From NCBI GenBank assembly GCA_016124315.1, contig WGNW01000001.1:62001-126000 (forward strand): DNA of 64,000 bases. The letters are read 5' to 3'. Position numbers and translations under genes: made by a program. The notes under the pieces were generated by a model that was not told the DNA's origin, did not search any database, and saw only the letters and a program-made list of their open reading frames with translations. Shown piece after piece: positions 1 through 64,000 of this stretch (position 1 is its first letter; every line of letters starts with the position of its first letter). Origin of the DNA: Alphaproteobacteria bacterium (GTDB lineage Bacteria; Pseudomonadota; Alphaproteobacteria; SMXS01).

Positions 1-416
1 GCGCCTTCCTCGGCGAACAGCAGGCCGGAGCCGGCGGTCGGCGTGCCGCTGGCGGGCGCGGCGCTGCCGGCGGGCGCGATGCCGAGGATCTGGAAGATGG
101 CGAGGTCCCGGGCCCGTTCCGGCGGGTAGCCCGCCTGGGTCCATTCCGCCACCCGGTCGGATACCGAAGGGCTCAGCGTGCCGTGCGCGCGCAGCAGGAT
201 GCCGCCGACCACGGCGAACGCCATCGCCAGGCTGAAGCCGACCACCCGCGAGGCGCTGGCCTCCACCGCGACCGGGCCGACCGAGCCGCCGAAGCCGAAG
301 AAGGTGACGACCACCGCGAGCAGCGAGGCGACGGTGGAGGCGACCACCGGCGATGCCGACAGGCCCAGCAGCAGGCCGACGAGAAGACCCAGCGCGATGC
401 CCGCCAACAGATTCAT
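1..416 (-). CDS. Membrane protein of unknown function, 3' part cut by the window edge
   Basis: An open frame starts at ATG 416-414 and runs off the left end of the window without a stop (138 complete codons seen). The start is supported by GAGGGG seven bases upstream. The N-terminus is strongly hydrophobic (about residues 2-43, one or two membrane segments), followed by a second hydrophobic stretch near residues 60-78. The part after that is soluble, contains the distinctive run WTQAGYPPERARDLAIF, and then becomes rich in Ala, Gly and Pro. I do not recognise the family. The C-terminus lies outside the window. Confidence 0.6.
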   Translation of the reverse strand, partial: MNLLAGIALGLLVGLLLGLSASPVVASTVASLLAVVVTFFGFGGSVGPVAVEASASRVVGFSLAMAFAVVGGILLRAHGTLSPSVSDRVAEWTQAGYPPERARDLAIFQILGIAPAGSAAPASGTPTAGSGLLFAEEG

Positions 417-498
417 GCGTTGCCCCTCACAACGGAGCCTTCATGCTACGCCGGCCGGCGCCACAGGCAAAGCGATTGGTGCGATTTCGGCAGTCAGC

Positions 499-2223
499 CT
501 AGCTTCCGGTGGCGGACTCCGCGGGCCGCGTAAAGATGGTCCGGCCGTCCTTGACGGTCTCCATCACCCGGATGTCCTTGATGGTCTCGGGCGGCACGGT
601 CAGCGGATTGCGGTCGAGGATCACCAGGTCGGCGCCCTTGCCCGGCGTGATCGAACCCTTCTCGTTCTCCTCGAAATACTGCCGCGCGGCGTCGATGGTC
701 ACCGATTGCAGGGCGCGCCGGGCCGAGACGCGCTGGAGCGGGCCGATGATGTCGCCGCTGCGCGACCGGCGGTTCACCGCCGACCACATCAGCCGCATGA
801 TGTCCGGCGGCACGATGGGCGCATCGTTGTGGATGGTGAACCGGATGCCCCGGTCCGCCGCCGAACGCGCCGGGCTGATGCGGTAGGCGCGCGCCGGGCC
901 GAGCACCGACTCCCGGTGCCAGTCGCCCCAGTAGAAGGTGTGGGTGACGAAGAAGGACGGGATCATCCCCAGCTTGGCCATGCGGTCCAACTGGTCGTCG
1001 CGGACGGTCTGGGCGTGGATCATCACCGGGCGCTGGTCGCGGCCCGGATAGGCGGCCTCGGCCGCCGCCACCGCGTCGATGAACTGCTGCGCGGCGGCGT
1101 CGCCGTTGCAGTGGGCGAGGACCTGCCAGCCGCGTCCATAATAGTCGAGCACGCGCCGGTTCACCTCGGCGTCGGAGAGGGCGGGATAGCCCCTGTAGTC
1201 GGCGTCCTTGCCCGGCGGCGGCTTGTAGTAGGGCTGGCTCAGCCACGCCGTCTTGCCCTGGGGCGAGCCGTCCAGCACCAGCTTGACGCCGCCCACCCTC
1301 AGCCGATGGTCGTAGGTCCGCGTGCTCGCCGCGTCGCCGATCAGCCCGTCGTTCAGCCAGGTTGGATAGGCGACCACATCGATGATCAGCCGCCGCTGCG
1401 CCGCCGCGTCGCGCAGCAGCGCCAGGTCGGCGGCCTGGGTGGCGCCGTCCTGGGCGGTGGTGATGCCGTAGCCCGCATAGACGCGCTGGGCCTCGTCCAG
1501 GTCGGCGAGGCGCTGCGCCTCGTCGGGCCGGGGCAGCTTGGAGACGGCGAGGAACATGGCGTGCTCCTCGAGCACGCCATCCGGCTGCCGCCCGTCGGCC
1601 TCGCGGCGGATCACGCCGCCCTCCGGGTCCGGCGTGTCCGGGCCGATGCCCATCAGTTCGAGCGCCCTGGAGTTGGCCGCCGCCAGATGGCCGGAGACGT
1701 GCAGGATCAGCACCGGCCGGTCGGCCGACACGGCGTCAAGGTCGTGGCGGGTCGGGTGCCGCTGCTCGGCGAGCAGGGAATCGTCGTAGCCGAAGCCGAC
1801 GATCCAGCCGCCTTCCGCGGCAGTGCGGTCGCGCTGTGCGGCGAGTGCCTGCTGAACGTCGGCGACGGAGGAGACGTGGCCGGCCGGCGGCGGCTGCAGG
1901 TCGGCATAGCGGGCGACGGCGGCCAGCATGGTGATGTGGCCGTGGGCGTCGATCAGCCCGGGCAGCAGCGTCCGGCCGTGCAGGTCGACCCGCCTGGTCG
2001 CCGGCCCGGCCAGCCGCTCCACGTCGGCGGCGGCGCCGACCGCCAGGATCCGGCCGCCCGCCACGGCGACCGCCTCGGCGCCCTCCGTGTTCGGGTCCAT
2101 GGTGACGATGGGGCCGCCTTCGTAGATCGTGTCGGCGCGTGGTGCGTCGGCGGCGGCCGGCTGCGATCCCGCCGTTCCGAGCGCGACGATGGCGGCCGCG
2201 AGGGCCGCGCAGACGGATTTCAT
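499..2223 (-). CDS. Secreted YtcJ/NfdA-type amidohydrolase (amidohydrolase family 3)
   Basis: Protein of 574 residues with a signal peptide (about residues 1-27, ending in an Ala-rich AAADA region), so probably periplasmic. It follows the amidohydrolase-3 pattern: a small N-terminal beta domain, then DAHGHIT (first metal His pair, near residue 90), SGHLAAANS, HAQTVRDDQLDRM and a THTFYWGDWH region. A late IHNDAPIVPPD supplies the metal-binding Asp, and a C-terminal composite domain carries the usual GKGADLVILDRNPL. Family members hydrolyse C-N bonds of formamides, amides or cyclic ureas; the substrate here cannot be told. ATG 2223 was chosen because it begins the signal peptide. The gene downstream (minus strand) is the partial membrane protein. 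Confidence 0.85.
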   Translation of the reverse strand: MKSVCAALAAAIVALGTAGSQPAAADAPRADTIYEGGPIVTMDPNTEGAEAVAVAGGRILAVGAAADVERLAGPATRRVDLHGRTLLPGLIDAHGHITMLAAVARYADLQPPPAGHVSSVADVQQALAAQRDRTAAEGGWIVGFGYDDSLLAEQRHPTRHDLDAVSADRPVLILHVSGHLAAANSRALELMGIGPDTPDPEGGVIRREADGRQPDGVLEEHAMFLAVSKLPRPDEAQRLADLDEAQRVYAGYGITTAQDGATQAADLALLRDAAAQRRLIIDVVAYPTWLNDGLIGDAASTRTYDHRLRVGGVKLVLDGSPQGKTAWLSQPYYKPPPGKDADYRGYPALSDAEVNRRVLDYYGRGWQVLAHCNGDAAAQQFIDAVAAAEAAYPGRDQRPVMIHAQTVRDDQLDRMAKLGMIPSFFVTHTFYWGDWHRESVLGPARAYRISPARSAADRGIRFTIHNDAPIVPPDIMRLMWSAVNRRSRSGDIIGPLQRVSARRALQSVTIDAARQYFEENEKGSITPGKGADLVILDRNPLTVPPETIKDIRVMETVKDGRTIFTRPAESATGS

Positions 2224-2327
2224 GGAACGTCCTCCCCGATGGTGGCGGCGCCGTCTCCCCTGGGCGCCGGTCACGAACCATGCCGCAGGTGGCGGGCGGG
2301 CGCCAGCCTTGCGGCCCCCGGTCTGGG

Positions 2328-3191
2328 TCAGCGCCAGTCGAGCACCTGGCGGACGGTGCCGCCCAGCAGCCATTGCTTCTCGGCGTCGGAGAGGTCCGGG
2401 CAGTCGCGGATCCAGAACAGCAACTCGCCCCAGCTCTCGCCGGTCTGGTTGCCGCCATTGTCGCTCGCCCACATCACCCGCTCGGCGCCGAAGGCGTCGA
2501 GGGCGCGGCGCAGGTGCGGCCACAGCGGCCGGAACGGATAGCCGCGCACCCCGAACATGCCCTGGGCGTGGCTCCATTTCAGCGCCACGTTGGGATGCTC
2601 GGCCAGCTTCAGCACCTGGTCGAAATAGCCGATGTCCGGTCCCGCCGCCTTGCCGTCGTCGCCGGGCAGCGGCGCGTCGAGGAAGGTGACGTTGGCCTCG
2701 ATGGGCATGCCGCAATGGTCGACGATGAAGCGCAGCCCCGGGAAGGTCTTCAGGTAACGGGGCATCAGCTCCACATGGCCGGCGATGAACACGAACACGG
2801 GCAGGCCGGCGTCGGCCGCCGCCGCGAACACCGGCTCGTAGCCGCCGTCGGCGAAGGCCTCCAGTTCCTCCGCCGTCAGCGCCGGCAGCAGCCGGATGGC
2901 GCGGGCGTGGGGCGCGTCCCGCGTCGTGCGGATCAGGCTCTCGACTTCCGGGTCGCGCCGGTCGACCCGCAGGACGTAGGAGAACCGGTCGGGATGCTGC
3001 CAGGCGGCCAGCTCGGCCGTCGGCGCGGTCACCCGGTAGGCGCCGTTCGCCAGGGTGTAGCCGGGTCCCCAGTTGTCGAGGCCCCAGAACTCGTCCAGCA
3101 GGGTGGCCGAGATGCCCAGCGCATCCATCGCCGCAAGGGTTTCGGCGATGCCGCCCGGCCCCATGTGGATCTGTGAATCGACGATTTCCAT
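2328..3191 (-). CDS. Amidohydrolase family 2 protein (ACMSD-like TIM barrel)
   Basis: Protein of 287 residues with the organisation of amidohydrolase-2 enzymes: N-terminal EIVDSQIHMG, a mid-protein FIAGHVELMPRYL, FIVDHCGMPIE, NVALKWSHAQG (lysine region) and a C-terminal RVMWASDNGGNQTGESW with the Asp-containing loop. These are cytosolic decarboxylases or lactone/amide hydrolases. The first metal motif reads Q-x-H instead of H-x-H, a variant seen in some subgroups. It sits between a second amidohydrolase and an NTF2-like gene on the same strand (12-bp gap to the latter), suggesting one small catabolic operon. Substrate unknown. Confidence 0.8.
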   Translation of the reverse strand: MEIVDSQIHMGPGGIAETLAAMDALGISATLLDEFWGLDNWGPGYTLANGAYRVTAPTAELAAWQHPDRFSYVLRVDRRDPEVESLIRTTRDAPHARAIRLLPALTAEELEAFADGGYEPVFAAAADAGLPVFVFIAGHVELMPRYLKTFPGLRFIVDHCGMPIEANVTFLDAPLPGDDGKAAGPDIGYFDQVLKLAEHPNVALKWSHAQGMFGVRGYPFRPLWPHLRRALDAFGAERVMWASDNGGNQTGESWGELLFWIRDCPDLSDAEKQWLLGGTVRQVLDWR

Positions 3192-3203
3192 GTCCGTCCT
3201 CCC

Positions 3204-3773
3204 TCAGCCCCGCCTGCCCATCAGCCGGGCGACCACCGGCAGCGACGGGTCGCCGTCGCCGTGCTTGCCCAGCGCCGGGTCCGGGCTCGCCGACAGGCCG
3301 CCGTCGGTGTAGTCCATGTCCTGGATCCAGTCGTAGAGCCCGGCCCGCCGGGCGATGCGCCAGCCCGGGCCGCGGTTCTCGAAGCGGTCGACGTAGCGGC
3401 CGCCGACGACCGAGACGTAACGCTCGCCGGGCCGCGCGTAGTAGAGGCCGTTGGTGTTGAGGCCGGGCGGGTAGTCGGCGGGCACCACGTGATGGCCGAT
3501 CAGGTAGGTTTCCACCTGGGCGACGTCGCCGTCGATGTCCATCAGGATGTTGGCGACCATGTGGTGGCATGGGCCGAGCGGATCGACGATCGAGCGGGCG
3601 GCGCGGACGAAGTCCCGCCAGTCGCCGCCGATGTCGCCGAAGCCGTAGCGGGCGTCGTCGTGGAAAACCTGGTCCATCAGCTCCCACCGGCGCCGGTCGA
3701 GGGCGTGGCAGTAGAGATGGATGACCCGGGCGATGTCGGATTCGGCGGCCAGGCGCGCAAGCGTGTCGGTCAA
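3204..3773 (-). CDS. SnoaL/NTF2-like protein (nuclear transport factor 2 family)
   Basis: About 189 residues. The helical start (LARLAAESDIARVIHLYCHALDRR) followed by DQVFHDDARYGFGDIGG and a beta-rich second half with RYVDRFENRGPGWRIARR is typical of SnoaL_4-type NTF2-like domains. These serve as small dehydratases, isomerases or ring-hydroxylating-oxygenase beta-subunit-like proteins. No ATG gives a sensible start; TTG 3773-3771 is preferred because GGGA lies eight bases upstream, and the longer frame to 3971 would include unrelated sequence. It is the first gene of the minus-strand set with the two amidohydrolases. An inverted repeat lies upstream at 3828-3855. Confidence 0.75.
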   Translation of the reverse strand: MTDTLARLAAESDIARVIHLYCHALDRRRWELMDQVFHDDARYGFGDIGGDWRDFVRAARSIVDPLGPCHHMVANILMDIDGDVAQVETYLIGHHVVPADYPPGLNTNGLYYARPGERYVSVVGGRYVDRFENRGPGWRIARRAGLYDWIQDMDYTDGGLSASPDPALGKHGDGDPSLPVVARLMGRRG

Positions 3774-3827
3774 GGCATGGTTCCCGTTTGCCGGCGGCTC
3801 CCCGCGGCCGCCGGGCCACAGCCTACC

Positions 3828-3855
3828 TTTTCGTTGAACAGGCGCACAACGAAAA
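3828..3855. promoter_or_regulatory. Perfect inverted repeat, candidate operator in a divergent intergenic region
   Basis: TTTTCGTTG at 3828-3836 and CAACGAAAA at 3847-3855 are exact reverse complements separated by 10 bases, so the half-site centres are 19 bp apart, about two helical turns. On the minus strand a weak promoter reading TTGTGC, 18-bp spacer, TAGGCT (3849 down to 3820) would overlap it. The site lies between the NTF2-like/amidohydrolase genes (minus) and the ABC importer operon (plus). The regulator is unknown and not adjacent. Confidence 0.45.
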
Positions 3856-3972
3856 CCATGGGGCGGCGATGCCCCGCCGGTCGCATTCCCGATTGATCCC
3901 CGCGTTTCGATGCCGGTACAACTCATGGGGACGCCGGCGGTCGGAGCGGGGTGCTCGAGGGGGGCAGGCACG

Positions 3973-6243
3973 GTGCGGATGCGGACGCTCTATCTCCTGG
4001 CCTGGACCGTCGTCGCGGCGACCCTTGCGCTCGCCGGCTGCGGCGACCAGCACCGCCCGATCAACGGCGTCGAGGATTTGCGCGAGGCCAGGATCGGCGT
4101 GATGACCGGCTCGACCGGCGAGGCCGCCGCCAAGGAGCGCTTTCCCCAAGCGGACATCAAGAGCTTCGACGATATCATGGACGCGGTCGCCGCGGTGAAG
4201 TCGGGCCAGCTCGACGCCATCGTCACCGCCTATCCCACCGCCGTGCAGGTGTCGAAGAAGAATGCCGGATTCCGCATCCTGGATGAGCGGCTGACCGACG
4301 AGAACACCTCCATCGCCATCCGCAAGGGCAACCCGGAACTGCTGGCCGCGGTGAACAGGATCATCTCCGACCTGCGGGCCGACGGCACGCTGGCCGACAT
4401 GAAGCGGCGCTGGCTGAAGCCCGACCTCAGCCCCTACGAGGAACTGGACATCAAGCTGCCGACCGAGGGCAAGCCGCTGCGCATCGGCGTCGCCGCCACC
4501 CGCGAGCCGTTCAGCTTCGTCGACAAGGACGGCCGGGTGACCGGCCACGACGGCGAGCTGGCGCGGCTGATCGCCGCCCGGCTCGGCCGGCCGATCCAGT
4601 TCTACAACATGAAGTTCATGGCGCTGATCCCGGCGCTCCAGTCGGGCAAGGTGGACATGATCGTCACCGGCATGACCGCCACCGACGAGCGCCGCAAATA
4701 CGTCGACTTCACCCAGTCCTACTTCGCCAACGCCCAGGTGGTACTGACCCGCAAGACCGCCGCAGAGGCGGCGACGGCCGACGCGGGCGGGCTCGAGCTC
4801 ACCTCGCCGGCCGATCTCGCCGGCAAGCGCATCGGCGTGCTGCTGGGCTCGGCGCAGGTGCCCTATGCCCAGAAGAACTACGCGGGCGCCACCCTGCTGC
4901 AGTACCAGAACTTCTCGGACCTGGTGCTGGGCGTCACCAGCGGCAAGGTCGATGCCGCTCTCTACGACGAAGACTCGCTGCACGACGTGCTGCGGGACAA
5001 CCCGCAGCTCGGCACCCTGAAGCAGCCGCTGTTCTCGTCCGACGTGGCCGCCGGGTTCAACAAGGGCAACGGTGCGCTGCGCGACCGCTTCAACGCTTTC
5101 CTGGCGCAGATCCGCGCCAACGGCGTCTACGACGACATGGTCGACCGCTGGATCACCAGGCGCCAGCAGGACATGCCCGACATTCCCATGCCGGATACGG
5201 ACGACACGCTGACCATCGGCACCACCGACGGCGGCTTTCCCTTCGAGACGGTCAAGAACAACGAGCTGGCGGGCTTCGACATCGAGATGGGCGAGCGCTT
5301 CGCCGCCAGCCTGGGCAAGCGGGTGAAGTTCGCCAACATGGAGTTCGGCGCCCTGATCGCGGCGGTGGCGAGCGGCAAGGTCGACATGATCACCGCCTCA
5401 ATCTTCATCACCCCGGAGCGGCAGAAGCGCATCGACTTCTCCGATCCCTACTACAAGACCTCCACCCTGGTCCTGGCGCTCAAGTCCAACATCGCCGGCA
5501 GCGGGGTCGAGGCGGCGTCCGCGCCGACGCGCCAGCCCGGGTTCCTGGAAAGCGTCGCCGACAGCTTTCAGAGCAACATCATCCACGAGAAGCGCTACCT
5601 GCTGATCCTGGAGGGCCTCAAGGTCACCGTCATCATCTCGGTGCTGGCGACGCTGCTGGGCACCGCGCTGGGCGCGCTGATCTGCTTCATGCGCATGTCG
5701 GGCAGCCCGCTGCTCAACGTGCCGGCCAAGGGCTACATCTCGGTGCTGCGCGGCATGCCGGTGCTGGTGCTGCTGATGCTGATCTACTACGTGGCGTTCG
5801 CCTCGGTGAACATCAGCCCGGTGCTGGTGGCAGTGATCGCCTTCGGCATGAACTTCGCCGCCTACGTTTCGGAGATGTACCGCACCGGCATCGAGAGCAT
5901 CGACCGGGGCCAGTCGGAAGCGGGCGTCGCCATGGGCTTCACCAGGGTGCAGGCGTTCGTCCACATCGTGCTGCCGCAGGCCGTCCAGCGCATCCTGCCG
6001 GTCTACAAGGGCGAGTTCATCTCGCTGGTGAAGATGACGTCGATCGTCGGCTACATCGCCGTGCAGGACCTGACCAAGGCCAGCGACATCATCCGCAGCC
6101 GCACCTTCGACGCGTTCTTCCCGCTGGTGATGGTGGCGATCCTCTACTTCCTGATCTCGTGGGGGCTGATGCAGTTCCTCGGCCACCTGGAGCGGACGAC
6201 CGATCCCAAGCGGCGGCGCCGCAAGGCGAGGAGGGCGTCGTGA
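3973..6243 (+). CDS. Polar amino-acid ABC importer: lipoprotein substrate-binding domains fused to permease
   Basis: About 756 residues. GTG 3973 is chosen because GAGGGGGG ends eight bases upstream; ATG 3979 is the alternative. A lipoprotein signal ends in LALAGC. Next come a half substrate-binding (SBP_bac_3) unit carrying only the DLREARIGV...[10 protein letters not shown] portion (about 29-153), a complete SBP domain (about 159-396), and another half unit with only the first part, [12 protein letters not shown]...[21 protein letters not shown] (about 409-506). A HisM/GlnP-type permease follows (about 539-740, with the EAA-loop-like [11 protein letters not shown]). The two halves could together make a second binding domain. 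GlnP of Lactococcus is a known SBP-SBP-permease fusion, but with complete domains. The gene overlaps its ATPase by four bases. Confidence 0.88.
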
Positions 6244-7334
6244 TCGAGGTCGAGCACCTGTCGAAGCGGTTCGGCGACCTGGTGGTCCTCAAGGACATCA
6301 ATGCCGTGATCAGCAAGGGCGAGGTCGTCTCGGTCATCGGCCCGTCCGGCACCGGCAAGAGCACCTTCCTGCGCTGCCTCAATCTGCTCGACCGGCCGAG
6401 CGGCGGCCACATCCGGGTCGACGGCGTCGACATCCTCGACCCGAAGGCCGACGTCGCCCAGGTGCGCCAGAAGATGAACATGGTGTTCCAGTCGTTCAAC
6501 CTGTTCGCCCACCTGTCGGTGCTGGAGAACCTGACGCTGGCGCCGATCCGGCTGAAGGGCGAGAAGAAGGCGGCCGCCGAGGCGCGGGCGATGGACCTGC
6601 TGCGCCTGGTGGGCCTGGGCGAGAAGGCGGCCGCGTTCCCGGACGAGCTGTCCGGCGGCCAGAAGCAGCGCGTCGCCATCGCCCGGTGCCTCGCCATGGA
6701 GCCGGAGGTGATCCTGTTCGACGAGCCTACCTCGGCACTCGATCCCACCATGGTGAGCGAGGTGCTGGCGGTGATCCGGCGCCTTGCCCGCGACGGCATG
6801 ACCATGGTGATCGTCACCCACGAGATGGATTTCGCCCGCGACGTCTCCAACCGCGTGTTCTACATGGACGAGGGGCTGATCTACGAGGAGGGGCCGCCCG
6901 ACCAGCTCTTCGACGACCCGCGCAAGGAGAAGACGCGGGCGTTCATCAACCGCACCCGCAGCTACCGCCGCCACGTCGGCTCGCCCGACTACGACCTCTA
7001 TGCCATCCACGCGGAGATCGACGCGTTCTGCGAGAAGCACGTGCTGTCGGCCAGGGCGCGCTACAACCTGCAGCTCCTGACCGAGGAACTGCTGCAGCTC
7101 CATGCGCCCTATCTGGCCGGCGGCGGCGCCCTCGACCTGACCGTCGCCTATTCGGAGAAGACCGGCAACGTGGAGATCGTCTTCGAGGCCGACGGCGACG
7201 CGGGCAACCCGCTGGAGCAGACGGGCCAGGAGGACGACCTCGCCGCCGTCATGATCCGCCACGCCTCCGAGAGCGTCGCCTATGCGGTGGCCGGTGGCCG
7301 CAGCCGGCTGGAGATCCTGGTCAAGGCGGCGTAG
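6240..7334 (+). CDS. Amino-acid ABC transporter ATPase (GlnQ/HisP-like) with a HATPase-like C-terminal extension
   Basis: Protein of 364 residues. GTG 6240 overlaps the permease stop (GTGA) and follows AGGAGG, so the two are translationally coupled. Residues 1-240 are a standard polar amino-acid ATPase: Walker [11 protein letters not shown]-loop FQSFNLF, signature [15 protein letters not shown], Walker [13 protein letters not shown] and the switch His in IVTHEM. Family members end near residue 245. Here about 120 more residues follow. Their [24 protein letters not shown] and [15 protein letters not shown] order resembles the anti-sigma-kinase type HATPase fold, but without its N-box Asn and DxGxG loop. 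That assignment is inference. The stop lies one base from the convergent P450 stop. Confidence 0.9.
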
Positions 7335-7335
7335 C

Positions 7336-8493
7336 TCAACGCTTCGTGCGTACCGGCAGCTTGCGGCGGCCCCAGAACAGGAACGGCCCGATGCGTTCGC
7401 CGTCGCCCAGCAGTTCGAGGTCGGGGCAGCGCCGCCGCAGCGCCTCCAGCGTCACCTCGGCCTCCAGCTTGGCCAGTTCCGCGCCCAGGCAGAAATGGAT
7501 GCCCAGGCCGAAGGAGAGGACCTTGCGGGCCGGCCGCCTCGGGTCGAAGACGTTCGGCGCGTCGAAGGCGTCGGGATCGCGGTTGGCGGCGGCGTAGTGG
7601 GTCAGCACCTTGGTGTGCGCCGGAATGATGGTGCCGCCGATCTCCACGTCGCAGGCGGTGGTGCGGAACAGGCCGAGCAGCGGCGGGTCGAACCGCAGGC
7701 TTTCGTTGATCGCCCGCTTGACGTCGATGTCGCCGGCGCAGAACGCCCGCCACAGCCCGCCGTCGGCCAGCATCCGCCACATGAAATTGGTGATCAGCGA
7801 GGTGGTGGTCTCGTTGCCGGCGACGAAGAGCTGCAAGGTGAGGCTGACCGCCTCCTCGTCGCTGATCGGCTCGCCGTCGCGCCGCGCCTGCGCGATCCGG
7901 GCCAGCAGGCTGCGGTCGCCCATGTCGTCCCGCTTGCGGTGGAGGAGGTCGAGGATGTAGCCCTGCATCCGCATCAGCTCGGCCGCATAGGCCGTCGGGT
8001 CCTGGGCCGACAGCGCCGCCACCGACGCGTCCGACCACAGCTTGAACTGGCGGATGTCGTCGGTGGGGATGCCGAAGATCTCGCAGATGATGGTGACGGG
8101 CAGGGGAAAGGCGAGGTCGTCGTGCAGGTCCCAGCCGTCACGGCCTTCCACCGCGTCCAGCAGTTCCTCGGCGATCGCCTCCAGCCGCGGCCGCAGCAGC
8201 GCGATGGCGCCGGGCTTCAGGTCGTCCTGCACGAGGCGGCGGAAGAAGGTGTGGTAGGGCGGGTCGGAGACCACGCCGATGGCGGGCACGAAGTTGGGTC
8301 CCTGGCCGTGGCCGCTGAGGAAGCGGGCCGGATCGAGCAGCGCCGCGCTCACGTCCCTGTAGCGGGACAGCACGTAGAACGGCGGATCGAAGCCCTCGTA
8401 GAGCCTGGCCCTGTCGCCGGACAGCAGCCGCGCGGCGGACACCGCCGGATCGGCCATCTCCTCCGCGCCCATCAGATCGAGCATGTCCTCCAC
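7336..8493 (-). CDS. Cytochrome P450 (first of three)
   Basis: Protein of 385 residues, the usual length of soluble class I bacterial P450s. The I-helix reads LFVAGNETTTSLI, the K-helix has ESLRFDPP, and the heme loop FGLGIHFCLGAELAKLEA puts the thiolate ligand at Cys335. It catalyses monooxygenation and would need a ferredoxin and a ferredoxin reductase, neither of which is encoded nearby. It lies downstream of the MBL-fold hydrolase on the same strand (65-bp gap), so they may be co-transcribed. Substrate not predictable. Confidence 0.9.
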   Translation of the reverse strand: MEDMLDLMGAEEMADPAVSAARLLSGDRARLYEGFDPPFYVLSRYRDVSAALLDPARFLSGHGQGPNFVPAIGVVSDPPYHTFFRRLVQDDLKPGAIALLRPRLEAIAEELLDAVEGRDGWDLHDDLAFPLPVTIICEIFGIPTDDIRQFKLWSDASVAALSAQDPTAYAAELMRMQGYILDLLHRKRDDMGDRSLLARIAQARRDGEPISDEEAVSLTLQLFVAGNETTTSLITNFMWRMLADGGLWRAFCAGDIDVKRAINESLRFDPPLLGLFRTTACDVEIGGTIIPAHTKVLTHYAAANRDPDAFDAPNVFDPRRPARKVLSFGLGIHFCLGAELAKLEAEVTLEALRRRCPDLELLGDGERIGPFLFWGRRKLPVRTKR

Positions 8494-8558
8494 CGCTTTC
8501 TGTCGACCCCGCCGCCACTGTCGACGTTCCGGCGGAAGCGGTCAAACGATGCGTGCCG

Positions 8559-9284
8559 TCAAGGCGCCAGCGCGCCGGCCAGTTCGCGCAGCAGCGCGCC
8601 GCCGTTGCCCTGCCAGGCGCTGCCGTGCATGCAGGCGAGGGTCTCCGGCCCGGTGTCGGCGAGGCGGTCCAGCACGGCGCCGGTGTTGGGGCCGAGGGCG
8701 TAGTAGTCCATGACCCGGCGGAACTCCTGGCTCGGCGTCAGGATGTCGCCTTCGGTGAGCGGCGTGGCGCCGGTGCCCGGCTGGGTGAACAGGTCGCCGC
8801 AGAACAGGGTGCGCGTGGTCTCCTCGAACAGGTAGCCGCATTCCCAGCCGTGCGGCACGTGGGGCGCGTCCATCCAGCGGAACCGGCGGCCGCCCAGGTC
8901 CACGGTCTCGCCGTCGGCGAGCACGCGGGGCGGCCGGTCGGCCAGGTCGCCGATGGAGACCATGGCGGCGACGCTGCCGCACAGCGGTGCGGCATGGGGT
9001 GCCACCGCCAGCCACTGGTTGAGGGAGCCGCATTCGTCCGCCTCGACGTGGGAGAACGCCACGTGCCGCAGCCCGTCGAGGGGCAGCACATGCGCCACGG
9101 CCGCCTGCACCTGCGGGAACAGCTGGCGCGGCCCGGTGTGGAACAGCAGCGGCTCGTCGCCGGCCACCAGGTACTGGTTGAAGGAGAAGGCGGTGCCGGG
9201 GATCTCCACCGGCGTATTGATGCGGTAGATACCGTCCGCGATCTCGTGGACGTTGGTGCCCGTGGCCGAATCGATCACCGTCAT
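8559..9284 (-). CDS. MBL-fold metallo-hydrolase with flavodiiron-type metal motif
   Basis: Protein of 241 residues. It opens like flavodiiron oxidoreductase domains (GIYRINTPVEIPGTAFSFNQY). The first metal motif is HVEADEC, giving H79-x-E81-x-D83, the pattern of di-iron ODP domains rather than the HxHxDH of zinc hydrolases. Further ligands are seen in APHVPHG, FCGDLF and CMHGS. No flavodoxin domain follows, so it is a stand-alone ODP-like protein. Family functions include O2 or NO reduction and hydrolysis. Probably transcribed with the P450 downstream and divergent from the PQQ glucose dehydrogenase. Confidence 0.8.
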   Translation of the reverse strand: MTVIDSATGTNVHEIADGIYRINTPVEIPGTAFSFNQYLVAGDEPLLFHTGPRQLFPQVQAAVAHVLPLDGLRHVAFSHVEADECGSLNQWLAVAPHAAPLCGSVAAMVSIGDLADRPPRVLADGETVDLGGRRFRWMDAPHVPHGWECGYLFEETTRTLFCGDLFTQPGTGATPLTEGDILTPSQEFRRVMDYYALGPNTGAVLDRLADTGPETLACMHGSAWQGNGGALLRELAGALAP

Positions 9285-9413
9285 GGCGGATCTCCCGTTT
9301 CAGGTTGGGGGTGGTGGGACAATACCCCAGCCGGGGCCGCGCACCAATTCCTCCGGCGTCAGAACCAGCGGGCGGCTGGCGCGTTGACCGGGTGAAACGA
9401 GAGGCGGTTTTCC

Positions 9414-11927
9414 ATGGCAACCTACCGACGCGGCCCCGCGCTCCCGATCACGGCGGCCGTCCTCCTTCTCTTCGCCCTTGCCCTGCTCGGCGGCGGCGCG
9501 TGGCTCGTCGCCCTGGGTGGCTCCTGGTTCTACGCGGTCATGGGCGCGGCCCTGCTGGCGACCGCCGCGCTGCTGTTCGCCGGCAGCGCCGCGGCGCTCG
9601 GGGTCTATGCCGGCTTCCTGGCGGCGACGCTCGCGTGGTCGCTGTGGGAGGCCGGGCTCGACTGGTGGCCGTTGGCGGCGCGCGTCGGCCTGTTCTTCGT
9701 GGTCGGGCTGTTCCTGGTCATGCCGTGGGTCGCCGGCCGGCTGGGGCGCGTCCGCGACGGCCGGCCGCGCGGCGGCTGGTGGGGCGCCGTGCCGCTGGGT
9801 CTCGCGCTGCTCGCCTGCCTGGCCGTCGCGGTAGCGTCGTGGAAGACCGACCCGCACCGCATCGATGGCCGGGTCGTCCTCGGCTCGTCGGCGCCGGAAG
9901 GGGTCTCCGACATGCCTGCCGGTGACTGGTGGGCCTATGGCCGCACCGGGCTGGGCCGGCGCTACTCGCCCCTGGGCCAGATCACGCCCGAAAACGTCGC
10001 CCGCCTCAAGGTGGCGTGGCGCTACCACACGGGCGATGTGCCCGGCCAGCCGGGCGACCCGGTGGAGACCACCTTCGAGGTGACGCCGCTGAAGATCGGC
10101 AACCGGCTGTTCCTGTGCACGCCGCACCAGCAGGTGGTGGCGCTCGACGCCACCACCGGGCGCGAGGTCTGGCGCTACGAGCCGCGCCTGGAGGGCGACC
10201 TGGCGCTGCAGCACCTGACCTGCCGTGGCCTGTCCTACCATCCCGCCACGACACGGGCCGCGCCCGCAGACGCAGCGGCGACCGACGAGGCGGCCGCCGG
10301 AACGTCGCCCGGCGCGCCGCTCCCGCCGCTCGCCGTCGAAGAGGCGCCGTCTCCCCGGCCCGACCTGCCGGTGGCGGCCCGCGACGCCCCCACGGCGCCT
10401 TCCTGTACCGCCAAGCTGTTCCTGCCCACGGCCGACGGGCGGCTCATCGCTCTCGATCCCGAGAACGGCCGGGTCTGCGCCGACTTCGGCGACGGCACCG
10501 GCCAGATCGACCTGTGGCGCGGCATGCCCAACGTCGATCCCGGCGCGTACTATTCCACCTCGCCGGTAGTGGTGACGGCGCGGGAGGTGATCGTCGGCGG
10601 CAGCGTCCTCGACAACGTCTCCACCCACGAGACCTCGGGGGTGATCCGCGCCTACGACGTGGATACGGGCAAGCTGCTGTGGGCCTGGGATTCGGGCGAC
10701 CCGTCGCGCACCGTGCCGCTGGCGCCGGGCCAGACCTATACCGCCAACTCGCCCAACACCTGGTCCATCGCCAGCGTCGACGAGGGCCTGGGCATGATCT
10801 ACGTGCCGATGGGCAACCAGCCGCCCGACCAGTGGGGCGGCAACCGCAGCGCCGCCACGGAGCGGTTCTCCTCGTCCGTGGTCGCGCTCGATCTCGCCAC
10901 CGGGCAGGTGCGCTGGGTGTTCCAGACGGTCCATCACGACCTGTGGGACTACGACGTGCCGTCCCAGCCCGGCCTCGTCGACCTGCGCGTCGGCGACGCG
11001 ACCGTGCCGGCGCTGGTGCAGCCGACCAAGCAGGGCGAGATCTTCGTCCTCGACCGCCGCACCGGCACGCCGCTGCTGCCGGTGCGCGAGGTGCCGGCGC
11101 CGCAGGGCGCGGCCAAGGGCGACCACGCGGCGGCGTCCCAGCCCCGCTCGGCCCTCTCCTACGACCCGCCGCCCTTGCGGGGCAGGGACATGTGGGGCGC
11201 CACGGTGTTCGACCAGCTCGCCTGCCGCATCGCCTTCCATCGGCTGCGCTACGACGGGCGCTTCACGCCGCCCTCCCAGCAGGGCTCGCTGATCTATCCC
11301 GGCAATTTCGGCGTCTTCAACTGGGGCAGCGTCGCGGTCGACCCGGACCGCCAGATCGTGTTCAGCGCGCCGGCCTACCTGGCCTTCGTCTCCACGCTGG
11401 TGCCCCGCGACGACGACCGGACCCTCTACGTGCACGATCACGGTGCCCCGCCGGGCGCGCTGCCGGCGCTGAACGAGAACTTCGGCGCGCCCTACGCGGT
11501 GCGGCTCAAGCCGTTCACCTCGCCGATCGGCCTGCCCTGCCAGGAGCCGCCCTGGGGCTACGTCTCGGTGGCCGACCTGCGGACCGGCCGGATCGTCTGG
11601 ATGCACAAGAACGGCACGGTGCGCGACCGCTCGCCGCTGCCGCTGCCGTTCCGCATGGGCGTGCCCAGCCTGGGCGGGCCCATCGTGACGCGGGGCGGCG
11701 TCGCCTTCCTGTCGGGCACCATCGACTACTATGTGCGCGCCTACGACGTCGCCACCGGCAAGCAGCTGTGGCGCAGCCGGCTTCCGGCGGGCGGCCAGGC
11801 CACGCCCATGACCTACCGCGGCGCCGATGGCCGGCAATATCTGCTGGTGGTCGCCGGCGGCCACGGCTCGCTGGGAACCAAGACCGGCGACTCGGTGATC
11901 GCCTACGCCCTGCCGCCCGGCGGCTGA
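9414..11927 (+). CDS. gcd: Membrane-bound PQQ-dependent glucose dehydrogenase family protein
   Basis: Protein of 837 residues with the full Gcd layout: about five membrane segments in residues 10-145, then a periplasmic eight-bladed PQQ propeller. Recognisable blocks include DWWAYGRTGLGRRYSPLGQI, HLTCRGLSYH, SGVIRAYDVDTGKLLWAWD, MGNQPPDQWGGNR, FQTVHHDLWDYDVP, DMWGATVFDQLACR and the ending GGQATPMTYRGADGRQYLLV. It oxidises glucose or related sugars/polyols in the periplasm and passes electrons to ubiquinone. An Ala/Pro-rich insert of about 50 residues sits near 277-329, where the E. coli enzyme is much shorter. No PQQ biosynthesis genes are in the window. The 3' end overlaps the convergent FAD monooxygenase by 25 bp. 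Confidence 0.9.
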   Translation: MATYRRGPALPITAAVLLLFALALLGGGAWLVALGGSWFYAVMGAALLATAALLFAGSAAALGVYAGFLAATLAWSLWEAGLDWWPLAARVGLFFVVGLFLVMPWVAGRLGRVRDGRPRGGWWGAVPLGLALLACLAVAVASWKTDPHRIDGRVVLGSSAPEGVSDMPAGDWWAYGRTGLGRRYSPLGQITPENVARLKVAWRYHTGDVPGQPGDPVETTFEVTPLKIGNRLFLCTPHQQVVALDATTGREVWRYEPRLEGDLALQHLTCRGLSYHPATTRAAPADAAATDEAAAGTSPGAPLPPLAVEEAPSPRPDLPVAARDAPTAPSCTAKLFLPTADGRLIALDPENGRVCADFGDGTGQIDLWRGMPNVDPGAYYSTSPVVVTAREVIVGGSVLDNVSTHETSGVIRAYDVDTGKLLWAWDSGDPSRTVPLAPGQTYTANSPNTWSIASVDEGLGMIYVPMGNQPPDQWGGNRSAATERFSSSVVALDLATGQVRWVFQTVHHDLWDYDVPSQPGLVDLRVGDATVPALVQPTKQGEIFVLDRRTGTPLLPVREVPAPQGAAKGDHAAASQPRSALSYDPPPLRGRDMWGATVFDQLACRIAFHRLRYDGRFTPPSQQGSLIYPGNFGVFNWGSVAVDPDRQIVFSAPAYLAFVSTLVPRDDDRTLYVHDHGAPPGALPALNENFGAPYAVRLKPFTSPIGLPCQEPPWGYVSVADLRTGRIVWMHKNGTVRDRSPLPLPFRMGVPSLGGPIVTRGGVAFLSGTIDYYVRAYDVATGKQLWRSRLPAGGQATPMTYRGADGRQYLLVVAGGHGSLGTKTGDSVIAYALPPGG

Positions 11928-13171
11928 GCTGGCGGTTGAGGCGGCGCCTCGGCGGTGCGCACGTGCTCGGGCCGGAAGCCGATGCCGATCAGCCGCGCCG
12001 GCAGGTCCCGCAGCAGCGGCAGGCGGGGCAGCAGCCGCAGCGCCAGCGGCGCGCGCACCGTACCCTTCGCTTCCAGCAGCCGGCCGATCATGCGATTCTG
12101 GATGGCGAGCTGGAGGCGCTGGGTGGCGCGGGTCGGGAAGCTCCGCCTTGCCTGCACGGCCTCCAGCGGCGCGGTCGAGAAGTCGCCGTGCCGCAGCGGG
12201 CGGGCCAGCAGGTTGGCGGCCGCCACCGCGTCCTGCACCGCCAGGTTGATGCCGACGCCGCCGATCGGCGACATGGCGTGGGCCGAGTCGCCGATGCACA
12301 GCAGGCCGGGGCGCCACCAGCGGGTCAGCCGGTCGACGGTGACGGTGAGCAGCTTGACGTCGTCCCAGTCGCCGATCTCGGCCACCCGGTCGCCCAGGAA
12401 CGGCGACAGGCCGCGCACCTCCTCGCGGAACCGCTCGATGCCGCGGCGCTTCATGTCGTCGATGCTGCCCTTGGGGATGACGTAGGCGCACTGCCAGTAG
12501 TCGCCGCGGTTCAGCATCACCATCAGCCGGCCGGCCTCGGCGTGGCCGAAGGTCTCGGGCTCGTCGGTCTCCCGGCGGGAGAGGCGGAACCACAGCACGT
12601 CCATCGGCGCGCCCAGGTTCTCGGCCCGCAGGCCTGCCCGGTTCCGCACGGTGGAATGCCGCCCGTCGGCGCCGATGGTCAGCGGCGCGCGCACCTCGGC
12701 CGGCGCGTTCTTCCCGGTCACGGTCACGCCGGCGATGCGGCCGTCCTCCTCGATCAGGCCGGTCACCTCGGCCTCCATGAGAAGGCGGAAGCCGGGATAG
12801 CGCTTCGCTTCCCCGGCCAGGAAGTTCAGGAAGTCCCATTGCGGCATCAGGGCGATGAACTTGCATCGGGTCGGCATCCGGCTGAAGTCGGCGAGGCGCA
12901 GGCGGGTGCCGCCGATCTGCGCCGACAGGTGGCCCACTTCCTGGTGCGGGTTGCGCAGGAACCGGTCGAGCAGGCCGAGCTCGTGCATGATCTCCAGGGT
13001 CGATGGATGCACCGTGTCGCCGCGGAAGTCGCGCAGGAAGTCGGCGTGCTTCTCCAGCACGACCACGTCGATGCCGGCCCGCGCCAGCAGGAAACCCAGC
13101 ATCATCCCCGCCGGCCCGCCGCCGGCGATGCAGCAGGTGGTGTCCAGCGACCGCGAGCCCGTCTGTTCCAT
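11903..13171 (-). CDS. FAD-dependent aromatic-ring monooxygenase (PheA/UbiH-like)
   Basis: Protein of 422 residues. The start is ATG 13171 after AAGGGGAGG; the frame extends further upstream but lacks family similarity there. The FAD-binding GGGPAGMMLGFLLARAG lies at about 17-33, the DG motif reads IGADGRHSTVRNRAG, and the GD motif is IGDSAHAMSPIGGVGINLA. These are the three hallmarks of class A flavin monooxygenases, which hydroxylate aromatic substrates with NAD(P)H and O2. It also carries the HPSTLEIMHELGLLD segment common in the group. The C-terminal codons lie inside the 3' end of gcd on the opposite strand. Substrate unknown. Confidence 0.85.
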   Translation of the reverse strand: MEQTGSRSLDTTCCIAGGGPAGMMLGFLLARAGIDVVVLEKHADFLRDFRGDTVHPSTLEIMHELGLLDRFLRNPHQEVGHLSAQIGGTRLRLADFSRMPTRCKFIALMPQWDFLNFLAGEAKRYPGFRLLMEAEVTGLIEEDGRIAGVTVTGKNAPAEVRAPLTIGADGRHSTVRNRAGLRAENLGAPMDVLWFRLSRRETDEPETFGHAEAGRLMVMLNRGDYWQCAYVIPKGSIDDMKRRGIERFREEVRGLSPFLGDRVAEIGDWDDVKLLTVTVDRLTRWWRPGLLCIGDSAHAMSPIGGVGINLAVQDAVAAANLLARPLRHGDFSTAPLEAVQARRSFPTRATQRLQLAIQNRMIGRLLEAKGTVRAPLALRLLPRLPLLRDLPARLIGIGFRPEHVRTAEAPPQPPAQPPGGRA

Positions 13172-13289
13172 CGGCAGCCTCCCCTTCTCCTGGCAGTCTA
13201 ACGGCAGCGCGGCCGGAATGATCCCCTCGGCGAAGGCCGGGAACCGGCATGCGGGTCCAGCGTTCTCGGGAACGCAGAAGAGGTATCCC

Positions 13290-13802
13290 ATGGCCGATGA
13301 TCCCGATGTGCCTCCCATCCGCCCCGACGGGCTGCAACTCGACGAGCACCGCGCCTACCAGGAGCGGCTCTGGACGGTGGAGCGCTGGGCCTGGGCCGGC
13401 TTCGTCGCCATCACCATCGCGGCGGCGCTGGGCGCCACGGGCTCCGGCGGGCCGCTGGCGCGTTCGCGGGACGGGCTCGAGGGCGGCACGGTCGAGCATC
13501 CTCGCGTGACCCGCTGGCAGACCGCAGACGAGATGTCCGTCGAACTCGCGCCGGGCGGCGGCGAGCGCACCCTCTTCCTCGGGCCGGCGTTCCCGCGCGC
13601 CTTCGCCATCGAGGAGGTGCAGCCGCAGCCGGCGGCCGTCGAGGTCGGCCCCGATGGCGAGGCGCTGCACTTCCGCACCAGCGGCGGCGGGCCGGCGCGG
13701 ATCGTGCTGTCGCTGCGGGCCCGGCATCCCGGACTGGCCCGCTACGCCGCCCGGATCGACGACGGCGCAGCGCGGACGCTGAGCACGCTCATCCTGCCTT
13801 AG
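13290..13802 (+). CDS. Small single-membrane-segment protein partnered with a YetF-family protein
   Basis: Protein of 170 residues with ATG 13290 preceded by AGAAGAGG. One hydrophobic segment (about 35-52, WAGFVAITIAAALGATGSG) separates a short charged N-terminus with a conserved-looking LDEHRAYQERLWTVERWAW from an extracytoplasmic beta-rich domain of about 110 residues. I do not recognise a named domain. The next gene's ribosome-binding AGAGG overlaps its stop codon, so the two are one operon. In other alphaproteobacteria similar short membrane proteins also accompany DUF421 genes, from memory and not checked. Confidence 0.65.
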   Translation: MADDPDVPPIRPDGLQLDEHRAYQERLWTVERWAWAGFVAITIAAALGATGSGGPLARSRDGLEGGTVEHPRVTRWQTADEMSVELAPGGGERTLFLGPAFPRAFAIEEVQPQPAAVEVGPDGEALHFRTSGGGPARIVLSLRARHPGLARYAARIDDGAARTLSTLILP

Positions 13803-13811
13803 AGGTTGCCC

Positions 13812-14252
13812 ATGGACACGGTGCTGCGCGGCGCTTCCATCTACTTCATCCTGCTGGTCATCTTCCGGGTGTCCGGGCGGCGCACCACGGCGCAGATGAC
13901 GCCGTTCGACTTCGTGCTGCTGCTGATCGTCGCCGAGACCACCCAGCAGGCGCTGCTGGGCGACGATTTCTCCGTCACCAACGCGGCGGTGCTGATCGTC
14001 ACCCTGGTCACCATCGACATCGTGCTGTCGCACGTGAAGCAGCGGCTGCCGCGGCTCGGGCTGCTGATCGACGGCACGCCCACCGTGCTGGTGTCCAACG
14101 GCGAGCCCGACGCGCGGGCGCTGTCGCGGGCGCGGCTGACACTGGAGGACGTGCTGACGGCGGCGCGCGAGCAGCAGGGGCTGGAGCGGCTGGACCAGAT
14201 CCGCTTCGCCATCCTGGAGGCGGGTTCCGGCATCAGCATCATCCCGCGCTGA
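13812..14252 (+). CDS. YetF/DUF421-family membrane protein
   Basis: Protein of 146 residues. Three N-terminal hydrophobic segments (about 3-80) contain [24 protein letters not shown], a hallmark of DUF421. A short soluble alpha/beta domain follows ([41 protein letters not shown]... to the end). YetF/YcaP-type proteins are inner-membrane proteins of uncertain function. ATG 13812 is used; the AGAGG ribosome-binding site spans the stop codon of the preceding gene, showing tight coupling. Confidence 0.85.
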
Positions 14253-14258
14253 CGGCCG

Positions 14259-15890
14259 TCAGGCGGCGGTTCTCACGCGGGCATCGGCCAGGATCATGTC
14301 GGCCGCCTTCTCGGCGATCATGATCACCGGCGAGTTGGTGTTGCCCGAGACAATGGTGGGCATGATCGAGGCGTCCACCACCCGCAGGCCCGACAGGCCA
14401 TGCACCCGCAGCCGCTCGTCGACCACGGCGGCCTCGTCGCTGCCCATCTTGGCGGTGCCGACCGGGTGGAAGATGGTGGTCGAGATGTCGCCGATGCGCG
14501 CCAGCAGTTCCTCGTCGGTGTCGACCTGCGGCCCCGGCACCATTTCCTCCGGCGCGTAGCGCTCGATGGCCTTCGTCGCCATCAGCCGGCGGGTCAGCCG
14601 GATGGACTTGAGGGCCACCTGCCGGTCGGCGTCGGCCGACAGGTAGTTGGGCTTGATCACCGGCGGCAGCGCGGGATCGGCGCCGCGCAGGTGCAGCGTG
14701 CCGCGGCTTTCCGGGCGCAGGTTGCACACCGAGGCGGTGACCGCCGGATAGGGATGCAGCGGCTCGCCCAGCTTGTTCGTGCTGAGCGGCTGCACATGGT
14801 ACTCCAGGTCGGGTGTCTCCAGCCGCGGGTCGCTGCGGGTGAAGATGCCGAGCTGGCTCGGCGCCATGGTCAGCGGCCCGCGCTTCAGCAGCACGTATTG
14901 CAGGCCGATGCGCGCCTTGCCGAACAGGGTGCCGGCGACCTGGTTGAGGGTGAGCGCGTTGGCGATGCGGTAGACCGAGCGGATCTGCAGGTGGTCCTGC
15001 AGGTTCTCGCCGACGCCCGCCAGTTCGTGGACCACCGGGATGCCGTGGGCCGAGAGCACCTCGCCGCGGCCGATGCCCGACAGTTCGAGGATCTTCGGCG
15101 AGTTGACGGCGCCGGCCGAGAGCAGCACCTCGCCCGAGGCCTTCGCCTCCTTGAGCTGGCCGGCATGGACGAAGCGGATGCCGGTGACCCGCCGGCCTTC
15201 CAGCACCAGGCTTCGGGTCTCGGCGTTGGTCAGCACCTGGAGGTTGGGGCGGCGGCGCGCCGGGTCGAGGAACGCCTTGGCGGTGTGCCAGCGCACGCCG
15301 CGCTTCTGGTTCACCTCGAAATAGCCCGAACCCTCGTTGGTGCCCTTGTTGAAGTCGTCGGTGAGGGGGATGCCCAGTTCCTCGGCGGCGTCGCGGAAGG
15401 CGTCCAGGATCGGCCACGACAGGCGCTGGTTCTCCACCCGCCACTCGCCGCCGGCGCCGTGCAGGTCGCTTTCGCCCCGGTGATAGTCCTCGGACCTGCG
15501 GAAATAGGGCAGCACGTCGTCCCAGCCCCATCCCGTGTTGCCCTGCTGGCGCCAGCCGTCGTAGTCGGCGGCCTGGCCGCGCATGTAGATCATGCCGTTG
15601 ATGGCCGAGCAGCCGCCCAGCACCTTGCCGCGCGGATAGTCCAGGGCGCGGCCATTGAGCCCGGCTTCCGACTCGGTCTTCATCAGCCAGTCGGTGCGCG
15701 GGTTGCCCATGCAGAACAGGTAGCCGATGGGCACGTCGATCCAGTGGTAGTTGGGCTCGCCGCCCGCCTCCAGCAGCAGCACCTTGTTGGCCGGGTCCGC
15801 CGACAGCCGGTTGGCCAGCACGCAGCCGGCCGATCCCGCGCCGACGATCACGTAGTCGTAGCTGCCCTCGAAGGCCGCGTCTGCCGCCAC
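14259..15890 (-). CDS. GMC-family oxidoreductase (choline/alcohol dehydrogenase-like)
   Basis: Protein of about 543 residues. GTG 15890 is chosen because GGAGGAG lies eight bases upstream and it leaves a short lead before the FAD motif; the frame opens 32 codons further up. [18 protein letters not shown] is the ADP-binding fold, followed by the GMC signatures around [18 protein letters not shown] and [20 protein letters not shown]. The C-terminal [11 protein letters not shown] and [18 protein letters not shown] hold the catalytic His and Asn regions. It oxidises an alcohol using FAD; the substrate could be choline or a longer alcohol. It points away from the EF-G-like gene across a 220-bp gap. 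Confidence 0.88.
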
Positions 15891-16110
15891 CCCGGTCTCT
15901 CCTCCGCCAGCGTCCGGTGCTTCCCCGCCTTCTTGGTTAGCATCGCGGGCCGAGCAGGGGCCAGCGCAAAGAATCCGTCGCTGCATCCGAAAGCGGAATC
16001 GCCCCCGCCGGGCGGAACGCGTATATTCCCTGTATTACTGTTGCAGTTCGACGGCGGCGCGCAAGCGGCGCAGTTCGTGGCGTCGTCCTCCTGAACGGGG
16101 AGATTTCGCC

Positions 16111-18171
16111 ATGCCCGACTACCAGACGGCCGACATCCGTAACATAGCCGTCGTCGGCGGCACTGCCGCCGGCAAGACCACGCTCATCGAACAGATGCTC
16201 TGCAACGCCGGCGTCATCGGCCGCGCCGGCAAGGTGGAGGACGGCAACACCGTCTGCGACCACGACGACCTTTCCAAGGAATTCGGCTACAGCCTGGACA
16301 GCAGCATCGTCCATTTCGACCATGCCGGACACCACGTCAACGTCATCGACACGCCCGGCAATCCCGACTTCCTCGGCAAGGCCATCAGCGTGCTGCCGGC
16401 GGTGGAGACGGCCTGCGTGGTGATCGACGCCCAGACCGGCGTCGACTCGGTGGCGCGGCGGATGATGCGCATCGCCGCCGACCGGCGGCTGCCGCGGATG
16501 ATCGTCATCAACAAGATCGACCACGTGGAGGACGTCGCCGCCACGCTGGCGGCGGTGCAGGAAGCGTTCGGCGCGGTCTGCCTGCCGCTCAACCTGCCGG
16601 CGAAGGGCGGCACGGCCGTCGTCGACTGCTTCGCCAACGCCACCGGCGACAGCGATCTGGGCGACGTCGCCGGTTTCCATTCCGCCATCGTCGACCAGGT
16701 GGTCGAGGTCGACGAGGAGCTGATGGCCGTCTACCTGGAGGAGGGCGAGGTCAGCCCCGAACAGCTGCACGCGCCGTTCGAGAAGGCGCTGCGCGAGGCC
16801 CATCTGGTGCCGGTCTGCTTCACCAGCGCCCGCGACAATGTGGGCGTCACCAAGCTCAAGGACATCTTCACCCATCTGTGCCCCAGCCCGCTCGAGGGGA
16901 ACCCGCGCCGGTTCGAATATCTGGAGGACGGCGAGGTGCGCCGGATCGAGGCGGTGCCGGACGCGGAGGCGCCGCTCATCGCCCACGTGTTCAAGGTCGC
17001 CTTCGACCCTTTCGTCGGCAAGATGGCGGTGTTCCGGGTGCATCAGGGACACATCGGCCATGATTTCCAGCCGCGGGTGGGCGACAGCCGCAAGGGCGTG
17101 CGCATCGCCCACGCGTTCAAGCTGCAGGGCAAGCAGCATGCCGAGGCCGACCGGTTGATCGCCGGCGACATCGGCGCCGTCGCCAAGATCGACGACATCA
17201 ACTACAACTCGGTGCTGCATTCGGAAGGCATGGCGGGCGACCTGCACCTGCGGCCGCTGCCGCTGCCCCGGCCCATGTACGGGCTGGCGGTGGAGGCGGC
17301 CAGCACCGGCGCCGAGAGCCGTCTCGCCGACGCCCTGCAGAAGCTCGCCGCCGAGGACCCGACCATCGCCGTCGAGCGGGTGCAGTCGACCGGCGAGACC
17401 GTGCTGCGCGGCCTGGGCGAGCAGCACCTTCGGGCCAAGCTGCGCATGCTGGAGACCCGCTACAACCTGGACGTCGTCACCAAGCCGCCGCGGGTCCCCT
17501 ACAAGGAAACCATCACGGTCAGGGCCGAGGGTCACTGCCGGCACAAGAAGCAGACCGGCGGCGCCGGCCAGTTCGGCGAGGTCTACCTGCGGGTCGCGCC
17601 GCTCGCCGACGGCGAGACGGAGAAGGCGGTGGACGGGCTGCTGTTCGTCGACGAGACGGTGGGCGGCTCCATCCCCCGCCAGTTCCTCCCGGCGGTGGAG
17701 AAGGGCGTGCGCCAGGTGATGCAGTCTGGCGCGGTGGCGGGCTATCCCATGCAGAACGTCAAGGTCACCGTCTACGACGGCAAGCATCATTCGGTCGATT
17801 CCAAGGAGGTGGCCTTCATCACCGCCGGCCGCAAGGCGTTCATCGAGGGCGTCAAGAAGGCCAAGCCGGTGCTGCTGGAGCCCTTCGTGAAGCTGGAGAT
17901 CGCCATTCCGTCGGCGATGATCGGCGACGTCTCGGCCGACCTGTCGGGCAAGCGCGGCCGCATCCTGGGCACGGACATGCGCACCGGCGACGGCGCGGTG
18001 ATGCAGGCCGAGGCGCCGCTGGCCGAGTTCATGGACTACGCCAGCCATCTCAAGTCGATGACCTCCGGCGTCGGCACCTACGTCATGGAATACAGCCACG
18101 ACGAGCCGGCGCCGCCGGCCGTCCAGGCCCAGGTGGTTGCCGCCTACCGGCCGTCCGACGACGAGGATTGA
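16111..18171 (+). CDS. EF-G-like translational GTPase (second-type EF-G paralogue)
   Basis: Protein of 686 residues; ATG after GGGGAG. The GTPase domain has an atypical G1 loop, GGTAAGKTT, where classical EF-G has AHIDAGKTT, plus DTPGNPDF (G3) and NKID (G4). Domains II to V follow, including the domain IV stretch TGGAGQFGEVYLRV, and SVDSKEVAFITAGRKAF. This matches the EF-G2/FusA2 class, which in several bacteria does not replace EF-G in normal elongation. It is likely a ribosome-associated GTPase of specialised role. Its last 28 bases overlap the convergent epmB, placing it next to the EF-P pathway. Confidence 0.87.
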   Translation: MPDYQTADIRNIAVVGGTAAGKTTLIEQMLCNAGVIGRAGKVEDGNTVCDHDDLSKEFGYSLDSSIVHFDHAGHHVNVIDTPGNPDFLGKAISVLPAVETACVVIDAQTGVDSVARRMMRIAADRRLPRMIVINKIDHVEDVAATLAAVQEAFGAVCLPLNLPAKGGTAVVDCFANATGDSDLGDVAGFHSAIVDQVVEVDEELMAVYLEEGEVSPEQLHAPFEKALREAHLVPVCFTSARDNVGVTKLKDIFTHLCPSPLEGNPRRFEYLEDGEVRRIEAVPDAEAPLIAHVFKVAFDPFVGKMAVFRVHQGHIGHDFQPRVGDSRKGVRIAHAFKLQGKQHAEADRLIAGDIGAVAKIDDINYNSVLHSEGMAGDLHLRPLPLPRPMYGLAVEAASTGAESRLADALQKLAAEDPTIAVERVQSTGETVLRGLGEQHLRAKLRMLETRYNLDVVTKPPRVPYKETITVRAEGHCRHKKQTGGAGQFGEVYLRVAPLADGETEKAVDGLLFVDETVGGSIPRQFLPAVEKGVRQVMQSGAVAGYPMQNVKVTVYDGKHHSVDSKEVAFITAGRKAFIEGVKKAKPVLLEPFVKLEIAIPSAMIGDVSADLSGKRGRILGTDMRTGDGAVMQAEAPLAEFMDYASHLKSMTSGVGTYVMEYSHDEPAPPAVQAQVVAAYRPSDDED

Positions 18172-19232
18172 GAGCCGTCCGGGCCGGCGGGCGGGTAGGC
18201 ATGCTCGGTGCCGCGGAAGTCGGTCACCAGGTAGCAGCCGCCGCCGGCCTCCCGCAGCGCCGAGGCTCCGATGTCGGCCTTGCCATGGCCGCCCGGGATG
18301 TCGAGCACGTAGGTGGGCTGGCACAGCCCTGACAGCCGGCCGCGCAGGCCGGCCACCAGCGCCCGGCCTTCCTCCACGGAGACCCGGAAGTGCCCGGTGC
18401 CCGGCGCCAGGTCCGGGTGGTGCAGGTAGTAGGGCTTCACCCGCGCCTCGACGAAGGCGCGCATCAGCGCGGCAAGCGTCTCCGCGTCGGCGTTGACGCC
18501 CCGCAGCAGCACCGACTGGCTGACCATGACGATGCCGGCGTCCACCAGCCGGGCGCAGGCGGCGCGCGCCGCCGCGGTCAGCTCGCGGGGATGGTTGGCG
18601 TGGAGCGCCACGTAGACCGGCCTGCCGGCGGCCTTGAGCGCCGCGACCATGGCCTCGTCCACCCAGCCGGGCTCCGCCACCGGCACCTTGGTGTGGAGCC
18701 GGATCACCCGGACATGGGCGATCGCGCCCAGCCGCGCCATCAGCCCGGACAGCCGCGCCGGCGAAAGCACCAGCGGATCGCCGCCGGTGAGGATCACCTC
18801 CCAGATCTCCGGGTGGTCGGCCACGTAGGCGAGCGCCCCGTCCAGCGCGGCGGCGGAAAGCGTCCCCATGCCGTCGGGCCCGACCATCTCGCGGCGGAAG
18901 CAGAACCGGCAGTACACCGGGCAGACATGGACGGCCTTGAGCAGCACCCGGTCGGGATAGCGGTGGACGATGCCCTCGACCGGGCTGTGGGTCAGGTCGC
19001 CGATGGGATCAGGGCGCTCCTCGGGCCGGGCCTCCAGCTCCGCCGCGTCGGGCAGGAACTGGCGGGCGATGGGGTCCGCCGGGTCGTTCCGGTCGATGAG
19101 CGCCGCCATCGCCGGGCTCACCGCCACCGCGTAGCGGGCGGCGACCCGCGACGCCGGTTCCAGGCCTGCGGCGGGGATCAGCCCGGCCCCGGCCAGTTCG
19201 GCGGCGGTGCGCAGGGTGCGGTCCGCGCTCAC
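18144..19232 (-). CDS. epmB: EF-P beta-lysylation protein EpmB (lysine 2,3-aminomutase-like radical SAM)
   Basis: Protein of 362 residues from GTG 19232. The radical SAM cluster motif is CPVYCRFCFRRE, followed by EVILTGGDPLVLS and the PLP-lysine region DIPGGHGKADIG. The enzyme isomerises (S)-alpha-lysine to (R)-beta-lysine for attachment to EF-P. Assignment to EpmB rather than a free lysine aminomutase rests on length and context: it overlaps epmA by four bases (GTGA), and efp is divergent just beyond. Its 3' end overlaps the EF-G-like gene by 28 bp on the opposite strand. Confidence 0.92.
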   Translation of the reverse strand: MSADRTLRTAAELAGAGLIPAAGLEPASRVAARYAVAVSPAMAALIDRNDPADPIARQFLPDAAELEARPEERPDPIGDLTHSPVEGIVHRYPDRVLLKAVHVCPVYCRFCFRREMVGPDGMGTLSAAALDGALAYVADHPEIWEVILTGGDPLVLSPARLSGLMARLGAIAHVRVIRLHTKVPVAEPGWVDEAMVAALKAAGRPVYVALHANHPRELTAAARAACARLVDAGIVMVSQSVLLRGVNADAETLAALMRAFVEARVKPYYLHHPDLAPGTGHFRVSVEEGRALVAGLRGRLSGLCQPTYVLDIPGGHGKADIGASALREAGGGCYLVTDFRGTEHAYPPAGPDGSQSSSSDGR

Positions 19233-20311
19233 CGCGCCGCCTCCGGGCCGGTTTCGGGCACCGGCGCCCACAGCACCTGCTCGATGCGCCGGGCGCCGGT
19301 CGCCAGCATCACCAGCCGGTCGAAGCCGAGGGCGATGCCGCTCGCCTCGGGCATCAGCGCGAGGGCGGCGAGGAAGTCGTCGTCGATGGGGTAGCGCTCG
19401 CCGTAGACCCGCTGCTTCTCGTCCATCTCGATCTCGAAGCGGCGCCGCTGCTCTTCCGGATCGCGCAGCTCGCCGAACCCGTTGGCCAGTTCGACGCCGC
19501 AGGCATAGAGTTCGAAGCGCTCGGCGACCCTGGCGTCGTCGGCCGCGGGCCGGGCCAGCGCCGCCTCGCACACCGGGTAGCGGTCGAGGATGGTCGGCCG
19601 GCCGATGCCGAGCTCGGGCTCGACCATCTCCACCAGCGCCCGGCTGAACAGGTCGGCCCAGACGTCGCCCTCGGCCACCCGCATCCCGGCGGCGCGCATC
19701 CGGGCGGCGAGCCCGTCCCGGTCGGTCTCGCCGTCCGCGCCGACCGTGGCGAGCAGGTCGATGCCGGCATACCGGTCGAAGGCCTCGGCCACGCTCAGCC
19801 GCTCCGGCACCGCGAACGGGTCGGCCTCGCGGTCGCGGAACCTCAGACGCTCCACACCCGCCGCCTCGGCGGCCAACCGCAGGATGTCGGTGCAGTCACG
19901 CATCAGAGTCTCGTAGCCTTCGCCCGCCCGGTACCATTCCAGCATGGTGAACTCGGGATGGTGCAGGGCGCTGCGCTCCCGGTTGCGCCAGACATGGGCG
20001 AAGCAGGCGATGCGCCGCTCGCCGGCGGCCAGCAGCTTCTTGCAGGCGAACTCGGGCGAGGTGTGCAGGTAGAGCGGCCGCACTGTGCCGTCCGGCCCGG
20101 CCGCCTCGGTGGCGAAGGCGTGCAGGTGCGCCTCGTTGCCCGGCGACACCTGGAGGTACGAGGGGTCGACCTCCATGAAATCGCGGTCCGCGAAATATCC
20201 CCGCAGCGCCGTCTGGATGCGGCCGCGCGCCGCGAGGAAGCCGCGCCGGTCGGCGTGGACGTCGGGCGTCCACCACGGCGAGGCGGCGGGAATGGCGGTG
20301 CTGCGGTCCAA
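19229..20311 (-). CDS. epmA: EF-P--lysine lysyltransferase EpmA (GenX/PoxA)
   Basis: Protein of about 360 residues resembling the catalytic core of class II lysyl-tRNA synthetase without its anticodon domain. Motifs seen: RDFMEVDPSYLQVSPGNEAHL, HTSPEFACKKLLAAG, the motif 2 region FAHVWRNRERSALHHPEF, YACGVELANGFGELRD and motif 3 SGIALGFDRLVML. It ligates (R)-beta-lysine onto a conserved EF-P lysine. No ATG fits; TTG 20311 is taken because GGAGAG lies nine bases upstream and the protein then begins just before the conserved core. Translationally coupled to epmB and divergent from efp, its protein substrate. Confidence 0.9.
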   Translation of the reverse strand: MDRSTAIPAASPWWTPDVHADRRGFLAARGRIQTALRGYFADRDFMEVDPSYLQVSPGNEAHLHAFATEAAGPDGTVRPLYLHTSPEFACKKLLAAGERRIACFAHVWRNRERSALHHPEFTMLEWYRAGEGYETLMRDCTDILRLAAEAAGVERLRFRDREADPFAVPERLSVAEAFDRYAGIDLLATVGADGETDRDGLAARMRAAGMRVAEGDVWADLFSRALVEMVEPELGIGRPTILDRYPVCEAALARPAADDARVAERFELYACGVELANGFGELRDPEEQRRRFEIEMDEKQRVYGERYPIDDDFLAALALMPEASGIALGFDRLVMLATGARRIEQVLWAPVPETGPEAAR

Positions 20312-20440
20312 GCGGCGTGTCTCTCCGGAAGGTCGGGACTGGCGATTTTCGCGAACATAGGCTAAATGCGGCGCTGAAAAACCCACTTTGCAAGCCGGGG
20401 CGGGTCCACGAACCGCGCTGCCCCGGGAAAAGGAACGGAA

Positions 20441-21010
20441 ATGGTCAAGGTCATCGCTTCGCAGATCCGCAAGGGCAACGTCCTCGACGTCGACGGCAAG
20501 CTCTATGTCGTGCTCACCGCCGACAACATCCATCCGGGCAAGGGCGCCTCGGTCACCCAGGTGGACATGCGCCGCATCTCGGACGGCGTGAAGGTGTCCG
20601 AGCGCTACCGCACCACGGAGCAGGTGGAGCGCGCCTTCGTCGAGGATCTGGACTTCACCTTCCTCTACGAGGACCCCGAGGGCTACCATTTCATGAACCC
20701 CGAGAGCTACGAACAGGTGGTGGTGCCGGCCGACCTGATCGGCGACCAGAACGTCTACCTGCAGGAAGGCATGACCTGCATCCTCAAGGTCCACGAGGGA
20801 CAGCCGGTCGCCATCGACCTGCCGCCGCGCGTCACCCTGGAGATCACCGAGACCGACCCGGTGGTGAAGGGGCAGACCGCCTCGTCGTCCTACAAGCCGG
20901 CGCTGCTGTCCAACGGCGTGCGCACCCTGGTGCCGCCCCACATCACCGCCGGCACACGCGTCGTCGTGCAGACCGCCGACGGCTCCTACGTCGAGCGGGC
21001 CAAGGATTGA
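20441..21010 (+). CDS. efp: Elongation factor P
   Basis: Protein of 189 residues, the normal EF-P length. Three beta-barrel domains: KOW-like domain I (1-65), OB domain II (66-128) and OB domain III (129-189, with the family signature around [24 protein letters not shown]). EF-P relieves ribosome stalling at polyproline. The tip loop reads NIHPGKGAS with Lys34, the residue beta-lysylated by EpmA in E. coli; the divergent epmA-epmB pair supports the same modification here. Ribosome-binding site AAAAGGAACGGAA lies directly upstream. The next gene begins five bases after the stop. Confidence 0.96.
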
Positions 21011-21014
21011 TCCG

Positions 21015-22001
21015 GTGAGCGGCGGACCGGTCCGGATCGGCATCCTGGGGGCGGGCACCGTCGCCACCTACGCGCTGATGAAGCCGGTGGAGCGCACGCC
21101 CGGCCATCTGGAGATCGTCTCCGTGGCCGCGCGCGACGCTGACCGCGCCGCCGCCTACGCCGCCAAGTACGGCATCGCCGGCTCTGGCACCTACGAGCAG
21201 ATGCTGGACGATCCCGGGGTCGAGGCGGTCTATGTCGCCACGCCCAACGCCCTGCACTGCGAGTGGACCCTGAAGGCCCTCGCCGCCGGCAAGGCGGTGC
21301 TGTGCGAGAAGCCGCTGGGCTCCAACGCCGACGAAGCCGCCCGCATGGCCGAGGCCGACGGCCTGCTGGTCGAGGCGCTGCATCCGCGCTACCACCCGCA
21401 GACGGCCCGCATGCGCAAGCTGCTGGACGAGCGGGTGCTGGGCGACGTGCGCGAGATCACCTGCACCTTCCTGGTGCCGAAGCGCTACTTCCAGCCCGAC
21501 GACATCCGCTTCCAGCTCGACCTGTCGGGCGGCGCCACCATGGACGTGGGCTACTACGCCACCAGCTTCCTGCGGATCGCCGGCGGCGGCGAGCCCGAGG
21601 TAGTCAAGGCCGAGGCCCGGGAGATCGCGCCCGGCGTCGACGGCGCCATGCGGGCCGAACTGCGCTTTCCCGACGGCAGCATCGGCCGCATGGACCTGTC
21701 GCTGGTGGACGACGCCGACGACTTCACCATCACCGGCGACATCGTCGGCGAGCGCGGTCGCATCCACATCGTCAACCCGGTGCATCCCCAGAACGGCCGC
21801 GGGCTGGAACTGGAGATCGACGGCGAGCGCCAGGTGCTGCCGCCCGAGCCCATGCCGACCTACGACTGGCAGGCCATCGGCTTCGCCGCCAACGTGCGCG
21901 AAGGCGCGCCGGTAGTGGCGACCGCCGAGGACGCGGTGCGCAACATGCGGGTGATCGACGACATCTACCGCGCCGCCGGGATGCGCCCGCGCGGCCTCTG
22001 A
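21015..22001 (+). CDS. Gfo/Idh/MocA-family NAD(P)-dependent oxidoreductase
   Basis: Protein of 328 residues from GTG 21015, only five bases after efp, so probably co-transcribed with it. The N-terminal Rossmann fold reads IGILGAGTVATYAL, and the catalytic motif CEKPLGSNADEAARMA has the conserved Lys. The substrate domain begins with LLVEALHPRYHPQ. Closest in style to dihydrodiol dehydrogenase or sugar dehydrogenase members that oxidise or reduce cyclic polyols. Its substrate is unknown, and the link to EF-P looks positional only. Confidence 0.85.
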   Translation: MSGGPVRIGILGAGTVATYALMKPVERTPGHLEIVSVAARDADRAAAYAAKYGIAGSGTYEQMLDDPGVEAVYVATPNALHCEWTLKALAAGKAVLCEKPLGSNADEAARMAEADGLLVEALHPRYHPQTARMRKLLDERVLGDVREITCTFLVPKRYFQPDDIRFQLDLSGGATMDVGYYATSFLRIAGGGEPEVVKAEAREIAPGVDGAMRAELRFPDGSIGRMDLSLVDDADDFTITGDIVGERGRIHIVNPVHPQNGRGLELEIDGERQVLPPEPMPTYDWQAIGFAANVREGAPVVATAEDAVRNMRVIDDIYRAAGMRPRGL

Positions 22002-22071
22002 GCGCCGGCCCTTCGGGCTTCCCTGCACGCGTGACTGTGATAGGCTCTCGCCCTCAACAGGGGAGAGAGCC

Positions 22072-22575
22072 ATGACCGAACACGCCGCCTTCACGCCCGA
22101 CGAAGTCAAGGAACTGCGCAAGCTTCTCGACGTCGAGAAGATCCGCAAGGTAAAGCAGATGTACTCGCACCTGATGGACAGCCGCAACATCGACGCGCTG
22201 GCCGAGATCCTGGCGGAAGACGCGGTCTGCGAGTTCGGCCCCTACGGCACCTGGCACGGCAAGAAGGAGATCCACGAGGGCTGGAAGGCGGTGTTCAAGG
22301 ACGCCATCCCCTATGGCGGCTTCCACGCCACCACCAACATGTGGATCGAGATGACCGGCCCCGACACGGCGATCAGCCGCACCTACCTGCACGACATCTC
22401 CAACGAGCCCGACCCGCGGGCCGACCCGGTGGTCTGGTACGGCGTCTACGACGAGGATTTCGAGCGCATCAACGGCGAGTGGAAGCTGAAGAAGTGCCGG
22501 CTGCAGTTCCTCTGGCCCAAGCGGCTGATCAGCGACAACTTCCCCCGCCCGATGACGCCCTCGTCGTTCGGCTGA
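22072..22575 (+). CDS. SnoaL/NTF2-like protein (bile-acid dehydratase-like fold)
   Basis: Protein of 167 residues with ATG after AGGGGAGAGAG. Helical N-terminus VEKIRKVKQMYSHLMDSRNIDALAEILAEDAVCEFG, then GTWHGKKEIHEGWKAVF and a beta sheet with WIEMTGPDTAISRTYLHDI and GVYDEDFERINGEWKLKKCR. This is the SnoaL_4 layout of small dehydratase or isomerase proteins such as bile-acid 7-alpha-dehydratase BaiE. His and Asp/Tyr residues suitable for acid-base catalysis are present, but activity cannot be inferred. It is convergent with the enoyl-CoA hydratase. Confidence 0.78.
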   Translation: MTEHAAFTPDEVKELRKLLDVEKIRKVKQMYSHLMDSRNIDALAEILAEDAVCEFGPYGTWHGKKEIHEGWKAVFKDAIPYGGFHATTNMWIEMTGPDTAISRTYLHDISNEPDPRADPVVWYGVYDEDFERINGEWKLKKCRLQFLWPKRLISDNFPRPMTPSSFG

Positions 22576-22579
22576 AGCC

Positions 22580-23359
22580 TTACACCTGCGCCTTGCCGCG
22601 GGCCCTGACGGCCTCGCGGCGAGCCTCCACCTCTTCGGGCGACACGCCGGTGTTGGCGGCGCGGGCGGTGCGCGACTCGGTCGCCATGGCCTCGCCGAAC
22701 GACTGGGCGAAGCCCTCGTCGATCAGCCTCTTGTAGCCGGTCAGCATGTGCGGGACGACCGACAGCATGTCTTCGGCCAGCGCCCGGCACGCCGGCAGCA
22801 GGTCGGCGGGCGCGACCACCCGGTTGACGAGGCCCCAGTCGGCCGCCTGCTCGGCGGACAGGAAGTTGCCGGTCAGCGACAGCTCCTTGGCGCGCCAGAT
22901 GCCGATGGCGCGGCTCAGCTTCTGGCTCAGGCCCCAGCCCGGCATGATGCCGACCCGGGCATGGGTATCGGCGAAGCGGGCGTTGCTCGAGGCGATCAGC
23001 ACGTCGCAGGCCAGCGCCAGCTCGAAGCCGCCGGTGATCGCCACGCCGTTGATGGCGCCGATCACCGGCCCGCTGAAGCGGCCGATGGCGCGGACCGGAT
23101 CGCCGGTCTCGACGGCGTCGCTGGTGCTGGACAGGCCCTTGGCGCCCAGCTCCTTCAGGTCGAGCCCGGCGCAGAACGCCCGCTCTCCGGCCCCGGTCAC
23201 GATCATCACCCGCACCTCCGGGTCGGCCTCCAGCGAGTCGACGGTGCGTTCGATCTCGCGCCGCAGCTCGCGGGACAGGGCGTTCATGGCGGCGGGACGG
23301 TTCAGCGTCACCGTGGCGATCTCGCCGGTCTTCTCGACCAGCAGCACAGGCTCGGACAT
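22580..23359 (-). CDS. Enoyl-CoA hydratase/isomerase family protein
   Basis: Protein of 259 residues (crotonase fold) from ATG 23359. The oxyanion-hole segments AFCAGLDLKELG and GVAITGGFELALACDVLIAS are present, the latter containing the first catalytic Glu. Where hydratases have the second Glu (PE in the FGQPEI-type motif), this protein has ADTHARVGIMPGWG, so that Glu is replaced by His. Such variants are known among crotonases and may hydrate poorly or do another reaction (isomerase, hydrolase). It is transcribed downstream of the Memo-AMMECR1 gene with a 98-bp gap. Confidence 0.87.
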   Translation of the reverse strand: MSEPVLLVEKTGEIATVTLNRPAAMNALSRELRREIERTVDSLEADPEVRVMIVTGAGERAFCAGLDLKELGAKGLSSTSDAVETGDPVRAIGRFSGPVIGAINGVAITGGFELALACDVLIASSNARFADTHARVGIMPGWGLSQKLSRAIGIWRAKELSLTGNFLSAEQAADWGLVNRVVAPADLLPACRALAEDMLSVVPHMLTGYKRLIDEGFAQSFGEAMATESRTARAANTGVSPEEVEARREAVRARGKAQV

Positions 23360-23457
23360 GTCTCGGTTCTCCCCGGCAGGACGGCGGCATTGTTCCGCTG
23401 AAGCGGCGGCCGGTCCAGCCCCGATTGATCGAGAGCAGGCGACGGCTGCGGGACGTC

Positions 23458-24834
23458 CTAGCCGAAGTGGCGTGAGAACGTCTCGGTGGTGAAGCGGGTG
23501 GCCTGGAAGGCGTCGGACCAGTGGTCGTCGGCCATGCCGGCCTTGCGCTTGAGCTGCAGCAGGAAGTGCTGGGCGTGGGGCAGGGTGTGCCAGACCTTGG
23601 GCAGGAACAGGGCGCGCCGGTCGCCGTCGGCGATGACCAGGCCATCCCGGTCGGGCCGCAGCGCCGCCAGCAGCGCCTTCTCGCTGTCGAACGGGATCGC
23701 GCGCTGGTGGCTGAGGATGGAGACTTCCACGTCGAGCCGGTCGAGCTCGGCCGCGGTCAGCGGCTGGAAGCGCCGGTCGGCGAAGGCGGCCTTGTAGGCG
23801 TTCGACACCACGTCGAGCACCAGCGGCCGGTTGGGCACCACCGAGCCGATGCAGCCGCGCAGCTGGCCGTCGAGGGTCAGGGTCACGAAGGTGGCGCGCA
23901 TGGAGATCAACGGGCGCTCCACGTTGCGCAGCGTCACGCCGGGCTCCTTGCCGTGCTGGATGCCGTAGCGGATGGAGGCGATGGCGGCGTCCAGCAGCGA
24001 GCGGCGCAGGTGTTCGGGAAGCTGCGCGCCCTCGGCATATTCGAAGGCGAAGCTGCCGTAGCCCACGACCCGGTCGCGGTTGCCCTGGGTGTCGCCCGAA
24101 TTGCGCACATCGAGCGCGGTCGCCCGCAGGTCGCGGCGCCGCGCCTCCAGCATGAGGCCGCGCAGCGGCCGGTTGCCGCAGGCCTGCTCGTCGCGCAGCA
24201 GGTCGGGCCGCAGCAGCTCGATGGCCTGGGCGGCGGCGCCGTCCAGCTTGCTGGCGGTGTCGTAGTCGTGGAAATGGCTGAGGTCCGAGGACACGACGAT
24301 CAGCGTCTCCGGCCCGCCCCAGCATTCGGCCAGCACCTGCGCCACGGTCTCCGGCGCCGCGTCGCCCACCAGCATGGGCACCAGCGAGAACTCGCCCAGC
24401 ACCGACTGCAGGAACGGCAGGTGCACTTCCAGGCTGTGCTCCTCGGCGAAGGCGGCGTCCGCCACGATCACGTCGGGCAGGCCGCGCAGCCGCGCCACCG
24501 CGTCCAGGTCGACCGGGATGCCGCCCAGCGGCGTCGCCCAGCGCTCGGCGGTCGACAGCGCCACGCCCCGGAAGCCGACGCGGTGGTTGGGCCCGAGCAG
24601 GATGACCCGCTTGATCTCGTCGCGGCGGGCGCGCAGCGGCGCGTAGGCGGTGGCTGCGACGGCGCCGGAATAGATGTAGCCGGCGTGGGGCGCGACGATC
24701 ACCTTGGCGGCGGTGCGGTTGGGCAGCGCCGCCTTCAGGCACGCCTCCACCTGCCCGGCGCAGGACTCCGCCTCGGCGGGGTAGAACAGCCCGGCCACGC
24801 CCGGCTGCTTCACAAGGTTGGCATCGACGCTCAT
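23458..24834 (-). CDS. Memo-AMMECR1 fusion (AmmeMemoRadiSam system proteins B and A)
   Basis: Protein of 458 residues. Residues 1 to about 270 are a Memo-family domain, related to extradiol dioxygenase class III and LigB folds: GLFYPAEAESC, VAPHAGYIYSG, LLGPNHRV, then VVSSDLSHFHDYDTAS near residue 190, with His and Asp positions that can bind metal. About residues 275-458 are an AMMECR1 domain with the invariant LRGCIGSV. In many bacteria the two are separate proteins; both genes travel with a radical SAM enzyme in the AmmeMemoRadiSam system, whose function is unknown. That enzyme is encoded divergently at 25003. Confidence 0.92.
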   Translation of the reverse strand: MSVDANLVKQPGVAGLFYPAEAESCAGQVEACLKAALPNRTAAKVIVAPHAGYIYSGAVAATAYAPLRARRDEIKRVILLGPNHRVGFRGVALSTAERWATPLGGIPVDLDAVARLRGLPDVIVADAAFAEEHSLEVHLPFLQSVLGEFSLVPMLVGDAAPETVAQVLAECWGGPETLIVVSSDLSHFHDYDTASKLDGAAAQAIELLRPDLLRDEQACGNRPLRGLMLEARRRDLRATALDVRNSGDTQGNRDRVVGYGSFAFEYAEGAQLPEHLRRSLLDAAIASIRYGIQHGKEPGVTLRNVERPLISMRATFVTLTLDGQLRGCIGSVVPNRPLVLDVVSNAYKAAFADRRFQPLTAAELDRLDVEVSILSHQRAIPFDSEKALLAALRPDRDGLVIADGDRRALFLPKVWHTLPHAQHFLLQLKRKAGMADDHWSDAFQATRFTTETFSRHFG

Positions 24835-24945
24835 GCGCGGTCCCCAGCAATCCTCAGATCGTTGCGCTCCTAGATGGGAGCGGGGGCGGCCCGGTTAAAG
24901 GTCCGCCCGGAATTATCGGCAGATGATCGCATGGCTGGCCGGAGC

Positions 24946-24975
24946 GTGACAACAACACCGGCACACCTGTTTAAA
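24946..24975 (+). promoter_or_regulatory. Candidate sigma-70 promoter for the radical SAM gene
   Basis: GTGACA (24946-24951, five of six matches to TTGACA), an 18-base spacer and TTTAAA (24970-24975, four of six matches to TATAAT) lie in the 168-bp divergent gap. Transcription starting near 24982 would give a leader of about 20 bases before ATG 25003. Judged by eye only. Confidence 0.35.
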
Positions 24976-25002
24976 TCGGCTCTGACTCCCTACATTAGGG
25001 CG

Positions 25003-26112
<1,110 letters not shown>

Positions 26113-26194
26113 ACCGATCCACCCCCGCGCCGCCCACCTCACGGGAACATTGCCGCCTGGCTGCGGTTGACCGGATGAGAGGAGTTGCGCATCC

Positions 26195-26758
26195 ATGCCG
26201 AAGACGCACAGCGGCCCGCAAGACGCCGCCCCGTTCGTCCGCGGCGACGCCGCCGGCGACTTCATCGTGCATGTCGACCACCCCTTGGGCGAAGCGCGCG
26301 TCCGCCTTGCGCGCAGTGGCCACGGGTCGCTGCTGGTGGTCGACGGGGACGCGCTGGTCGGCTTCGTCGCCGCCGGTGACCTGGGTGGGAGCGCAGCCGG
26401 AGAAGACGGGGAGGGACGGCCGGCGAAGACAGTCCACGTGCGCGACGTGATGCGTGCCCATGTGCCCCGCTGCCGGCAGGGCGCCTCCGTCCAGGATGCA
26501 GCACGCGAACTGGCCCGCCACGGCGCCGGCATCATCGCCGTTCTCAACGATCATGACGAACTGGTCGGCGTGATGTTCGTCGACGACTTGGGCGACGCCG
26601 CCGGCGAGTCGGAGATCGCCGCCTGTCTGCGGCGCGCCGCCCGCGTTTCGGCCGGGGAGCAGGAAATGACCCAGGAAAGCTCTGGTGCGCGGCGCCGCAC
26701 CGACGGGTTCGGCGAGATCCCGGTTTACAGTCTCAGGCCCAGGGTCGCCCCGGACTGA
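26195..26758 (+). CDS. CBS-domain-pair protein
   Basis: Protein of 187 residues; ATG follows GAGGAG at ten bases. Two CBS-like repeats: a degenerate first (about 22-65, GEARVRLARSGHGSLLVVDGDALVGFVAAGDLG) and a clearer second (about 82-140, VRDVMRAHVPRCRQGASVQDAARELARHGAGIIAVLN, then LVGVMFVDDL). CBS pairs usually sense adenine nucleotides. The C-terminal 45 residues are charged and low in structure. No enzyme domain is attached, so a stand-alone sensor is the simplest reading. It lies between the radical SAM gene and a Rieske oxygenase on the same strand. Confidence 0.75.
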   Translation: MPKTHSGPQDAAPFVRGDAAGDFIVHVDHPLGEARVRLARSGHGSLLVVDGDALVGFVAAGDLGGSAAGEDGEGRPAKTVHVRDVMRAHVPRCRQGASVQDAARELARHGAGIIAVLNDHDELVGVMFVDDLGDAAGESEIAACLRRAARVSAGEQEMTQESSGARRRTDGFGEIPVYSLRPRVAPD

Positions 26759-26804
26759 GCCTGGAGCGACCCGCTTGGGCCGGCGCATTGCCTCGGCCTG
26801 AACC

Positions 26805-26828
26805 CCATGCCATATTTTTTCGGCATGG
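26805..26828. promoter_or_regulatory. Inverted repeat upstream of the Rieske oxygenase start
   Basis: CCATGCC (26805-26811) and GGCATGG (26822-26828) flank a T-rich ten-base loop containing six consecutive T. The repeat lies 22 bases before ATG 26851. It could be an operator or an RNA hairpin near the leader; a classical terminator is unlikely because the T run is inside the loop. Confidence 0.3.
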
Positions 26829-26850
26829 CGTCGTGGAACGGGAGAGCACC

Positions 26851-28248
26851 ATGAACCGGGAAGTGCAGGACGGGCTGAAGCCGGGCGAGGCGCGCTGCTT
26901 CGGCCCCAGCGTGCAGGACATCCTCGAACGTGACGGCGACGCGCCGGCCTATCTACGCGAGCAGTCCTACCGCTACCTGGGCAGCGACGACCTGTCCGCC
27001 GACCGCTACACCAGCCGCGCCTTCCACGACCTGGAAATGGAGCGCATGTGGTCCCGCGTCTGGCAGATGGCCTGCCGCGAGGAGGAGATCCCCGAAGTCG
27101 GCGACAACCTGGTCTACGAGATCGGCGACCATTCGCTGATCGTCGTCCGAGTCGGCGACGACGACATCCGCGCCTATCACAATTCCTGCCTGCACCGGGG
27201 CACCCAGCTGCGCCCCGGCGGCGACCAGCAGGGCATTCCGGGCACCTCCAGCCAGTTCCGCTGCCCGTTCCACGGCTGGACCTGGAACCTGGATGGCTCG
27301 CTCAAGGAAATCCCCTGCCGCTGGGATTTCCCCCACGTCGACGACGCGCAGTTCACCCTGCCGCAGGCGCGGGTCGGTCGCTGGGGCGGCTTCGTGTTCG
27401 TCAACCTGGACGAGAACGCCATGTCGCTGGAGGAGTATCTCGGCGAGCTGCCCAGGCACTTCGAGAACTGGCGGCTCGAGGACCGCTACATGTCGGCCAA
27501 CGTGCGGCGCATCCTGCCGTGCAACTGGAAGGTGGGGCAGGAGGCGTTCATCGAGTCCTATCACGTCGTCGAGACCCACATCCAGGCGATGCCCATGACC
27601 GGCGACGCCAACACCCAGTACGACATCTGGGGCGACCGGGTGAGCCGCCTCTACACCCTCAACGGCGTCTCCAGCCCGCACCTGGAAAAGCCGCTCAGCG
27701 AGGAGGAACTGGCCGACGTGCTGCAGGTGGGCGTGGGCACCAATCCCCGCGACGGCGCGCTGAAGCTGGCCGAGGGCGAGACCGCCCGCAGCCGCTTTGC
27801 GGACGCCCTGCGGCAGGAGGCCAAGGCGCGGTACGGCGCCGACCTCTCCGCCCTGAGCATCTCCGAGATGATCGATCCCATCGAGTATTTCCTGTTCCCC
27901 AACCTGATGCCCTGGTTCAACTACAGCCTGCCGCTGGTCTACCGGTTCCGGCCCTACGGCAACGACCCCGACTGGTGCATCATGGACGTGATGCTGCTGC
28001 ATCCGGTGCCCGACGACGGGCCGCGCCCCGAGCCGGCGCCGCTCCGCATCCTGGGACCGGACGATCCCTTCACCGATGCGCCCGAGCTGGACCAGATCTC
28101 GCCGGTGTTCGAGCAGGACGTCTCCAACATGCCGCGCGTCCAGCGCGGCCTGAAGGCGGCCCGCAAGGGCGTCACCCTGGGCAACTACCAGGAAATCCGC
28201 ATCCGCCACATGCACCGGACGCTGGACGCCTATCTCTCCCGGCCCTGA
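26851..28248 (+). CDS. Rieske [2Fe-2S] ring-hydroxylating oxygenase alpha subunit
   Basis: Protein of 465 residues; ATG 26851 after GGGAGAG. The Rieske cluster is bound by CLHRG and CPFHGW (about residues 115-145). The catalytic domain shows EAFIESYHVVETHIQAMP with the mononuclear iron His pair, and a C-terminal region with DVSNMPRVQRGLKA typical of the alpha subunits. It activates O2 to hydroxylate an aromatic or related substrate and needs a reductase, which is not found adjacent. No beta subunit follows, which fits the homo-oligomeric (phthalate-type or choline monooxygenase-like) class. Confidence 0.9.
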   Translation: MNREVQDGLKPGEARCFGPSVQDILERDGDAPAYLREQSYRYLGSDDLSADRYTSRAFHDLEMERMWSRVWQMACREEEIPEVGDNLVYEIGDHSLIVVRVGDDDIRAYHNSCLHRGTQLRPGGDQQGIPGTSSQFRCPFHGWTWNLDGSLKEIPCRWDFPHVDDAQFTLPQARVGRWGGFVFVNLDENAMSLEEYLGELPRHFENWRLEDRYMSANVRRILPCNWKVGQEAFIESYHVVETHIQAMPMTGDANTQYDIWGDRVSRLYTLNGVSSPHLEKPLSEEELADVLQVGVGTNPRDGALKLAEGETARSRFADALRQEAKARYGADLSALSISEMIDPIEYFLFPNLMPWFNYSLPLVYRFRPYGNDPDWCIMDVMLLHPVPDDGPRPEPAPLRILGPDDPFTDAPELDQISPVFEQDVSNMPRVQRGLKAARKGVTLGNYQEIRIRHMHRTLDAYLSRP

Positions 28249-28254
28249 GCCGGG

Positions 28255-29481
28255 TCAGGCTCCGGCCAGCCGGCGCAGCGCCGCCTCGCCGGCCGCCCGG
28301 CCGGTGGCGAAGCACGCCTGCAGCAGGTAGCCGCCGGTGGGCGCCTCCCAGTCCAGCATCTCGCCCGCCGCGTAGACGCCGGGCAGGGCGCGCAGCATCA
28401 GGTCGTCGTCCAGCCCGTCGAGGCCCAGCCCGCCCGCCGTCGAGATGGCGCGTGCCAGCGGCTGGGTGCCGGTCAGGATCAGCGCCACGTCCTTGACAGC
28501 GGCGGCGAGCGCCGCGGCCTCCGCCGGCAGGCCGACGCCGCTTGCCTCCCGCATCAGATTGACCTCCACGGGCGACAGGGCGGCGGCCTTGCGCAGGAAA
28601 TTGGAAAGCGACTGGCCCCGGCGCGGTCGCGCCAGCCTTTCCGCCAGCCGGGCGGCGGTCATGTCGGGCCGCAGGTCCACATGGAGGACGGCGCTGCCGT
28701 CGCGCGCGACCGCCTCCCGCGGCGCCGGGCCCAGGGCGTAAAGGGCGCCGCCCTCGATGCCGTAGGCGGTGACGACCGCGTCGCCCCGCGATGTGGCGCC
28801 ATCACAGGCGAGGGCGACGTTCTTCAGCGGCTGCCCGGCGAAGCGGTCGCGGAACAGGTCGCTCCAGCCGACCGCGTAGCCACAATTGGCCGGGCGGAGC
28901 GGCGTCACCGGCGCGCCCAGCGCCCGCAGGACCGCGGCCCAGCCGCCGTCGGCGCCGAGCCGTGGCCAGCTCGCGCCGCCCAGTGCCAGGACGGTGACGT
29001 CCGGGCGGGCGGTGATGTCGCCGGCCGGTGTCCGGAACAGCAGCGCGCCGTCCCCGGTCCAGCCCTGCCAGCGGTGGCGCGGCCGGAACGCCACGCCGCA
29101 GCCGGCGAGGCGGGCAAGCCAGGCGCGCAGCAGCGGCGAGGCCTTCATGGCGCGGGGAAACACCCGGCCGCTGGACCCGACGAAGGTCGGCTGACCCAGG
29201 CCCTCGGCCCACGCCACCAGCGCCGCGGGCGGGAACGCCCGGATCAGCGGCGCGAGCCGCTCGTGGGCCGCGCCGTAGCGGGCGAGGAAGCTCTCCAGCG
29301 GCTCGGAATGGGTGAGGTTGAGGCCGCCGCGGCCGGCCATCAGCAGCTTGCGGCCCATGGTGGGCATGGCGTCGTAGACGGTCACCGCCGCGCCGCCCAG
29401 GCCGAGCACTTCCGCCGCCATCAGCCCGGCGGGGCCGCCGCCGACGATCGCGGCCTGCTTATTTCGGTATTCGGAATCCAT
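28255..29481 (-). CDS. NAD(P)/FAD-dependent oxidoreductase, HI0933/BaiN type (TIGR03862-like)
   Basis: Protein of 408 residues. AAIVGGGPAGLMAAEVLGLGG binds FAD near the N-terminus; MGRKLLMAGRGGLNLTHSE is the family signature of HI0933-like flavoproteins. GGASWPRLGADGGW and the C-terminal AGEMLDWEAPTGGYLLQACFATGRAAGEAA complete the pattern. The layout matches the TIGR03862 subfamily better than the longer general family. Biochemical role is unclear; the related BaiN reduces bile-acid enones. It converges on the Rieske oxygenase with only six bases between stops. Confidence 0.85.
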   Translation of the reverse strand: MDSEYRNKQAAIVGGGPAGLMAAEVLGLGGAAVTVYDAMPTMGRKLLMAGRGGLNLTHSEPLESFLARYGAAHERLAPLIRAFPPAALVAWAEGLGQPTFVGSSGRVFPRAMKASPLLRAWLARLAGCGVAFRPRHRWQGWTGDGALLFRTPAGDITARPDVTVLALGGASWPRLGADGGWAAVLRALGAPVTPLRPANCGYAVGWSDLFRDRFAGQPLKNVALACDGATSRGDAVVTAYGIEGGALYALGPAPREAVARDGSAVLHVDLRPDMTAARLAERLARPRRGQSLSNFLRKAAALSPVEVNLMREASGVGLPAEAAALAAAVKDVALILTGTQPLARAISTAGGLGLDGLDDDLMLRALPGVYAAGEMLDWEAPTGGYLLQACFATGRAAGEAALRRLAGA

Positions 29482-29529
29482 GACCGGACGGACTTATGCC
29501 GCAGCCGGCCGCCGCTGTCAGCTTCCGGA

Positions 29530-30249
29530 TCAGTCGCCCCGCGCCGCCGCCAGGATCGGCCCGCCATGGGCGCCCTGCAGCAGCACTGCCCAGGCCATGC
29601 CGTCGCCGGGCGGCGACAGGCCGACGGTGAGCGGCTGGCCGGTCCAGCGGGCCAGCCTTGTCAGGTCGTGCACCACGTTCTTGTGGGGCAGGGTGCGGCC
29701 GCCGTTCTCGCCGCGGCGCACCGGCACCTGGACCACGCGCGGGTCGTAGCGCACCAGCCAGAGGTCGGCGCCGCCCTCGGGCGCCGCGCCGGCGCCGACG
29801 GCGATCCTGCTATCGCCCACGGTGAGCGACGGGCCGGCCGGATCGCGACCGGCGGCCTCGATGGCGGCGTCGACGGCCCGGCGCTTCGAGCCGACCACGT
29901 CGATGTGGCCGTTCACCACCATCTGCGGCGTGTAGACGCTGTCGTTGCCCAGTCGCGGCGCATAGTCGCGCTGGCGGCGGGTGAACTGCGGGCTGGCGAA
30001 GGTGTCCTTCCAGCCCAGGTCGTCCCAGTAGGTGACGCCGAAGCTGAGGGCGATGACGTTCGGCCGCTCGCTCAGCACCGCCAGGTAGTCGTTGGCCGGC
30101 GGGCACGACGAGCAGCCCTGGCTGGTGAACAGTTCGACCACGACGGGCTCGCGCGCCTGCGCCTGCGCCGGCAGCAGCACGGCGACGACGGTCGCCGCCA
30201 GGGCGGCCCGTATGCCGGCAAGGAGACTGCCTCGGAGCAGAAGGAGCAT
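29530..30249 (-). CDS. Secreted DUF1223 protein (thioredoxin-like, CxxC)
   Basis: Protein of 239 residues with a signal peptide of about 32 residues ending in AQAQA. The mature protein opens with VVVELFTSQGCSSCPPAND, whose CSSC lies where thioredoxin has its active site. YWDDLGWKDTFASPQFTRRQRDYA and VYTPQMVVNGHIDVVGS are hallmarks of DUF1223. The family is periplasmic and common in alphaproteobacteria; function is unproven, with redox chemistry likely. Confidence 0.85.
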   Translation of the reverse strand: MLLLLRGSLLAGIRAALAATVVAVLLPAQAQAREPVVVELFTSQGCSSCPPANDYLAVLSERPNVIALSFGVTYWDDLGWKDTFASPQFTRRQRDYAPRLGNDSVYTPQMVVNGHIDVVGSKRRAVDAAIEAAGRDPAGPSLTVGDSRIAVGAGAAPEGGADLWLVRYDPRVVQVPVRRGENGGRTLPHKNVVHDLTRLARWTGQPLTVGLSPPGDGMAWAVLLQGAHGGPILAAARGD

Positions 30250-30300
30250 GGGGAACTTGCCTTTCGTTGTCCGGTCTATTCGCCGGCGGACGGCTCGGGG

Positions 30301-30840
30301 TTACGTCCGAGGCGGAAGTGGCCAGTCGCGGCTGACGCCGAAATCGGCGGTGCCGCGCCCGCCGCGGTGCAGCGACGGCTGGCCTCTCAGAAAATCGTCG
30401 GCCGGCGCGTCGGTGCGCGCCCAGTCGACGATTTCCCGGCGTCGGGCGATCTTCCAGGCGCCTGCCCGGTTCTCGTACTCGTCCACGTATCGCCCGGCAA
30501 CGATCAGGTCCTTGTCCTCGCCGTCTTCCACAATGCGGTGCCAGGCCAGGAAATAGACCTCGCCCGTCGCCGTGTCGCCTTCGACGCGGATGTCCATCTG
30601 GCCGACCAGGTGCTGGCTTGCCTTGCAGGCCGACAGGAAGGTCTGCGCGAAGGCGACGTACGCGTCGGGCCCGCCGCTGAACAGGCCGGCATCGACGAAG
30701 GCATCGTCGTGGAATGCCCGGCGCTGGACGTCCGGCAGCAGGCGATCCTGCCCGCGCATGTAGTCCATCACGGCTTGCTGGATGTCGCGGCGGGCGGCCA
30801 GATCGCGCAGTTCCGCCTCGATGTCCATTCCCCCGGTCAC
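30301..30840 (-). CDS. SnoaL/NTF2-like protein in a P450 operon
   Basis: Protein of 179 residues if GTG 30840 is used; that codon overlaps the P450 stop (GTGA), with GGGG seven bases upstream. ATG 30828 is the alternative start. Helices with RRDIQQAVMDYMRGQDRL, then AFHDDAFVDAGLFSGG and a beta sheet including RIVEDGEDKDLIVAGRYVDEYENR form an NTF2-like domain. Translational coupling to the P450 suggests it acts on the same substrate, perhaps as a dehydratase, isomerase or binding protein. Confidence 0.78.
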   Translation of the reverse strand: MTGGMDIEAELRDLAARRDIQQAVMDYMRGQDRLLPDVQRRAFHDDAFVDAGLFSGGPDAYVAFAQTFLSACKASQHLVGQMDIRVEGDTATGEVYFLAWHRIVEDGEDKDLIVAGRYVDEYENRAGAWKIARRREIVDWARTDAPADDFLRGQPSLHRGGRGTADFGVSRDWPLPPRT

Positions 30841-32099
30841 CGGTCTGCCCCAAGCCGGGCGTCGAACGTCACGTGCAGGTTCTTGAGCGCGCGGTGCATG
30901 ATGCTCCGCATGTGGCTGAAGTCGTTACTGCCCGGCTCCAGCCGGAGATCGTCCAGGCGGTCGAGCAGCGCCTTGAAGCCCCAGTACATTTCGCGCCTGG
31001 CGAGCGGGGCGCCGATGCAGTGGTGAACGCCGGAGCCGAAGGCGAGATGGGATCCGGCATTGCGCCGGTCCAGGTCGAAGGAGGCCGGACAGGCGAAATG
31101 CCGCTCATCCCGGTTCGCCGCGCCGTAACGGAGTTGAATGACAGCGCCCTTGGGGATGGTGACGCCGTGGAGTTCGATGTCGCGGCCGGCGACCCGAAAC
31201 AGTCCCTGGACCGGGCTTTCGACCCGCAGCACCTCTTCGATGAAGGGCCGCAGATAGGTCTCCTGGTCGGCCTTGAGCCGGGCGTACCATTCCTCGTGCT
31301 GGCACAGCAGCATGACGCCGGCAGACAGGGAGTTGGTGGTCGTCTCGCTGCCTGCCACGAAGATGTCGGCGAGCAGGTGCGTGAACAGCTCCTCGTCGCT
31401 GAGGGTCAGTCCGTCGGACATGGTCGTGTTGACCAGGTCGCTGAGCACCGTGCCGTCCGGAGTCTCGCGCAGCCGGTCCATGATCTGTTTGAGGTAGTGC
31501 TGCGCCTCGATCTCCATCTCCACAGCGCGCGCGTCTTCCTCTTCCGACAGCAGCATGCCGAGCCGATTGATCCAGGCGTCGGTCCATTCCTTGATTTTCC
31601 AGGCTTCCGCCCGGGGCACGCCGACCTGGGTGCCGATGACGATCAGCGGCAGCGGAACGGCGAAGTGCCTGACGATGTCGCAGCGCCCGTCGGCGGCGAA
31701 CGCGTCGACCAGCTGGTACGCGGTGTCGCGGACGAAGTCGTCGACCTCCTTGATCTTGCCGGCCCGGAACGCCCTTTCGAAGACCTTACGCACCTCGCGG
31801 TGCCGGGAATCCGGTAGCATCAGGATGCTCGGGCCCGGCACCCAGCCGGCGTCGGCGAAGCGGCGGCGCGCCCTTTCGGCGCGCTCGGCCTGCACCTTGT
31901 CACGAAGGCGTATCGTGAAATCCTCGCAGATGTAGGTCCGGGTATCCAGCAACGCCTGCCTGACGTCCTCGTATCGCGACAGGATGTAGAAGCCGCCCAC
32001 GGGATCGAGAAAGACCGGAGAGTCGTCCAGCAGGCGCTGGTATGCCGGATAGGGGCATTCGACGACGGCCGGATCCATGAAGGTAAGGTTTCTGGTCAT
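30837..32099 (-). CDS. Cytochrome P450 (second of three)
   Basis: Protein of 420 residues. I-helix FVAGSETTTNSL, K-helix EEVLRVESPVQG and heme loop FGSGVHHCIGAPLARREMYWG with Cys361 as ligand. Transcribed as part of an operon: an EthD-domain gene upstream (four-base gap) and an NTF2-like gene overlapping its stop. P450 plus EthD recalls the ethRABCD locus for fuel-ether degradation, but the ferredoxin and reductase genes of that locus are missing here. A divergent TetR gene is the probable regulator. Confidence 0.9.
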   Translation of the reverse strand: MTRNLTFMDPAVVECPYPAYQRLLDDSPVFLDPVGGFYILSRYEDVRQALLDTRTYICEDFTIRLRDKVQAERAERARRRFADAGWVPGPSILMLPDSRHREVRKVFERAFRAGKIKEVDDFVRDTAYQLVDAFAADGRCDIVRHFAVPLPLIVIGTQVGVPRAEAWKIKEWTDAWINRLGMLLSEEEDARAVEMEIEAQHYLKQIMDRLRETPDGTVLSDLVNTTMSDGLTLSDEELFTHLLADIFVAGSETTTNSLSAGVMLLCQHEEWYARLKADQETYLRPFIEEVLRVESPVQGLFRVAGRDIELHGVTIPKGAVIQLRYGAANRDERHFACPASFDLDRRNAGSHLAFGSGVHHCIGAPLARREMYWGFKALLDRLDDLRLEPGSNDFSHMRSIMHRALKNLHVTFDARLGADR

Positions 32100-32103
32100 G
32101 GTC

Positions 32104-32826
32104 TCATCTCGTCTGGGGCCACAGCACCGGTTCCTCCCGGCAGACCATCACGCCGACGGAGTCGGGGTTGCACAGTCCGCCGGCCGTCCCATCGGTCCGG
32201 GTTTCCCAGGCGGCTCGGAACGTATCGAGATCGGGCCAGTAGCTGGCCTCCACGCCATCGTAGGACTGGACGCCCTTGAAAGCGTCCCCTGCGGCGCCGA
32301 GCGCGGCGATGTCGATAGCCAGGTGGCGGGTCAGGCGCACCGGCGTCGGGCCGTCGGGAAACAGGAAGGGACGCGCCTGGCCGGCCCACTCGGTGAAATG
32401 GGCGAGGGACAGGTCCGGCGCCCGACGGACGAAAACCATCGCCTTCACCATGGTGGTCGTGACCGCGCGCCCCGGTCCTTCGTCGACCACGTGTTCGTGG
32501 GCGAGCAGCGCCTGGGACCGGCCGTCCATGAAGTTGGGCTCGTCCAGGTAGGCGCCTTCCAGGTATTCGGGAGCGGTGCCGAGCTGGGCGAGCGCCGCCG
32601 GCCCGCTGGTCCAGAGTTCCGGCGACCCGTCGCAGACGGGATCCAGGCCGGCGATGTCGGCGTCGATGCGGTGGTTCTGCTGGTAGGCGCGCATGATTCC
32701 CGGTGCGATCAGCCGCAGCGACAGGTCCCGGTGAACGGTGCCCCAGTGCTGGCTGAATTCGGCCAGCGTCAGATCCGGCCTGCGCCGCAGCAGTCCGATC
32801 AGTTTCACCTGCTTTCCGGAGTCCAT
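32104..32826 (-). CDS. EthD-domain protein with two repeats
   Basis: Protein of 240 residues from ATG 32826 (GGGGAG upstream). Two EthD-like dimeric alpha-beta barrel units are visible: residues about 5-110 (LIGLLRRRPDLTLAEFSQHWGTVHRDL) and about 125-225 (AMVFVRRAPDLSLAHFTEWAGQARPFL). Each has the hydrophobic strand, the R-R-x-D-L-x-L-x-x-F-x-x-W helix start, and a following beta pair. EthD is needed for ethyl tert-butyl ether breakdown with a P450, though its activity is unknown. It is the first gene of the P450 operon. Confidence 0.8.
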   Translation of the reverse strand: MDSGKQVKLIGLLRRRPDLTLAEFSQHWGTVHRDLSLRLIAPGIMRAYQQNHRIDADIAGLDPVCDGSPELWTSGPAALAQLGTAPEYLEGAYLDEPNFMDGRSQALLAHEHVVDEGPGRAVTTTMVKAMVFVRRAPDLSLAHFTEWAGQARPFLFPDGPTPVRLTRHLAIDIAALGAAGDAFKGVQSYDGVEASYWPDLDTFRAAWETRTDGTAGGLCNPDSVGVMVCREEPVLWPQTR

Positions 32827-32943
32827 CGCGTCTCCCCATTTTGCGATACACCCGCCGGGCGCAATTCCCGGACGAACGTCTGACTTGTTTCCCATTATTG
32901 ATGCAGCTAGTTCTGTTAGGCAAGCAAGACCGGTTGAGGAGTC

Positions 32944-33645
32944 ATGGAGCAGAAGGAGCAGGGCGCGCCCGCCCGTCGTTACAATCCGGAGCAGACGCGT
33001 GCCGTGATCCTGGACGCGGCAGAGCAGCTGTTCGCGGAGCATGGCTACGAAGGCGCGTCGATCCGCGACATCGCTTCCCTGGCCAGCTTCCGGCTGGGCA
33101 TGATCACCTATCATTTCGGCACCAAGGAGGAGCTCTTCCGGCAGGTCATCGCGCGCCGGGCCGACGACTACGTGTCGGCGACAGCGACCTCGCTCGACGC
33201 AGCCGTTTCCCGGGCAGACGGCGCACCGGGAACCGAGGCCGTCATCCGCGCCTATCTGCAGCCCGCTATCGAACTGTCCGCGCGGGGCGGCGCGGGATGG
33301 AAGAACTACCTGCAGCTCCTGGCGCGCGCCATGAATACCCGCCAGCACGAGGCCTTCCTGGAACCGGTGCTGCGCACCTACGATCCGCTCGTGCGCAAGA
33401 TCGTCGCGGTCTTCCGACTCAGCCGCCCGGAAATGGACGAGGCGCAGTTGCACTGGGCGTTCTATTTCCTGCAGGCGGCCTTCATCCACATCCTGGTGGA
33501 GGCCGGCATCGTCGACCGGCACTCGCACGGCCTGTGCCGGTCATCCGACCTCGATGCGATCCTGGACGAAATGGTGCCGTTCTTCGCCGCCGGGTTTGAT
33601 CGGCTCGCCCGCCACGCGCCGGCCGCCGCTGCCTCGCGCCGATAG
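32944..33645 (+). CDS. TetR-family transcriptional regulator
   Basis: Protein of 233 residues; ATG after TTGAGGAG. The N-terminal helix-turn-helix is clear: AVILDAAEQLFAEHGYEGASIRDIASLASFRLGMITYHFGTKEELF (about residues 20-66, seen in segments). The C-terminal ligand domain resembles the CerR/YbiH-like class. It is divergent from the EthD-P450-NTF2 operon with a 117-bp gap, so it likely represses that operon and itself. The inducer is unknown. No clear palindrome was found in the gap. Confidence 0.88.
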   Translation: MEQKEQGAPARRYNPEQTRAVILDAAEQLFAEHGYEGASIRDIASLASFRLGMITYHFGTKEELFRQVIARRADDYVSATATSLDAAVSRADGAPGTEAVIRAYLQPAIELSARGGAGWKNYLQLLARAMNTRQHEAFLEPVLRTYDPLVRKIVAVFRLSRPEMDEAQLHWAFYFLQAAFIHILVEAGIVDRHSHGLCRSSDLDAILDEMVPFFAAGFDRLARHAPAAAASRR

Positions 33646-33647
33646 AG

Positions 33648-34874
33648 TCAGGCGGTCTCGAAGCGGTCGGCGCGGCGCAGCTGGGGGAACAGCCGCATCC
33701 AAAGCAGCGCCGTCCCCACCGTGAGCGAGCCGCCCAGGATGCCCGCGGCGATCACCCCCAGCAGCCCGCCCATCATGCCGGCCCAGAACTCGCCCAGCTG
33801 GTTGGAGGTGCCGATGGCCAGGAAGTTCACGGCGTTCACCCGGCCGCGCACCTCGTCGGGCGTCTGCAGCAGCACCAGCGAGCTGCGGATCACCACGCTG
33901 ACGTTGTCGGCGGCGCCCATCACCACCAGCGCGGCGCAGGACAGCCAGAAGAGCTTGGAAACGGCGAAGACGACGGTGCACAGCCCGAAGATGACGACGG
34001 AGGCGAACATCTTGCGGCCGATATGCCGCTTGATGTCGAAGCGCGCCAGCACCGCCGCGGTTCCCAGCGCGCCCACCGCCGGCATGGCGCGCAGCACGCC
34101 CAGACCCCACGGCCCGGTGTGCAGGATGTCGCGGGCGAAGATGGGCAGCAGGGCGACCAGACCGCCCAGCAGCACCGCCACCAGGTCGAGGGAGATGGTG
34201 CCCAGCATCACCGGCCGGCTCCAGATGAAGGTCAGGCCGCCCAGCACCGACTTCACCGTCACCGGCTCGCGCGAGGGCGCGCGGCGCTCCAGCCGGATCA
34301 TCACCGTGGCGAGGGAGGCGGCCAGGAAGCACGCGCCGGCGGCGCCGAACGGCACGTAGGCGCCGACGGCATAGAGCACGCCGCCGGCCGACGGGCCGAC
34401 GATCAGCGCGGTCTGGAACGCCGACGACGACACCGCCATGGCGCGGGGCAGCAGCGGGGTGGGCACGACGCCCGGCAGCAGCGCCGACAGGGTCGGCGAG
34501 ATGAACGCCTGCGCCGCGCCGAGCGCGGCGACCGCCCCGTAGATCAGTCCCACCGTCAGCCATCCGCCCAGCATGCCGGCGACCAGGAACGCCAGGGCCG
34601 CGCTCTCGACCAGCTGGCAGACGATCACGATGCGCCGCCGGTCGTAGCGGTCGGCGAGGTGGCCGGTGACCAGGGTCAGCGCCAGCATGGGCAGGAACTG
34701 CGCCAGGCCGATGAGGCCCAGCGCGTAGGCGCTGCCGGTCATGTCGTAGACCCGCCAGCCGATGGCGACGGAGGTGATCTGGAACCCCATCGCCATCAGC
34801 ACGCGGGAGATCCAGTACCAGACGAACGCGGGATGCCGCAGCAGCCCGTCCCGCGTCCCGGTCGTGTCGCCCAC
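33648..34874 (-). CDS. MFS transporter (EntS/MFS_3-like efflux)
   Basis: About 408 residues from GTG 34874-34872, which shares one base with the stop of the upstream amidohydrolase (TAGTG). Twelve hydrophobic segments; the loop 2-3 motif is GHLADRYDRRRI, and a second-half RFDIKRHIGRKMF is seen. The MFS_3 pattern is clear in NQLGEFWAGMMGGLLG near the C-terminus. Probably exports or imports the compound handled by the amidohydrolase with which it is coupled. Convergent with the TetR gene, two bases between stops. Confidence 0.85.
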   Translation of the reverse strand: MGDTTGTRDGLLRHPAFVWYWISRVLMAMGFQITSVAIGWRVYDMTGSAYALGLIGLAQFLPMLALTLVTGHLADRYDRRRIVIVCQLVESAALAFLVAGMLGGWLTVGLIYGAVAALGAAQAFISPTLSALLPGVVPTPLLPRAMAVSSSAFQTALIVGPSAGGVLYAVGAYVPFGAAGACFLAASLATVMIRLERRAPSREPVTVKSVLGGLTFIWSRPVMLGTISLDLVAVLLGGLVALLPIFARDILHTGPWGLGVLRAMPAVGALGTAAVLARFDIKRHIGRKMFASVVIFGLCTVVFAVSKLFWLSCAALVVMGAADNVSVVIRSSLVLLQTPDEVRGRVNAVNFLAIGTSNQLGEFWAGMMGGLLGVIAAGILGGSLTVGTALLWMRLFPQLRRADRFETA

Positions 34875-35926
34875 TAGGCGACCGAGAGCCGGTAGACCCG
34901 GCTGGCGGTGCCGGAGAACAGCGCGGTCTTGTCCGCCTCGGAGAAGTCGGCGGTCATGCGCTTGAACGAATTCCACAGCGCCCTGTAGGAGCAACAGGAC
35001 TTGTCGACCGGGAAGTTGCTCTCGAACATCGAGCGGTCCGGCCCGAACCGGTCGATGACGTGCAGGTACCAGTCGCGGGTCGCGGCGCACAGTGCCTCGG
35101 AGGTGGGCGGCAGCGCCCGCGTCTCGAAGCCGAAGCCGCAGATGGGCATGGTGAGCCCGCCCACCTTGACGGCCACGTTGGGGCACTCCGCCAGGGCGGC
35201 GATGTCGGCCTTCCAGCCGGGCATGATCTCGGCGTGGCGGCCGGCATAGGGGCCGATGCCGAGCACGCCGCCCACGTGGTCGAGGACGATCTGCGTGTCC
35301 GGGACGGCCTTCGCCAGGTCGGTCAGTTCGCGGATCTGCGGGTGGTAGAGCCAGGCGTCGAAGCTCAGGCCGTAGCGCCCCAGGGTGCGCACGCCCTCGC
35401 GGAAATCCGCATCGGCCATCAGGCCGGGCGGCGGCACGGGGCGCGCCGGTGGCGGCTTGGCGGGGTCCCAGCCGGCCGCCACCATGATCGCGCGGTCGAC
35501 CGACGGGTCGGTGTCGGTGGCGACCGAATGGCGGATGCCGCGGAAGCGCGCCCGCGCCCGCTCCAGGTGCGCCTCCAGCACCCCGGCGACGGCGGCGCCG
35601 AGGCGCAGGTTGGCGTGGCCGACGATGCCGGCGCAGGCGCGGGTCGGGCCGTAGGTGCCGCTGGCGCTCATCGCCGCCACGCCGTTGACGAACTCGGTCT
35701 CGCCCACCGGCCGCAGGTGCTCCGGCCCGTCCGCCCGGTGCATGGAGGCGGCCTGCACGTAGACGGTGGCGACGACGTTGTGGCCGTCCATGTCGGCCAG
35801 GTACTCGTCCAGCAGGTAGCGGAAGCCGGGGCGCTGCCAGAGGTGGTGATGGGGGTCGACGATCGGCCGGTCCGGCTCGATCGCTTCCTCATGCACCCGG
35901 TCGAGCCATTCCTGTCGCGGCGCCAT
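34874..35926 (-). CDS. Amidohydrolase family 2 (COG3618-type metal-dependent hydrolase)
   Basis: Protein of 350 residues. IVDPHHHLWQRPGFRYL gives the first metal-ligand pair and the start typical of lactonase-like amidohydrolases. FRGIRHSVATDTDP, FDAWLYHPQIREL, IVLDHVGGVLGIG, NVAVKVGGLTMPICGFGF and SMFESNFPVDK follow in order, the last holding the Asp-region near the end. Such enzymes hydrolyse sugar lactones or act as decarboxylases/dicarboxylate lactonases. It is coupled to the MFS gene downstream. Substrate not known. Confidence 0.83.
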   Translation of the reverse strand: MAPRQEWLDRVHEEAIEPDRPIVDPHHHLWQRPGFRYLLDEYLADMDGHNVVATVYVQAASMHRADGPEHLRPVGETEFVNGVAAMSASGTYGPTRACAGIVGHANLRLGAAVAGVLEAHLERARARFRGIRHSVATDTDPSVDRAIMVAAGWDPAKPPPARPVPPPGLMADADFREGVRTLGRYGLSFDAWLYHPQIRELTDLAKAVPDTQIVLDHVGGVLGIGPYAGRHAEIMPGWKADIAALAECPNVAVKVGGLTMPICGFGFETRALPPTSEALCAATRDWYLHVIDRFGPDRSMFESNFPVDKSCCSYRALWNSFKRMTADFSEADKTALFSGTASRVYRLSVA

Positions 35927-36012
35927 GCCTCACCTCCCGTCGGTATTCCCCGGCGCAAGGATAGGCGGCATCGGCGCCGCGCCCAACGTCTTTCGCGGGA
36001 GGACGGCTCGGC

Positions 36013-36750
36013 TCAGCGCCACTCTACCTTCTGGTCCAGCATGCCGGGCACGTGGCGGCGGTAGAGGTCGAGCATGTTCTGCATGTGGCTGGTCATCTCG
36101 TCGCGCGCCGCCGCGCCGTCGCCGTCGATGATCGCGCGGGCGATGGCGATGTGCTCGCCCGAGGCCTGCTCCACCATTTCCGAGGTGTTGATGCTGGCCA
36201 GGATGTGCTCGGTGATGATCGAGCCCACGGCGCTGGCGAACAGGGCGAGCACCGGGTTGCCCGACAGCCGGTTGACGGCGGGATGGAAGGTGTTGGCGTG
36301 GCGCTCGGCCTTGCGGCGCGCCACCGGGTCGCTGAACGAGCAGTCGTGCTCGGCGATGCAGGGCATCAGCGCCGCCTCGGCTTCCTCGGGCGTGCTGCGC
36401 AGCGCCGCCAGTTCCGCCAGCTTGGGGTACACCACCATCATGAACTCGTTGAGGTCGTTGTAGGTGGCGCCGGCCATGCGCAAGAACAGGCTCAGCGTCT
36501 GCCCCAGCCGCGCCGGGTCGACGGTCCCCACCTCCGGGCCGCCCTTCGGCCCCTGCCGGATGTTGACCAGGCCCTGCACCTCGAGCAGGCGCAGCGCCTC
36601 GCGCAGGGAGGCGCGGCCGACGCCCAGTTCCTGCAGCATCGCCGCCTCGGACTCCAGCACGTCGCCGGGCCGGAGCTGCCGGTCGGAAATCCGCCGGACG
36701 ATCTCCCGGGCCACAAGCTCGGACGTCTTCAGGCTGCGCGGCTTGTTCAT
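36013..36750 (-). CDS. GntR-family regulator with FCD ligand domain
   Basis: Protein of 245 residues. Winged helix domain at about 8-75: SELVAREIVRRISDRQLRPGDVLESEAAMLQELGVGRASLREALRLLEVQGLV. The C-terminal FCD domain (about 95-235) has the metal-binding Asp and His residues expected (EHDCSF, HANTFHPAVNRLS, GEHIAIARAI). It probably controls the flanking amidohydrolase/MFS or thiolase/CoA-transferase genes in response to an acid or acyl compound. An inverted repeat lies just upstream of its start (36765-36778). Confidence 0.88.
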   Translation of the reverse strand: MNKPRSLKTSELVAREIVRRISDRQLRPGDVLESEAAMLQELGVGRASLREALRLLEVQGLVNIRQGPKGGPEVGTVDPARLGQTLSLFLRMAGATYNDLNEFMMVVYPKLAELAALRSTPEEAEAALMPCIAEHDCSFSDPVARRKAERHANTFHPAVNRLSGNPVLALFASAVGSIITEHILASINTSEMVEQASGEHIAIARAIIDGDGAAARDEMTSHMQNMLDLYRRHVPGMLDQKVEWR

Positions 36751-36764
36751 CGCTCTCCGCGGGA

Positions 36765-36785
36765 CGGGAATTTTCCCGATTCGGG
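36765..36785. promoter_or_regulatory. Overlapping inverted repeats before the GntR regulator gene
   Basis: CGGGAA-TT-TTCCCG (36765-36778) overlaps CCCGA-T-TCGGG (36775-36785). Both lie 15 to 35 bases upstream of the regulator's ATG, a position suited to autoregulation. It is not the TGGTnnnACCA pattern of FadR. Confidence 0.3.
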
Positions 36786-36795
36786 CCGGATCATA

Positions 36796-37944
36796 TTAGC
36801 CGTCGGCGGTCAGCACCATGGTGGCGTGGTCGTTGCCGCCCAGGCCGCCGATCACGCCCACCTCGGCCTTGTCGAGCTGGCCGGCGCCGCGCTCGCGGCG
36901 GATCTGGCGCACCGCCTCGACCACGTGGTTCATGCCCGGCACGTAGCCGTGGGACAGGTGTCCGCCATGGGTGTTCACCGGAAGGCTGCCGCCCGCGGCG
37001 ATGTGGCCGTCGGCGGCGAAGGCGGCGCCTTCGCCCGTGCCGCAGAAGCCCATCTGCTCGAGCTGCAGGATCACCGAGATGGTGAAGCAGTCGTAGACCT
37101 CGGCGAAGTCGGCGTCGTTCGCGGTGATGCCGGCCATGCGGTAGGCGCGCTCCGACGACTGGGAGGCGGCGAACTGCAGGAAGTCCCGGTTCTGCGTGAA
37201 CATCTCCGCCAGGGTCACCGGCAGCGACGCGGCGGCGACGCCGGCCATCACCGCCGGCCGGTGCGGCAGGTCGCGGGCGCGCTCCAGGGTGGTCATCACG
37301 TAGGCGGCGGCGCCGTCGGTGATCAGGCAGCAGTCCAGGTTGCGCAGCGGGTCGGCGATCATCGGCGAGGCCAGGTAGCCGTCGAAGTCCAGCGGGTCGG
37401 CCTTCTGGGCGCCCGGCGTGCGCGAGGCGAAGTCCCGGTGGGATATGGGGATGGCGGCGAGCTGCTGCTCGCTCAGGCCGTAGAGATGGGCGTAGCGCTG
37501 CGCCATGGCGCCGAAATAGACGGGCTGGCCGAAATAGCCGAACGGCATCTCCAGGTCGGCCTTCAGCGGCTCGCGGCTGTGAAAGGAATAGGGCCCGCCC
37601 GGCCGCGACGTCTGGATGCCGTAGCTGACCAGCACCGCCGAGGCGAGGCCGCTGCGCAGCGCGTAGGCCGCTTCCATCGCCGCGCCCACCGTGCCGGCGC
37701 CGGCGCAATAGGCGTTCATGCCGGTGTAGCGCCGGTTCTTGATGCCCAGGCCCACCGCCAGCTCATCGGCGGGCGGCTGGCCGGCCACGGACACGAAGCC
37801 GTCGATGTCGTCGGGCGTCAGCCCGGCATCCTCGATGGCCTTGCGGCCGGCCTCGACGATCAGCGCCGGCAGGTGGCGCTCGTGCTTGCGCCGGTACTCG
37901 GTCTCGCCGACGCCGACGATGGCAACTTTCTCCAGAGTGGTCAT
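36796..37944 (-). CDS. SCP2-type thiolase / acetyl-CoA acetyltransferase family protein
   Basis: Protein of 382 residues from ATG 37944. The thiolase fold is recognised by VAIVGVGETEY, MNAYCAGAGTVGAAMEAAYALRSG (candidate nucleophile Cys), EVYDCFTISVILQLEQMGFC, NTHGGHLSHGYVPGMNHVVEAV and GGNDHATMVL. This is the SCP2/Ltp subgroup, where a separate DUF35 protein often binds the enzyme; one is encoded divergently at 38068. Members cleave beta-keto-acyl-CoA or, as Ltp2 in steroid side-chain breakdown, perform retro-aldol cleavage. The HDCF motif of classical members reads YDCF here. Confidence 0.85.
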   Translation of the reverse strand: MTTLEKVAIVGVGETEYRRKHERHLPALIVEAGRKAIEDAGLTPDDIDGFVSVAGQPPADELAVGLGIKNRRYTGMNAYCAGAGTVGAAMEAAYALRSGLASAVLVSYGIQTSRPGGPYSFHSREPLKADLEMPFGYFGQPVYFGAMAQRYAHLYGLSEQQLAAIPISHRDFASRTPGAQKADPLDFDGYLASPMIADPLRNLDCCLITDGAAAYVMTTLERARDLPHRPAVMAGVAAASLPVTLAEMFTQNRDFLQFAASQSSERAYRMAGITANDADFAEVYDCFTISVILQLEQMGFCGTGEGAAFAADGHIAAGGSLPVNTHGGHLSHGYVPGMNHVVEAVRQIRRERGAGQLDKAEVGVIGGLGGNDHATMVLTADG

Positions 37945-38067
37945 GGCTCTCCCCGATCCTTGACGAGCGACGATCCTAGCACAGAAAAAAGCACGTGTTG
38001 ACATATAGGCGCATAATTATCAGATTAGCTGGGAACCTACCGATGCCTCTGCTCCCGGGGAGACGAC

Positions 38068-38484
38068 ATGGGCATTCCGGACTATCCGCCGCGCTACGAC
38101 GACGACATCGTCCGTCCCTTCTGGGACGCCGCCATGTGCGGCGAACTCAGGCTGCCGGCCTGCTCGGTCTGCGGCGCGTGGCAGTGGTATCCGCACGGCG
38201 CCATCGCCTGCCATCCCGAGGCGCACCTGGACTGGCGCACGGTGGCGAGCACGGGGACCGTCTTCACCCACACCACCGTCCGCCGTTCCCTGCTGCCCGA
38301 CGGGAAGCAGGAGGCGGTGCCGTTCCTCACCGCGCTCGTCGAGATCGACGGCGTCGAGGGACCGCGGCTGGTGACCGCCCTGGTCAACATGGGAGACCGC
38401 AAGCCGGCCATCGGCATGCGGGTGCGGCTCGCGCCGGTGCAGCGCTCCGGCTTCGTGCTGCCCGCGTTCGAGCCCGACGACTGA
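38068..38484 (+). CDS. DUF35 / OB-fold protein with degenerate zinc ribbon
   Basis: Protein of 138 residues; start ATG 38068 after GGGGAG. N-terminal helix DDDIVRPFWDAAMCGELRLPAC, a rubredoxin-like knuckle CSVCGAWQWYPHGAIACHPEAH, then an OB fold (TVASTGTVFTHTTVRRSL, VRLAPVQRSGFVLPAFEPDD). DUF35 proteins carry acyl-CoA-binding OB domains and form complexes with thiolases or retro-aldolases. The second zinc pair is C-H rather than C-x-x-C, so metal binding may be altered. Divergent from its likely partner thiolase and 43 bases from the CoA-transferase gene. Confidence 0.85.
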   Translation: MGIPDYPPRYDDDIVRPFWDAAMCGELRLPACSVCGAWQWYPHGAIACHPEAHLDWRTVASTGTVFTHTTVRRSLLPDGKQEAVPFLTALVEIDGVEGPRLVTALVNMGDRKPAIGMRVRLAPVQRSGFVLPAFEPDD

Positions 38485-38527
38485 ATTCAGGCGCGGGTCG
38501 TCCGCGCCGCCGAAACGGGAGACAGAC

Positions 38528-40936
38528 ATGGCTGGTCCACTGGACGGACTGACGGTCATCGACGCGACTCGGGGCATGCCCGGCGCGGTGGCGGGGCTGC
38601 TGCTCGCCGACCACGGCGCCCGGGTGATCCGGGTGGAAACCCCCGGCGACGCGCCCGACCTGCGCGCGCACGCCCGGCGAAGCTGGGAGCGGGGCAAGCT
38701 CAGTATCGCCCTCGACCTGGACGACGCGGCCGACCTTCGGGTGCTGGACGGGATGCTCGCCCGCGCCGACGTGCTGTTCGAGGACTACGGCGCCGCAGCG
38801 GCGCGCTACGGCCTCGACCGCGACACCCTGGAGCGGCGGCTGCCTGCGCTGGTGAGCTGCGCGTTCACCGGCTACGGCGACGCGCCCATGGCCGGGCGTC
38901 CCGCCGTCGACTGCCTGGTCGCGGCCCGGCTCGGCCTGATGGCCGAGGGCGCCGAGATGGGCTACGGCTTCCGCGAGGGGCCGCTGTTCCCGGGCCATCC
39001 GCACATCGCCTACGGCACCGGCTTCATCGCCGCCATGGGCGTGCTGGCCGCGCTCCGGGCGCGCCGGATCACCGGCCGGGGCCAGCAGGTCGCCGCCTCC
39101 ATGCTCGACGGCGTGCTGGCGCAGAGCCCGATGAACTGGTGGTGGCACGAGAAGGGCTTCTCCTACATCGATCGCAAGGCCGCCAGCTCGGGCGACAAGT
39201 TCGGCTACCGCCGGCTGATCACCCGCACGTATCAGTGCGCCGACGGCACCTACCTGCAGATCCACACCGGCGGTCCCGGCGGCTTCAAGCGCACCATGGA
39301 CATCCTCGGCCTGGGCGAGAAGATCCGCGAGATCAAGGGTCAGCCCGAGATGGCGGTGCCGCTCGACGAGGAGGAGTACCAGATCGCCCGGTTCCAGGTG
39401 GAGGACGTGTTCCGCACCCGCGACCGCGACGACTGGATACGGATGTTCCACGAGGCCGACCTCGCCGCCCTGCCGGTGCTGGAGCCGGCCCAGGTGCTCA
39501 AGGACGAGCAGCTTGCCGCCCGCGACCACCGGGTCACCCTGCCGGACCCGGAGCTGGGCCAGGTGTCCATGGCCGCCCCGGCGGTGATCTATGCCGGCTC
39601 GCCCGCCGCGACGCCCGCGCCGGCGCCGTCCCGGGACCAGCACGGCGCGATGCTGCGGCGCTGGGCGGCCGAGGATGCGCCCGCCGCCGCCGCGCCCGCC
39701 GGCCGGCCGCTGGGTGCCGCGCTCGAGGGCATTCGGGTGCTGGACTTCAGCTCGTTCTTCGCCACCGCCTACGGCTCCAAGTTCCTGTCGGACCTGGGCG
39801 CCGACGTGATCAAGGTGGAGACGCCGGCGGCCGACCAGATGCGGCCGCTGCCCAACCCGTTCGAGGCCTGCCAGCGGGGCAAGCGCACCATCGCCGTCGA
39901 CCTGAAGTCGCCGGAAGGCCGGCAGATCGTCCGCGACCTGGTCGCCACCGCCGACGTGGTGATGCACAATTTGCGCCCCGGCAAGGCCGAGAAGATCGGC
40001 CTGGGCTACGACGACCTGAAGGCGATCAAGCCCGACCTGGTCTACTGCTACCTGCCGGGCTACGGCTCGCGCGGTCCCAAGGCCAAGCTGAAGAGCTTCG
40101 CGCCGCTGCTCTCCGGCTTCACCGGCGTGCTGTTCGAGAACGGCGGCGAGGGCAACGGGCCGGCCAAGGGCGCGCTGGGCAACGAGGACTACTACAACGG
40201 CCTGCTCGGCGCGAACGCCGCGCTGATGGGCCTGGAGCACCGCGGACGCACCGGCGAGGGTCAGTACGTGGAATGCCCGCAGCTCCATTCCAGCCTGTTC
40301 GTCACCAGCGAGCACTGCCTCGACGCCGACGGCAACACGCACTACGCCTTCCGCCTCGACAAGGACCAGACCGGCTTCGGGCCGCTCTACCGCATCTACA
40401 GGGCGAGCGACGGCTGGCTGTGCCTCGCCGTGGTGGGCGACGCGGCGTTCAGCCGCCTGGCGGGTGCCATGGGGCTGGCCGACCTGGCCGCCGATCCGCG
40501 CTTCGCGACCGAGAAAGCGCGGCAGGAGAATGCTCCCGCGCTGGCCGAGGCGCTGGAGGGCTGGTTCGCCGCGCGCGGCTCCCTCGACGCCTTCCGGGCG
40601 CTCGACGGCGCCGGCGTGCCCTGCGAGATCGTCCGCGAGGCGACCTGGCTCGACGACTTCTTCTGGGAAGACTGGGCCGTCCAGTCCGACCGGGTGTTCG
40701 TCCACGGCAACTCGCCCTGGGGCCGCTGCCGCGAGATCGGCATCGTCACCCGGCTGTCGGACACGCCGGCGCGAAGGCGCGGTCCCGCGCCGCTGCTCGG
40801 CGGGCAGAGCCGCGAGATCCTGACCGAGCTCGGCTACGACGCCGCGCGGATCGACGGGCTGGTCGCCGGCGGCCAGGTGATCGCCGCCGGGGAGAAGGCG
40901 CCCGAGCGGCGCGCGGCGCAGGAAGCGGCCGAATAG
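38528..40936 (+). CDS. Tandem-fused family III (CaiB/BaiF) CoA-transferase
   Basis: Protein of 802 residues with two family III CoA-transferase units. The first (about 1-375) begins GLTVIDATRGMPGAVAGLLLADHGARVIRVETP. The second (about 398-802) begins GIRVLDFSSFFATAYGSKFLSDLGADVIKVETP. The catalytic Asp that forms the glutamyl-like anhydride intermediate in this family is present in the second unit (Asp554, in NEDYYNGLLGA). The aligned position of the first unit reads Ala161 (HIAYGTGFIAA). So the first half is probably structural. The enzyme would activate a carboxylic acid by CoA transfer, feeding the thiolase step. Confidence 0.88.
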   Translation: MAGPLDGLTVIDATRGMPGAVAGLLLADHGARVIRVETPGDAPDLRAHARRSWERGKLSIALDLDDAADLRVLDGMLARADVLFEDYGAAAARYGLDRDTLERRLPALVSCAFTGYGDAPMAGRPAVDCLVAARLGLMAEGAEMGYGFREGPLFPGHPHIAYGTGFIAAMGVLAALRARRITGRGQQVAASMLDGVLAQSPMNWWWHEKGFSYIDRKAASSGDKFGYRRLITRTYQCADGTYLQIHTGGPGGFKRTMDILGLGEKIREIKGQPEMAVPLDEEEYQIARFQVEDVFRTRDRDDWIRMFHEADLAALPVLEPAQVLKDEQLAARDHRVTLPDPELGQVSMAAPAVIYAGSPAATPAPAPSRDQHGAMLRRWAAEDAPAAAAPAGRPLGAALEGIRVLDFSSFFATAYGSKFLSDLGADVIKVETPAADQMRPLPNPFEACQRGKRTIAVDLKSPEGRQIVRDLVATADVVMHNLRPGKAEKIGLGYDDLKAIKPDLVYCYLPGYGSRGPKAKLKSFAPLLSGFTGVLFENGGEGNGPAKGALGNEDYYNGLLGANAALMGLEHRGRTGEGQYVECPQLHSSLFVTSEHCLDADGNTHYAFRLDKDQTGFGPLYRIYRASDGWLCLAVVGDAAFSRLAGAMGLADLAADPRFATEKARQENAPALAEALEGWFAARGSLDAFRALDGAGVPCEIVREATWLDDFFWEDWAVQSDRVFVHGNSPWGRCREIGIVTRLSDTPARRRGPAPLLGGQSREILTELGYDAARIDGLVAGGQVIAAGEKAPERRAAQEAAE

Positions 40937-40961
40937 GCGGTCCGGAACGGAGGAAACGGGA

Positions 40962-41957
40962 ATGACGCTCAAGCTGACGCTGCGCTACGACATGCGCGGC
41001 CCGGATTTCGGCGCGCCGCATGCGGCGCTCTACGAGGCCTGCCTCGATCAGTGCGAATGGGCCGACCGGGTGGGCTTCGACATGGTCTATCTGGGCGAGC
41101 ACCACGGCGCCGAGGACGGTTACTGTCCCTATCCGGTGCTGCTGGCGGGAGCGGTGGCGGGCCGCACCAGGCAGATCATGATCCACGTTTCCGCCCTGGT
41201 GGTGACGCTGCACAACCCGCTGCGCCTCGCCGAGGATCTGGCGCTGGTCGATCTGCTGGCCAAGGGACGGCTGATGGTCACCATGGGCATCGGCTACCGG
41301 CCCCACGAGTTCGAGATGTTCGGCGTCGATCCCGGGCAGCGCGTCGCCATCATGGAAGAGACCATCGACGTGCTGCGCAAGGCCTGGACCGGCGAGCCGT
41401 TCGACTATCGCGGCCGCACCGTGCGGGTGACGCCGAAGCCGTTTCAGGAGGGCGGCCCGCAGCTGATCATGGGCGGCTCGACCCACGCCTCCGCGAAGCG
41501 GGCGGCCCGCTCCGGCCTCGACTACTATCCCGGTCATCCCGACTTCTTCGAGACCTACAGGGCCGAGCGCAAGGCGCTGGGCCTGTCCGAACCGGCGCCG
41601 ATGGGGAAGTGGGGCCCGAACGCGCTCTACGTCACCCGCGACCCCGAGAAGGCCTGGGCGGAGGTCGGGCCGCACATCCTCTACACCACCAACTCCTACG
41701 CCCAGTGGGCGACCGAGCGCGGCTCGGGGGCCACCACCTACAAGCCGGTGGCGCGGGTCGAGGATCTGAAGGCCTTCCCCAACTTCCAGGTGGTGACCCC
41801 CGAGGAGTGCATCGCCTACGCCAGGACGCTGGGGCCGAACGGGAGGCTCAGCGTGCAGCCGCTGATCGGCGGCCTGCCGCCGGAGACCGCCTGGCACAGC
41901 CTGGAACTGATCGAGACCGAGGTGATCCCCGGCCTGAAGCGGGAAGGGCTGCTCTGA
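40962..41957 (+). CDS. LLM-class flavin-dependent oxidoreductase (luciferase-like monooxygenase)
   Basis: Protein of 331 residues starting 25 bases after the CoA-transferase, with GGAGG at the right distance. Bacterial-luciferase fold: CEWADRVGFDMVYLGEHHGAEDGY, PLRLAEDLALVDLLAKGRLMVTMGIGYRPHEFEMFGV, MEETIDVLRKAWTGEPFDYRG and IMGGSTHASAKRAARSGLDYYP. It uses reduced FMN or F420; without a dedicated reductase alongside, the flavin reductase would be shared. Likely part of the same catabolic operon. Confidence 0.87.
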   Translation: MTLKLTLRYDMRGPDFGAPHAALYEACLDQCEWADRVGFDMVYLGEHHGAEDGYCPYPVLLAGAVAGRTRQIMIHVSALVVTLHNPLRLAEDLALVDLLAKGRLMVTMGIGYRPHEFEMFGVDPGQRVAIMEETIDVLRKAWTGEPFDYRGRTVRVTPKPFQEGGPQLIMGGSTHASAKRAARSGLDYYPGHPDFFETYRAERKALGLSEPAPMGKWGPNALYVTRDPEKAWAEVGPHILYTTNSYAQWATERGSGATTYKPVARVEDLKAFPNFQVVTPEECIAYARTLGPNGRLSVQPLIGGLPPETAWHSLELIETEVIPGLKREGLL

Positions 41958-41973
41958 AACAAGTTGATCGTCG

Positions 41974-42028
41974 GCCGGAAAGCTGCGTCAGCTAGACTTC
42001 CGGCGGGGGAAGCGATCGTCGCTTCCCC
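41974..42028. other. Two adjacent strong hairpins in the gap before the methyltransferase gene
   Basis: The first is a nested hairpin: GCCGGAA (41974-41980) pairs with TTCCGGC (41998-42004), and inside it AGCTG (41981-41985) pairs with CAGCT (41989-41993). The second is a perfect ten-base stem, GGGGAAGCGA (42006-42015), loop TCG, TCGCTTCCCC (42019-42028). No T tract follows. They could form a terminator, a structured 5' leader of the methyltransferase (ATG 42044) or a small palindromic repeat. Confidence 0.5.
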
Positions 42029-42043
42029 GGTCCTGACGAGGCC

Positions 42044-42820
42044 ATGGCGATGAATTCGGAACCGGCGAGCCGCGGCACGATGAGCGCCGTGAGCGAGCGC
42101 AAGTCCTACAGCGACTGGAAGCGATGGTCGGAGGAGGCGTTCGCCCGTCCGGGGTCCGACGAAGGGCGGTATTTCACCCTGGAGCTGAGCGCCAGCGGCG
42201 TCGGTCCACTGCAAGGCCGGCGGGTTCTGGAGATCGGCTTCGGAAACGGGGCCTTCGCCGGCTGGGCGCTCGAAGCCGGCGCGGACTACCGGGGCGTCGA
42301 GGCGGACCCGGAACTGCTCGCCCGGGCGCGCGGGTCCGGGCTCCGCGTCATGGCGGCGGGCCAGCCGCTGACCGAGTTCGCCGAGGAGGCGACGGTCGAC
42401 CTCATCGTCGGCTTCGACGTGTTCGAGCATGTCGACCGCGCGGTTCTGCCCTGCCTGTTCCGCGAGATGCGCACGCTGCTGAAGCCGGGCGGGCTGCTGA
42501 TCGGGCGGGTGCCTTCCGGCGACAGCCCGTTCGGGCGCGTCTTCCAGAACGGCGACCTGACCCATCTGACCGCGCTGGGCAGCGAGGCCGTCCGCCAGCT
42601 TGCCGCCATGGCCGGCCTGGAGGTGGTGGCGGTGCGCGGCCCCGTCTCGCCGGCGGCGGGCGGCGTGCGCGCCCGCTTCCGCCGGGCGGTGAAGCAGGGC
42701 GTGCGGCGGCTGGTCTATCCCGTGGTGGCCCGGCTGCTGATGGACTGGCCCGGCGCCGTTCTGACGCCCAACATGGTGTTCGTGCTGCGGCGGAGCCGGA
42801 CCGTGGCGCCCCCTTCCTGA
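42044..42820 (+). CDS. SAM-dependent methyltransferase (class I)
   Basis: Protein of 258 residues; a second ATG six bases later is equally possible. Motif I is VLEIGFGNGAFAGWALEAG, with the acidic loop YRGVEADPELLARARG, then VDLIVGFDVFEHVDRAVLPCLFREMRTLLKPGGLLIGRVPSG, the methyltransferase-11/23 core. The C-terminal region is basic and ends with a hydrophobic segment. The acceptor is unknown; family members act on lipids, sugars or small metabolites. It is preceded by twin hairpins. Confidence 0.83.
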   Translation: MAMNSEPASRGTMSAVSERKSYSDWKRWSEEAFARPGSDEGRYFTLELSASGVGPLQGRRVLEIGFGNGAFAGWALEAGADYRGVEADPELLARARGSGLRVMAAGQPLTEFAEEATVDLIVGFDVFEHVDRAVLPCLFREMRTLLKPGGLLIGRVPSGDSPFGRVFQNGDLTHLTALGSEAVRQLAAMAGLEVVAVRGPVSPAAGGVRARFRRAVKQGVRRLVYPVVARLLMDWPGAVLTPNMVFVLRRSRTVAPPS

Positions 42821-42834
42821 CGCCAGACGACGCT

Positions 42835-43656
42835 CTAGCGCTTCGGCGGGTAGGCGTTCTGGCACATCATGGCGACCACCTGGTCCGGCTCCCGGAAGTC
42901 GGGCTGGGCGGAGGTGCCGAAGGCCGCCATCACCGCGTCGCAGCGCGCCTGCACCAGCGGGCGGTAGTCGGCGTGGGTGAAGATGTAGAGTTCGTCCTTC
43001 TCCATCGCCTCGACCACGCGGCGGCCGACGGCGCCGGCGTCCATGCCCGCCGACAGCGCGCTGTCCTCGCGGGCGTTCAGGTTGGTGGCGACGGTGCCGG
43101 GCAGCAGGATCGAGACGCCGATGTTCTCCGGCTTCAGCTCCCAGGCCATCACCTCGCCGAAGCCCACCGCGCCGTACTTGGCCACCACGTAGTCGCCGAT
43201 CGGCGAGGCCGCCACGGCGCCCGCCATGGACGAGGTGATGACCACGTGGCCGCCCTCGCCATGGGCGCGCAGCAGCGGCAGCATGTAGTGGACGGTATTG
43301 TAGACGCCGGTCAGGTTGATGCCGATGATCCGGTCCCACTTCTCCGGCTCGGTCTCGGCCACCTTGGCGCCCGACGGCGGGATGCCGGCATTGGCGCAGA
43401 CCACGTGCAGCTTGCCGAACGCCTCCACCTTGCGTGCGGCTTCGGCGAGCGCCGGCCGGTCGGTGACGTCGAGGGTCATGGTGAGCACGTCCGTGCCCCT
43501 GCCGCGGAAGCGCGCCGCGGCCTTGTCCAGCGCCGCCGCGTTGACGTCGGCCAGCACCAGCCGCATGCCCCGCTCGGCGAAGGCGTCGGCCATGGCCAGT
43601 CCGATGCCGCTCGCGCCGCCGGTGATGAAGGCTGTCTTGCCCGATAGGTTCTGCAT
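42835..43656 (-). CDS. Short-chain dehydrogenase/reductase
   Basis: Protein of 273 residues. TGGASGIGLAMADAFAERG is the cofactor loop, CANAG the NNAG equivalent, and YVVAKYG the catalytic Tyr-x3-Lys, preceded by TSSMAG. The acidic residue after strand 2 (LADVN) suggests NAD preference. The C-terminus ends with a tail of about 45 residues (HADYRPLVQARCDAVMAAFG...), seen in SDRs of aromatic and terpenoid catabolism. Divergent from the SDR at 43782 and convergent with the methyltransferase. Confidence 0.87.
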   Translation of the reverse strand: MQNLSGKTAFITGGASGIGLAMADAFAERGMRLVLADVNAAALDKAAARFRGRGTDVLTMTLDVTDRPALAEAARKVEAFGKLHVVCANAGIPPSGAKVAETEPEKWDRIIGINLTGVYNTVHYMLPLLRAHGEGGHVVITSSMAGAVAASPIGDYVVAKYGAVGFGEVMAWELKPENIGVSILLPGTVATNLNAREDSALSAGMDAGAVGRRVVEAMEKDELYIFTHADYRPLVQARCDAVMAAFGTSAQPDFREPDQVVAMMCQNAYPPKR

Positions 43657-43781
43657 CCCTCTCCTCCCCTGGAATCGCGCCCCGAGTTGGCGGCGTTAAG
43701 TCCCGGGTGTCAAGCCGCGAGGGCTGACAGGACGGCGGGAGAATCTGCTAACCTGCCGCAACGGTCACAGGGGAGGCTTTC

Positions 43782-44558
43782 ATGGAACTGCAGGGCAAGA
43801 GGATCATCGTCACCGGCGCGGCGCGCGGCATGGGCGCGGCCACGGTGCGCGCCTATGTGCGGGCGGGTGCCGCCGTCGTCGGCATGGACGTGTCCGACGA
43901 GGCCGGCGCGGCGGTGGCCAGGGATGCAAGCGCGGCGGGGCCCGGCACGGCGGACTACCTGCACGTGGACGTGGCCGACCGGGACAGCGTGGAGACCGCC
44001 TTCGCCGAGGCGGTCCGGCGCCTGGGCGGCCTCGACGTGCTGGCGCATCCCGCAGCCATCCAGCGCTCGGTCAGCGCCAGCGACGTGACCGTGGAGGAAT
44101 GGGACCTGATGTTCGCCGTCAACGTGCGCGGCACCATGCTCACCAACCAGGTGGCGCGCCGCTACATCAAGGACGCGGGCGGCGGCTCGATCATCAATTT
44201 CGGCTCGATCTCCGGCCAGCGGCCTGAGCCGGCCGGCGCCGCCTACTCGGCCGCCAAGGGTGCCGTGCACGCCTGGACGCGCACCGCGGCCGGCACCTGG
44301 GGCGACGACAACATCCGCGTCAACACCATCCTGCCGGCCATGGCCACGCCCATGTACAACGAGGCCATGGCGCGGGCGAGCGAGGAGCAGAAGGTCGCCG
44401 GCTACTGGATGAACCACCATTCCATCGCCCTCGGCCACAAATACGGCGACCCGGACCGCGACCTGGGGCCGGTGATGGTGTTCCTCGCCTCCGACGCCTC
44501 CCATTTCATCACCGGCCAGCTCATTCCCGTCGACGGCGGCCAGCACAGCGTGCGGTGA
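43782..44558 (+). CDS. Short-chain dehydrogenase/reductase (FabG-like)
   Basis: Protein of 258 residues; ATG after AGGGGAGG. Cofactor loop TGAARGMGAATVRAYVRAG, the segment AHPAAIQ in place of NNAG, FGSISGQ and YSAAKGAVHAW with the Tyr and Lys, then the C-terminal FITGQLIPVDGGQHSVR of classical SDRs. The acidic MDVSDE after strand 2 indicates NAD. A candidate promoter, CTGACA (43724) and GCTAACCT (43747), lies upstream. Its stop overlaps the next gene by four bases. Confidence 0.87.
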   Translation: MELQGKRIIVTGAARGMGAATVRAYVRAGAAVVGMDVSDEAGAAVARDASAAGPGTADYLHVDVADRDSVETAFAEAVRRLGGLDVLAHPAAIQRSVSASDVTVEEWDLMFAVNVRGTMLTNQVARRYIKDAGGGSIINFGSISGQRPEPAGAAYSAAKGAVHAWTRTAAGTWGDDNIRVNTILPAMATPMYNEAMARASEEQKVAGYWMNHHSIALGHKYGDPDRDLGPVMVFLASDASHFITGQLIPVDGGQHSVR

Positions 44559-45157
44559 AGGCGGTGGCGTCCGGCCGCGTGACGGAGTTGCCGGCCACAT
44601 CGCACGCAGAACACCTTCGATCGCTCATGCTGGGGGACCCGCTCAGGTGGCACCTGTTGGGCGTGGTCCGCTCGCTCGGCCTTCCCGACGGGTGGATCGG
44701 GGCGGGCTTCGTCAGGAACGCCGTCTGGGACGCGCTCCATGGCCGTTCTCCAGCGGCGCTCGCGGGCGATATCGACGTGGTCTGGTTCGATCCCTCCCGG
44801 TGCGACGAAGCCGAGGACGACATGCTCCAGGCGGCGCTGGCGAGCATCGAACCCGGCTTCGACTGGTCTGTCCGGAATCAGTCCCGGATGCACCGGCGCA
44901 ACGGCGACGCGCCGTATGCTTCCACGGCGGACGCCATGCGGTTCTGGCCGGAAACGGCGACAGCGGTCGCCGTGCGTCGTACCGGGGAGGACGACTGCGA
45001 GATCGCGGCGCCCTACGGGCTCGACGACCTGTTCGCACTGAGATTGGTGCCGACGCCGGCGTTCCGTGGGGCGAAGCGGGGCATCTTCCGGGAGCGGATG
45101 GCTCAAAAGCGCTGGCTGTCGCGCTGGCGTCGACTCACGGTCGAGCCCGGTCCCTAG
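44555..45157 (+). CDS. Nucleotidyltransferase-fold protein (COG3575-like)
   Basis: Protein of 200 residues from GTG 44555, overlapping the SDR stop (GTGA), so translationally coupled. GWIGAGFVRNAVWDALHG followed by GDIDVVWFDP matches the nucleotidyltransferase helix-turn-strand with its D-x-D. WSVRNQSRMHRRNGDAPY and STADAMRFWPETATAVAVR are hallmarks of the family formerly called DUF925. The function of the family is unproven; a small-molecule nucleotidyltransferase or a toxin-like role are both conceivable. Confidence 0.8.
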   Translation: MKAVASGRVTELPATSHAEHLRSLMLGDPLRWHLLGVVRSLGLPDGWIGAGFVRNAVWDALHGRSPAALAGDIDVVWFDPSRCDEAEDDMLQAALASIEPGFDWSVRNQSRMHRRNGDAPYASTADAMRFWPETATAVAVRRTGEDDCEIAAPYGLDDLFALRLVPTPAFRGAKRGIFRERMAQKRWLSRWRRLTVEPGP

Positions 45158-45252
45158 GCAGCCTGGCAGTAGCGGCCGGTGCCGCCGCCCGTTAATCTGG
45201 TCGGGCGGCCCGGTCCCGGGCCGTTGCCTTCCGATCGGGAGCTTGAGGCGGG

Positions 45253-45750
45253 ATGACGGGTCAGGGATTTCGATGGGCGGCGGCGCTGCTGACGACGGCG
45301 CTGCTCGCGTCGCCGGCATGGGCCGGGACTTACGCGGACGACCTGGGGCAGTGCCTGGTCAACTCGACATCCATGGCAGACCGCTCGCACCTCGTCCAAT
45401 GGGTTTTCGCCGGCATCAGCCTGCATCCGGACGTCAAGGCGATGGCCTCGGTCACGCCCGAGCAGCGCGAGACGCTGAACCGGCAGGCGGCGGTGCTGAT
45501 GCAGCGGCTCGTCACCGTGGATTGCCGTACCGAAGCCGTCGCCGCCGTCAAGTTCGAGGGGCCCGACACGCTGGGCGAGGCGTTCTCGGTGCTCGGCCAG
45601 GTGGCCGTGCGCGGGCTGATGAGCGATCCCGCCGTGACGGAGGGCCTGTCCGGCCTGGACAAGTATTCCGACACGGCCAAGTGGGACGAGCTGTTCAAGG
45701 ACGCCGGCGTGCCCGTGCCGAAGGACCAGCCGGCCGCGCCGAGTCCGTAA
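45253..45750 (+). CDS. Secreted protein of unknown function
   Basis: Protein of 165 residues with a clear signal peptide (about 1-24, ending SPAWA). The mature part is mostly helical with two cysteines (in LGQCLVNST and TVDCRTE) that may pair. DDLGQCLVNSTSMADRSHLVQWVFAGISLHPDV is reminiscent of uncharacterised periplasmic proteins found in many alphaproteobacteria. No enzyme motif is visible. It lies 63 bases before putA on the same strand. Confidence 0.72.
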   Translation: MTGQGFRWAAALLTTALLASPAWAGTYADDLGQCLVNSTSMADRSHLVQWVFAGISLHPDVKAMASVTPEQRETLNRQAAVLMQRLVTVDCRTEAVAAVKFEGPDTLGEAFSVLGQVAVRGLMSDPAVTEGLSGLDKYSDTAKWDELFKDAGVPVPKDQPAAPSP

Positions 45751-45813
45751 GGCACAACCGGGAGGCGGGCGTGCTAGTCTGGCGGGCGGTCGGGCCGTTC
45801 GAACCGGGACAGC

Positions 45814-48800
45814 ATGAACCAACGCTCAAACGACAGTTCCGCAGACGCTGACGCCGCCACGGCGGCCATCGCCCTGGACTACCTGCTGGATGAGACCGAG
45901 GCGGTCTCCCGGCTGCTGCCGCTCGCCCGTTTGTCGCCGGCGGAAAAGGCGCAGACCGAGCGCGTCGCCCGCGACCTCGTGACGGCGGCGCGGGCCGGTC
46001 GACGGCGGCAGGGCGGCATCGACCGGTTCATGCAGGAATACGACCTGTCGACCGCCGAGGGTATCGCCCTGATGTGCGTCGCCGAGGCGCTGCTGCGCAT
46101 CCCCGACAACGCCACCGTCGACCGCCTGATCGAAAGCCGCATCGGCTCGGCGGCATGGCGGGAGCATCTGGGCGGCACGGATTCCCTGTTCGTCAACGCC
46201 TCAACCTTCGGGCTGGTGCTCGGCTCGCGGGTGCTGCGGCTGGCGGGCGAGACCGGCGGCGATCCGGCCGCGGTGCTCGCGCGACTCGCGGGCCGCTCCG
46301 GCGAGCCGGTGGTGCGTGCCGCGGTCCGGCAGGCCATGAGGCTGCTGGCCGGCCGCTTCGTCGCCGGCCGCACCATGGCCGAGGCGCTGGAGACGGCGCG
46401 GGCCATGCCGGGCTTCCGCTTCTCCTACGACATGCTGGGCGAGGCGGCGATGACCGGCGCGCAGGCGGCCGACTACTACGACCGCTATCTGGCCTCGATC
46501 GAGGCGCTGGCCTCGCCCGGCGCGCCGTTCGACCCGCTCACCGCGCCCGGCATCTCGGTCAAACTGTCGGCGCTTCACCCCCGCTACGAGCCGGCCCAGC
46601 GTGGCCGGGTAATGGGCGAGATGCTGCCGCGGCTGCGCCGGCTGGCCGAGGCGGCGCGCGAGGCAGGCGTGCTGCTGACGGTGGACGCGGAGGAGGCGTC
46701 GCGCCTCGCCCTGTCGCTGGACGTGATCGAGGCGGTGGCCGCCGCGCCCCAGCTGGCCGGCTGGAACGGCCTCGGCCTCGCCGTCCAGGCCTACGGCAAG
46801 CGGGCGCCTGCGGTGATCGACCGGCTGGCCGCGCTGTCGCGGGCGAGCGGGCGGCGCTGGCCGGTGCGGCTGGTGAAGGGCGCCTACTGGGACAGCGAGA
46901 TCAAGCTCGCCCAGCAGCTCGGCCTCGACGGCTTTCCCGTCTTCACCCGCAAGGGCGCCACCGACGCCTCCTACCTGGCCTGCGCCCGCAAGCTGCTGGC
47001 CGAGCCCGACGCCTTCCTGCCCCAGTTCGCCACCCACAACGCCCACACGGTGGCGGCGGTGCACGCCATGGCCGGCGGTCGCACGGACTGGGAATACCAG
47101 CGCCTGTTCGGCATGGGCGACGCCCTCCACGACCGGGCGATGGAGACGCTGGGCGTGGGCTGCCGGGTCTACGCGCCGGTGGGCAGCCACGAGACGCTGC
47201 TGCCCTATCTGGTGCGCCGGCTGCTGGAGAACGGCGCCAACACCTCGTTCGTCAACCGGCTGGCCGACGACCAGATTCCCGTGGAGGAGGTGATCGCCGA
47301 TCCGGTCGAGCGGCTGGAGTGGCTGTCGTCGAAGCCGCACCCCTCGGTCGCGCTGCCCGCCGACCTCTACCGGCCGGAACGGGCGGGCGCGCGCGGGCTC
47401 CTCGTCAGCGAGCCGCCCTTCGACGCGGCGATCCGCGCCGGGATGGCGGCGGCGCTGGCGGAGCCGCTGGAGGCCTGGGCGCTGGTCGGCGGCAGGCCCG
47501 CCGGCGGCGCGCCGCGCGAGGTGCGCGATCCCGCCGACCGGTTGCGGCTGGTGGGCACCGTGCGCGAGGCGAGCGCCGCCGACATCGACCGCGCGCTCGA
47601 CCTTGCCGTGCGCGCCGCCGATGGCTGGGACGGCTTGGGCGGCGCGGCCCGGGCGGTGATCCTGGAACGGGCGGCCGACCTGTTCGAGCGCGACCGGGCG
47701 CTGCTGATGGCGCTGTGCGTGCGCGAGGGCGGCAAGACCGTGCCCAATGCGCTCCCCGACCTGCGCGAGGCCACGGACATGCTGCGCTACTACGCGGCCC
47801 GCGCCCGCGAGCGGTTCGAAGGCTCCGTCGCGTTGCCCGGCCCGGCGGGCGAGGAGAACCGGATCGGCCTGCACGGGCGCGGCGTTTTCGCCTGCATCAG
47901 CCCATGGAACTTCCCGCTCGCCATCTTCACCGGTCAGGTGGCCGCCGCGCTCGCCGCCGGCAACGCGGTGGCCGCCAAGCCCGCCGGGCAGACGCCGCTG
48001 GCCGGCTTCGCCATCGTCCGGCTGCTGCACGAGGCCGGCGTGCCGCCCGACGTCCTCGGCTTCCTGCCCGGCGGCGGTGCCGAGGTGGGCAGCGCGCTGG
48101 TGGCGGACCCGCGGGTCGACGGCATTGCGTTCACCGGCTCCAACGCCACCGCCGATTCGATCCGGCGGGCGCTGGCGGCGCGCGGCGGCCCGATCGTGCC
48201 GTTCATCGCCGAGACCGGCGGTATCAACGCCATGATCGTCGATTCGAGCGCCTTCCTGGAGCGGGCGGCGGCCGACCTGGTCCGCTCGGCCTTCGATTCG
48301 GCGGGACAGCGCTGCTCCGCCACCCGAGTCGCCTTCGTGCAGCGCGACGTCATCGAGCCGTTCGCCGGTCTGCTTCGCGGCGCCATGGCCGAACTCCGGC
48401 TGGACGATCCCATGGACGCCGCCACCGATATCGGCCCGATCATCGACGAGCCGGCGCGGGAGACTCTCGCGGCCTACGTCGCGGCCGTGCGGGCGCGCGG
48501 CCTCGACGTCTTCGCGGCGGGCGCGGCGCCGGTGGAAGGCGTGTTCTTCCCGCCCTACCTGATCCGCCTCGATGCGCCGGCGATGCCGGAGCGGGAGGTG
48601 TTCGGCCCGGTGCTGCATCTCTGCCCTTACGAAGGCAGCCGGCTCAATGACTTGTGCGACCTGATCAACGGCGCCGGCTACGGCCTCACCCTGTCGCTCC
48701 ACACCCGTATCCCGCCGGTGATCGACCAGGTGGCGGCACGGGTGAAGGTGGGCAATTTCTACGTCAACCGCGACCAGATCGGCGCCGTCGTCGGCACCCA

Positions 48801-48957
48801 GCCCTTCGGCGGCGAGGGCCTGTCCGGCACCGGGCCGAAGGCGGGCGGACCGAACTACTTGCCGCGCTTCGCCACCGAGCGGGTGCTCAGCAGCAACGTC
48901 GCCGCCATTGGCGGGGTCACCGACCTGCTGTCCCTGGATCCGTGGCAGGACGGGTAG
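45814..48957 (+). CDS. putA: Bifunctional proline dehydrogenase / L-glutamate gamma-semialdehyde dehydrogenase PutA
   Basis: Protein of 1047 residues. The N-terminal half is a PRODH barrel: ISVKLSALHPRYEPAQ, GLAVQAYGKRAPAVID, VRLVKGAYWDSEIK, then FATHNAHTV and RLFGMGDAL, with substrate-binding YAPVGSHETLLPYLVRRLLENGANTSF. The second half is an aldehyde dehydrogenase: SPWNFPLAIFTGQVAAALAAGN, FTGSNATADSIR, the Glu in ETGG and catalytic Cys834 in SAGQRCSATR. It oxidises proline to glutamate with FAD and NAD. The length and start match minimalist PutA without the ribbon-helix-helix DNA-binding domain, so it is not a self-repressor. Confidence 0.94.
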   Translation: MNQRSNDSSADADAATAAIALDYLLDETEAVSRLLPLARLSPAEKAQTERVARDLVTAARAGRRRQGGIDRFMQEYDLSTAEGIALMCVAEALLRIPDNATVDRLIESRIGSAAWREHLGGTDSLFVNASTFGLVLGSRVLRLAGETGGDPAAVLARLAGRSGEPVVRAAVRQAMRLLAGRFVAGRTMAEALETARAMPGFRFSYDMLGEAAMTGAQAADYYDRYLASIEALASPGAPFDPLTAPGISVKLSALHPRYEPAQRGRVMGEMLPRLRRLAEAAREAGVLLTVDAEEASRLALSLDVIEAVAAAPQLAGWNGLGLAVQAYGKRAPAVIDRLAALSRASGRRWPVRLVKGAYWDSEIKLAQQLGLDGFPVFTRKGATDASYLACARKLLAEPDAFLPQFATHNAHTVAAVHAMAGGRTDWEYQRLFGMGDALHDRAMETLGVGCRVYAPVGSHETLLPYLVRRLLENGANTSFVNRLADDQIPVEEVIADPVERLEWLSSKPHPSVALPADLYRPERAGARGLLVSEPPFDAAIRAGMAAALAEPLEAWALVGGRPAGGAPREVRDPADRLRLVGTVREASAADIDRALDLAVRAADGWDGLGGAARAVILERAADLFERDRALLMALCVREGGKTVPNALPDLREATDMLRYYAARARERFEGSVALPGPAGEENRIGLHGRGVFACISPWNFPLAIFTGQVAAALAAGNAVAAKPAGQTPLAGFAIVRLLHEAGVPPDVLGFLPGGGAEVGSALVADPRVDGIAFTGSNATADSIRRALAARGGPIVPFIAETGGINAMIVDSSAFLERAAADLVRSAFDSAGQRCSATRVAFVQRDVIEPFAGLLRGAMAELRLDDPMDAATDIGPIIDEPARETLAAYVAAVRARGLDVFAAGAAPVEGVFFPPYLIRLDAPAMPEREVFGPVLHLCPYEGSRLNDLCDLINGAGYGLTLSLHTRIPPVIDQVAARVKVGNFYVNRDQIGAVVGTQPFGGEGLSGTGPKAGGPNYLPRFATERVLSSNVAAIGGVTDLLSLDPWQDG

Positions 48958-48972
48958 AGGGCGCGACGAAAC

Positions 48973-48996
48973 AGGGCGGTCCGTGAGGACCGCCCT
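48973..48996. terminator. Bidirectional hairpin between putA and the cold-shock gene
   Basis: AGGGCGGTCC (48973-48982) and GGACCGCCCT (48987-48996) form a perfect ten-base stem with a GTGA loop. It sits 15 bases after the putA stop and between two convergent genes, the usual place of a shared terminator. On the minus strand a weak GTTTC run follows. Confidence 0.65.
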
Positions 48997-49032
48997 TCCG
49001 TCCGCCGAAGCGGAAAAGCCTGCTGTGCGCGA

Positions 49033-49242
49033 CTACGCCAGCTGGAGATTGCTGGCAGAGGTCTTGCCGCTGCGGCCGTCACGCTCCGTGTCGAAGGTCA
49101 GCTTCTGGCCTTCGTTCAGGCTGGAATGGCCGGCGCGCTCCACGGCGGAGATGTGCACGAACACATCGGGGCTGCCGTCGTCGGGCTGGATGAAGCCATA
49201 GCCCTTCTGGGCGTTGAACCACTTCACGGTTCCATTGGTCAT
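49033..49242 (-). CDS. Cold-shock protein (CspA family)
   Basis: Protein of 69 residues from ATG 49242 with AAGGA upstream. A single cold-shock OB domain: [20 protein letters not shown] (RNP1) and [13 protein letters not shown] (RNP2), ending SASNLQLA. It binds single-stranded RNA or DNA and acts as an RNA chaperone. The frame opens 19 codons further upstream, but that lead is not part of the domain. It shares a terminator hairpin with putA and is preceded by the AT-rich stretch 49243-49576, which probably holds its promoter and leader. Confidence 0.93.
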
Positions 49243-49576
49243 AGTGTCGTTTCCTTGTTCAATAAACGTAGTCAGCCGGATCAAATCCGACCGTGCCAAA
49301 TTTCGATATGGAGAGGAGGCGGTAGATGGCGCTCAACAGGCGTTGGAGCAGCCATGGCGGCCATGCCAGAACGAATTTTGATGAAGTCACCATGCACTAA
49401 TTTTTACCCAATGGCAAGTAGTAAGATGGCGATTTTGCAAATCGTTGGCGGCGGAGATTTGAGAAATATTTTGCGTGCGCGGTTGTAAATTCCAGATTTT
49501 TGTCCATTTTACGGCCTGCTGCGTATCCGGAAACCGGTCCGGAGCGCTTCGCCCCTGCCTGACAGAAAGCCCGGCC
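49243..49576. other. AT-rich intergenic region (334 bp)
   Basis: The only gap over 300 bases. About 49360-49510 is strikingly AT-rich compared with the rest of the window. It contains an inverted repeat CGATTT-TGC-AAATCG (49430-49444) and several TTG/TATT-like runs, but no gene that I can support. It should hold the divergent promoters for the cold-shock gene and for the small gene at 49577, and the cold-shock leader. Confidence 0.6.
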
Positions 49577-49840
49577 ATGCCCTTGGAAGCCGTTCGTCGA
49601 CGCGAAGAGATTTTCCTGCTGGAGCCCGAACTCCACGGCTGGGCGTCGGCCTACACGGATGACGTGAACCTCGCCTATGCGCTGGTGCACCATACCCTGC
49701 TGAAGTCGTGGAACAGCCTGCACCGCTCGCCCGCCGAAACCTCCACCCGGACCTGGCTGGCCGAAATGATGTGGCACACCGTCAGCAGCATGGGCTGCTT
49801 CGATCATTTCGGCTCCAGCGTCGGTGGGGCACTGAACTGA
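49577..49840 (+). CDS. Small protein of 87 residues, weakly like sigma-70 region 2
   Basis: Starts at ATG 49577. The stretch LEPELHGWASAYTDDVNLAYALVHHTLLKSWNSLHR, followed by TRTWLAEMMWHT, has the same helix lengths and hydrophobic spacing as region 2 of ECF sigma factors, where LxRxAxxLxxDxxxAEDLVQETxLRAW is usual. It lacks the acidic DAEDLVQ core and any region 4, so it cannot act as a normal sigma factor. It might be a decayed or regulatory fragment. Seven bases separate it from the next small gene, so the two form an operon. Confidence 0.55.
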   Translation: MPLEAVRRREEIFLLEPELHGWASAYTDDVNLAYALVHHTLLKSWNSLHRSPAETSTRTWLAEMMWHTVSSMGCFDHFGSSVGGALN

Positions 49841-49847
49841 GGCGGGG

Positions 49848-50105
49848 ATGATGAGTGAGTTCAACTATGGCGCACCGGCAGAACTGTTCCTGAGGCGGAT
49901 GGGCGAGGCACGCAAGCAGCTGCGCTACCAACGGTTCGATACCGCCGCCGCAGCCATCCAGTTCGTGGCGGAAGGCAAGGGGGCGCAGAAATTCTCCCTC
50001 GCAACCCTCGAGGTGGAGGACGGCCGGTTCGAAAAGGCCGACATTCTTCGGCTCTATCATGCGGCCGACTATCCGCTCGAGCGCAGCGGCGCGGCACCCG
50101 AATAG
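49848..50105 (+). CDS. Conserved small hypothetical protein (85 residues)
   Basis: MSEFNYGAPAELFLRR opens the protein; FDTAAAAIQFVAEG, LATLEVEDGRFEKADILRLYHAADYPL follow. I recall similar short proteins (FNYxAPAELF start, E-V-D-x-x-R-F-x-x-x-x-I-R-x-L-Y ending) in many alphaproteobacteria, without known function. Mixed alpha/beta, no membrane segment. It begins seven bases after the sigma-region-2-like gene and precedes the P450 by 128 bases. Confidence 0.65.
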   Translation: MMSEFNYGAPAELFLRRMGEARKQLRYQRFDTAAAAIQFVAEGKGAQKFSLATLEVEDGRFEKADILRLYHAADYPLERSGAAPE

Positions 50106-50233
50106 GGCCGAGCCGGCGCGCCATGTTGCGGCGCAGCACATCCTCCCCGTTGCAAAACGCGGCCATTCCTGTTCACCTGCAAGCATGACTGTGGCGGAGG
50201 CGGGACTCCGCCCACGGAAACCGGGAGAACGAG

Positions 50234-51541
50234 ATGCCAAGGACCACGCCGCGCACGGAACCGAACCACATGAAGTGTCCTGTGTCCCTCCGGGACGTGG
50301 ACCTGTTTTCGCCCGGCGCCCAGGAGCACTGGTACGAGGCCTACCCGATCCTGCACAAGGAGGCGCCGGTGCTGCGCATTCCGGGCGAGGGCACGACGCC
50401 CGAGCACGACGGCTTCGTGCTGACCAAGTTCGAGGACATCGCGCGGGTGGTGCGCGACCCGGAACGCTACCCGGCCTTCCTTTCCGACAAGCCGAAGCCC
50501 AACGCCGACGGTTCGGTGCCCCAACTCAACGCCATGCAGGTCTCGATCCTGACGCTGCGGCCCAACATGGAGCTGTGGCGCTCGCACCGGCAGGAGCTGA
50601 CCGATCCGTGGGTCGGCCCGGGCGCCGGCCGCAACACAGACATGATCACCCGCTATGCGGACGAACTGATCGACAACTGGATCGACCGGGGCAAGGTGGA
50701 CTTCGTCAACGAGTTCGCCCGGCCGCTGCCGCAGATGATGATGGCCACGGTGCTGGGCTTCCCGCTGTCCGACCTGAAGCAGCTCGAGATCTGGGGCACG
50801 GCCCAGGTGAAGCCGTTCGTCTACGGCCGCGGCCACCGCAACCAGCTCACCGCGGAGGAGATCGCCGACCAGTTCGTGGTGCTCGACGGCTTCAAGGAGT
50901 ACGTCCAGGAGCAGGTCGTCGAGAAGCGGAAGAACCCGAAGGAGGACATGATCTCCTTCCTCACCCAGGTCGAGTACAAGGCGCTGGGCCGCAAGCTGAC
51001 CGACATCGAGATCAACGGCGTGGTCTACGCCATGGTGATCGGCGGCCTGGAGACGACCCAGTACGCCATCGCCGAGCAGGCCCAATTGCTGTGCGAGGAC
51101 CCGGAGCTGTTCCAGCGCGTCAAGGCCGACCGGTCGAAGCTGCGCGCCTTCACCGAGGAAGGCATGCGGCTGCGCGCGCCGACCCAGGGCCTCTCCACGC
51201 GCTACACCACCCAGGACGAGGAATTCCAGGGCGTGAAGGTGCCGAAGGGTTCGACCCTGCACATGCGCTTCGCCGCCGCCAACGTGGACCCCGAGGAGTA
51301 CGAGTGTCCCTACGACCTGGACCTGGAGCGTAAGGGCCTGGGCCGGCACATGACCTTCTCGCAGGGGCCGCGCATCTGCCCCGGCGCCGGCATCTCCCGG
51401 CTGGAGCAGCAGATCGCCTGGGACCGGCTGCTCGACCGCATCGACAGCCTGGACTACGATGAGGGCAACACCTTCCGGCACCAGCCCGGCATCATGATGG
51501 GCCTGCTGGAGCTGCACCTGAAGTTCACCAAGGCGGCCTGA
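50234..51541 (+). CDS. Cytochrome P450 (third of three)
   Basis: Protein of 435 residues; the start could also be the second ATG at residue 13. I-helix VIGGLETTQYAIAEQ, K-helix EEGMRLRAPTQG and heme loop FSQGPRICPGAGISRLEQ with Cys382. It lies alone between small genes and a PEBP gene, with no ferredoxin or reductase nearby. Sequence around the active site (LNAMQVSILTLRPNMELWRSHRQ) differs clearly from the other two P450s in the window, so it is a different subfamily rather than a recent duplicate. Confidence 0.9.
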   Translation: MPRTTPRTEPNHMKCPVSLRDVDLFSPGAQEHWYEAYPILHKEAPVLRIPGEGTTPEHDGFVLTKFEDIARVVRDPERYPAFLSDKPKPNADGSVPQLNAMQVSILTLRPNMELWRSHRQELTDPWVGPGAGRNTDMITRYADELIDNWIDRGKVDFVNEFARPLPQMMMATVLGFPLSDLKQLEIWGTAQVKPFVYGRGHRNQLTAEEIADQFVVLDGFKEYVQEQVVEKRKNPKEDMISFLTQVEYKALGRKLTDIEINGVVYAMVIGGLETTQYAIAEQAQLLCEDPELFQRVKADRSKLRAFTEEGMRLRAPTQGLSTRYTTQDEEFQGVKVPKGSTLHMRFAAANVDPEEYECPYDLDLERKGLGRHMTFSQGPRICPGAGISRLEQQIAWDRLLDRIDSLDYDEGNTFRHQPGIMMGLLELHLKFTKAA

Positions 51542-51578
51542 CGGAGGAACGGGCCGCCGCCCGCGCATAGGAGCGGCC

Positions 51579-52124
51579 GTGGGATACGTGCGGACGGGAT
51601 TGGCGAGCGTCGTGTTGGCGGGCCTGATGCTCGCCAGAGGCGCTGTGGCGGCCGACGCGATCAGCGTGTCGTCTTCCGACCTGCAGGCGGACCGGCCGAT
51701 CCCCGATGCATATTCGGCCTATCACCAGAACATTTCACCGTCGCTCGCCTGGTTCCCGGTCAGGGGGGCGAAGGCTTACGCCGTGATCGTCGACGATCCG
51801 GATGCGCCCTCGCCGCAGCCGTTCGTCCACTGGGTCGCGTGGAACATCCCGCCGGAGGCCACCGGACTGCCGGAAGGGCTCAATCAGCGGCCCGGGACGG
51901 TTCCGCACGGCATGATCGAGGGGACCAACGGCACGGGCAAGACGGGCTATTTCGGGCCGCGCCCGCCGCGCGGCGATCCGCCGCACCGCTACCGATTCAA
52001 GGTCTACGCTCTCAACGAGCCTCTCAATATTGCGCCGGGCACCGACAAGGCCGGTCTCCTCGACGCCATGGAAGGGCACGTCCTCGCCGAGGGCGAGCTG
52101 GTCGCCACCTATCAGAAGCGCTGA
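51579..52124 (+). CDS. YbhB/YbcL-type PEBP family protein, secreted
   Basis: Protein of 181 residues from GTG 51579 (GGAG upstream). A signal peptide of about 24 residues (ARGAVAADA) directs it to the periplasm. PEBP signatures: NISPSLAWFPVRGAKAYAVIVDDPDAPSPQPFVHWVAWNIPP and GKTGYFGPRPPRGDPPHRYRFKVYALN. Bacterial members bind anionic ligands; a role as a phospholipid or kinase regulator is not established. Ends six bases before the convergent reductase gene. Confidence 0.87.
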   Translation: MGYVRTGLASVVLAGLMLARGAVAADAISVSSSDLQADRPIPDAYSAYHQNISPSLAWFPVRGAKAYAVIVDDPDAPSPQPFVHWVAWNIPPEATGLPEGLNQRPGTVPHGMIEGTNGTGKTGYFGPRPPRGDPPHRYRFKVYALNEPLNIAPGTDKAGLLDAMEGHVLAEGELVATYQKR

Positions 52125-52130
52125 GCGATC

Positions 52131-53819
52131 CTACTGGGCGGCGGCCTGGGCGACCGGATGGTCGGCCAGGTGCCGGTGGATGGCGTGCACCACCACCGAC
52201 CCTTCGCCCACCGCCGAGGCGACCCGCTTGACCGACTCGGCGCGCACGTCGCCGACGGCGTAGATTCCCGGGAGACTGGCCTCGTAGGCGCTCGGCTGCG
52301 GCACGGCGGGCGCCGGCCGGCCGGTGCGGACGAATCCCTGGGGATCCAGCTCCAGGCACCCATCGAGCCAGGCCGTGTTGGGGCTGGCGCCGATCATCAC
52401 GAATAGGTTGCCGGTCGCCAGCCGGGTCTGTGCGCCGTCGTCGCGGCACGTCCAGGTGACGGCGCGCAGCACCGCGTCGCCCTCGAGTTTGGTGATCTCG
52501 CAGCCGGTGTGGAGGGTGATCCGCTGGGAGCCGTCGATGCGGCGGATCAGGTAGTCGGACATTGTCGCGCTCAGTCCGGCGCCCCGCACCAGGATGTGGA
52601 CGTGGCTGGCGAGACCCGACAGGAAGACGGCGGCCTGTCCCGCCGAATTGCCGCCGCCGACCACCACCGCCTGCTGGCCGCGGCACAGTTGCCCCTCCAT
52701 GGCGGTCGCGGCGTAGTGGACGCCCTGGCCCTCGAAGCGCGCATAGTCGGGCACGGCGAGGGCGCGGTAGCGGGCGCCGGTGGCGATCACCACGGCGCGG
52801 GCCGTCACCAAGGCGCCGTCCTCGGTCTCGACCCGGTAGGGAAAGGCGTCGCAGTGGAGCCGGACGGCATGGCGGGAGATGGCCATGCGGGCGCCGAACT
52901 TCTGCGCCTGGATCTGGGCGCGGGCGGCGAGGGCCTGGCCCGAGATGCCGGTGGGAAAGCCCAGATAGTTCTCGATGCGCGAGCTGGTGCCCGCCTGGCC
53001 GCCGGGGGCAAGCCCTTCCACCACCAGCACGTCGAGTCCCTCGGAGGCCGCATAGACGGCGGCCGCCAGCCCCGCCGGGCCGGCGCCGACCACCACCACG
53101 TCGTGCACCTGGCCGGGATCGAGCGGGCCGGTCAGGCCCAGCCGGTCGGCCAGCTCCGGGACCGACGGATTGCGCAGCACCGCGCCGCCCGGCACGATCA
53201 CCGCCGGCAGGTGGTCGCTGCCGATCTGGAAGCAGAGCTGCACGTTGGTGGCGTTGGGGTTGTGCTCGGTGTCCACCAGCCGCAGCGGATAGCCGTTCCG
53301 GGTCAGGAAGCGCTGGATCCGCAGCGTGTCGGCGGCCTGGGCCGGGCCGACCAGCACCACGCCGCCATGGGCGTAGCGCATCAGGCCGACCCGCCGCAGG
53401 ATGAAGGCACGCATGACCAACTCGCCGATGTCGGCCTCGGCGGCCATCATCTGCCGGAAGGTGGCACGGTCGAGACGGGCGAGCCGCGTCGGCACGGCGG
53501 TGCGGGCGCTCACCAGGATCTCGTGGTCGTTGAACAGGTCGACCTCGCCGGTGAACTGGCGCGGGCCGTGGACGGTGAACACGTTCTCCCGCGCGTATTC
53601 GTCCATGTCGAAGATTTCCAGCGAGCCGTCGAGCACCAGGAAGAAGTCGACGCTGCGCTGGCCGCGCCGGAAGACCACCGTGCCCGCGGGCACGTCTTCG
53701 ACATCGCCGTAGGCGGCGATGCGCCCGGCCATCTCCTCGGACAGGTGCGGGAACATCTGGTATTCGCGGCTCTGGAGGTCGTCGCCCGCGGGAGCCTGCT
53801 GGTCGCCGTTCGTGCTCAT
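52131..53819 (-). CDS. cNMP-binding domain fused to a thioredoxin-reductase-like flavoprotein
   Basis: Protein of 562 residues. Residues about 20-130 are a cyclic-nucleotide-binding domain (GTVVFRRGQRSVDFFLVLDGSLEIFD, then FTGEVDLFNDHEILVSARTA). About 145-225 look like a thioredoxin- or receiver-like linker (RIQRFLTRNGYPLRLVDTEHN). From about 238 a thioredoxin-reductase fold follows, with VVVGAGPAGLAAAVYAASEG for FAD, VVVGGGNSAGQAAVFLS for NADPH and GIYAVGDVRAESVKRV near the end. The redox CxxC of TrxR is missing: the site reads GQLCRGQQ with one Cys. Known as a fused family in bacteria, but its partner is unknown. Confidence 0.87.
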   Translation of the reverse strand: MSTNGDQQAPAGDDLQSREYQMFPHLSEEMAGRIAAYGDVEDVPAGTVVFRRGQRSVDFFLVLDGSLEIFDMDEYARENVFTVHGPRQFTGEVDLFNDHEILVSARTAVPTRLARLDRATFRQMMAAEADIGELVMRAFILRRVGLMRYAHGGVVLVGPAQAADTLRIQRFLTRNGYPLRLVDTEHNPNATNVQLCFQIGSDHLPAVIVPGGAVLRNPSVPELADRLGLTGPLDPGQVHDVVVVGAGPAGLAAAVYAASEGLDVLVVEGLAPGGQAGTSSRIENYLGFPTGISGQALAARAQIQAQKFGARMAISRHAVRLHCDAFPYRVETEDGALVTARAVVIATGARYRALAVPDYARFEGQGVHYAATAMEGQLCRGQQAVVVGGGNSAGQAAVFLSGLASHVHILVRGAGLSATMSDYLIRRIDGSQRITLHTGCEITKLEGDAVLRAVTWTCRDDGAQTRLATGNLFVMIGASPNTAWLDGCLELDPQGFVRTGRPAPAVPQPSAYEASLPGIYAVGDVRAESVKRVASAVGEGSVVVHAIHRHLADHPVAQAAAQ

Positions 53820-53942
53820 GGCAGCGTCCGCCTCATGCGCCTCGACAGCTTGGCAACAATGATCCGCAGCGGGCGCTCCTGCGTCGCATCAGTAATTGCC
53901 GGCGGGCGACCGTTGTCAATACGGCCCGGTCGCCGAGCCGAC

Positions 53943-55082
53943 TCAGGCTGGCCGCAGCCGGATGCGGGTGATCTCCGACGGCACGCCGAGGCGGACCGGC
54001 GGCCCCCAGTAGCCGGTGCCCCGGCTGGTGTACACCCACAGGTCCTGCCAGCGGTGCAGGCCAGCGGTGAACGGCTGCTGCAGGCGCACGAAATGGTTCC
54101 ACGGCCAGAACTGGCCGCCATGGGTGTGGCCGGACAGCTGGAGATGGAAGCCGGCCGCCGCCGCGGCCGCCGCCGCGCGCGGCTGGTGGGCGAGCAGGAT
54201 ACGGGGCGCGTCGGCCGGCGCTCCGTGAAGGGCGCCGGACGGGTCGGCCCGGTGCTCCGGCTCGAAATGGTGGGCGCTGTGGTCGGGCACGCCCGCGACC
54301 ACCAGCGCGGCGCCGTCGTGGTCCAGCACCACGTGCTCATTCATCAATACCGTGAGGCCGAGGCGTCGCAGCTCGATGATCCAGTCGACCGCCCCCGAAT
54401 AGTATTCGTGGTTGCCGGTGACCACGTAGGCGCCGTGCCGGGCGGCAAGCCGGGAGAACGGCTCGGTGTGGCGGGCGAGTTCGCGCACGCTGCCGTCCAC
54501 CAGGTCGCCGGTGACCGCCACCAGGTCCGCCTCCAGCCGGTTGACCGCCTGGACGATGGCTTCCAGGTAGCGCCGCTTGATGGTCGGGCCGACATGGATG
54601 TCGCTGATCTGGGCGATGGTGAAGCCGTCCAGCGCGGCCGGCAGCCCGGCGAGGCGCACCTCGACGTCCCGCACCGGCGCCCGCCGCCGGGCATAGGCGA
54701 CGCCGGCGGCGGTGGCGATGAGCGCCAGGGCCGGCACGGCGACCGCCGAGCGCATGGCGAGCGAAGCATAGGCGGCATCCGCCGCCGTCAGCGCCGCCAC
54801 GCCCAGCACGAGGTCGCGGAGGATGGTGAGGATCAGCAGCGGCGAGAAATAGCCCATGGCCAGCGAGCCGGCCCAGGCCAGCCCGTCGCCCAGGCGCCGC
54901 TTCTTGACGGCGCGCGAGGCGACGCTCATGGGCATCAGCGCCCACGAGAGCGCCAGCAGGATGATCCCGGCGATGGTGCCGCTGTCGCCCACCGGCAGCG
55001 CCGGCAGCAGCCGCCAGCCGATATAGGCGTGCAGCAGGGCGAGGATGCCCATGACGGTGAGGAAGAAGGCGCTCATGCGCAT
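53943..55082 (-). CDS. Membrane-anchored metallophosphoesterase (YkuE/YaeI-like)
   Basis: Protein of about 379 residues. ATG 55082 is chosen because AGGAG lies six bases upstream; two other in-frame ATGs lie within six bases. Four or so N-terminal hydrophobic segments (1-140), then the catalytic domain: ISDIHVGPTIKRRYLEAIV, VTGDLVDGSV, VTGNHEYYSGAVDWI, AGVPDHSAHHF and LSGHTHGGQFWPWN. These hold the D-x-H, GDxxD, GNHE and GHTH metal motifs. Related enzymes cleave UDP-diacylglucosamine-type or other phosphoesters at the membrane. Substrate uncertain. Confidence 0.87.
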   Translation of the reverse strand: MRMSAFFLTVMGILALLHAYIGWRLLPALPVGDSGTIAGIILLALSWALMPMSVASRAVKKRRLGDGLAWAGSLAMGYFSPLLILTILRDLVLGVAALTAADAAYASLAMRSAVAVPALALIATAAGVAYARRRAPVRDVEVRLAGLPAALDGFTIAQISDIHVGPTIKRRYLEAIVQAVNRLEADLVAVTGDLVDGSVRELARHTEPFSRLAARHGAYVVTGNHEYYSGAVDWIIELRRLGLTVLMNEHVVLDHDGAALVVAGVPDHSAHHFEPEHRADPSGALHGAPADAPRILLAHQPRAAAAAAAAGFHLQLSGHTHGGQFWPWNHFVRLQQPFTAGLHRWQDLWVYTSRGTGYWGPPVRLGVPSEITRIRLRPA

Positions 55083-55243
55083 CGGCATCTCCTGCAGGCG
55101 GCATCGGGATAGATGGTCCCGCGGCCGGGGATTTCCCGCTTTTTCGGCGCCGGTCGCGGCCGCGGGTTGCCTGAACCCGGTGTTCCAGCCACACTCGCCG
55201 GCCACAGCGGCCGGCAATGGGACCGGTAACGGGGAGGATCGCC

Positions 55244-55795
55244 ATGAAACTGCCGACCGATCGCAGCGTGTTCCAGAACGCCTGGGTGGTGAACGACCTT
55301 ACGGCGGCCATGAACAAGTGGATCTCGTTCTACGGCGTCGGACCGTTCTACGTGCTCGACCGGCTGGACCTGACGGGCACCCGCTACCGCGGCAAGGAGT
55401 CGGAACTGGTGCTGTCGGTGGGTCTCGCCCAGGCGGGGCCGGTGCAGATCGAACTGATCTACCAGCACAACAAGGGGCCCAGCGTCTACCGGGACCTGGT
55501 GCCCGAAGGCGGCACGGGCTTCCACCATGTCTGCATCTACAGCCACGACTACCCGGCCGACCGGCGCTATTTCGAGGCCGCGGGGTACGAGACGGCCATG
55601 GAGGGAGGTTCGCCCGACGGCTCGCTGATCTTCGCCTATTTCGACACCCGCAAGGACTTCGACGTCTTCACCGAGGTCATTACCCCGGCGCCGGGCATCA
55701 TGGCGCGCAACGAGATGGTGGCGAAGGCAGCCGTCGACTGGGACGGGACCGATCCGATCCGCATCATCACCGCCGACGGTTACGAGGTGCCTTGA
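55244..55795 (+). CDS. VOC-family protein (glyoxalase/dioxygenase-like)
   Basis: Protein of 183 residues; ATG 55244 follows GGGGAGG. Two beta-alpha-beta-beta-beta units: QNAWVVNDLTAAMNKWISFYGVGPF and GFHHVCIYSHDYPADRRYFEAAGYETAMEGG. The second half has the His of GFHHV and a late Glu (VFTEVITPAPG), consistent with a mononuclear metal site. Fold used by glyoxalases, epimerases and extradiol dioxygenases. It opens the catabolic block 55-63 kb and may cleave or isomerise a ring intermediate. Confidence 0.8.
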   Translation: MKLPTDRSVFQNAWVVNDLTAAMNKWISFYGVGPFYVLDRLDLTGTRYRGKESELVLSVGLAQAGPVQIELIYQHNKGPSVYRDLVPEGGTGFHHVCIYSHDYPADRRYFEAAGYETAMEGGSPDGSLIFAYFDTRKDFDVFTEVITPAPGIMARNEMVAKAAVDWDGTDPIRIITADGYEVP

Positions 55796-55886
55796 GGGCC
55801 ACCAGGGGGAGGGCTTCTGCGAGCATGGCGGCCGACGGACTATCTGACGCCGACCGCCTTGCCGGCCCAGTGACTCTGCAGCGAAA

Positions 55887-55924
55887 CCGTCCGGCGGCAG
55901 AAAAGTTCCCCGCCGACGGATTTT
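55887..55924 (+). terminator. Candidate rho-independent terminator after the VOC gene
   Basis: CCGTCCGGCGG (55887-55897) pairs with CCGCCGACGG (55910-55919), with one bulged base, and TTTT follows at 55921-55924. It lies 91 bases after the VOC stop within a 233-bp gap that holds no gene I can support. Confidence 0.4.
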
Positions 55925-56028
55925 CACCGAATTTTTTCGGCGGCACGGCCGAGCGGCCGCGCGGATATTAGCGTCGCGGCAGGGCTATGCTACCTATGCC
56001 CGCCTCCGAAGACTGTCGGGAGACCACC

Positions 56029-57123
56029 ATGAAAGCCGATCGCTCCATCACCATCACCGGCCTGCGCGTCCGCGCCGCCGTCGTGCCGCGGCCGCGGCCG
56101 CTGATCTTCCACACGGCGAGGTTCACCGAATCGCCGCTGGTGCTGATCGACCTGGAGACCGACGCCGGGATCACCGGCTGCGCCTATCTGTTCGGCTATC
56201 ACGACGAGGCGGTGGCGCCGCTGGTGTCGTTCGCCCGCAACCTGGCGCCGGTCGTCACTGGCGAGACGCTGGCGCCCGCCGAGCTCACCCGCAAGCTGGC
56301 CGCGCGCTTCCGCTATTTCGGCATGCAGGGGCTGGCCCAGATCGTGGCGTCGGGCATCGACATGGCGGCCTGGGACGCGCTGGCCAAGGCGGCCGGCCTG
56401 CCGCTCGCCGCGCTGCTCGGCTACGCGCCGCGGCCACTGCCGTCCTACGACAGCACCGGCCTCGGCGGTCCCGAGTCGGTGGCCGGCGAGGCGCGGGAGC
56501 TGGACGAGGCCGGCTTCGGCACGGTGAAGATCAAGCTGGGCTATGCCACCGGCGCCGACGACGTGGCGGTGATCCGGGCGATCCGCGAGGCAGTGCCGCG
56601 CATGGCGCTGATGGTCGACTACAACCAGCGCCTTTCAATGCCCGAGGCGACGGCGCGCATGGGCCTGCTGGAGCCGGAGGGCCTGCTGTGGATTGAGGAG
56701 CCGGTGGAGGCGGCGGACCTGGAAGGCCATGCGGCGCTGGCGCGCGACTTCCGCACGCCGGTCCAGCTGGGCGAGAACTGGTGGAACGTCTACGACATGA
56801 CCCGCGCGGCGGCGGCCCGGGCCGGCGACTGCGCCATGCTCGACGTCGGCCGGATCGGCGGCGTCACCGGCTGGATGCAGTGCGCCGCCGTGGCCGAGGC
56901 CTACGGGCTGCCGCTCTCAAGCCACTTCTACCCGGAGATCAGCGGCCAGCTGATGTGCGCCTCGCCCACCGCCCACTGGCTCGAGTTCCTGGAATGGGCG
57001 AGCCCAATCCTGGTGAACCCGGTCGCCGCCGACAAGGGCCGGGTGATGCCGTCGACAACGCCAGGAACCGGCGTCGAATGGGACGAGACGGCGGTCGCCC
57101 GCTACGAGGTGACGATCAGCTGA
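56029..57123 (+). CDS. Enolase-superfamily enzyme (mandelate racemase / acid-sugar dehydratase type)
   Basis: Protein of 364 residues from ATG 56029 (GGGAG upstream). The metal and acid-base residues of the mandelate racemase subgroup are visible in order: FGTVKIKLGY (K-x-K), MVDYNQ (first Asp), LWIEEPVEA (Glu), LGENWWNV (Glu) and LSSHFYPE (catalytic His, then Glu). The N-terminal capping domain occupies residues about 10-125. Probably a racemase or dehydratase of a hydroxy acid; substrate unknown. Convergent with the flavin reductase, overlapping it by eight bases. Confidence 0.87.
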   Translation: MKADRSITITGLRVRAAVVPRPRPLIFHTARFTESPLVLIDLETDAGITGCAYLFGYHDEAVAPLVSFARNLAPVVTGETLAPAELTRKLAARFRYFGMQGLAQIVASGIDMAAWDALAKAAGLPLAALLGYAPRPLPSYDSTGLGGPESVAGEARELDEAGFGTVKIKLGYATGADDVAVIRAIREAVPRMALMVDYNQRLSMPEATARMGLLEPEGLLWIEEPVEAADLEGHAALARDFRTPVQLGENWWNVYDMTRAAAARAGDCAMLDVGRIGGVTGWMQCAAVAEAYGLPLSSHFYPEISGQLMCASPTAHWLEFLEWASPILVNPVAADKGRVMPSTTPGTGVEWDETAVARYEVTIS

Positions 57124-57760
57124 CCGGCTCTTTCCGGTCCGCCTTCCAGTCGTCGTAGGCGATGCGCGGCATGTTGAAGACGTCCGACGTCTTCAGGTAC
57201 CAGCCGCCGCCGTGCATGCGGCCGATCAGCTTCATGGCCGGCGCGTCGACGTAGAACTTCTCCCGGTCGAACACGGCGTCGTCGATGTGCATGCAGACCA
57301 CCTCGCCGACGACGATGCGGTTGCCCGTGCCGACCTCCAGCGTGGTCATCCGCTTGCACTCGAAGCTCACCGGCGATTCCTTGACGCGCGGCGGGCGGAC
57401 CTTGGTGCTGGGCAGGGGCGTCAGGCCGGAGCAGGCCATCTCGTCCTCCTCGGCCAGGAAGTCCATGGCGCAAAGGTTCATGGCCGGGGCGATCTCCTCG
57501 CTGACCAGGCTGACGACGAACTCGCCGGTGTCGCGGATGTTGTCGCCGGTATCCTTGCGCGGGGCGTAGTCGGTGACCTCGAGGCCCAGCACCACCAGCG
57601 GCGGCTTGCTGCTCATGGCGTTGAAGTAGCTGAACGGCGCGGTGTTGACGATGCCGTCCGGACTGACCGTGGTGACCAGGGCGATCGGCCGCGGCACCAC
57701 CGTCGAGACCAGCAGCTTGTAGATCTGCGCGCGTTCCAGTTCGGCGAAGTCCAGTTCCAT
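57116..57760 (-). CDS. Flavin reductase-like FMN-binding protein
   Basis: Protein of 214 residues; ATG after GAGGAG. FMN-binding split barrel: LLVSTVVPRPIALVTTVSPDGIVNTAPFSYFNAMSSKPPLVVLG and RDTGEFVVSLVSEEIAPAMNLCAMDF. This class (flavin reductase or DIM6/NTAB) either supplies reduced FMN to two-component monooxygenases or acts on its own substrate. Divergent from the MFS gene; the 135-bp gap contains a perfect 20-base palindrome that may control both. Confidence 0.85.
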   Translation of the reverse strand: MELDFAELERAQIYKLLVSTVVPRPIALVTTVSPDGIVNTAPFSYFNAMSSKPPLVVLGLEVTDYAPRKDTGDNIRDTGEFVVSLVSEEIAPAMNLCAMDFLAEEDEMACSGLTPLPSTKVRPPRVKESPVSFECKRMTTLEVGTGNRIVVGEVVCMHIDDAVFDREKFYVDAPAMKLIGRMHGGGWYLKTSDVFNMPRIAYDDWKADRKEPVS

Positions 57761-57800
57761 GGTGAAGCTCCTCGGGCGTCGGGTTCGGTGAGGAGGCCTG

Positions 57801-57820
57801 AATTATATCATGATATAATT
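57801..57820. promoter_or_regulatory. Perfect 20-bp palindrome, candidate operator
   Basis: AATTATATCA joined to its exact reverse complement TGATATAATT, in the divergent gap between the flavin reductase (minus, start 57760) and the MFS gene (plus, start 57896). It is AT-rich inside GC-rich DNA, so chance is unlikely. A near-copy, sharing 13 of 14 bases of TGAATTATATC-G-TG, lies before the Rieske gene at 61714. Confidence 0.6.
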
Positions 57821-57895
57821 TTTTGCAAGAGGGTTCGCCTCGGGACGCTCGGTGCCCTAGCATGGGCGCGGGAAGCAGGGAAACGGGAAGTGCGG

Positions 57896-59149
57896 ATGCG
57901 GTGGTACTACGGCTGGAACGTCATGGCGGTGACGGTGCTGTTCCAGGGCCTGACCTACGGCCTCGGCCTCTATTCCTTCACCTTCTGGGTGGAGCCATGG
58001 ATGGCCGAGTTCGGCGCCAGCCGCGCCGACCTGATGTGGGCGACGGCGCTGTCCATCGCCGCCATGGGGTTGATGGCACCGTTCGCCGGCCGCGCCATGG
58101 CGGCGGTCTCCAAGCGCGTCCTCGTCTGCGCCGGCGCGCTGCTGTTCTCCCTGGGCTTCGTGCTCATCGCCCTGGCCGGCGCCGCCTGGCAGATCGTCGC
58201 CGTCTACGCCACGCTCATCGCCGCCGGCCTGCTACTGACCGGGCCGCTGGTGGCCCAGTCGCTGGGCGCGGCATGGTTCCGGCGCCATCGCGGGCTGGCC
58301 ATCGGCATCGGCATCTCGGGCCTCGCCTTCGGCGGCTTCGTGGTGCCGCCGCTCGCCACCTGGCTGCTGGGCCTGTACGGCTGGCGCGCCGCCCACCTGA
58401 TCCTCGCGGGGCTGGTGGCGGGCGCCATCCTGCCCGTCACCTGGCTCGTGGTCCGCGACACGCCCGAGCAGGCGGGCGTTGCGCCGGAGGCGGGCGGCGA
58501 GCGCTCCGCCGCCATGGACGCGGCGCTCGACGACCGCTCCTGGAGCCTGGGCGAGATCCTGCGCAGCCGCGCCTTCTGGATCATCGTCATCGCCTTCTTC
58601 ACCCCGAACTTCGCCTTCCGGGGCATCCAGCAGAACCTGGGCCCCTACGCCGCGGACATCGGCATCGACGCCCAGACCGCCTCCTTCATCATGGCCGGCT
58701 CGGCCGGGCTGCAGGCGCTCTCCAAGCTGGTGTTCGGCGCGCTGGGCGACCGCTGGGACGCCCGCATCCTGTACTGGATTGCCATGACCTGCCTGGGCCT
58801 CTCCGCGGTGCTGCTGATCGGCCGGCCCGCGGCCTGGGAGATCGTCGGCTTCGCTGTGCTGATGGGCATCGCCGCCGGCGAGTTCACCATGCTGGGCGTG
58901 TTCGTCAGCACCCAGTTCGGCGCCCGCGACTTCGGCAAGGTGATGGGCCTGGCACTGCTGTTCATCACCCTGGGCTCGTTCGGAGCCGTGTTCGCCGGTT
59001 GGGTTCGCGATACCTTCGGCAGCTACGACATCGCCTATCTCGTGCTGCTCGGCCTGCTGGTTCCGTCCATGCTGTCCATGCTGTTCCTGAGCCGGGGCGG
59101 CCGGCGGCGGGAGGCGCCGATGCGCGCCCGCCCGGCGCCCGGCGAATAG
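57896..59149 (+). CDS. MFS transporter (monocarboxylate/oxalate-formate type)
   Basis: Protein of 417 residues with about twelve hydrophobic segments. ATG 57896; a GTG six bases earlier is possible. It opens RWYYGWNVMAVTVLFQGLTYGLGLYSFTFWVEPWMAEFGASRADLMW, the pattern of MFS proteins that carry organic acids, with LARRHRGLAIGIGISG-like sequence at 58270-58330 and FRGIQQNLGPYAADIGI in the second half. Likely imports the substrate of the surrounding catabolic genes. Under possible control of the palindrome at 57801. Confidence 0.87.
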   Translation: MRWYYGWNVMAVTVLFQGLTYGLGLYSFTFWVEPWMAEFGASRADLMWATALSIAAMGLMAPFAGRAMAAVSKRVLVCAGALLFSLGFVLIALAGAAWQIVAVYATLIAAGLLLTGPLVAQSLGAAWFRRHRGLAIGIGISGLAFGGFVVPPLATWLLGLYGWRAAHLILAGLVAGAILPVTWLVVRDTPEQAGVAPEAGGERSAAMDAALDDRSWSLGEILRSRAFWIIVIAFFTPNFAFRGIQQNLGPYAADIGIDAQTASFIMAGSAGLQALSKLVFGALGDRWDARILYWIAMTCLGLSAVLLIGRPAAWEIVGFAVLMGIAAGEFTMLGVFVSTQFGARDFGKVMGLALLFITLGSFGAVFAGWVRDTFGSYDIAYLVLLGLLVPSMLSMLFLSRGGRRREAPMRARPAPGE

Positions 59150-59196
59150 GCCCGGCAAACCAGTTTCGCTCAACCATCCCACAACGGAGGACTTCC

Positions 59197-59484
59197 ATGA
59201 TCGGCGTCATTGCCAGACTGAAGCTGAAACCGGGGCAGGGCCCGGCGTTCGAGACCCACATGGCGCGCATGTCGCGCTCGGTGGAGGACGCCGAGCCCGG
59301 CAACCACTTCTACCGCGGCTACCGGACCGCCGATCCCGAGGTCTTCGTGGCGCTGGAGGCCTACAAGGACCGCGCCGCGCTGGAGGCGCACGGCAAGTCG
59401 GCCCATGTGGCCGAGGCGCTGCCGCGGGTCGGCGCCATGCTCGACGGCGACGTCGAGGTCGAAGTTCTCGAGCAGGTATGGTGA
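59197..59484 (+). CDS. Antibiotic biosynthesis monooxygenase (ABM) family protein, copy 1
   Basis: Protein of 95 residues; ATG after CGGAGG. It has the dimeric alpha-beta barrel of ABM proteins: MIGVIARLKLKPGQGPAFETHMARMSRSVEDAEPGNHFYRGYR, then VFVALEAYKDRAALEAHGKSAHV. Members are small cofactor-free oxygenases or binding proteins. The second copy, about half identical by eye, starts immediately after it. Confidence 0.82.
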   Translation: MIGVIARLKLKPGQGPAFETHMARMSRSVEDAEPGNHFYRGYRTADPEVFVALEAYKDRAALEAHGKSAHVAEALPRVGAMLDGDVEVEVLEQVW

Positions 59485-59489
59485 GCGCG

Positions 59490-59783
59490 ATGATCGGGGT
59501 AACCGCACGGGTGAAGGTGAAGCCGGGCAAGGAAGCGGCCTTCGAGGCCTTCGCCAAGGAGGTCATTGACGCGGTCCGCGCCAACGAGCCGGGCAACCTG
59601 TTCTACAGCCTGTTCCGCACCGAGCGGCAGGGCGAATACGTGTTCATGGAGCGCTGGAAGGACCAGGCGGCGGTCGACGCCCACGGCAAGGCGCCGCACA
59701 TGAAGGCGGCGCTGCCCCGGTTCGGCGAGTTCGTCGACGGGCCGGTGGAGCTCAACCAGTACGAGGAAATCGAGCCGGCCTAG
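59490..59783 (+). CDS. Antibiotic biosynthesis monooxygenase (ABM) family protein, copy 2
   Basis: Protein of 97 residues from ATG 59490, chosen because MIGVTARVKVKPGKEAAFEAF then aligns with the start of copy 1; ATG 59478 would overlap the previous stop. YVFMERWKDQAAVDAHGKAPHMKAALPRFGEFVDGPVE is the ABM core. A tandem duplicate of its neighbour, perhaps forming a heterodimer. Its end overlaps the convergent SDR by four bases. Confidence 0.82.
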   Translation: MIGVTARVKVKPGKEAAFEAFAKEVIDAVRANEPGNLFYSLFRTERQGEYVFMERWKDQAAVDAHGKAPHMKAALPRFGEFVDGPVELNQYEEIEPA

Positions 59784-60631
59784 GTTTCGTCGACGCGGAA
59801 CGCCTCGAAGGCGTCCTTGTAGTCCGGATGCCAGCGCGACAGGGGCGGGCGGTTCTTCACCAGGTCGTCCGCCGCCCAGCGGATGCGCTTGTTGTCGGTC
59901 GCCCGGTCCACGTCGTTGTCGGGGCAGAGGATGTAGAAGTCGCCGGCGCCCATCCGCTCGAGCATGAACTCCACCACCTGCCCGGCGGTCCAGGCGCCCG
60001 GCGGCTTCGCCGCCCGGCCGCCCTGGGTGATGCCGGTGAAGGTGAAGCCGGGTACCAGCAGGTGCGCCGTGACGCGGCAGCCCTCGGTGGTGCGCAGCGT
60101 GTGCTGCAGCCCTTCGGTCAGCACCTTGATGCCCGCCTTGGTGACGTTGTAGGCGGTGTTGCCCGGCGGGCAGGTGATGCCCTGCTTGGAGCCGGTGTTG
60201 ATGATGGCGCAGTCGCTGCCCTGGGCGATCATCGCCGGCGTGAAGGCGTGCACGCCGTTGATCACGCCCCACAGGTTGACGTCGAGCACCCGCCGCCAGC
60301 CGTCGTAGTTGTCGAACGGGCCGCCGCCGGCGCCGATGCCGGCGTTGTTCATCAGCACCGCCACCTCGCCGAACGCCTCGAACGCCCGAGCCTTCAGGCG
60401 CTCCACGTCCGCCATGCGCGAGACGTCGGTCGGCACGCCGATCACGTCGCCGCTCGCCGCATGGGCGGCGGCCTCGTCGCAGGCCTCGGCCAGCAGGTCC
60501 TCGTTCACGTCGGCCAGGCACACCCTCATGCCCATGCCGGCGAAGCGGACGGCGGCGGCGCGGCCGATGCCGCTCGCCGCGCCGGTGACCACGGCGGTCC
60601 GTCCCTCGCCGATCGCGTTGTGCAGCGCCAT
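59780..60631 (-). CDS. Short-chain dehydrogenase/reductase
   Basis: Protein of 283 residues. Cofactor loop TGAASGIGRAAAVRFAGMG with acidic LADVNED (NAD preference), MNNAGIG, NTGSKQG and the catalytic YNVTKAG. The C-terminal part is longer than usual and contains FYILCPDNDVDRATDNKRIRWAADDLVKNRPPLSRWHPDY, a feature of SDRs that act on larger or acyl substrates. Part of the 55-63 kb catabolic block, on the strand opposite the Rieske gene. Confidence 0.86.
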   Translation of the reverse strand: MALHNAIGEGRTAVVTGAASGIGRAAAVRFAGMGMRVCLADVNEDLLAEACDEAAAHAASGDVIGVPTDVSRMADVERLKARAFEAFGEVAVLMNNAGIGAGGGPFDNYDGWRRVLDVNLWGVINGVHAFTPAMIAQGSDCAIINTGSKQGITCPPGNTAYNVTKAGIKVLTEGLQHTLRTTEGCRVTAHLLVPGFTFTGITQGGRAAKPPGAWTAGQVVEFMLERMGAGDFYILCPDNDVDRATDNKRIRWAADDLVKNRPPLSRWHPDYKDAFEAFRVDET

Positions 60632-60646
60632 CGCCGCTCCCTTCCG

Positions 60647-61594
60647 TTATTCCTGGAAATAGCCGCCGGGACCGGCGCCGCGGTTCATCTGGCCGCGGAT
60701 CGCCTTGACTTCCTTCGGCGGTTCCTTGCCGGCCAGCTTCCAGTCGAAGTCGTAGCCGCGGACCCGGGTGACCCCGTTCAGTTCGGCCTGCCGGCTGCCG
60801 GCGTAGTTGCGCAGGTGCTCGAGGATGCGCGCCTCGCCGCCGAACGCCGCGGCGTTCCAGCGGTAGAGTTCCGATAGCTCCACCGCGTCGCCCTTCACGT
60901 GCACGTTGTCCTTGTCGGCGATGAACCGTTCGGCCGCCGCCCGCAGCTGCGTCCGTACCCGGCCGCCCACGAACGGTTCCTTGCTCAGCGCCGGACAGCC
61001 GCGCAGCGGGCAGGACAGGCCGTACGCCACCGGCTCGTCCGGCCAGCCGGGATAGAGGATGCGGTATTCGATGTCGTTCAGCGACAGCGTCTCTCCTTCC
61101 ACGGTGAGGTTGCGCACCGTCCACGGGTTCTCGCCGGCGGTGTAGAGGCGCTTGACGCTGAACTTCCGGGTGTCGCCCCAGGGGTCGTGGCTGGCGAGTT
61201 CGCTGTCGGAGGCCAGGCTGGTGAAGTGGTCGAACATCGCGCGCAGCCACGCCGCGTTGTAGAGGTTCAGCCAGTAGGCCAGCTGCTCGTCCCTGTTGAG
61301 GGTCGAGACCGGGATGCTTGTCAGTTCGTCGACGAAGGCGTCCAGCGCCTGGCGTCCTTGGATGCCCAGCCCGCCATAGTCGACGCCTCCGTCCGGCCCG
61401 ATCACCGTGCCGAGGATCTTCGCCCAGAGCAGGTAGCTGTAGGACTGGGTGCTCGACGGGTCGCTGGCGGCGAACCGGGAGATCGGGCCGCCCTCCGGCG
61501 GCTTCTGTGGCGTGGCGGCGGCGATCGGCGAAACCAGCGCGATCAGGCCGGCGAGGGCCGCTCCCGCAACGACATGTCGACCGTTTCGTGCCAT
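60647..61594 (-). CDS. Secreted DUF547 protein
   Basis: Protein of 315 residues from ATG 61594 with a signal peptide of about 27 residues (SPIAAATP). The DUF547 core is clear: LDAFVDELTSIPVSTLNRDEQLAYWLNLYNAAWLRAMFD, RNLTVEGETLSLNDIEYRIL and PVAYGLSCPLRGCPALSKEPF. The fold is related to cysteine hydrolases, with the CP-x-L region as the likely active site, but no activity is known. Transcribed upstream of the SDR (15-base gap) and divergent from the Rieske gene. Confidence 0.86.
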   Translation of the reverse strand: MARNGRHVVAGAALAGLIALVSPIAAATPQKPPEGGPISRFAASDPSSTQSYSYLLWAKILGTVIGPDGGVDYGGLGIQGRQALDAFVDELTSIPVSTLNRDEQLAYWLNLYNAAWLRAMFDHFTSLASDSELASHDPWGDTRKFSVKRLYTAGENPWTVRNLTVEGETLSLNDIEYRILYPGWPDEPVAYGLSCPLRGCPALSKEPFVGGRVRTQLRAAAERFIADKDNVHVKGDAVELSELYRWNAAAFGGEARILEHLRNYAGSRQAELNGVTRVRGYDFDWKLAGKEPPKEVKAIRGQMNRGAGPGGYFQE

Positions 61595-61713
61595 GTCCCC
61601 TGTCTCCCCTGGGGAAACCGTAGACCCTGTCGGTTTTCCGGGCAACTCCATGGATTCCGCCAGGCGGAATCGCCCGAGAGGAAGGAAAACAAGCGTTTCA
61701 AAAACTGCGGCCG

Positions 61714-61733
61714 TGAATTATATCGTGCTGTAT
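61714..61733. promoter_or_regulatory. Partial copy of the 57801 palindrome before the Rieske gene
   Basis: TGAATTATATCGTG begins at 61714 and matches 13 of 14 bases of the corresponding segment at 57799-57812; the right half is not conserved. It lies 55-75 bases before ATG 61788 in the divergent gap with the DUF547 gene, a suitable place for a regulator to act. Confidence 0.45.
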
Positions 61734-61787
61734 GCTAGGGCTTCATTGCGGAGCGCGTCGTCCCCAGCCGGAACGGAGAGGACAGTC

Positions 61788-62981
61788 ATGTCGAAGGAAA
61801 AGCTGATCGAAATCGTGCGCGACAACATCGCGCACTGCAAGGCAGGCACCATTGCCCAGGCGCCCGGCGTCTACAAGGTGCCGGCGTCCGCCTACACGGA
61901 CGAGGCGCGCTTCAAGAAGGAAGTGGATCTGATCTTCAAGCGCATGCCGCTGATGCTGGCGCCCAGCGTGGAGCTGCCCAACCCGGGCGACTACAAGGCG
62001 ATGGCGCCGTTCGGCACGCCGCTGCTGATCACCCGCGGCAAGGACGGCAAGGCCCGCACCTTCTTCAATTCCTGCGGCCACCGCGGCGCGCCGCTGCGCG
62101 ACTGCGGCACCGGCAATTCCTCGCGCTTCGTGTGCCCCTATCACGGCTGGACCTACAACAACGAGGGCAAGCTGGTCGGCGTGGCCGCCAGCAGCGAGTT
62201 CGGCGAGTTCGACCGCGGCGAGTACACCCTGCCCGAACTGCCGACCATCGAGCGGGCGGGCCTGATCTGGGCGGTGCTCGATCCCCATTCGACCATCGAC
62301 ATCGAGGGCTTCCTGTCGGGCTACGACGACATGCTGTCCCACTTCAACTTCAAGGACTGGTACCTGTTCGACTCGCGCACCCTGCGCGGCCCGAACTGGA
62401 AGATCGCCTATGACGGCTATCTGGACTTCTACCACCTGCCGGTGCTGCACAAGAACACCATCGGCGGCGAGCGCTCGCCGCAGGCCAACTACTACGCCTG
62501 GGGCCCGCACCAGCGGGTGACCTCGCCCGACCGCTACATCCACCTGGACAAGCTGCCGGAGGACCAGTGGCCGATGGAGGACGTCATGACCGGCGTCTGG
62601 ACCATCTTCCCGCACATCTCCATCGCCTCGTTCAAGGGCGGCGGGCGCGGCGCCATGATCTCCCAGCTGTTTCCGGGCGAGACGGTGGGCGAGTCCTACA
62701 CCACCCAGTACTACATGATGGAAAAGGAGCCGGACCAGGCCGGCAAGGACGGCGCGCGCCTCCAGTTCGACCTGCTGGAGAACGTGGTCCGCGACGAGGA
62801 CTACAAGACCGGCCTGCAGGTGCAGGGGGCGCTCAGCGCGGGCGCCCGCACCCATTCCCTGTTCGGCCGCAACGAATGGGGCGGCCAGCGCTTCCACGGC
62901 TGGGTGCAGCGCCTGCTGGAGACGCCTGACGACCAGCTCAACGCGCTGTTCAGCGCCCCGGAGCGCCAGGCCGCCGAATAG
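61788..62981 (+). CDS. Rieske [2Fe-2S] ring-hydroxylating oxygenase alpha subunit
   Basis: Protein of 397 residues; ATG 61788 after CGGAGAGGA. Rieske site CGHRGA and CPYHGW at about residues 90-115. The mononuclear iron site is seen in YDGYLDFYHLPVLHKNTIGG, with the two His and preceding Asp. No beta subunit or reductase is adjacent, so it belongs to the single-subunit class and borrows its electrons. It is a different subgroup from the Rieske protein at 26851. Followed by a strong terminator; a TetR gene lies beyond on the opposite strand. Confidence 0.9.
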   Translation: MSKEKLIEIVRDNIAHCKAGTIAQAPGVYKVPASAYTDEARFKKEVDLIFKRMPLMLAPSVELPNPGDYKAMAPFGTPLLITRGKDGKARTFFNSCGHRGAPLRDCGTGNSSRFVCPYHGWTYNNEGKLVGVAASSEFGEFDRGEYTLPELPTIERAGLIWAVLDPHSTIDIEGFLSGYDDMLSHFNFKDWYLFDSRTLRGPNWKIAYDGYLDFYHLPVLHKNTIGGERSPQANYYAWGPHQRVTSPDRYIHLDKLPEDQWPMEDVMTGVWTIFPHISIASFKGGGRGAMISQLFPGETVGESYTTQYYMMEKEPDQAGKDGARLQFDLLENVVRDEDYKTGLQVQGALSAGARTHSLFGRNEWGGQRFHGWVQRLLETPDDQLNALFSAPERQAAE

Positions 62982-63003
62982 GCCGTCTCCGGATCGGAAT
63001 CGC

Positions 63004-63040
63004 AAGGGCGCGGGCCGCAGGGTCCGCGCCCTTTCTCTTT
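63004..63040 (+). terminator. Rho-independent terminator after the Rieske gene
   Basis: AAGGGCGCGG (63004-63013) pairs perfectly with CCGCGCCCTT (63024-63033) around a ten-base loop, and TCTCTTT follows (63034-63040). It lies 22 bases after the Rieske stop. Confidence 0.8.
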
Positions 63041-63105
63041 GACGGGCGCGGCGCGCCAAATCACTCGACCGAAGCGCGAAAGGGGCGACGTCGCCCACTC
63101 TCCAC

Positions 63106-63205
63106 CGTCATCGCGAACCGCGCAGCGGTGAAGCGGCCCAGGGGCGACCGCACAGGCCCCATGCCCCTGGATTGCCGCGCCCCCTGCGGGGGGCTCGCAA
63201 GGACG
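63106..63205. repeat. Imperfect inverted repeat, REP-like dispersed element
   Basis: The left arm starts CGTCATCGCGAACC (63106) and ends CCCAGGGGC (63137-63145). The right arm, read on the minus strand from 63205, starts CGTCCTTGCGAGCC and ends ATCCAGGGGC. Arms of about 40 bases enclose a short centre. The CGTC-T-GCGAG...CAATCCAGG pattern is like the intergenic palindromic repeats scattered in many alphaproteobacterial genomes. Only one copy is in the window. Confidence 0.6.
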
Positions 63206-63263
63206 GCTGCCGGGAGGGACCGGTTCACCGGCCCTCTTTCACCTCTCCTCCCGGACAGTCCGG

Positions 63264-63980
63264 CTAACGCCCGCCGCTGGACGACCGGACTTGCGCGGGG
63301 GCCGCGTCCGCCGCGCCCAGCACCAGCTTGAATACCCTCACCATGGCGTCGAAATCGTCCTGGGACGGATGCTGGTAGGCGGCCGAGCCGATGCCCGACA
63401 TGACCAGCGACATCATCAGGTCGCCGGCGAGGCGCGGGTCCAGGTCGGCGGGGAGCTCTCCGGCCTCCTGCGCGTCCGCCGCGATCGCCCGGAAGATGTC
63501 GCCGATCTGCTCGTGGGCGCCGGTGATCCGGCGGAAGCGTTCCGGGTGGTGGGCGGTCTCCATCCGCGCCGCGCCGCCCAGCCGCTGCAGCACGCCGTCC
63601 GGCCGGTAGACCTCGCGGGCGGCGTCGAGGATGCGGAACAGACGGTCCCGCCACGCCCCCTTCGCCGCGGCCGCCTCCGCGAACGCCGCGGCGACCTCGT
63701 CGAACATGCAGCACACCGTCTCGACGAACAGTTCGTCCTTGGAGCCGAAGTGGTTGTAGATCGCCGGCGCGGTCAGGCCGGCGGCGCCGGCGATGTCGGC
63801 GAGGGAGACGCCGTTGAAGCCGCTGCGGGCGAACAGGGTGGCGGCGATCTCGATCAGCCGGGCCCGGGTCTCCTCGCCGGTGACGCCTTCCGGCCGTCCC
63901 AGGCTCTTCGCGGTGAGGCGGGGCGCGGCTGCCGGCCTGGCGGCGCGCTTCGCCGCGCCGGGCGGGCGGGGGCGGCTCAT
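63264..63980 (-). CDS. TetR-family transcriptional regulator
   Basis: Protein of 238 residues. After a basic Ala/Pro-rich lead of about 30 residues the helix-turn-helix reads RARLIEIAATLFARSGFNGVSLADIAGAAGLTAPAIYNHFGSKDELF. The C-terminal domain (TetR_C type, about 95-225) has ARMETAHHPERFRRITGAHEQIGDIFRA. It is the nearest regulator to the 55-63 kb catabolic block and the best candidate for the palindrome at 57801. The long lead suggests that a later start is possible. Upstream is 20 bases short of the window end, so its promoter is not fully seen. Confidence 0.87.
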   Translation of the reverse strand: MSRPRPPGAAKRAARPAAAPRLTAKSLGRPEGVTGEETRARLIEIAATLFARSGFNGVSLADIAGAAGLTAPAIYNHFGSKDELFVETVCCMFDEVAAAFAEAAAAKGAWRDRLFRILDAAREVYRPDGVLQRLGGAARMETAHHPERFRRITGAHEQIGDIFRAIAADAQEAGELPADLDPRLAGDLMMSLVMSGIGSAAYQHPSQDDFDAMVRVFKLVLGAADAAPAQVRSSSGGR

Positions 63981-64000
63981 CGGCCGCGACCGTCGAACGT

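Follow-up and report, generated by a model that had tools for sequence, protein, structure and literature searches.

Probable tandem circular permutation of type II substrate-binding domains in a lipid-anchored ABC permease fusion

The protein encoded at positions 3973-6243 (plus strand) of the window, the 64,000-nucleotide stretch of alphaproteobacterial DNA analysed here, is very probably a lipid-anchored fusion of binding domains with a permease, in which two type II binding domains stand in tandem and each is circularly permuted, so that its C-terminal half (C) precedes its N-terminal half (N). The order of the halves in the sequence and the structure model of a unit agree in pointing to a natural circular permutation of the type II binding domain.

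Domain order of the window protein

The gene starts with GTG and encodes 756 amino acids, with an ATG at 3979 as an alternative start. The Pfam family SBP_bac_3 matches three stretches of the protein (3.3e-75 for the whole protein) and BPD_transp_1 matches residues 571-742. When the genome itself was searched, the three SBP_bac_3 matches covered profile positions 63-131 of 132 (32.1 bits; the second half), 1-131 (135 bits; the whole) and 1-97 (92.3 bits; the first half), each above the curated cut-off of 26.4 bits. In three PDB alignments, residues 30-149 correspond to the C-terminal half of amino-acid-binding proteins and residues 168-265 to their N-terminal half. On this evidence, a preliminary description of the gene as half-whole-half in SBP_bac_3 content was correct in both its coordinates and its content.

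We set the boundaries of the halves and of the permease from the profile and PDB matches, which gives the order C1 (residues 30-150), N2 (169-262), C2 (276-395), N3 (412-507) and permease (544-748). Directly ahead of C1, residues 1-23 (3973-4041) form a signal peptide ending in LAGC, which we take to be a lipobox from the general pattern of such motifs. C1 (4060-4422), assigned to class I in the clustering described below, comprises lobe 2 and the closing helices. It is joined to N2 (4477-4758), with its conserved Arg in TDER (residues 237-240), by an 18-residue junction (4423-4476) of near-constant length that is confidently built in the unit model. A 13-residue linker of low model confidence (4759-4797) leads to the second permuted unit, which consists of C2 (4798-5157), where the Asp of VDAALYD is kept, a 16-residue junction (5158-5205) and N3 (5206-5493). 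Residues 508-543 (5494-5601) connect this unit to the permease domain (5602-6216), which is of the HEQRo type (TIGR01726 at 74.6 bits, cut-off 42.2; BPD_transp_1 at 69.7 bits, cut-off 26.4). The gene for the ATPase (6237-7334, plus strand) overlaps the 3' end of the fusion gene. Residues 1-245 of its product are of the GlnQ type (ABC_tran at 118.4 bits; TcyN and GlnQ are the best models, each below its equivalog cut-off), and residues 246-365 form a putative RsbW-like, degenerate tail.

Both halves of the binding domains are homologous to SBP_bac_3 and the type II binding fold; the matches are to SBP_bac_3 and to amino-acid-binding proteins, not to type I or cluster B proteins, among the 60 of 284 PDB matches listed. 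Identity is 28% between C1 and C2 and 42% between N2 and N3, so the two units of the window protein diverged long ago. The open frame has 801 codons and thus at most 45 upstream of the start, which leaves no room before C1 for a missing N-half of about 94 residues. Chance is excluded as an explanation of the order, because three full-length orthologues from the same genus (66-68% identity) and relatives elsewhere keep it.

Relatives, array sizes and distribution

The preliminary description had suggested a search for other proteins with the same order, and these were found both in the genus and elsewhere. Among six same-genus genomes, both units are present in G002, G004 and G006 and one unit in G003, where the locus (L005) encodes C1-N2 followed by the permease; no unit was found in G001 and G005. 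A single pattern scan of a genome collection gave 53 loci, of which 51 are members (L084 and L085 are not); since the scan was built on the genus of the window, these 51 are a biased sample. With local profiles for both halves, frames with one unit ahead of the permease (CNT) number 9, those with two (CNCNT) 16, those with three (CNCNCNT) 16 and those with four (CNCNCNCNT) 7, and a further 23 frames are stand-alone C-N proteins. Four irregular frames (CNCN, NT, CNCT and C, one each) are explained by contig ends, a broken frame and one partial second C-half, the last in locus L074. The only NC frame among the scan results is the ordinary binding protein of L085, and an N-half comes first in a member frame solely in the second piece of the broken L070 gene.

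Of 75 member frames, 58 show a lipobox-like pattern ahead of the first half; among the 17 that do not, 13 carry a Cys no more than 15 residues upstream of that half. The second permease genes of L055, L061 and L073 have no lipobox. Those of L055 (8907-10472) and L073 (8976-10526) follow the main permease gene and encode one permuted unit each, which suggests a heterodimeric permease. The genome of L040 (Formimonas) carries a divergent (C-N)3-permease paralogue (L094, 1417-4470, minus strand), one of several copies in that genome.

The titles of member records name Gammaproteobacteria, Sphingomonadales, Geobacter relatives, Chlorobium, Ignavibacteria, Bacteroidetes, Verrucomicrobia, Bryobacterales, Bacillota and Hydrogenedentes; many of these genomes were binned from metagenomes, and some of the titles must be mistaken, as with a same-genus contig titled Kuenenia. 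Named strains include Methylobacter marinus (L041), Methylovulum miyakonense, Nitrosomonas communis (L052), Trichlorobacter thiogenes and Formimonas warabiya. At E <= 1e-45, a full-length profile found no further full-length member in 398 genomes of the window's phylum, its two hits being the window's own genome and one permease-only match. At E <= 1e-40, a unit profile matched 1 of 198 genomes in the phylum of G454 (G454 itself), 26 of 247 in the phylum of G458 (including G458 and G452) and 7 of 101 in the family of G451 (including G451, G457 and G459). By this unit-profile search, members are patchily spread. A plasmid search returned 2535 records, all below 60% identity, 24 of them with one place where joined pieces cover at least 80%; the annotated matches among the 30 listed are separate genes for ordinary binding proteins and permeases.

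Which halves belong together

The order C-N-C-N can be divided in two ways. The preliminary description was right that a circular permutation is involved. Its further suggestion, that a complete central domain could be enclosed by a domain assembled from residues 29-153 and 409-506, was not supported. On that reading residues 169-395 are a canonical whole domain, with N before C, around which C1 and N3 come together as the other domain. The order of the halves permits this, Pfam gives the middle as one full-length match, and arrays of 1-4 units can equally be written as outer halves enclosing 0-3 inner whole domains. A domain made of N2 and C2 would also, in the window protein, unite the carboxylate-binding Arg with the alpha-amino-binding Asp. 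The junctions, the inheritance of the halves and the way units are divided over genes argue against it.

C-to-N junctions in arrays are 16-21 residues long (sd 1.2, n=118), compared with 8-26 residues for the N-to-C junctions of members (sd 4.6, n=71), which are also richer in P, A, S and G (51% versus 37%). What would be the hinge of a central domain is thus a variable linker, as against 3 residues in the ordinary L085 protein, which is left out of the count of 71. The stand-alone proteins add 25 C-to-N junctions, two of them from the broken L070 frame, one of which is an artefact of -12. Junction length alone would not decide the pairing, since the part of the GlnPQ report available to us describes a short linker, of 14 residues, from C to N between canonical domains (PMC8025302).

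With k=5, clustering of C-halves and of N-halves, each on their own, put the two halves of a C-N unit in matching classes for 141 of 141 units, an adjusted Rand index of 1.0. With k=6 the index was 0.938 over the 141 units, and 0.911 within units of arrays against 0.26 for the wrap-around pairing (108 pairs each). Over 108 pairs from 39 arrays, the distance correlation was 0.93 within units and 0.42 for the wrap-around pairing, with at most 0.12 in 20 random re-pairings. Once the permease was controlled for, the 39 arrays gave partial correlations of 0.63, 0.95 and 0.89 for halves of the same unit, as against 0.08 for N1-C2 and 0.13 for C1 with the last N (controls 0.17 and 0.05). The 16 two-unit arrays alone gave 0.66 for C1-N2 and 0.87 for C2-N3, with N2-C2 (-0.10) and C1-N3 (-0.01) near zero. 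The nearest unambiguous C-N protein favoured the N-half of the same unit in 101 of 108 cases and the opposite in 7. Four sets of rows were dropped from the distance correlations, class clustering and partial correlations: L046 and the L082 frame at 6738 (contig end), L070 (broken frame) and the L074 frame at 6746 (partial second C). Further row sets were made without L046, L070, the L082 frame at 6738, L005 and the window's own units, save the query.

Gene structure points the same way. Proteins with a single unit exist in L005, in the 9 CNT frames and in the 23 stand-alone frames, and as each holds one C and one N, the only partner for the C is its own N, unless halves are exchanged between molecules; for the stand-alone proteins, such a domain-swapped assembly may occur. 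Locus L061 has a permease gene with a C-N unit of another class, followed by a class-I C-N unit in a gene of its own, so that the two halves of a supposed N2-C2 domain would lie on separate proteins. Together with the models described below, the distance correlations, class clustering and junctions led us to reject the wrap-around pairing, which we consider very improbable.

It could also be supposed that the window protein is a decayed GlnP-type tandem of whole domains that has lost its first N-half and last C-half, the leftover halves being non-functional. Loss at both ends of a canonical tandem gives exactly the order observed and may even be how the family arose, and the partial second C-half of L074 is in line with it. 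C1 and N3 have nevertheless kept their full length, and many of their columns are conserved in an alignment of 17 two-unit proteins; the TxxR Arg is retained in 141 of 141 units, and single C-N units persist and are modelled as one domain. We considered this explanation unsupported and regard it as hardly credible.

We therefore return to the permuted C-N unit. Co-inheritance shows that it is the evolutionary unit, and from this we infer that it is also the folding unit. Each C-N unit would fold alone as one two-lobed (Venus flytrap) domain, with a flexible linker connecting the two tandem units ahead of the permease. The chain would enter at lobe 2, return to lobe 1 via the closing helices and, after the junction of 16-21 residues, build the N-terminal half of lobe 1. 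Such units would be duplicated in tandem, lost or exchanged as a whole, giving arrays of 1-4 units or stand-alone proteins.

Structure models

AlphaFold2 predicts unit 1 (residues 22-264, 140 sequences) as one domain (pLDDT 95, pTM 0.88), and the blocks over the junction score 94-98. The rows of this alignment were C-N units, an input that favoured the C1-N2 pairing, and the pTM may be compatible also with folding of N2-C2 if that were cut out by itself. The 50 PDB chains listed include none that superposes well on the unit-1 model as a whole (best query TM 0.50), so that the whole arrangement rests on AlphaFold2 confidence. ArgBP overlays 84 columns of the model, about one half, at 1.0 A rmsd (rank 29). 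Both a half-length match and a poor overlay of the whole are expected of a permutation when the aligner is sequential. In the PDB profile search, C-then-N in one stretch occurred only in the tandem chains 6h30 and 4q0c, among the 60 of 284 matches listed.

The whole-protein model (17 sequences) is weak (pLDDT 74, pTM 0.39). Its C-N junction blocks score 77-90 and 83-86, its N-C linker blocks 54 and 64, and residues 168-395 are not built as a canonical domain. Single-domain binding proteins overlay it poorly among the 50 matches listed (target TM 0.32-0.48, rmsd 13-22 A). The arginine-binding proteins among them, ancestral ones and those of Thermotoga maritima, do no better (target TM 0.36-0.41, 13.7-15.2 A), and yet they are 31-36% identical to the window protein over 184-190 columns, an N-then-C identity that by our reasoning can only stem from N2-C2. 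With a pTM of 0.39 and a deduced query range, this overlay is by itself a weak argument against a canonical domain at residues 168-395.

Comparison with known systems

Tandem type II binding domains also occur in BvgS and EvgS, where they serve sensing, a likeness that consists of fold and profile matches; these proteins are histidine kinases without a permease, unlike the window system. Closer are the GlnPQ-type importers, in which, as in the window, tandem SBP_bac_3 domains are fused ahead of a permease that works with a separate ATPase. The GlnP fusions have whole domains in canonical N-then-C order, an arrangement absent from the window protein; the preliminary description had noted this difference, which our C-N-C-N assignment bears out. 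In the portion of the GlnP report available to us, the two tandem domains are equal in structure to isolated single domains (PMC8025302; PDB 6h30), whereas each unit in the window family runs C-then-N, units number 1-4 and the ATPase has an RsbW-like tail.

One tethered ABC binding protein already known to be circularly permuted in nature is TpMglB-2 (Tp0684), a glucose-binding lipoprotein for which, in the part of the report available, the designation 'Type Ic / Cluster Bc' was proposed and a possible link between permutation and membrane anchoring was raised (PMC4990184). It has the type I/cluster B sugar-binding fold and another cut point, in contrast to the type II SBP_bac_3 fold and the permease-fused arrays described here. 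Tandem GlnP fusions with ordinary domains and, as far as the accessible text of PMC4990184 goes, a permuted type I binding protein are thus known. Among the titles listed from the openly licensed literature, none showed a permuted SBP_bac_3 protein or an ABC ATPase carrying an RsbW-like tail. A permuted type II case, in modular permease-fused arrays of 1-4 units from records titled as several phyla, would be new beside TpMglB-2, the sole natural permutation that turned up in our literature search, its report seen in part. Models of canonical-order domains match permuted proteins piecewise, so the architecture is easily read as half-whole-half. Permuted arrays would serve as natural experiments on how hinge continuity and tethering affect the Venus flytrap.

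Ligand site and transport

In type II binding proteins the Arg of TxxR binds the carboxylate and the Asp of DAxxxD usually binds the alpha-amino group. The Arg is kept in all 141 units. At the Asp position, unit 1 of the window protein has Ala and unit 2 has Asp; in the family the Asp is present in 0 of 40 first units, 24 of 30 middle units and 20 of 39 last units, as well as in 1 of 9 proteins with an only unit and 16 of 23 stand-alone units. The first unit belongs to class I in 39 of 39 arrays. Its missing Asp indicates that the first unit is probably specialised, probably for another ligand or for a sensing or structural role.

Together with the permease and the ATPase, the Arg of TxxR suggests that the system imports amino-acid-like carboxylates. 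The units would bind such carboxylate-bearing ligands in their clefts and pass them to the shared permease, which would form a homodimer with the GlnQ-like ATPase. If the permease is indeed homodimeric, each transporter made from a two-unit protein would have four binding sites. In L045, the genes for the permuted permease and its ATPase are separated by a prolyl oligopeptidase gene (9338-11608), a hint that peptides may be the ligand.

ATPase tail and partner switching

The C-terminal tail of the window ATPase (6972-7331) has no Pfam match. Tails of about 120 residues are fused to the ATPase in 42 frames of relatives, and the fused tail of L065 matches HATPase_c_2 at 24 bits, under the cut-off of 27.4. 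A profile built from the tails also matches eight stand-alone proteins, and the two of these that were scanned are both strong HATPase_c_2 matches. The stand-alone proteins keep the Asn of what we take to be the N-box and the GxG of the presumed G-box, both of which the fused tails lack. Judging by these motifs and matches, we read the fused tail as a degenerate RsbW-like domain.

Anywhere in the stretch around the transporter, 26 of the 51 member loci have a STAS gene, 26 a SpoIIE phosphatase gene and 22 both, and 8 have a separate RsbW-like gene. Of seven SpoIIE phosphatases scanned, five have dCache and HAMP parts. In L055, L065, L066, L071, L073 and L074 the genes run in the order phosphatase, transporter, tailed ATPase, STAS and RsbW-like gene; L065 shows this row at 4017-9490, and the phosphatases of L065 and L073 have dCache and HAMP. 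The SpoIIE, STAS and HATPase_c_2 matches of these neighbours resemble Rsb-type partner-switching modules, with the difference that the ABC ATPase here carries a degenerate kinase-like domain as a fusion. Because the neighbourhood recurs, whether ABC transport is directly linked to partner switching can be tested.

Judged from gene content, the transporters of this family may plausibly be coupled to partner switching, the case being weakest for the window itself. The system might even be mainly a ligand sensor whose tail binds STAS, with transport secondary or lost, a matter of function and not of fold. The fused tails, the joint presence of SpoIIE and STAS genes, the sensory parts of the phosphatases and the six-locus gene order speak for a sensor. 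Against it, the tails lack the N-box Asn and GxG, the window tail is without a Pfam match, and the permease and ATPase appear intact. Moreover, neither a STAS nor a phosphatase gene was seen next to the transporter in L033 and L034, which are close relatives, or among the scanned window ORFs adjoining it, and the genome's own row of phosphatase, STAS and HATPase_c_2-type genes (L087, contig C75) is on another contig. We regard a mainly sensory role as conceivable, short of probable. Bolder, and in our judgement rather doubtful, is the proposal of a cross-phylum sensor-transporter built on permuted arrays, in which the tailed ATPase would feed nutrient occupancy into a SpoIIE/STAS/RsbW cascade and the permutation, leaving one hinge strand open and both ends tethered, would tune the flytrap.

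Two further gene arrangements were seen in member loci. An NMT1/THI5-like binding-protein gene precedes the SpoIIE phosphatase in L041 (2792-4042), with similar frames in 16 loci, and a frame of L077 (4294-5625, minus strand) matches both STAS and APH phosphotransferase.
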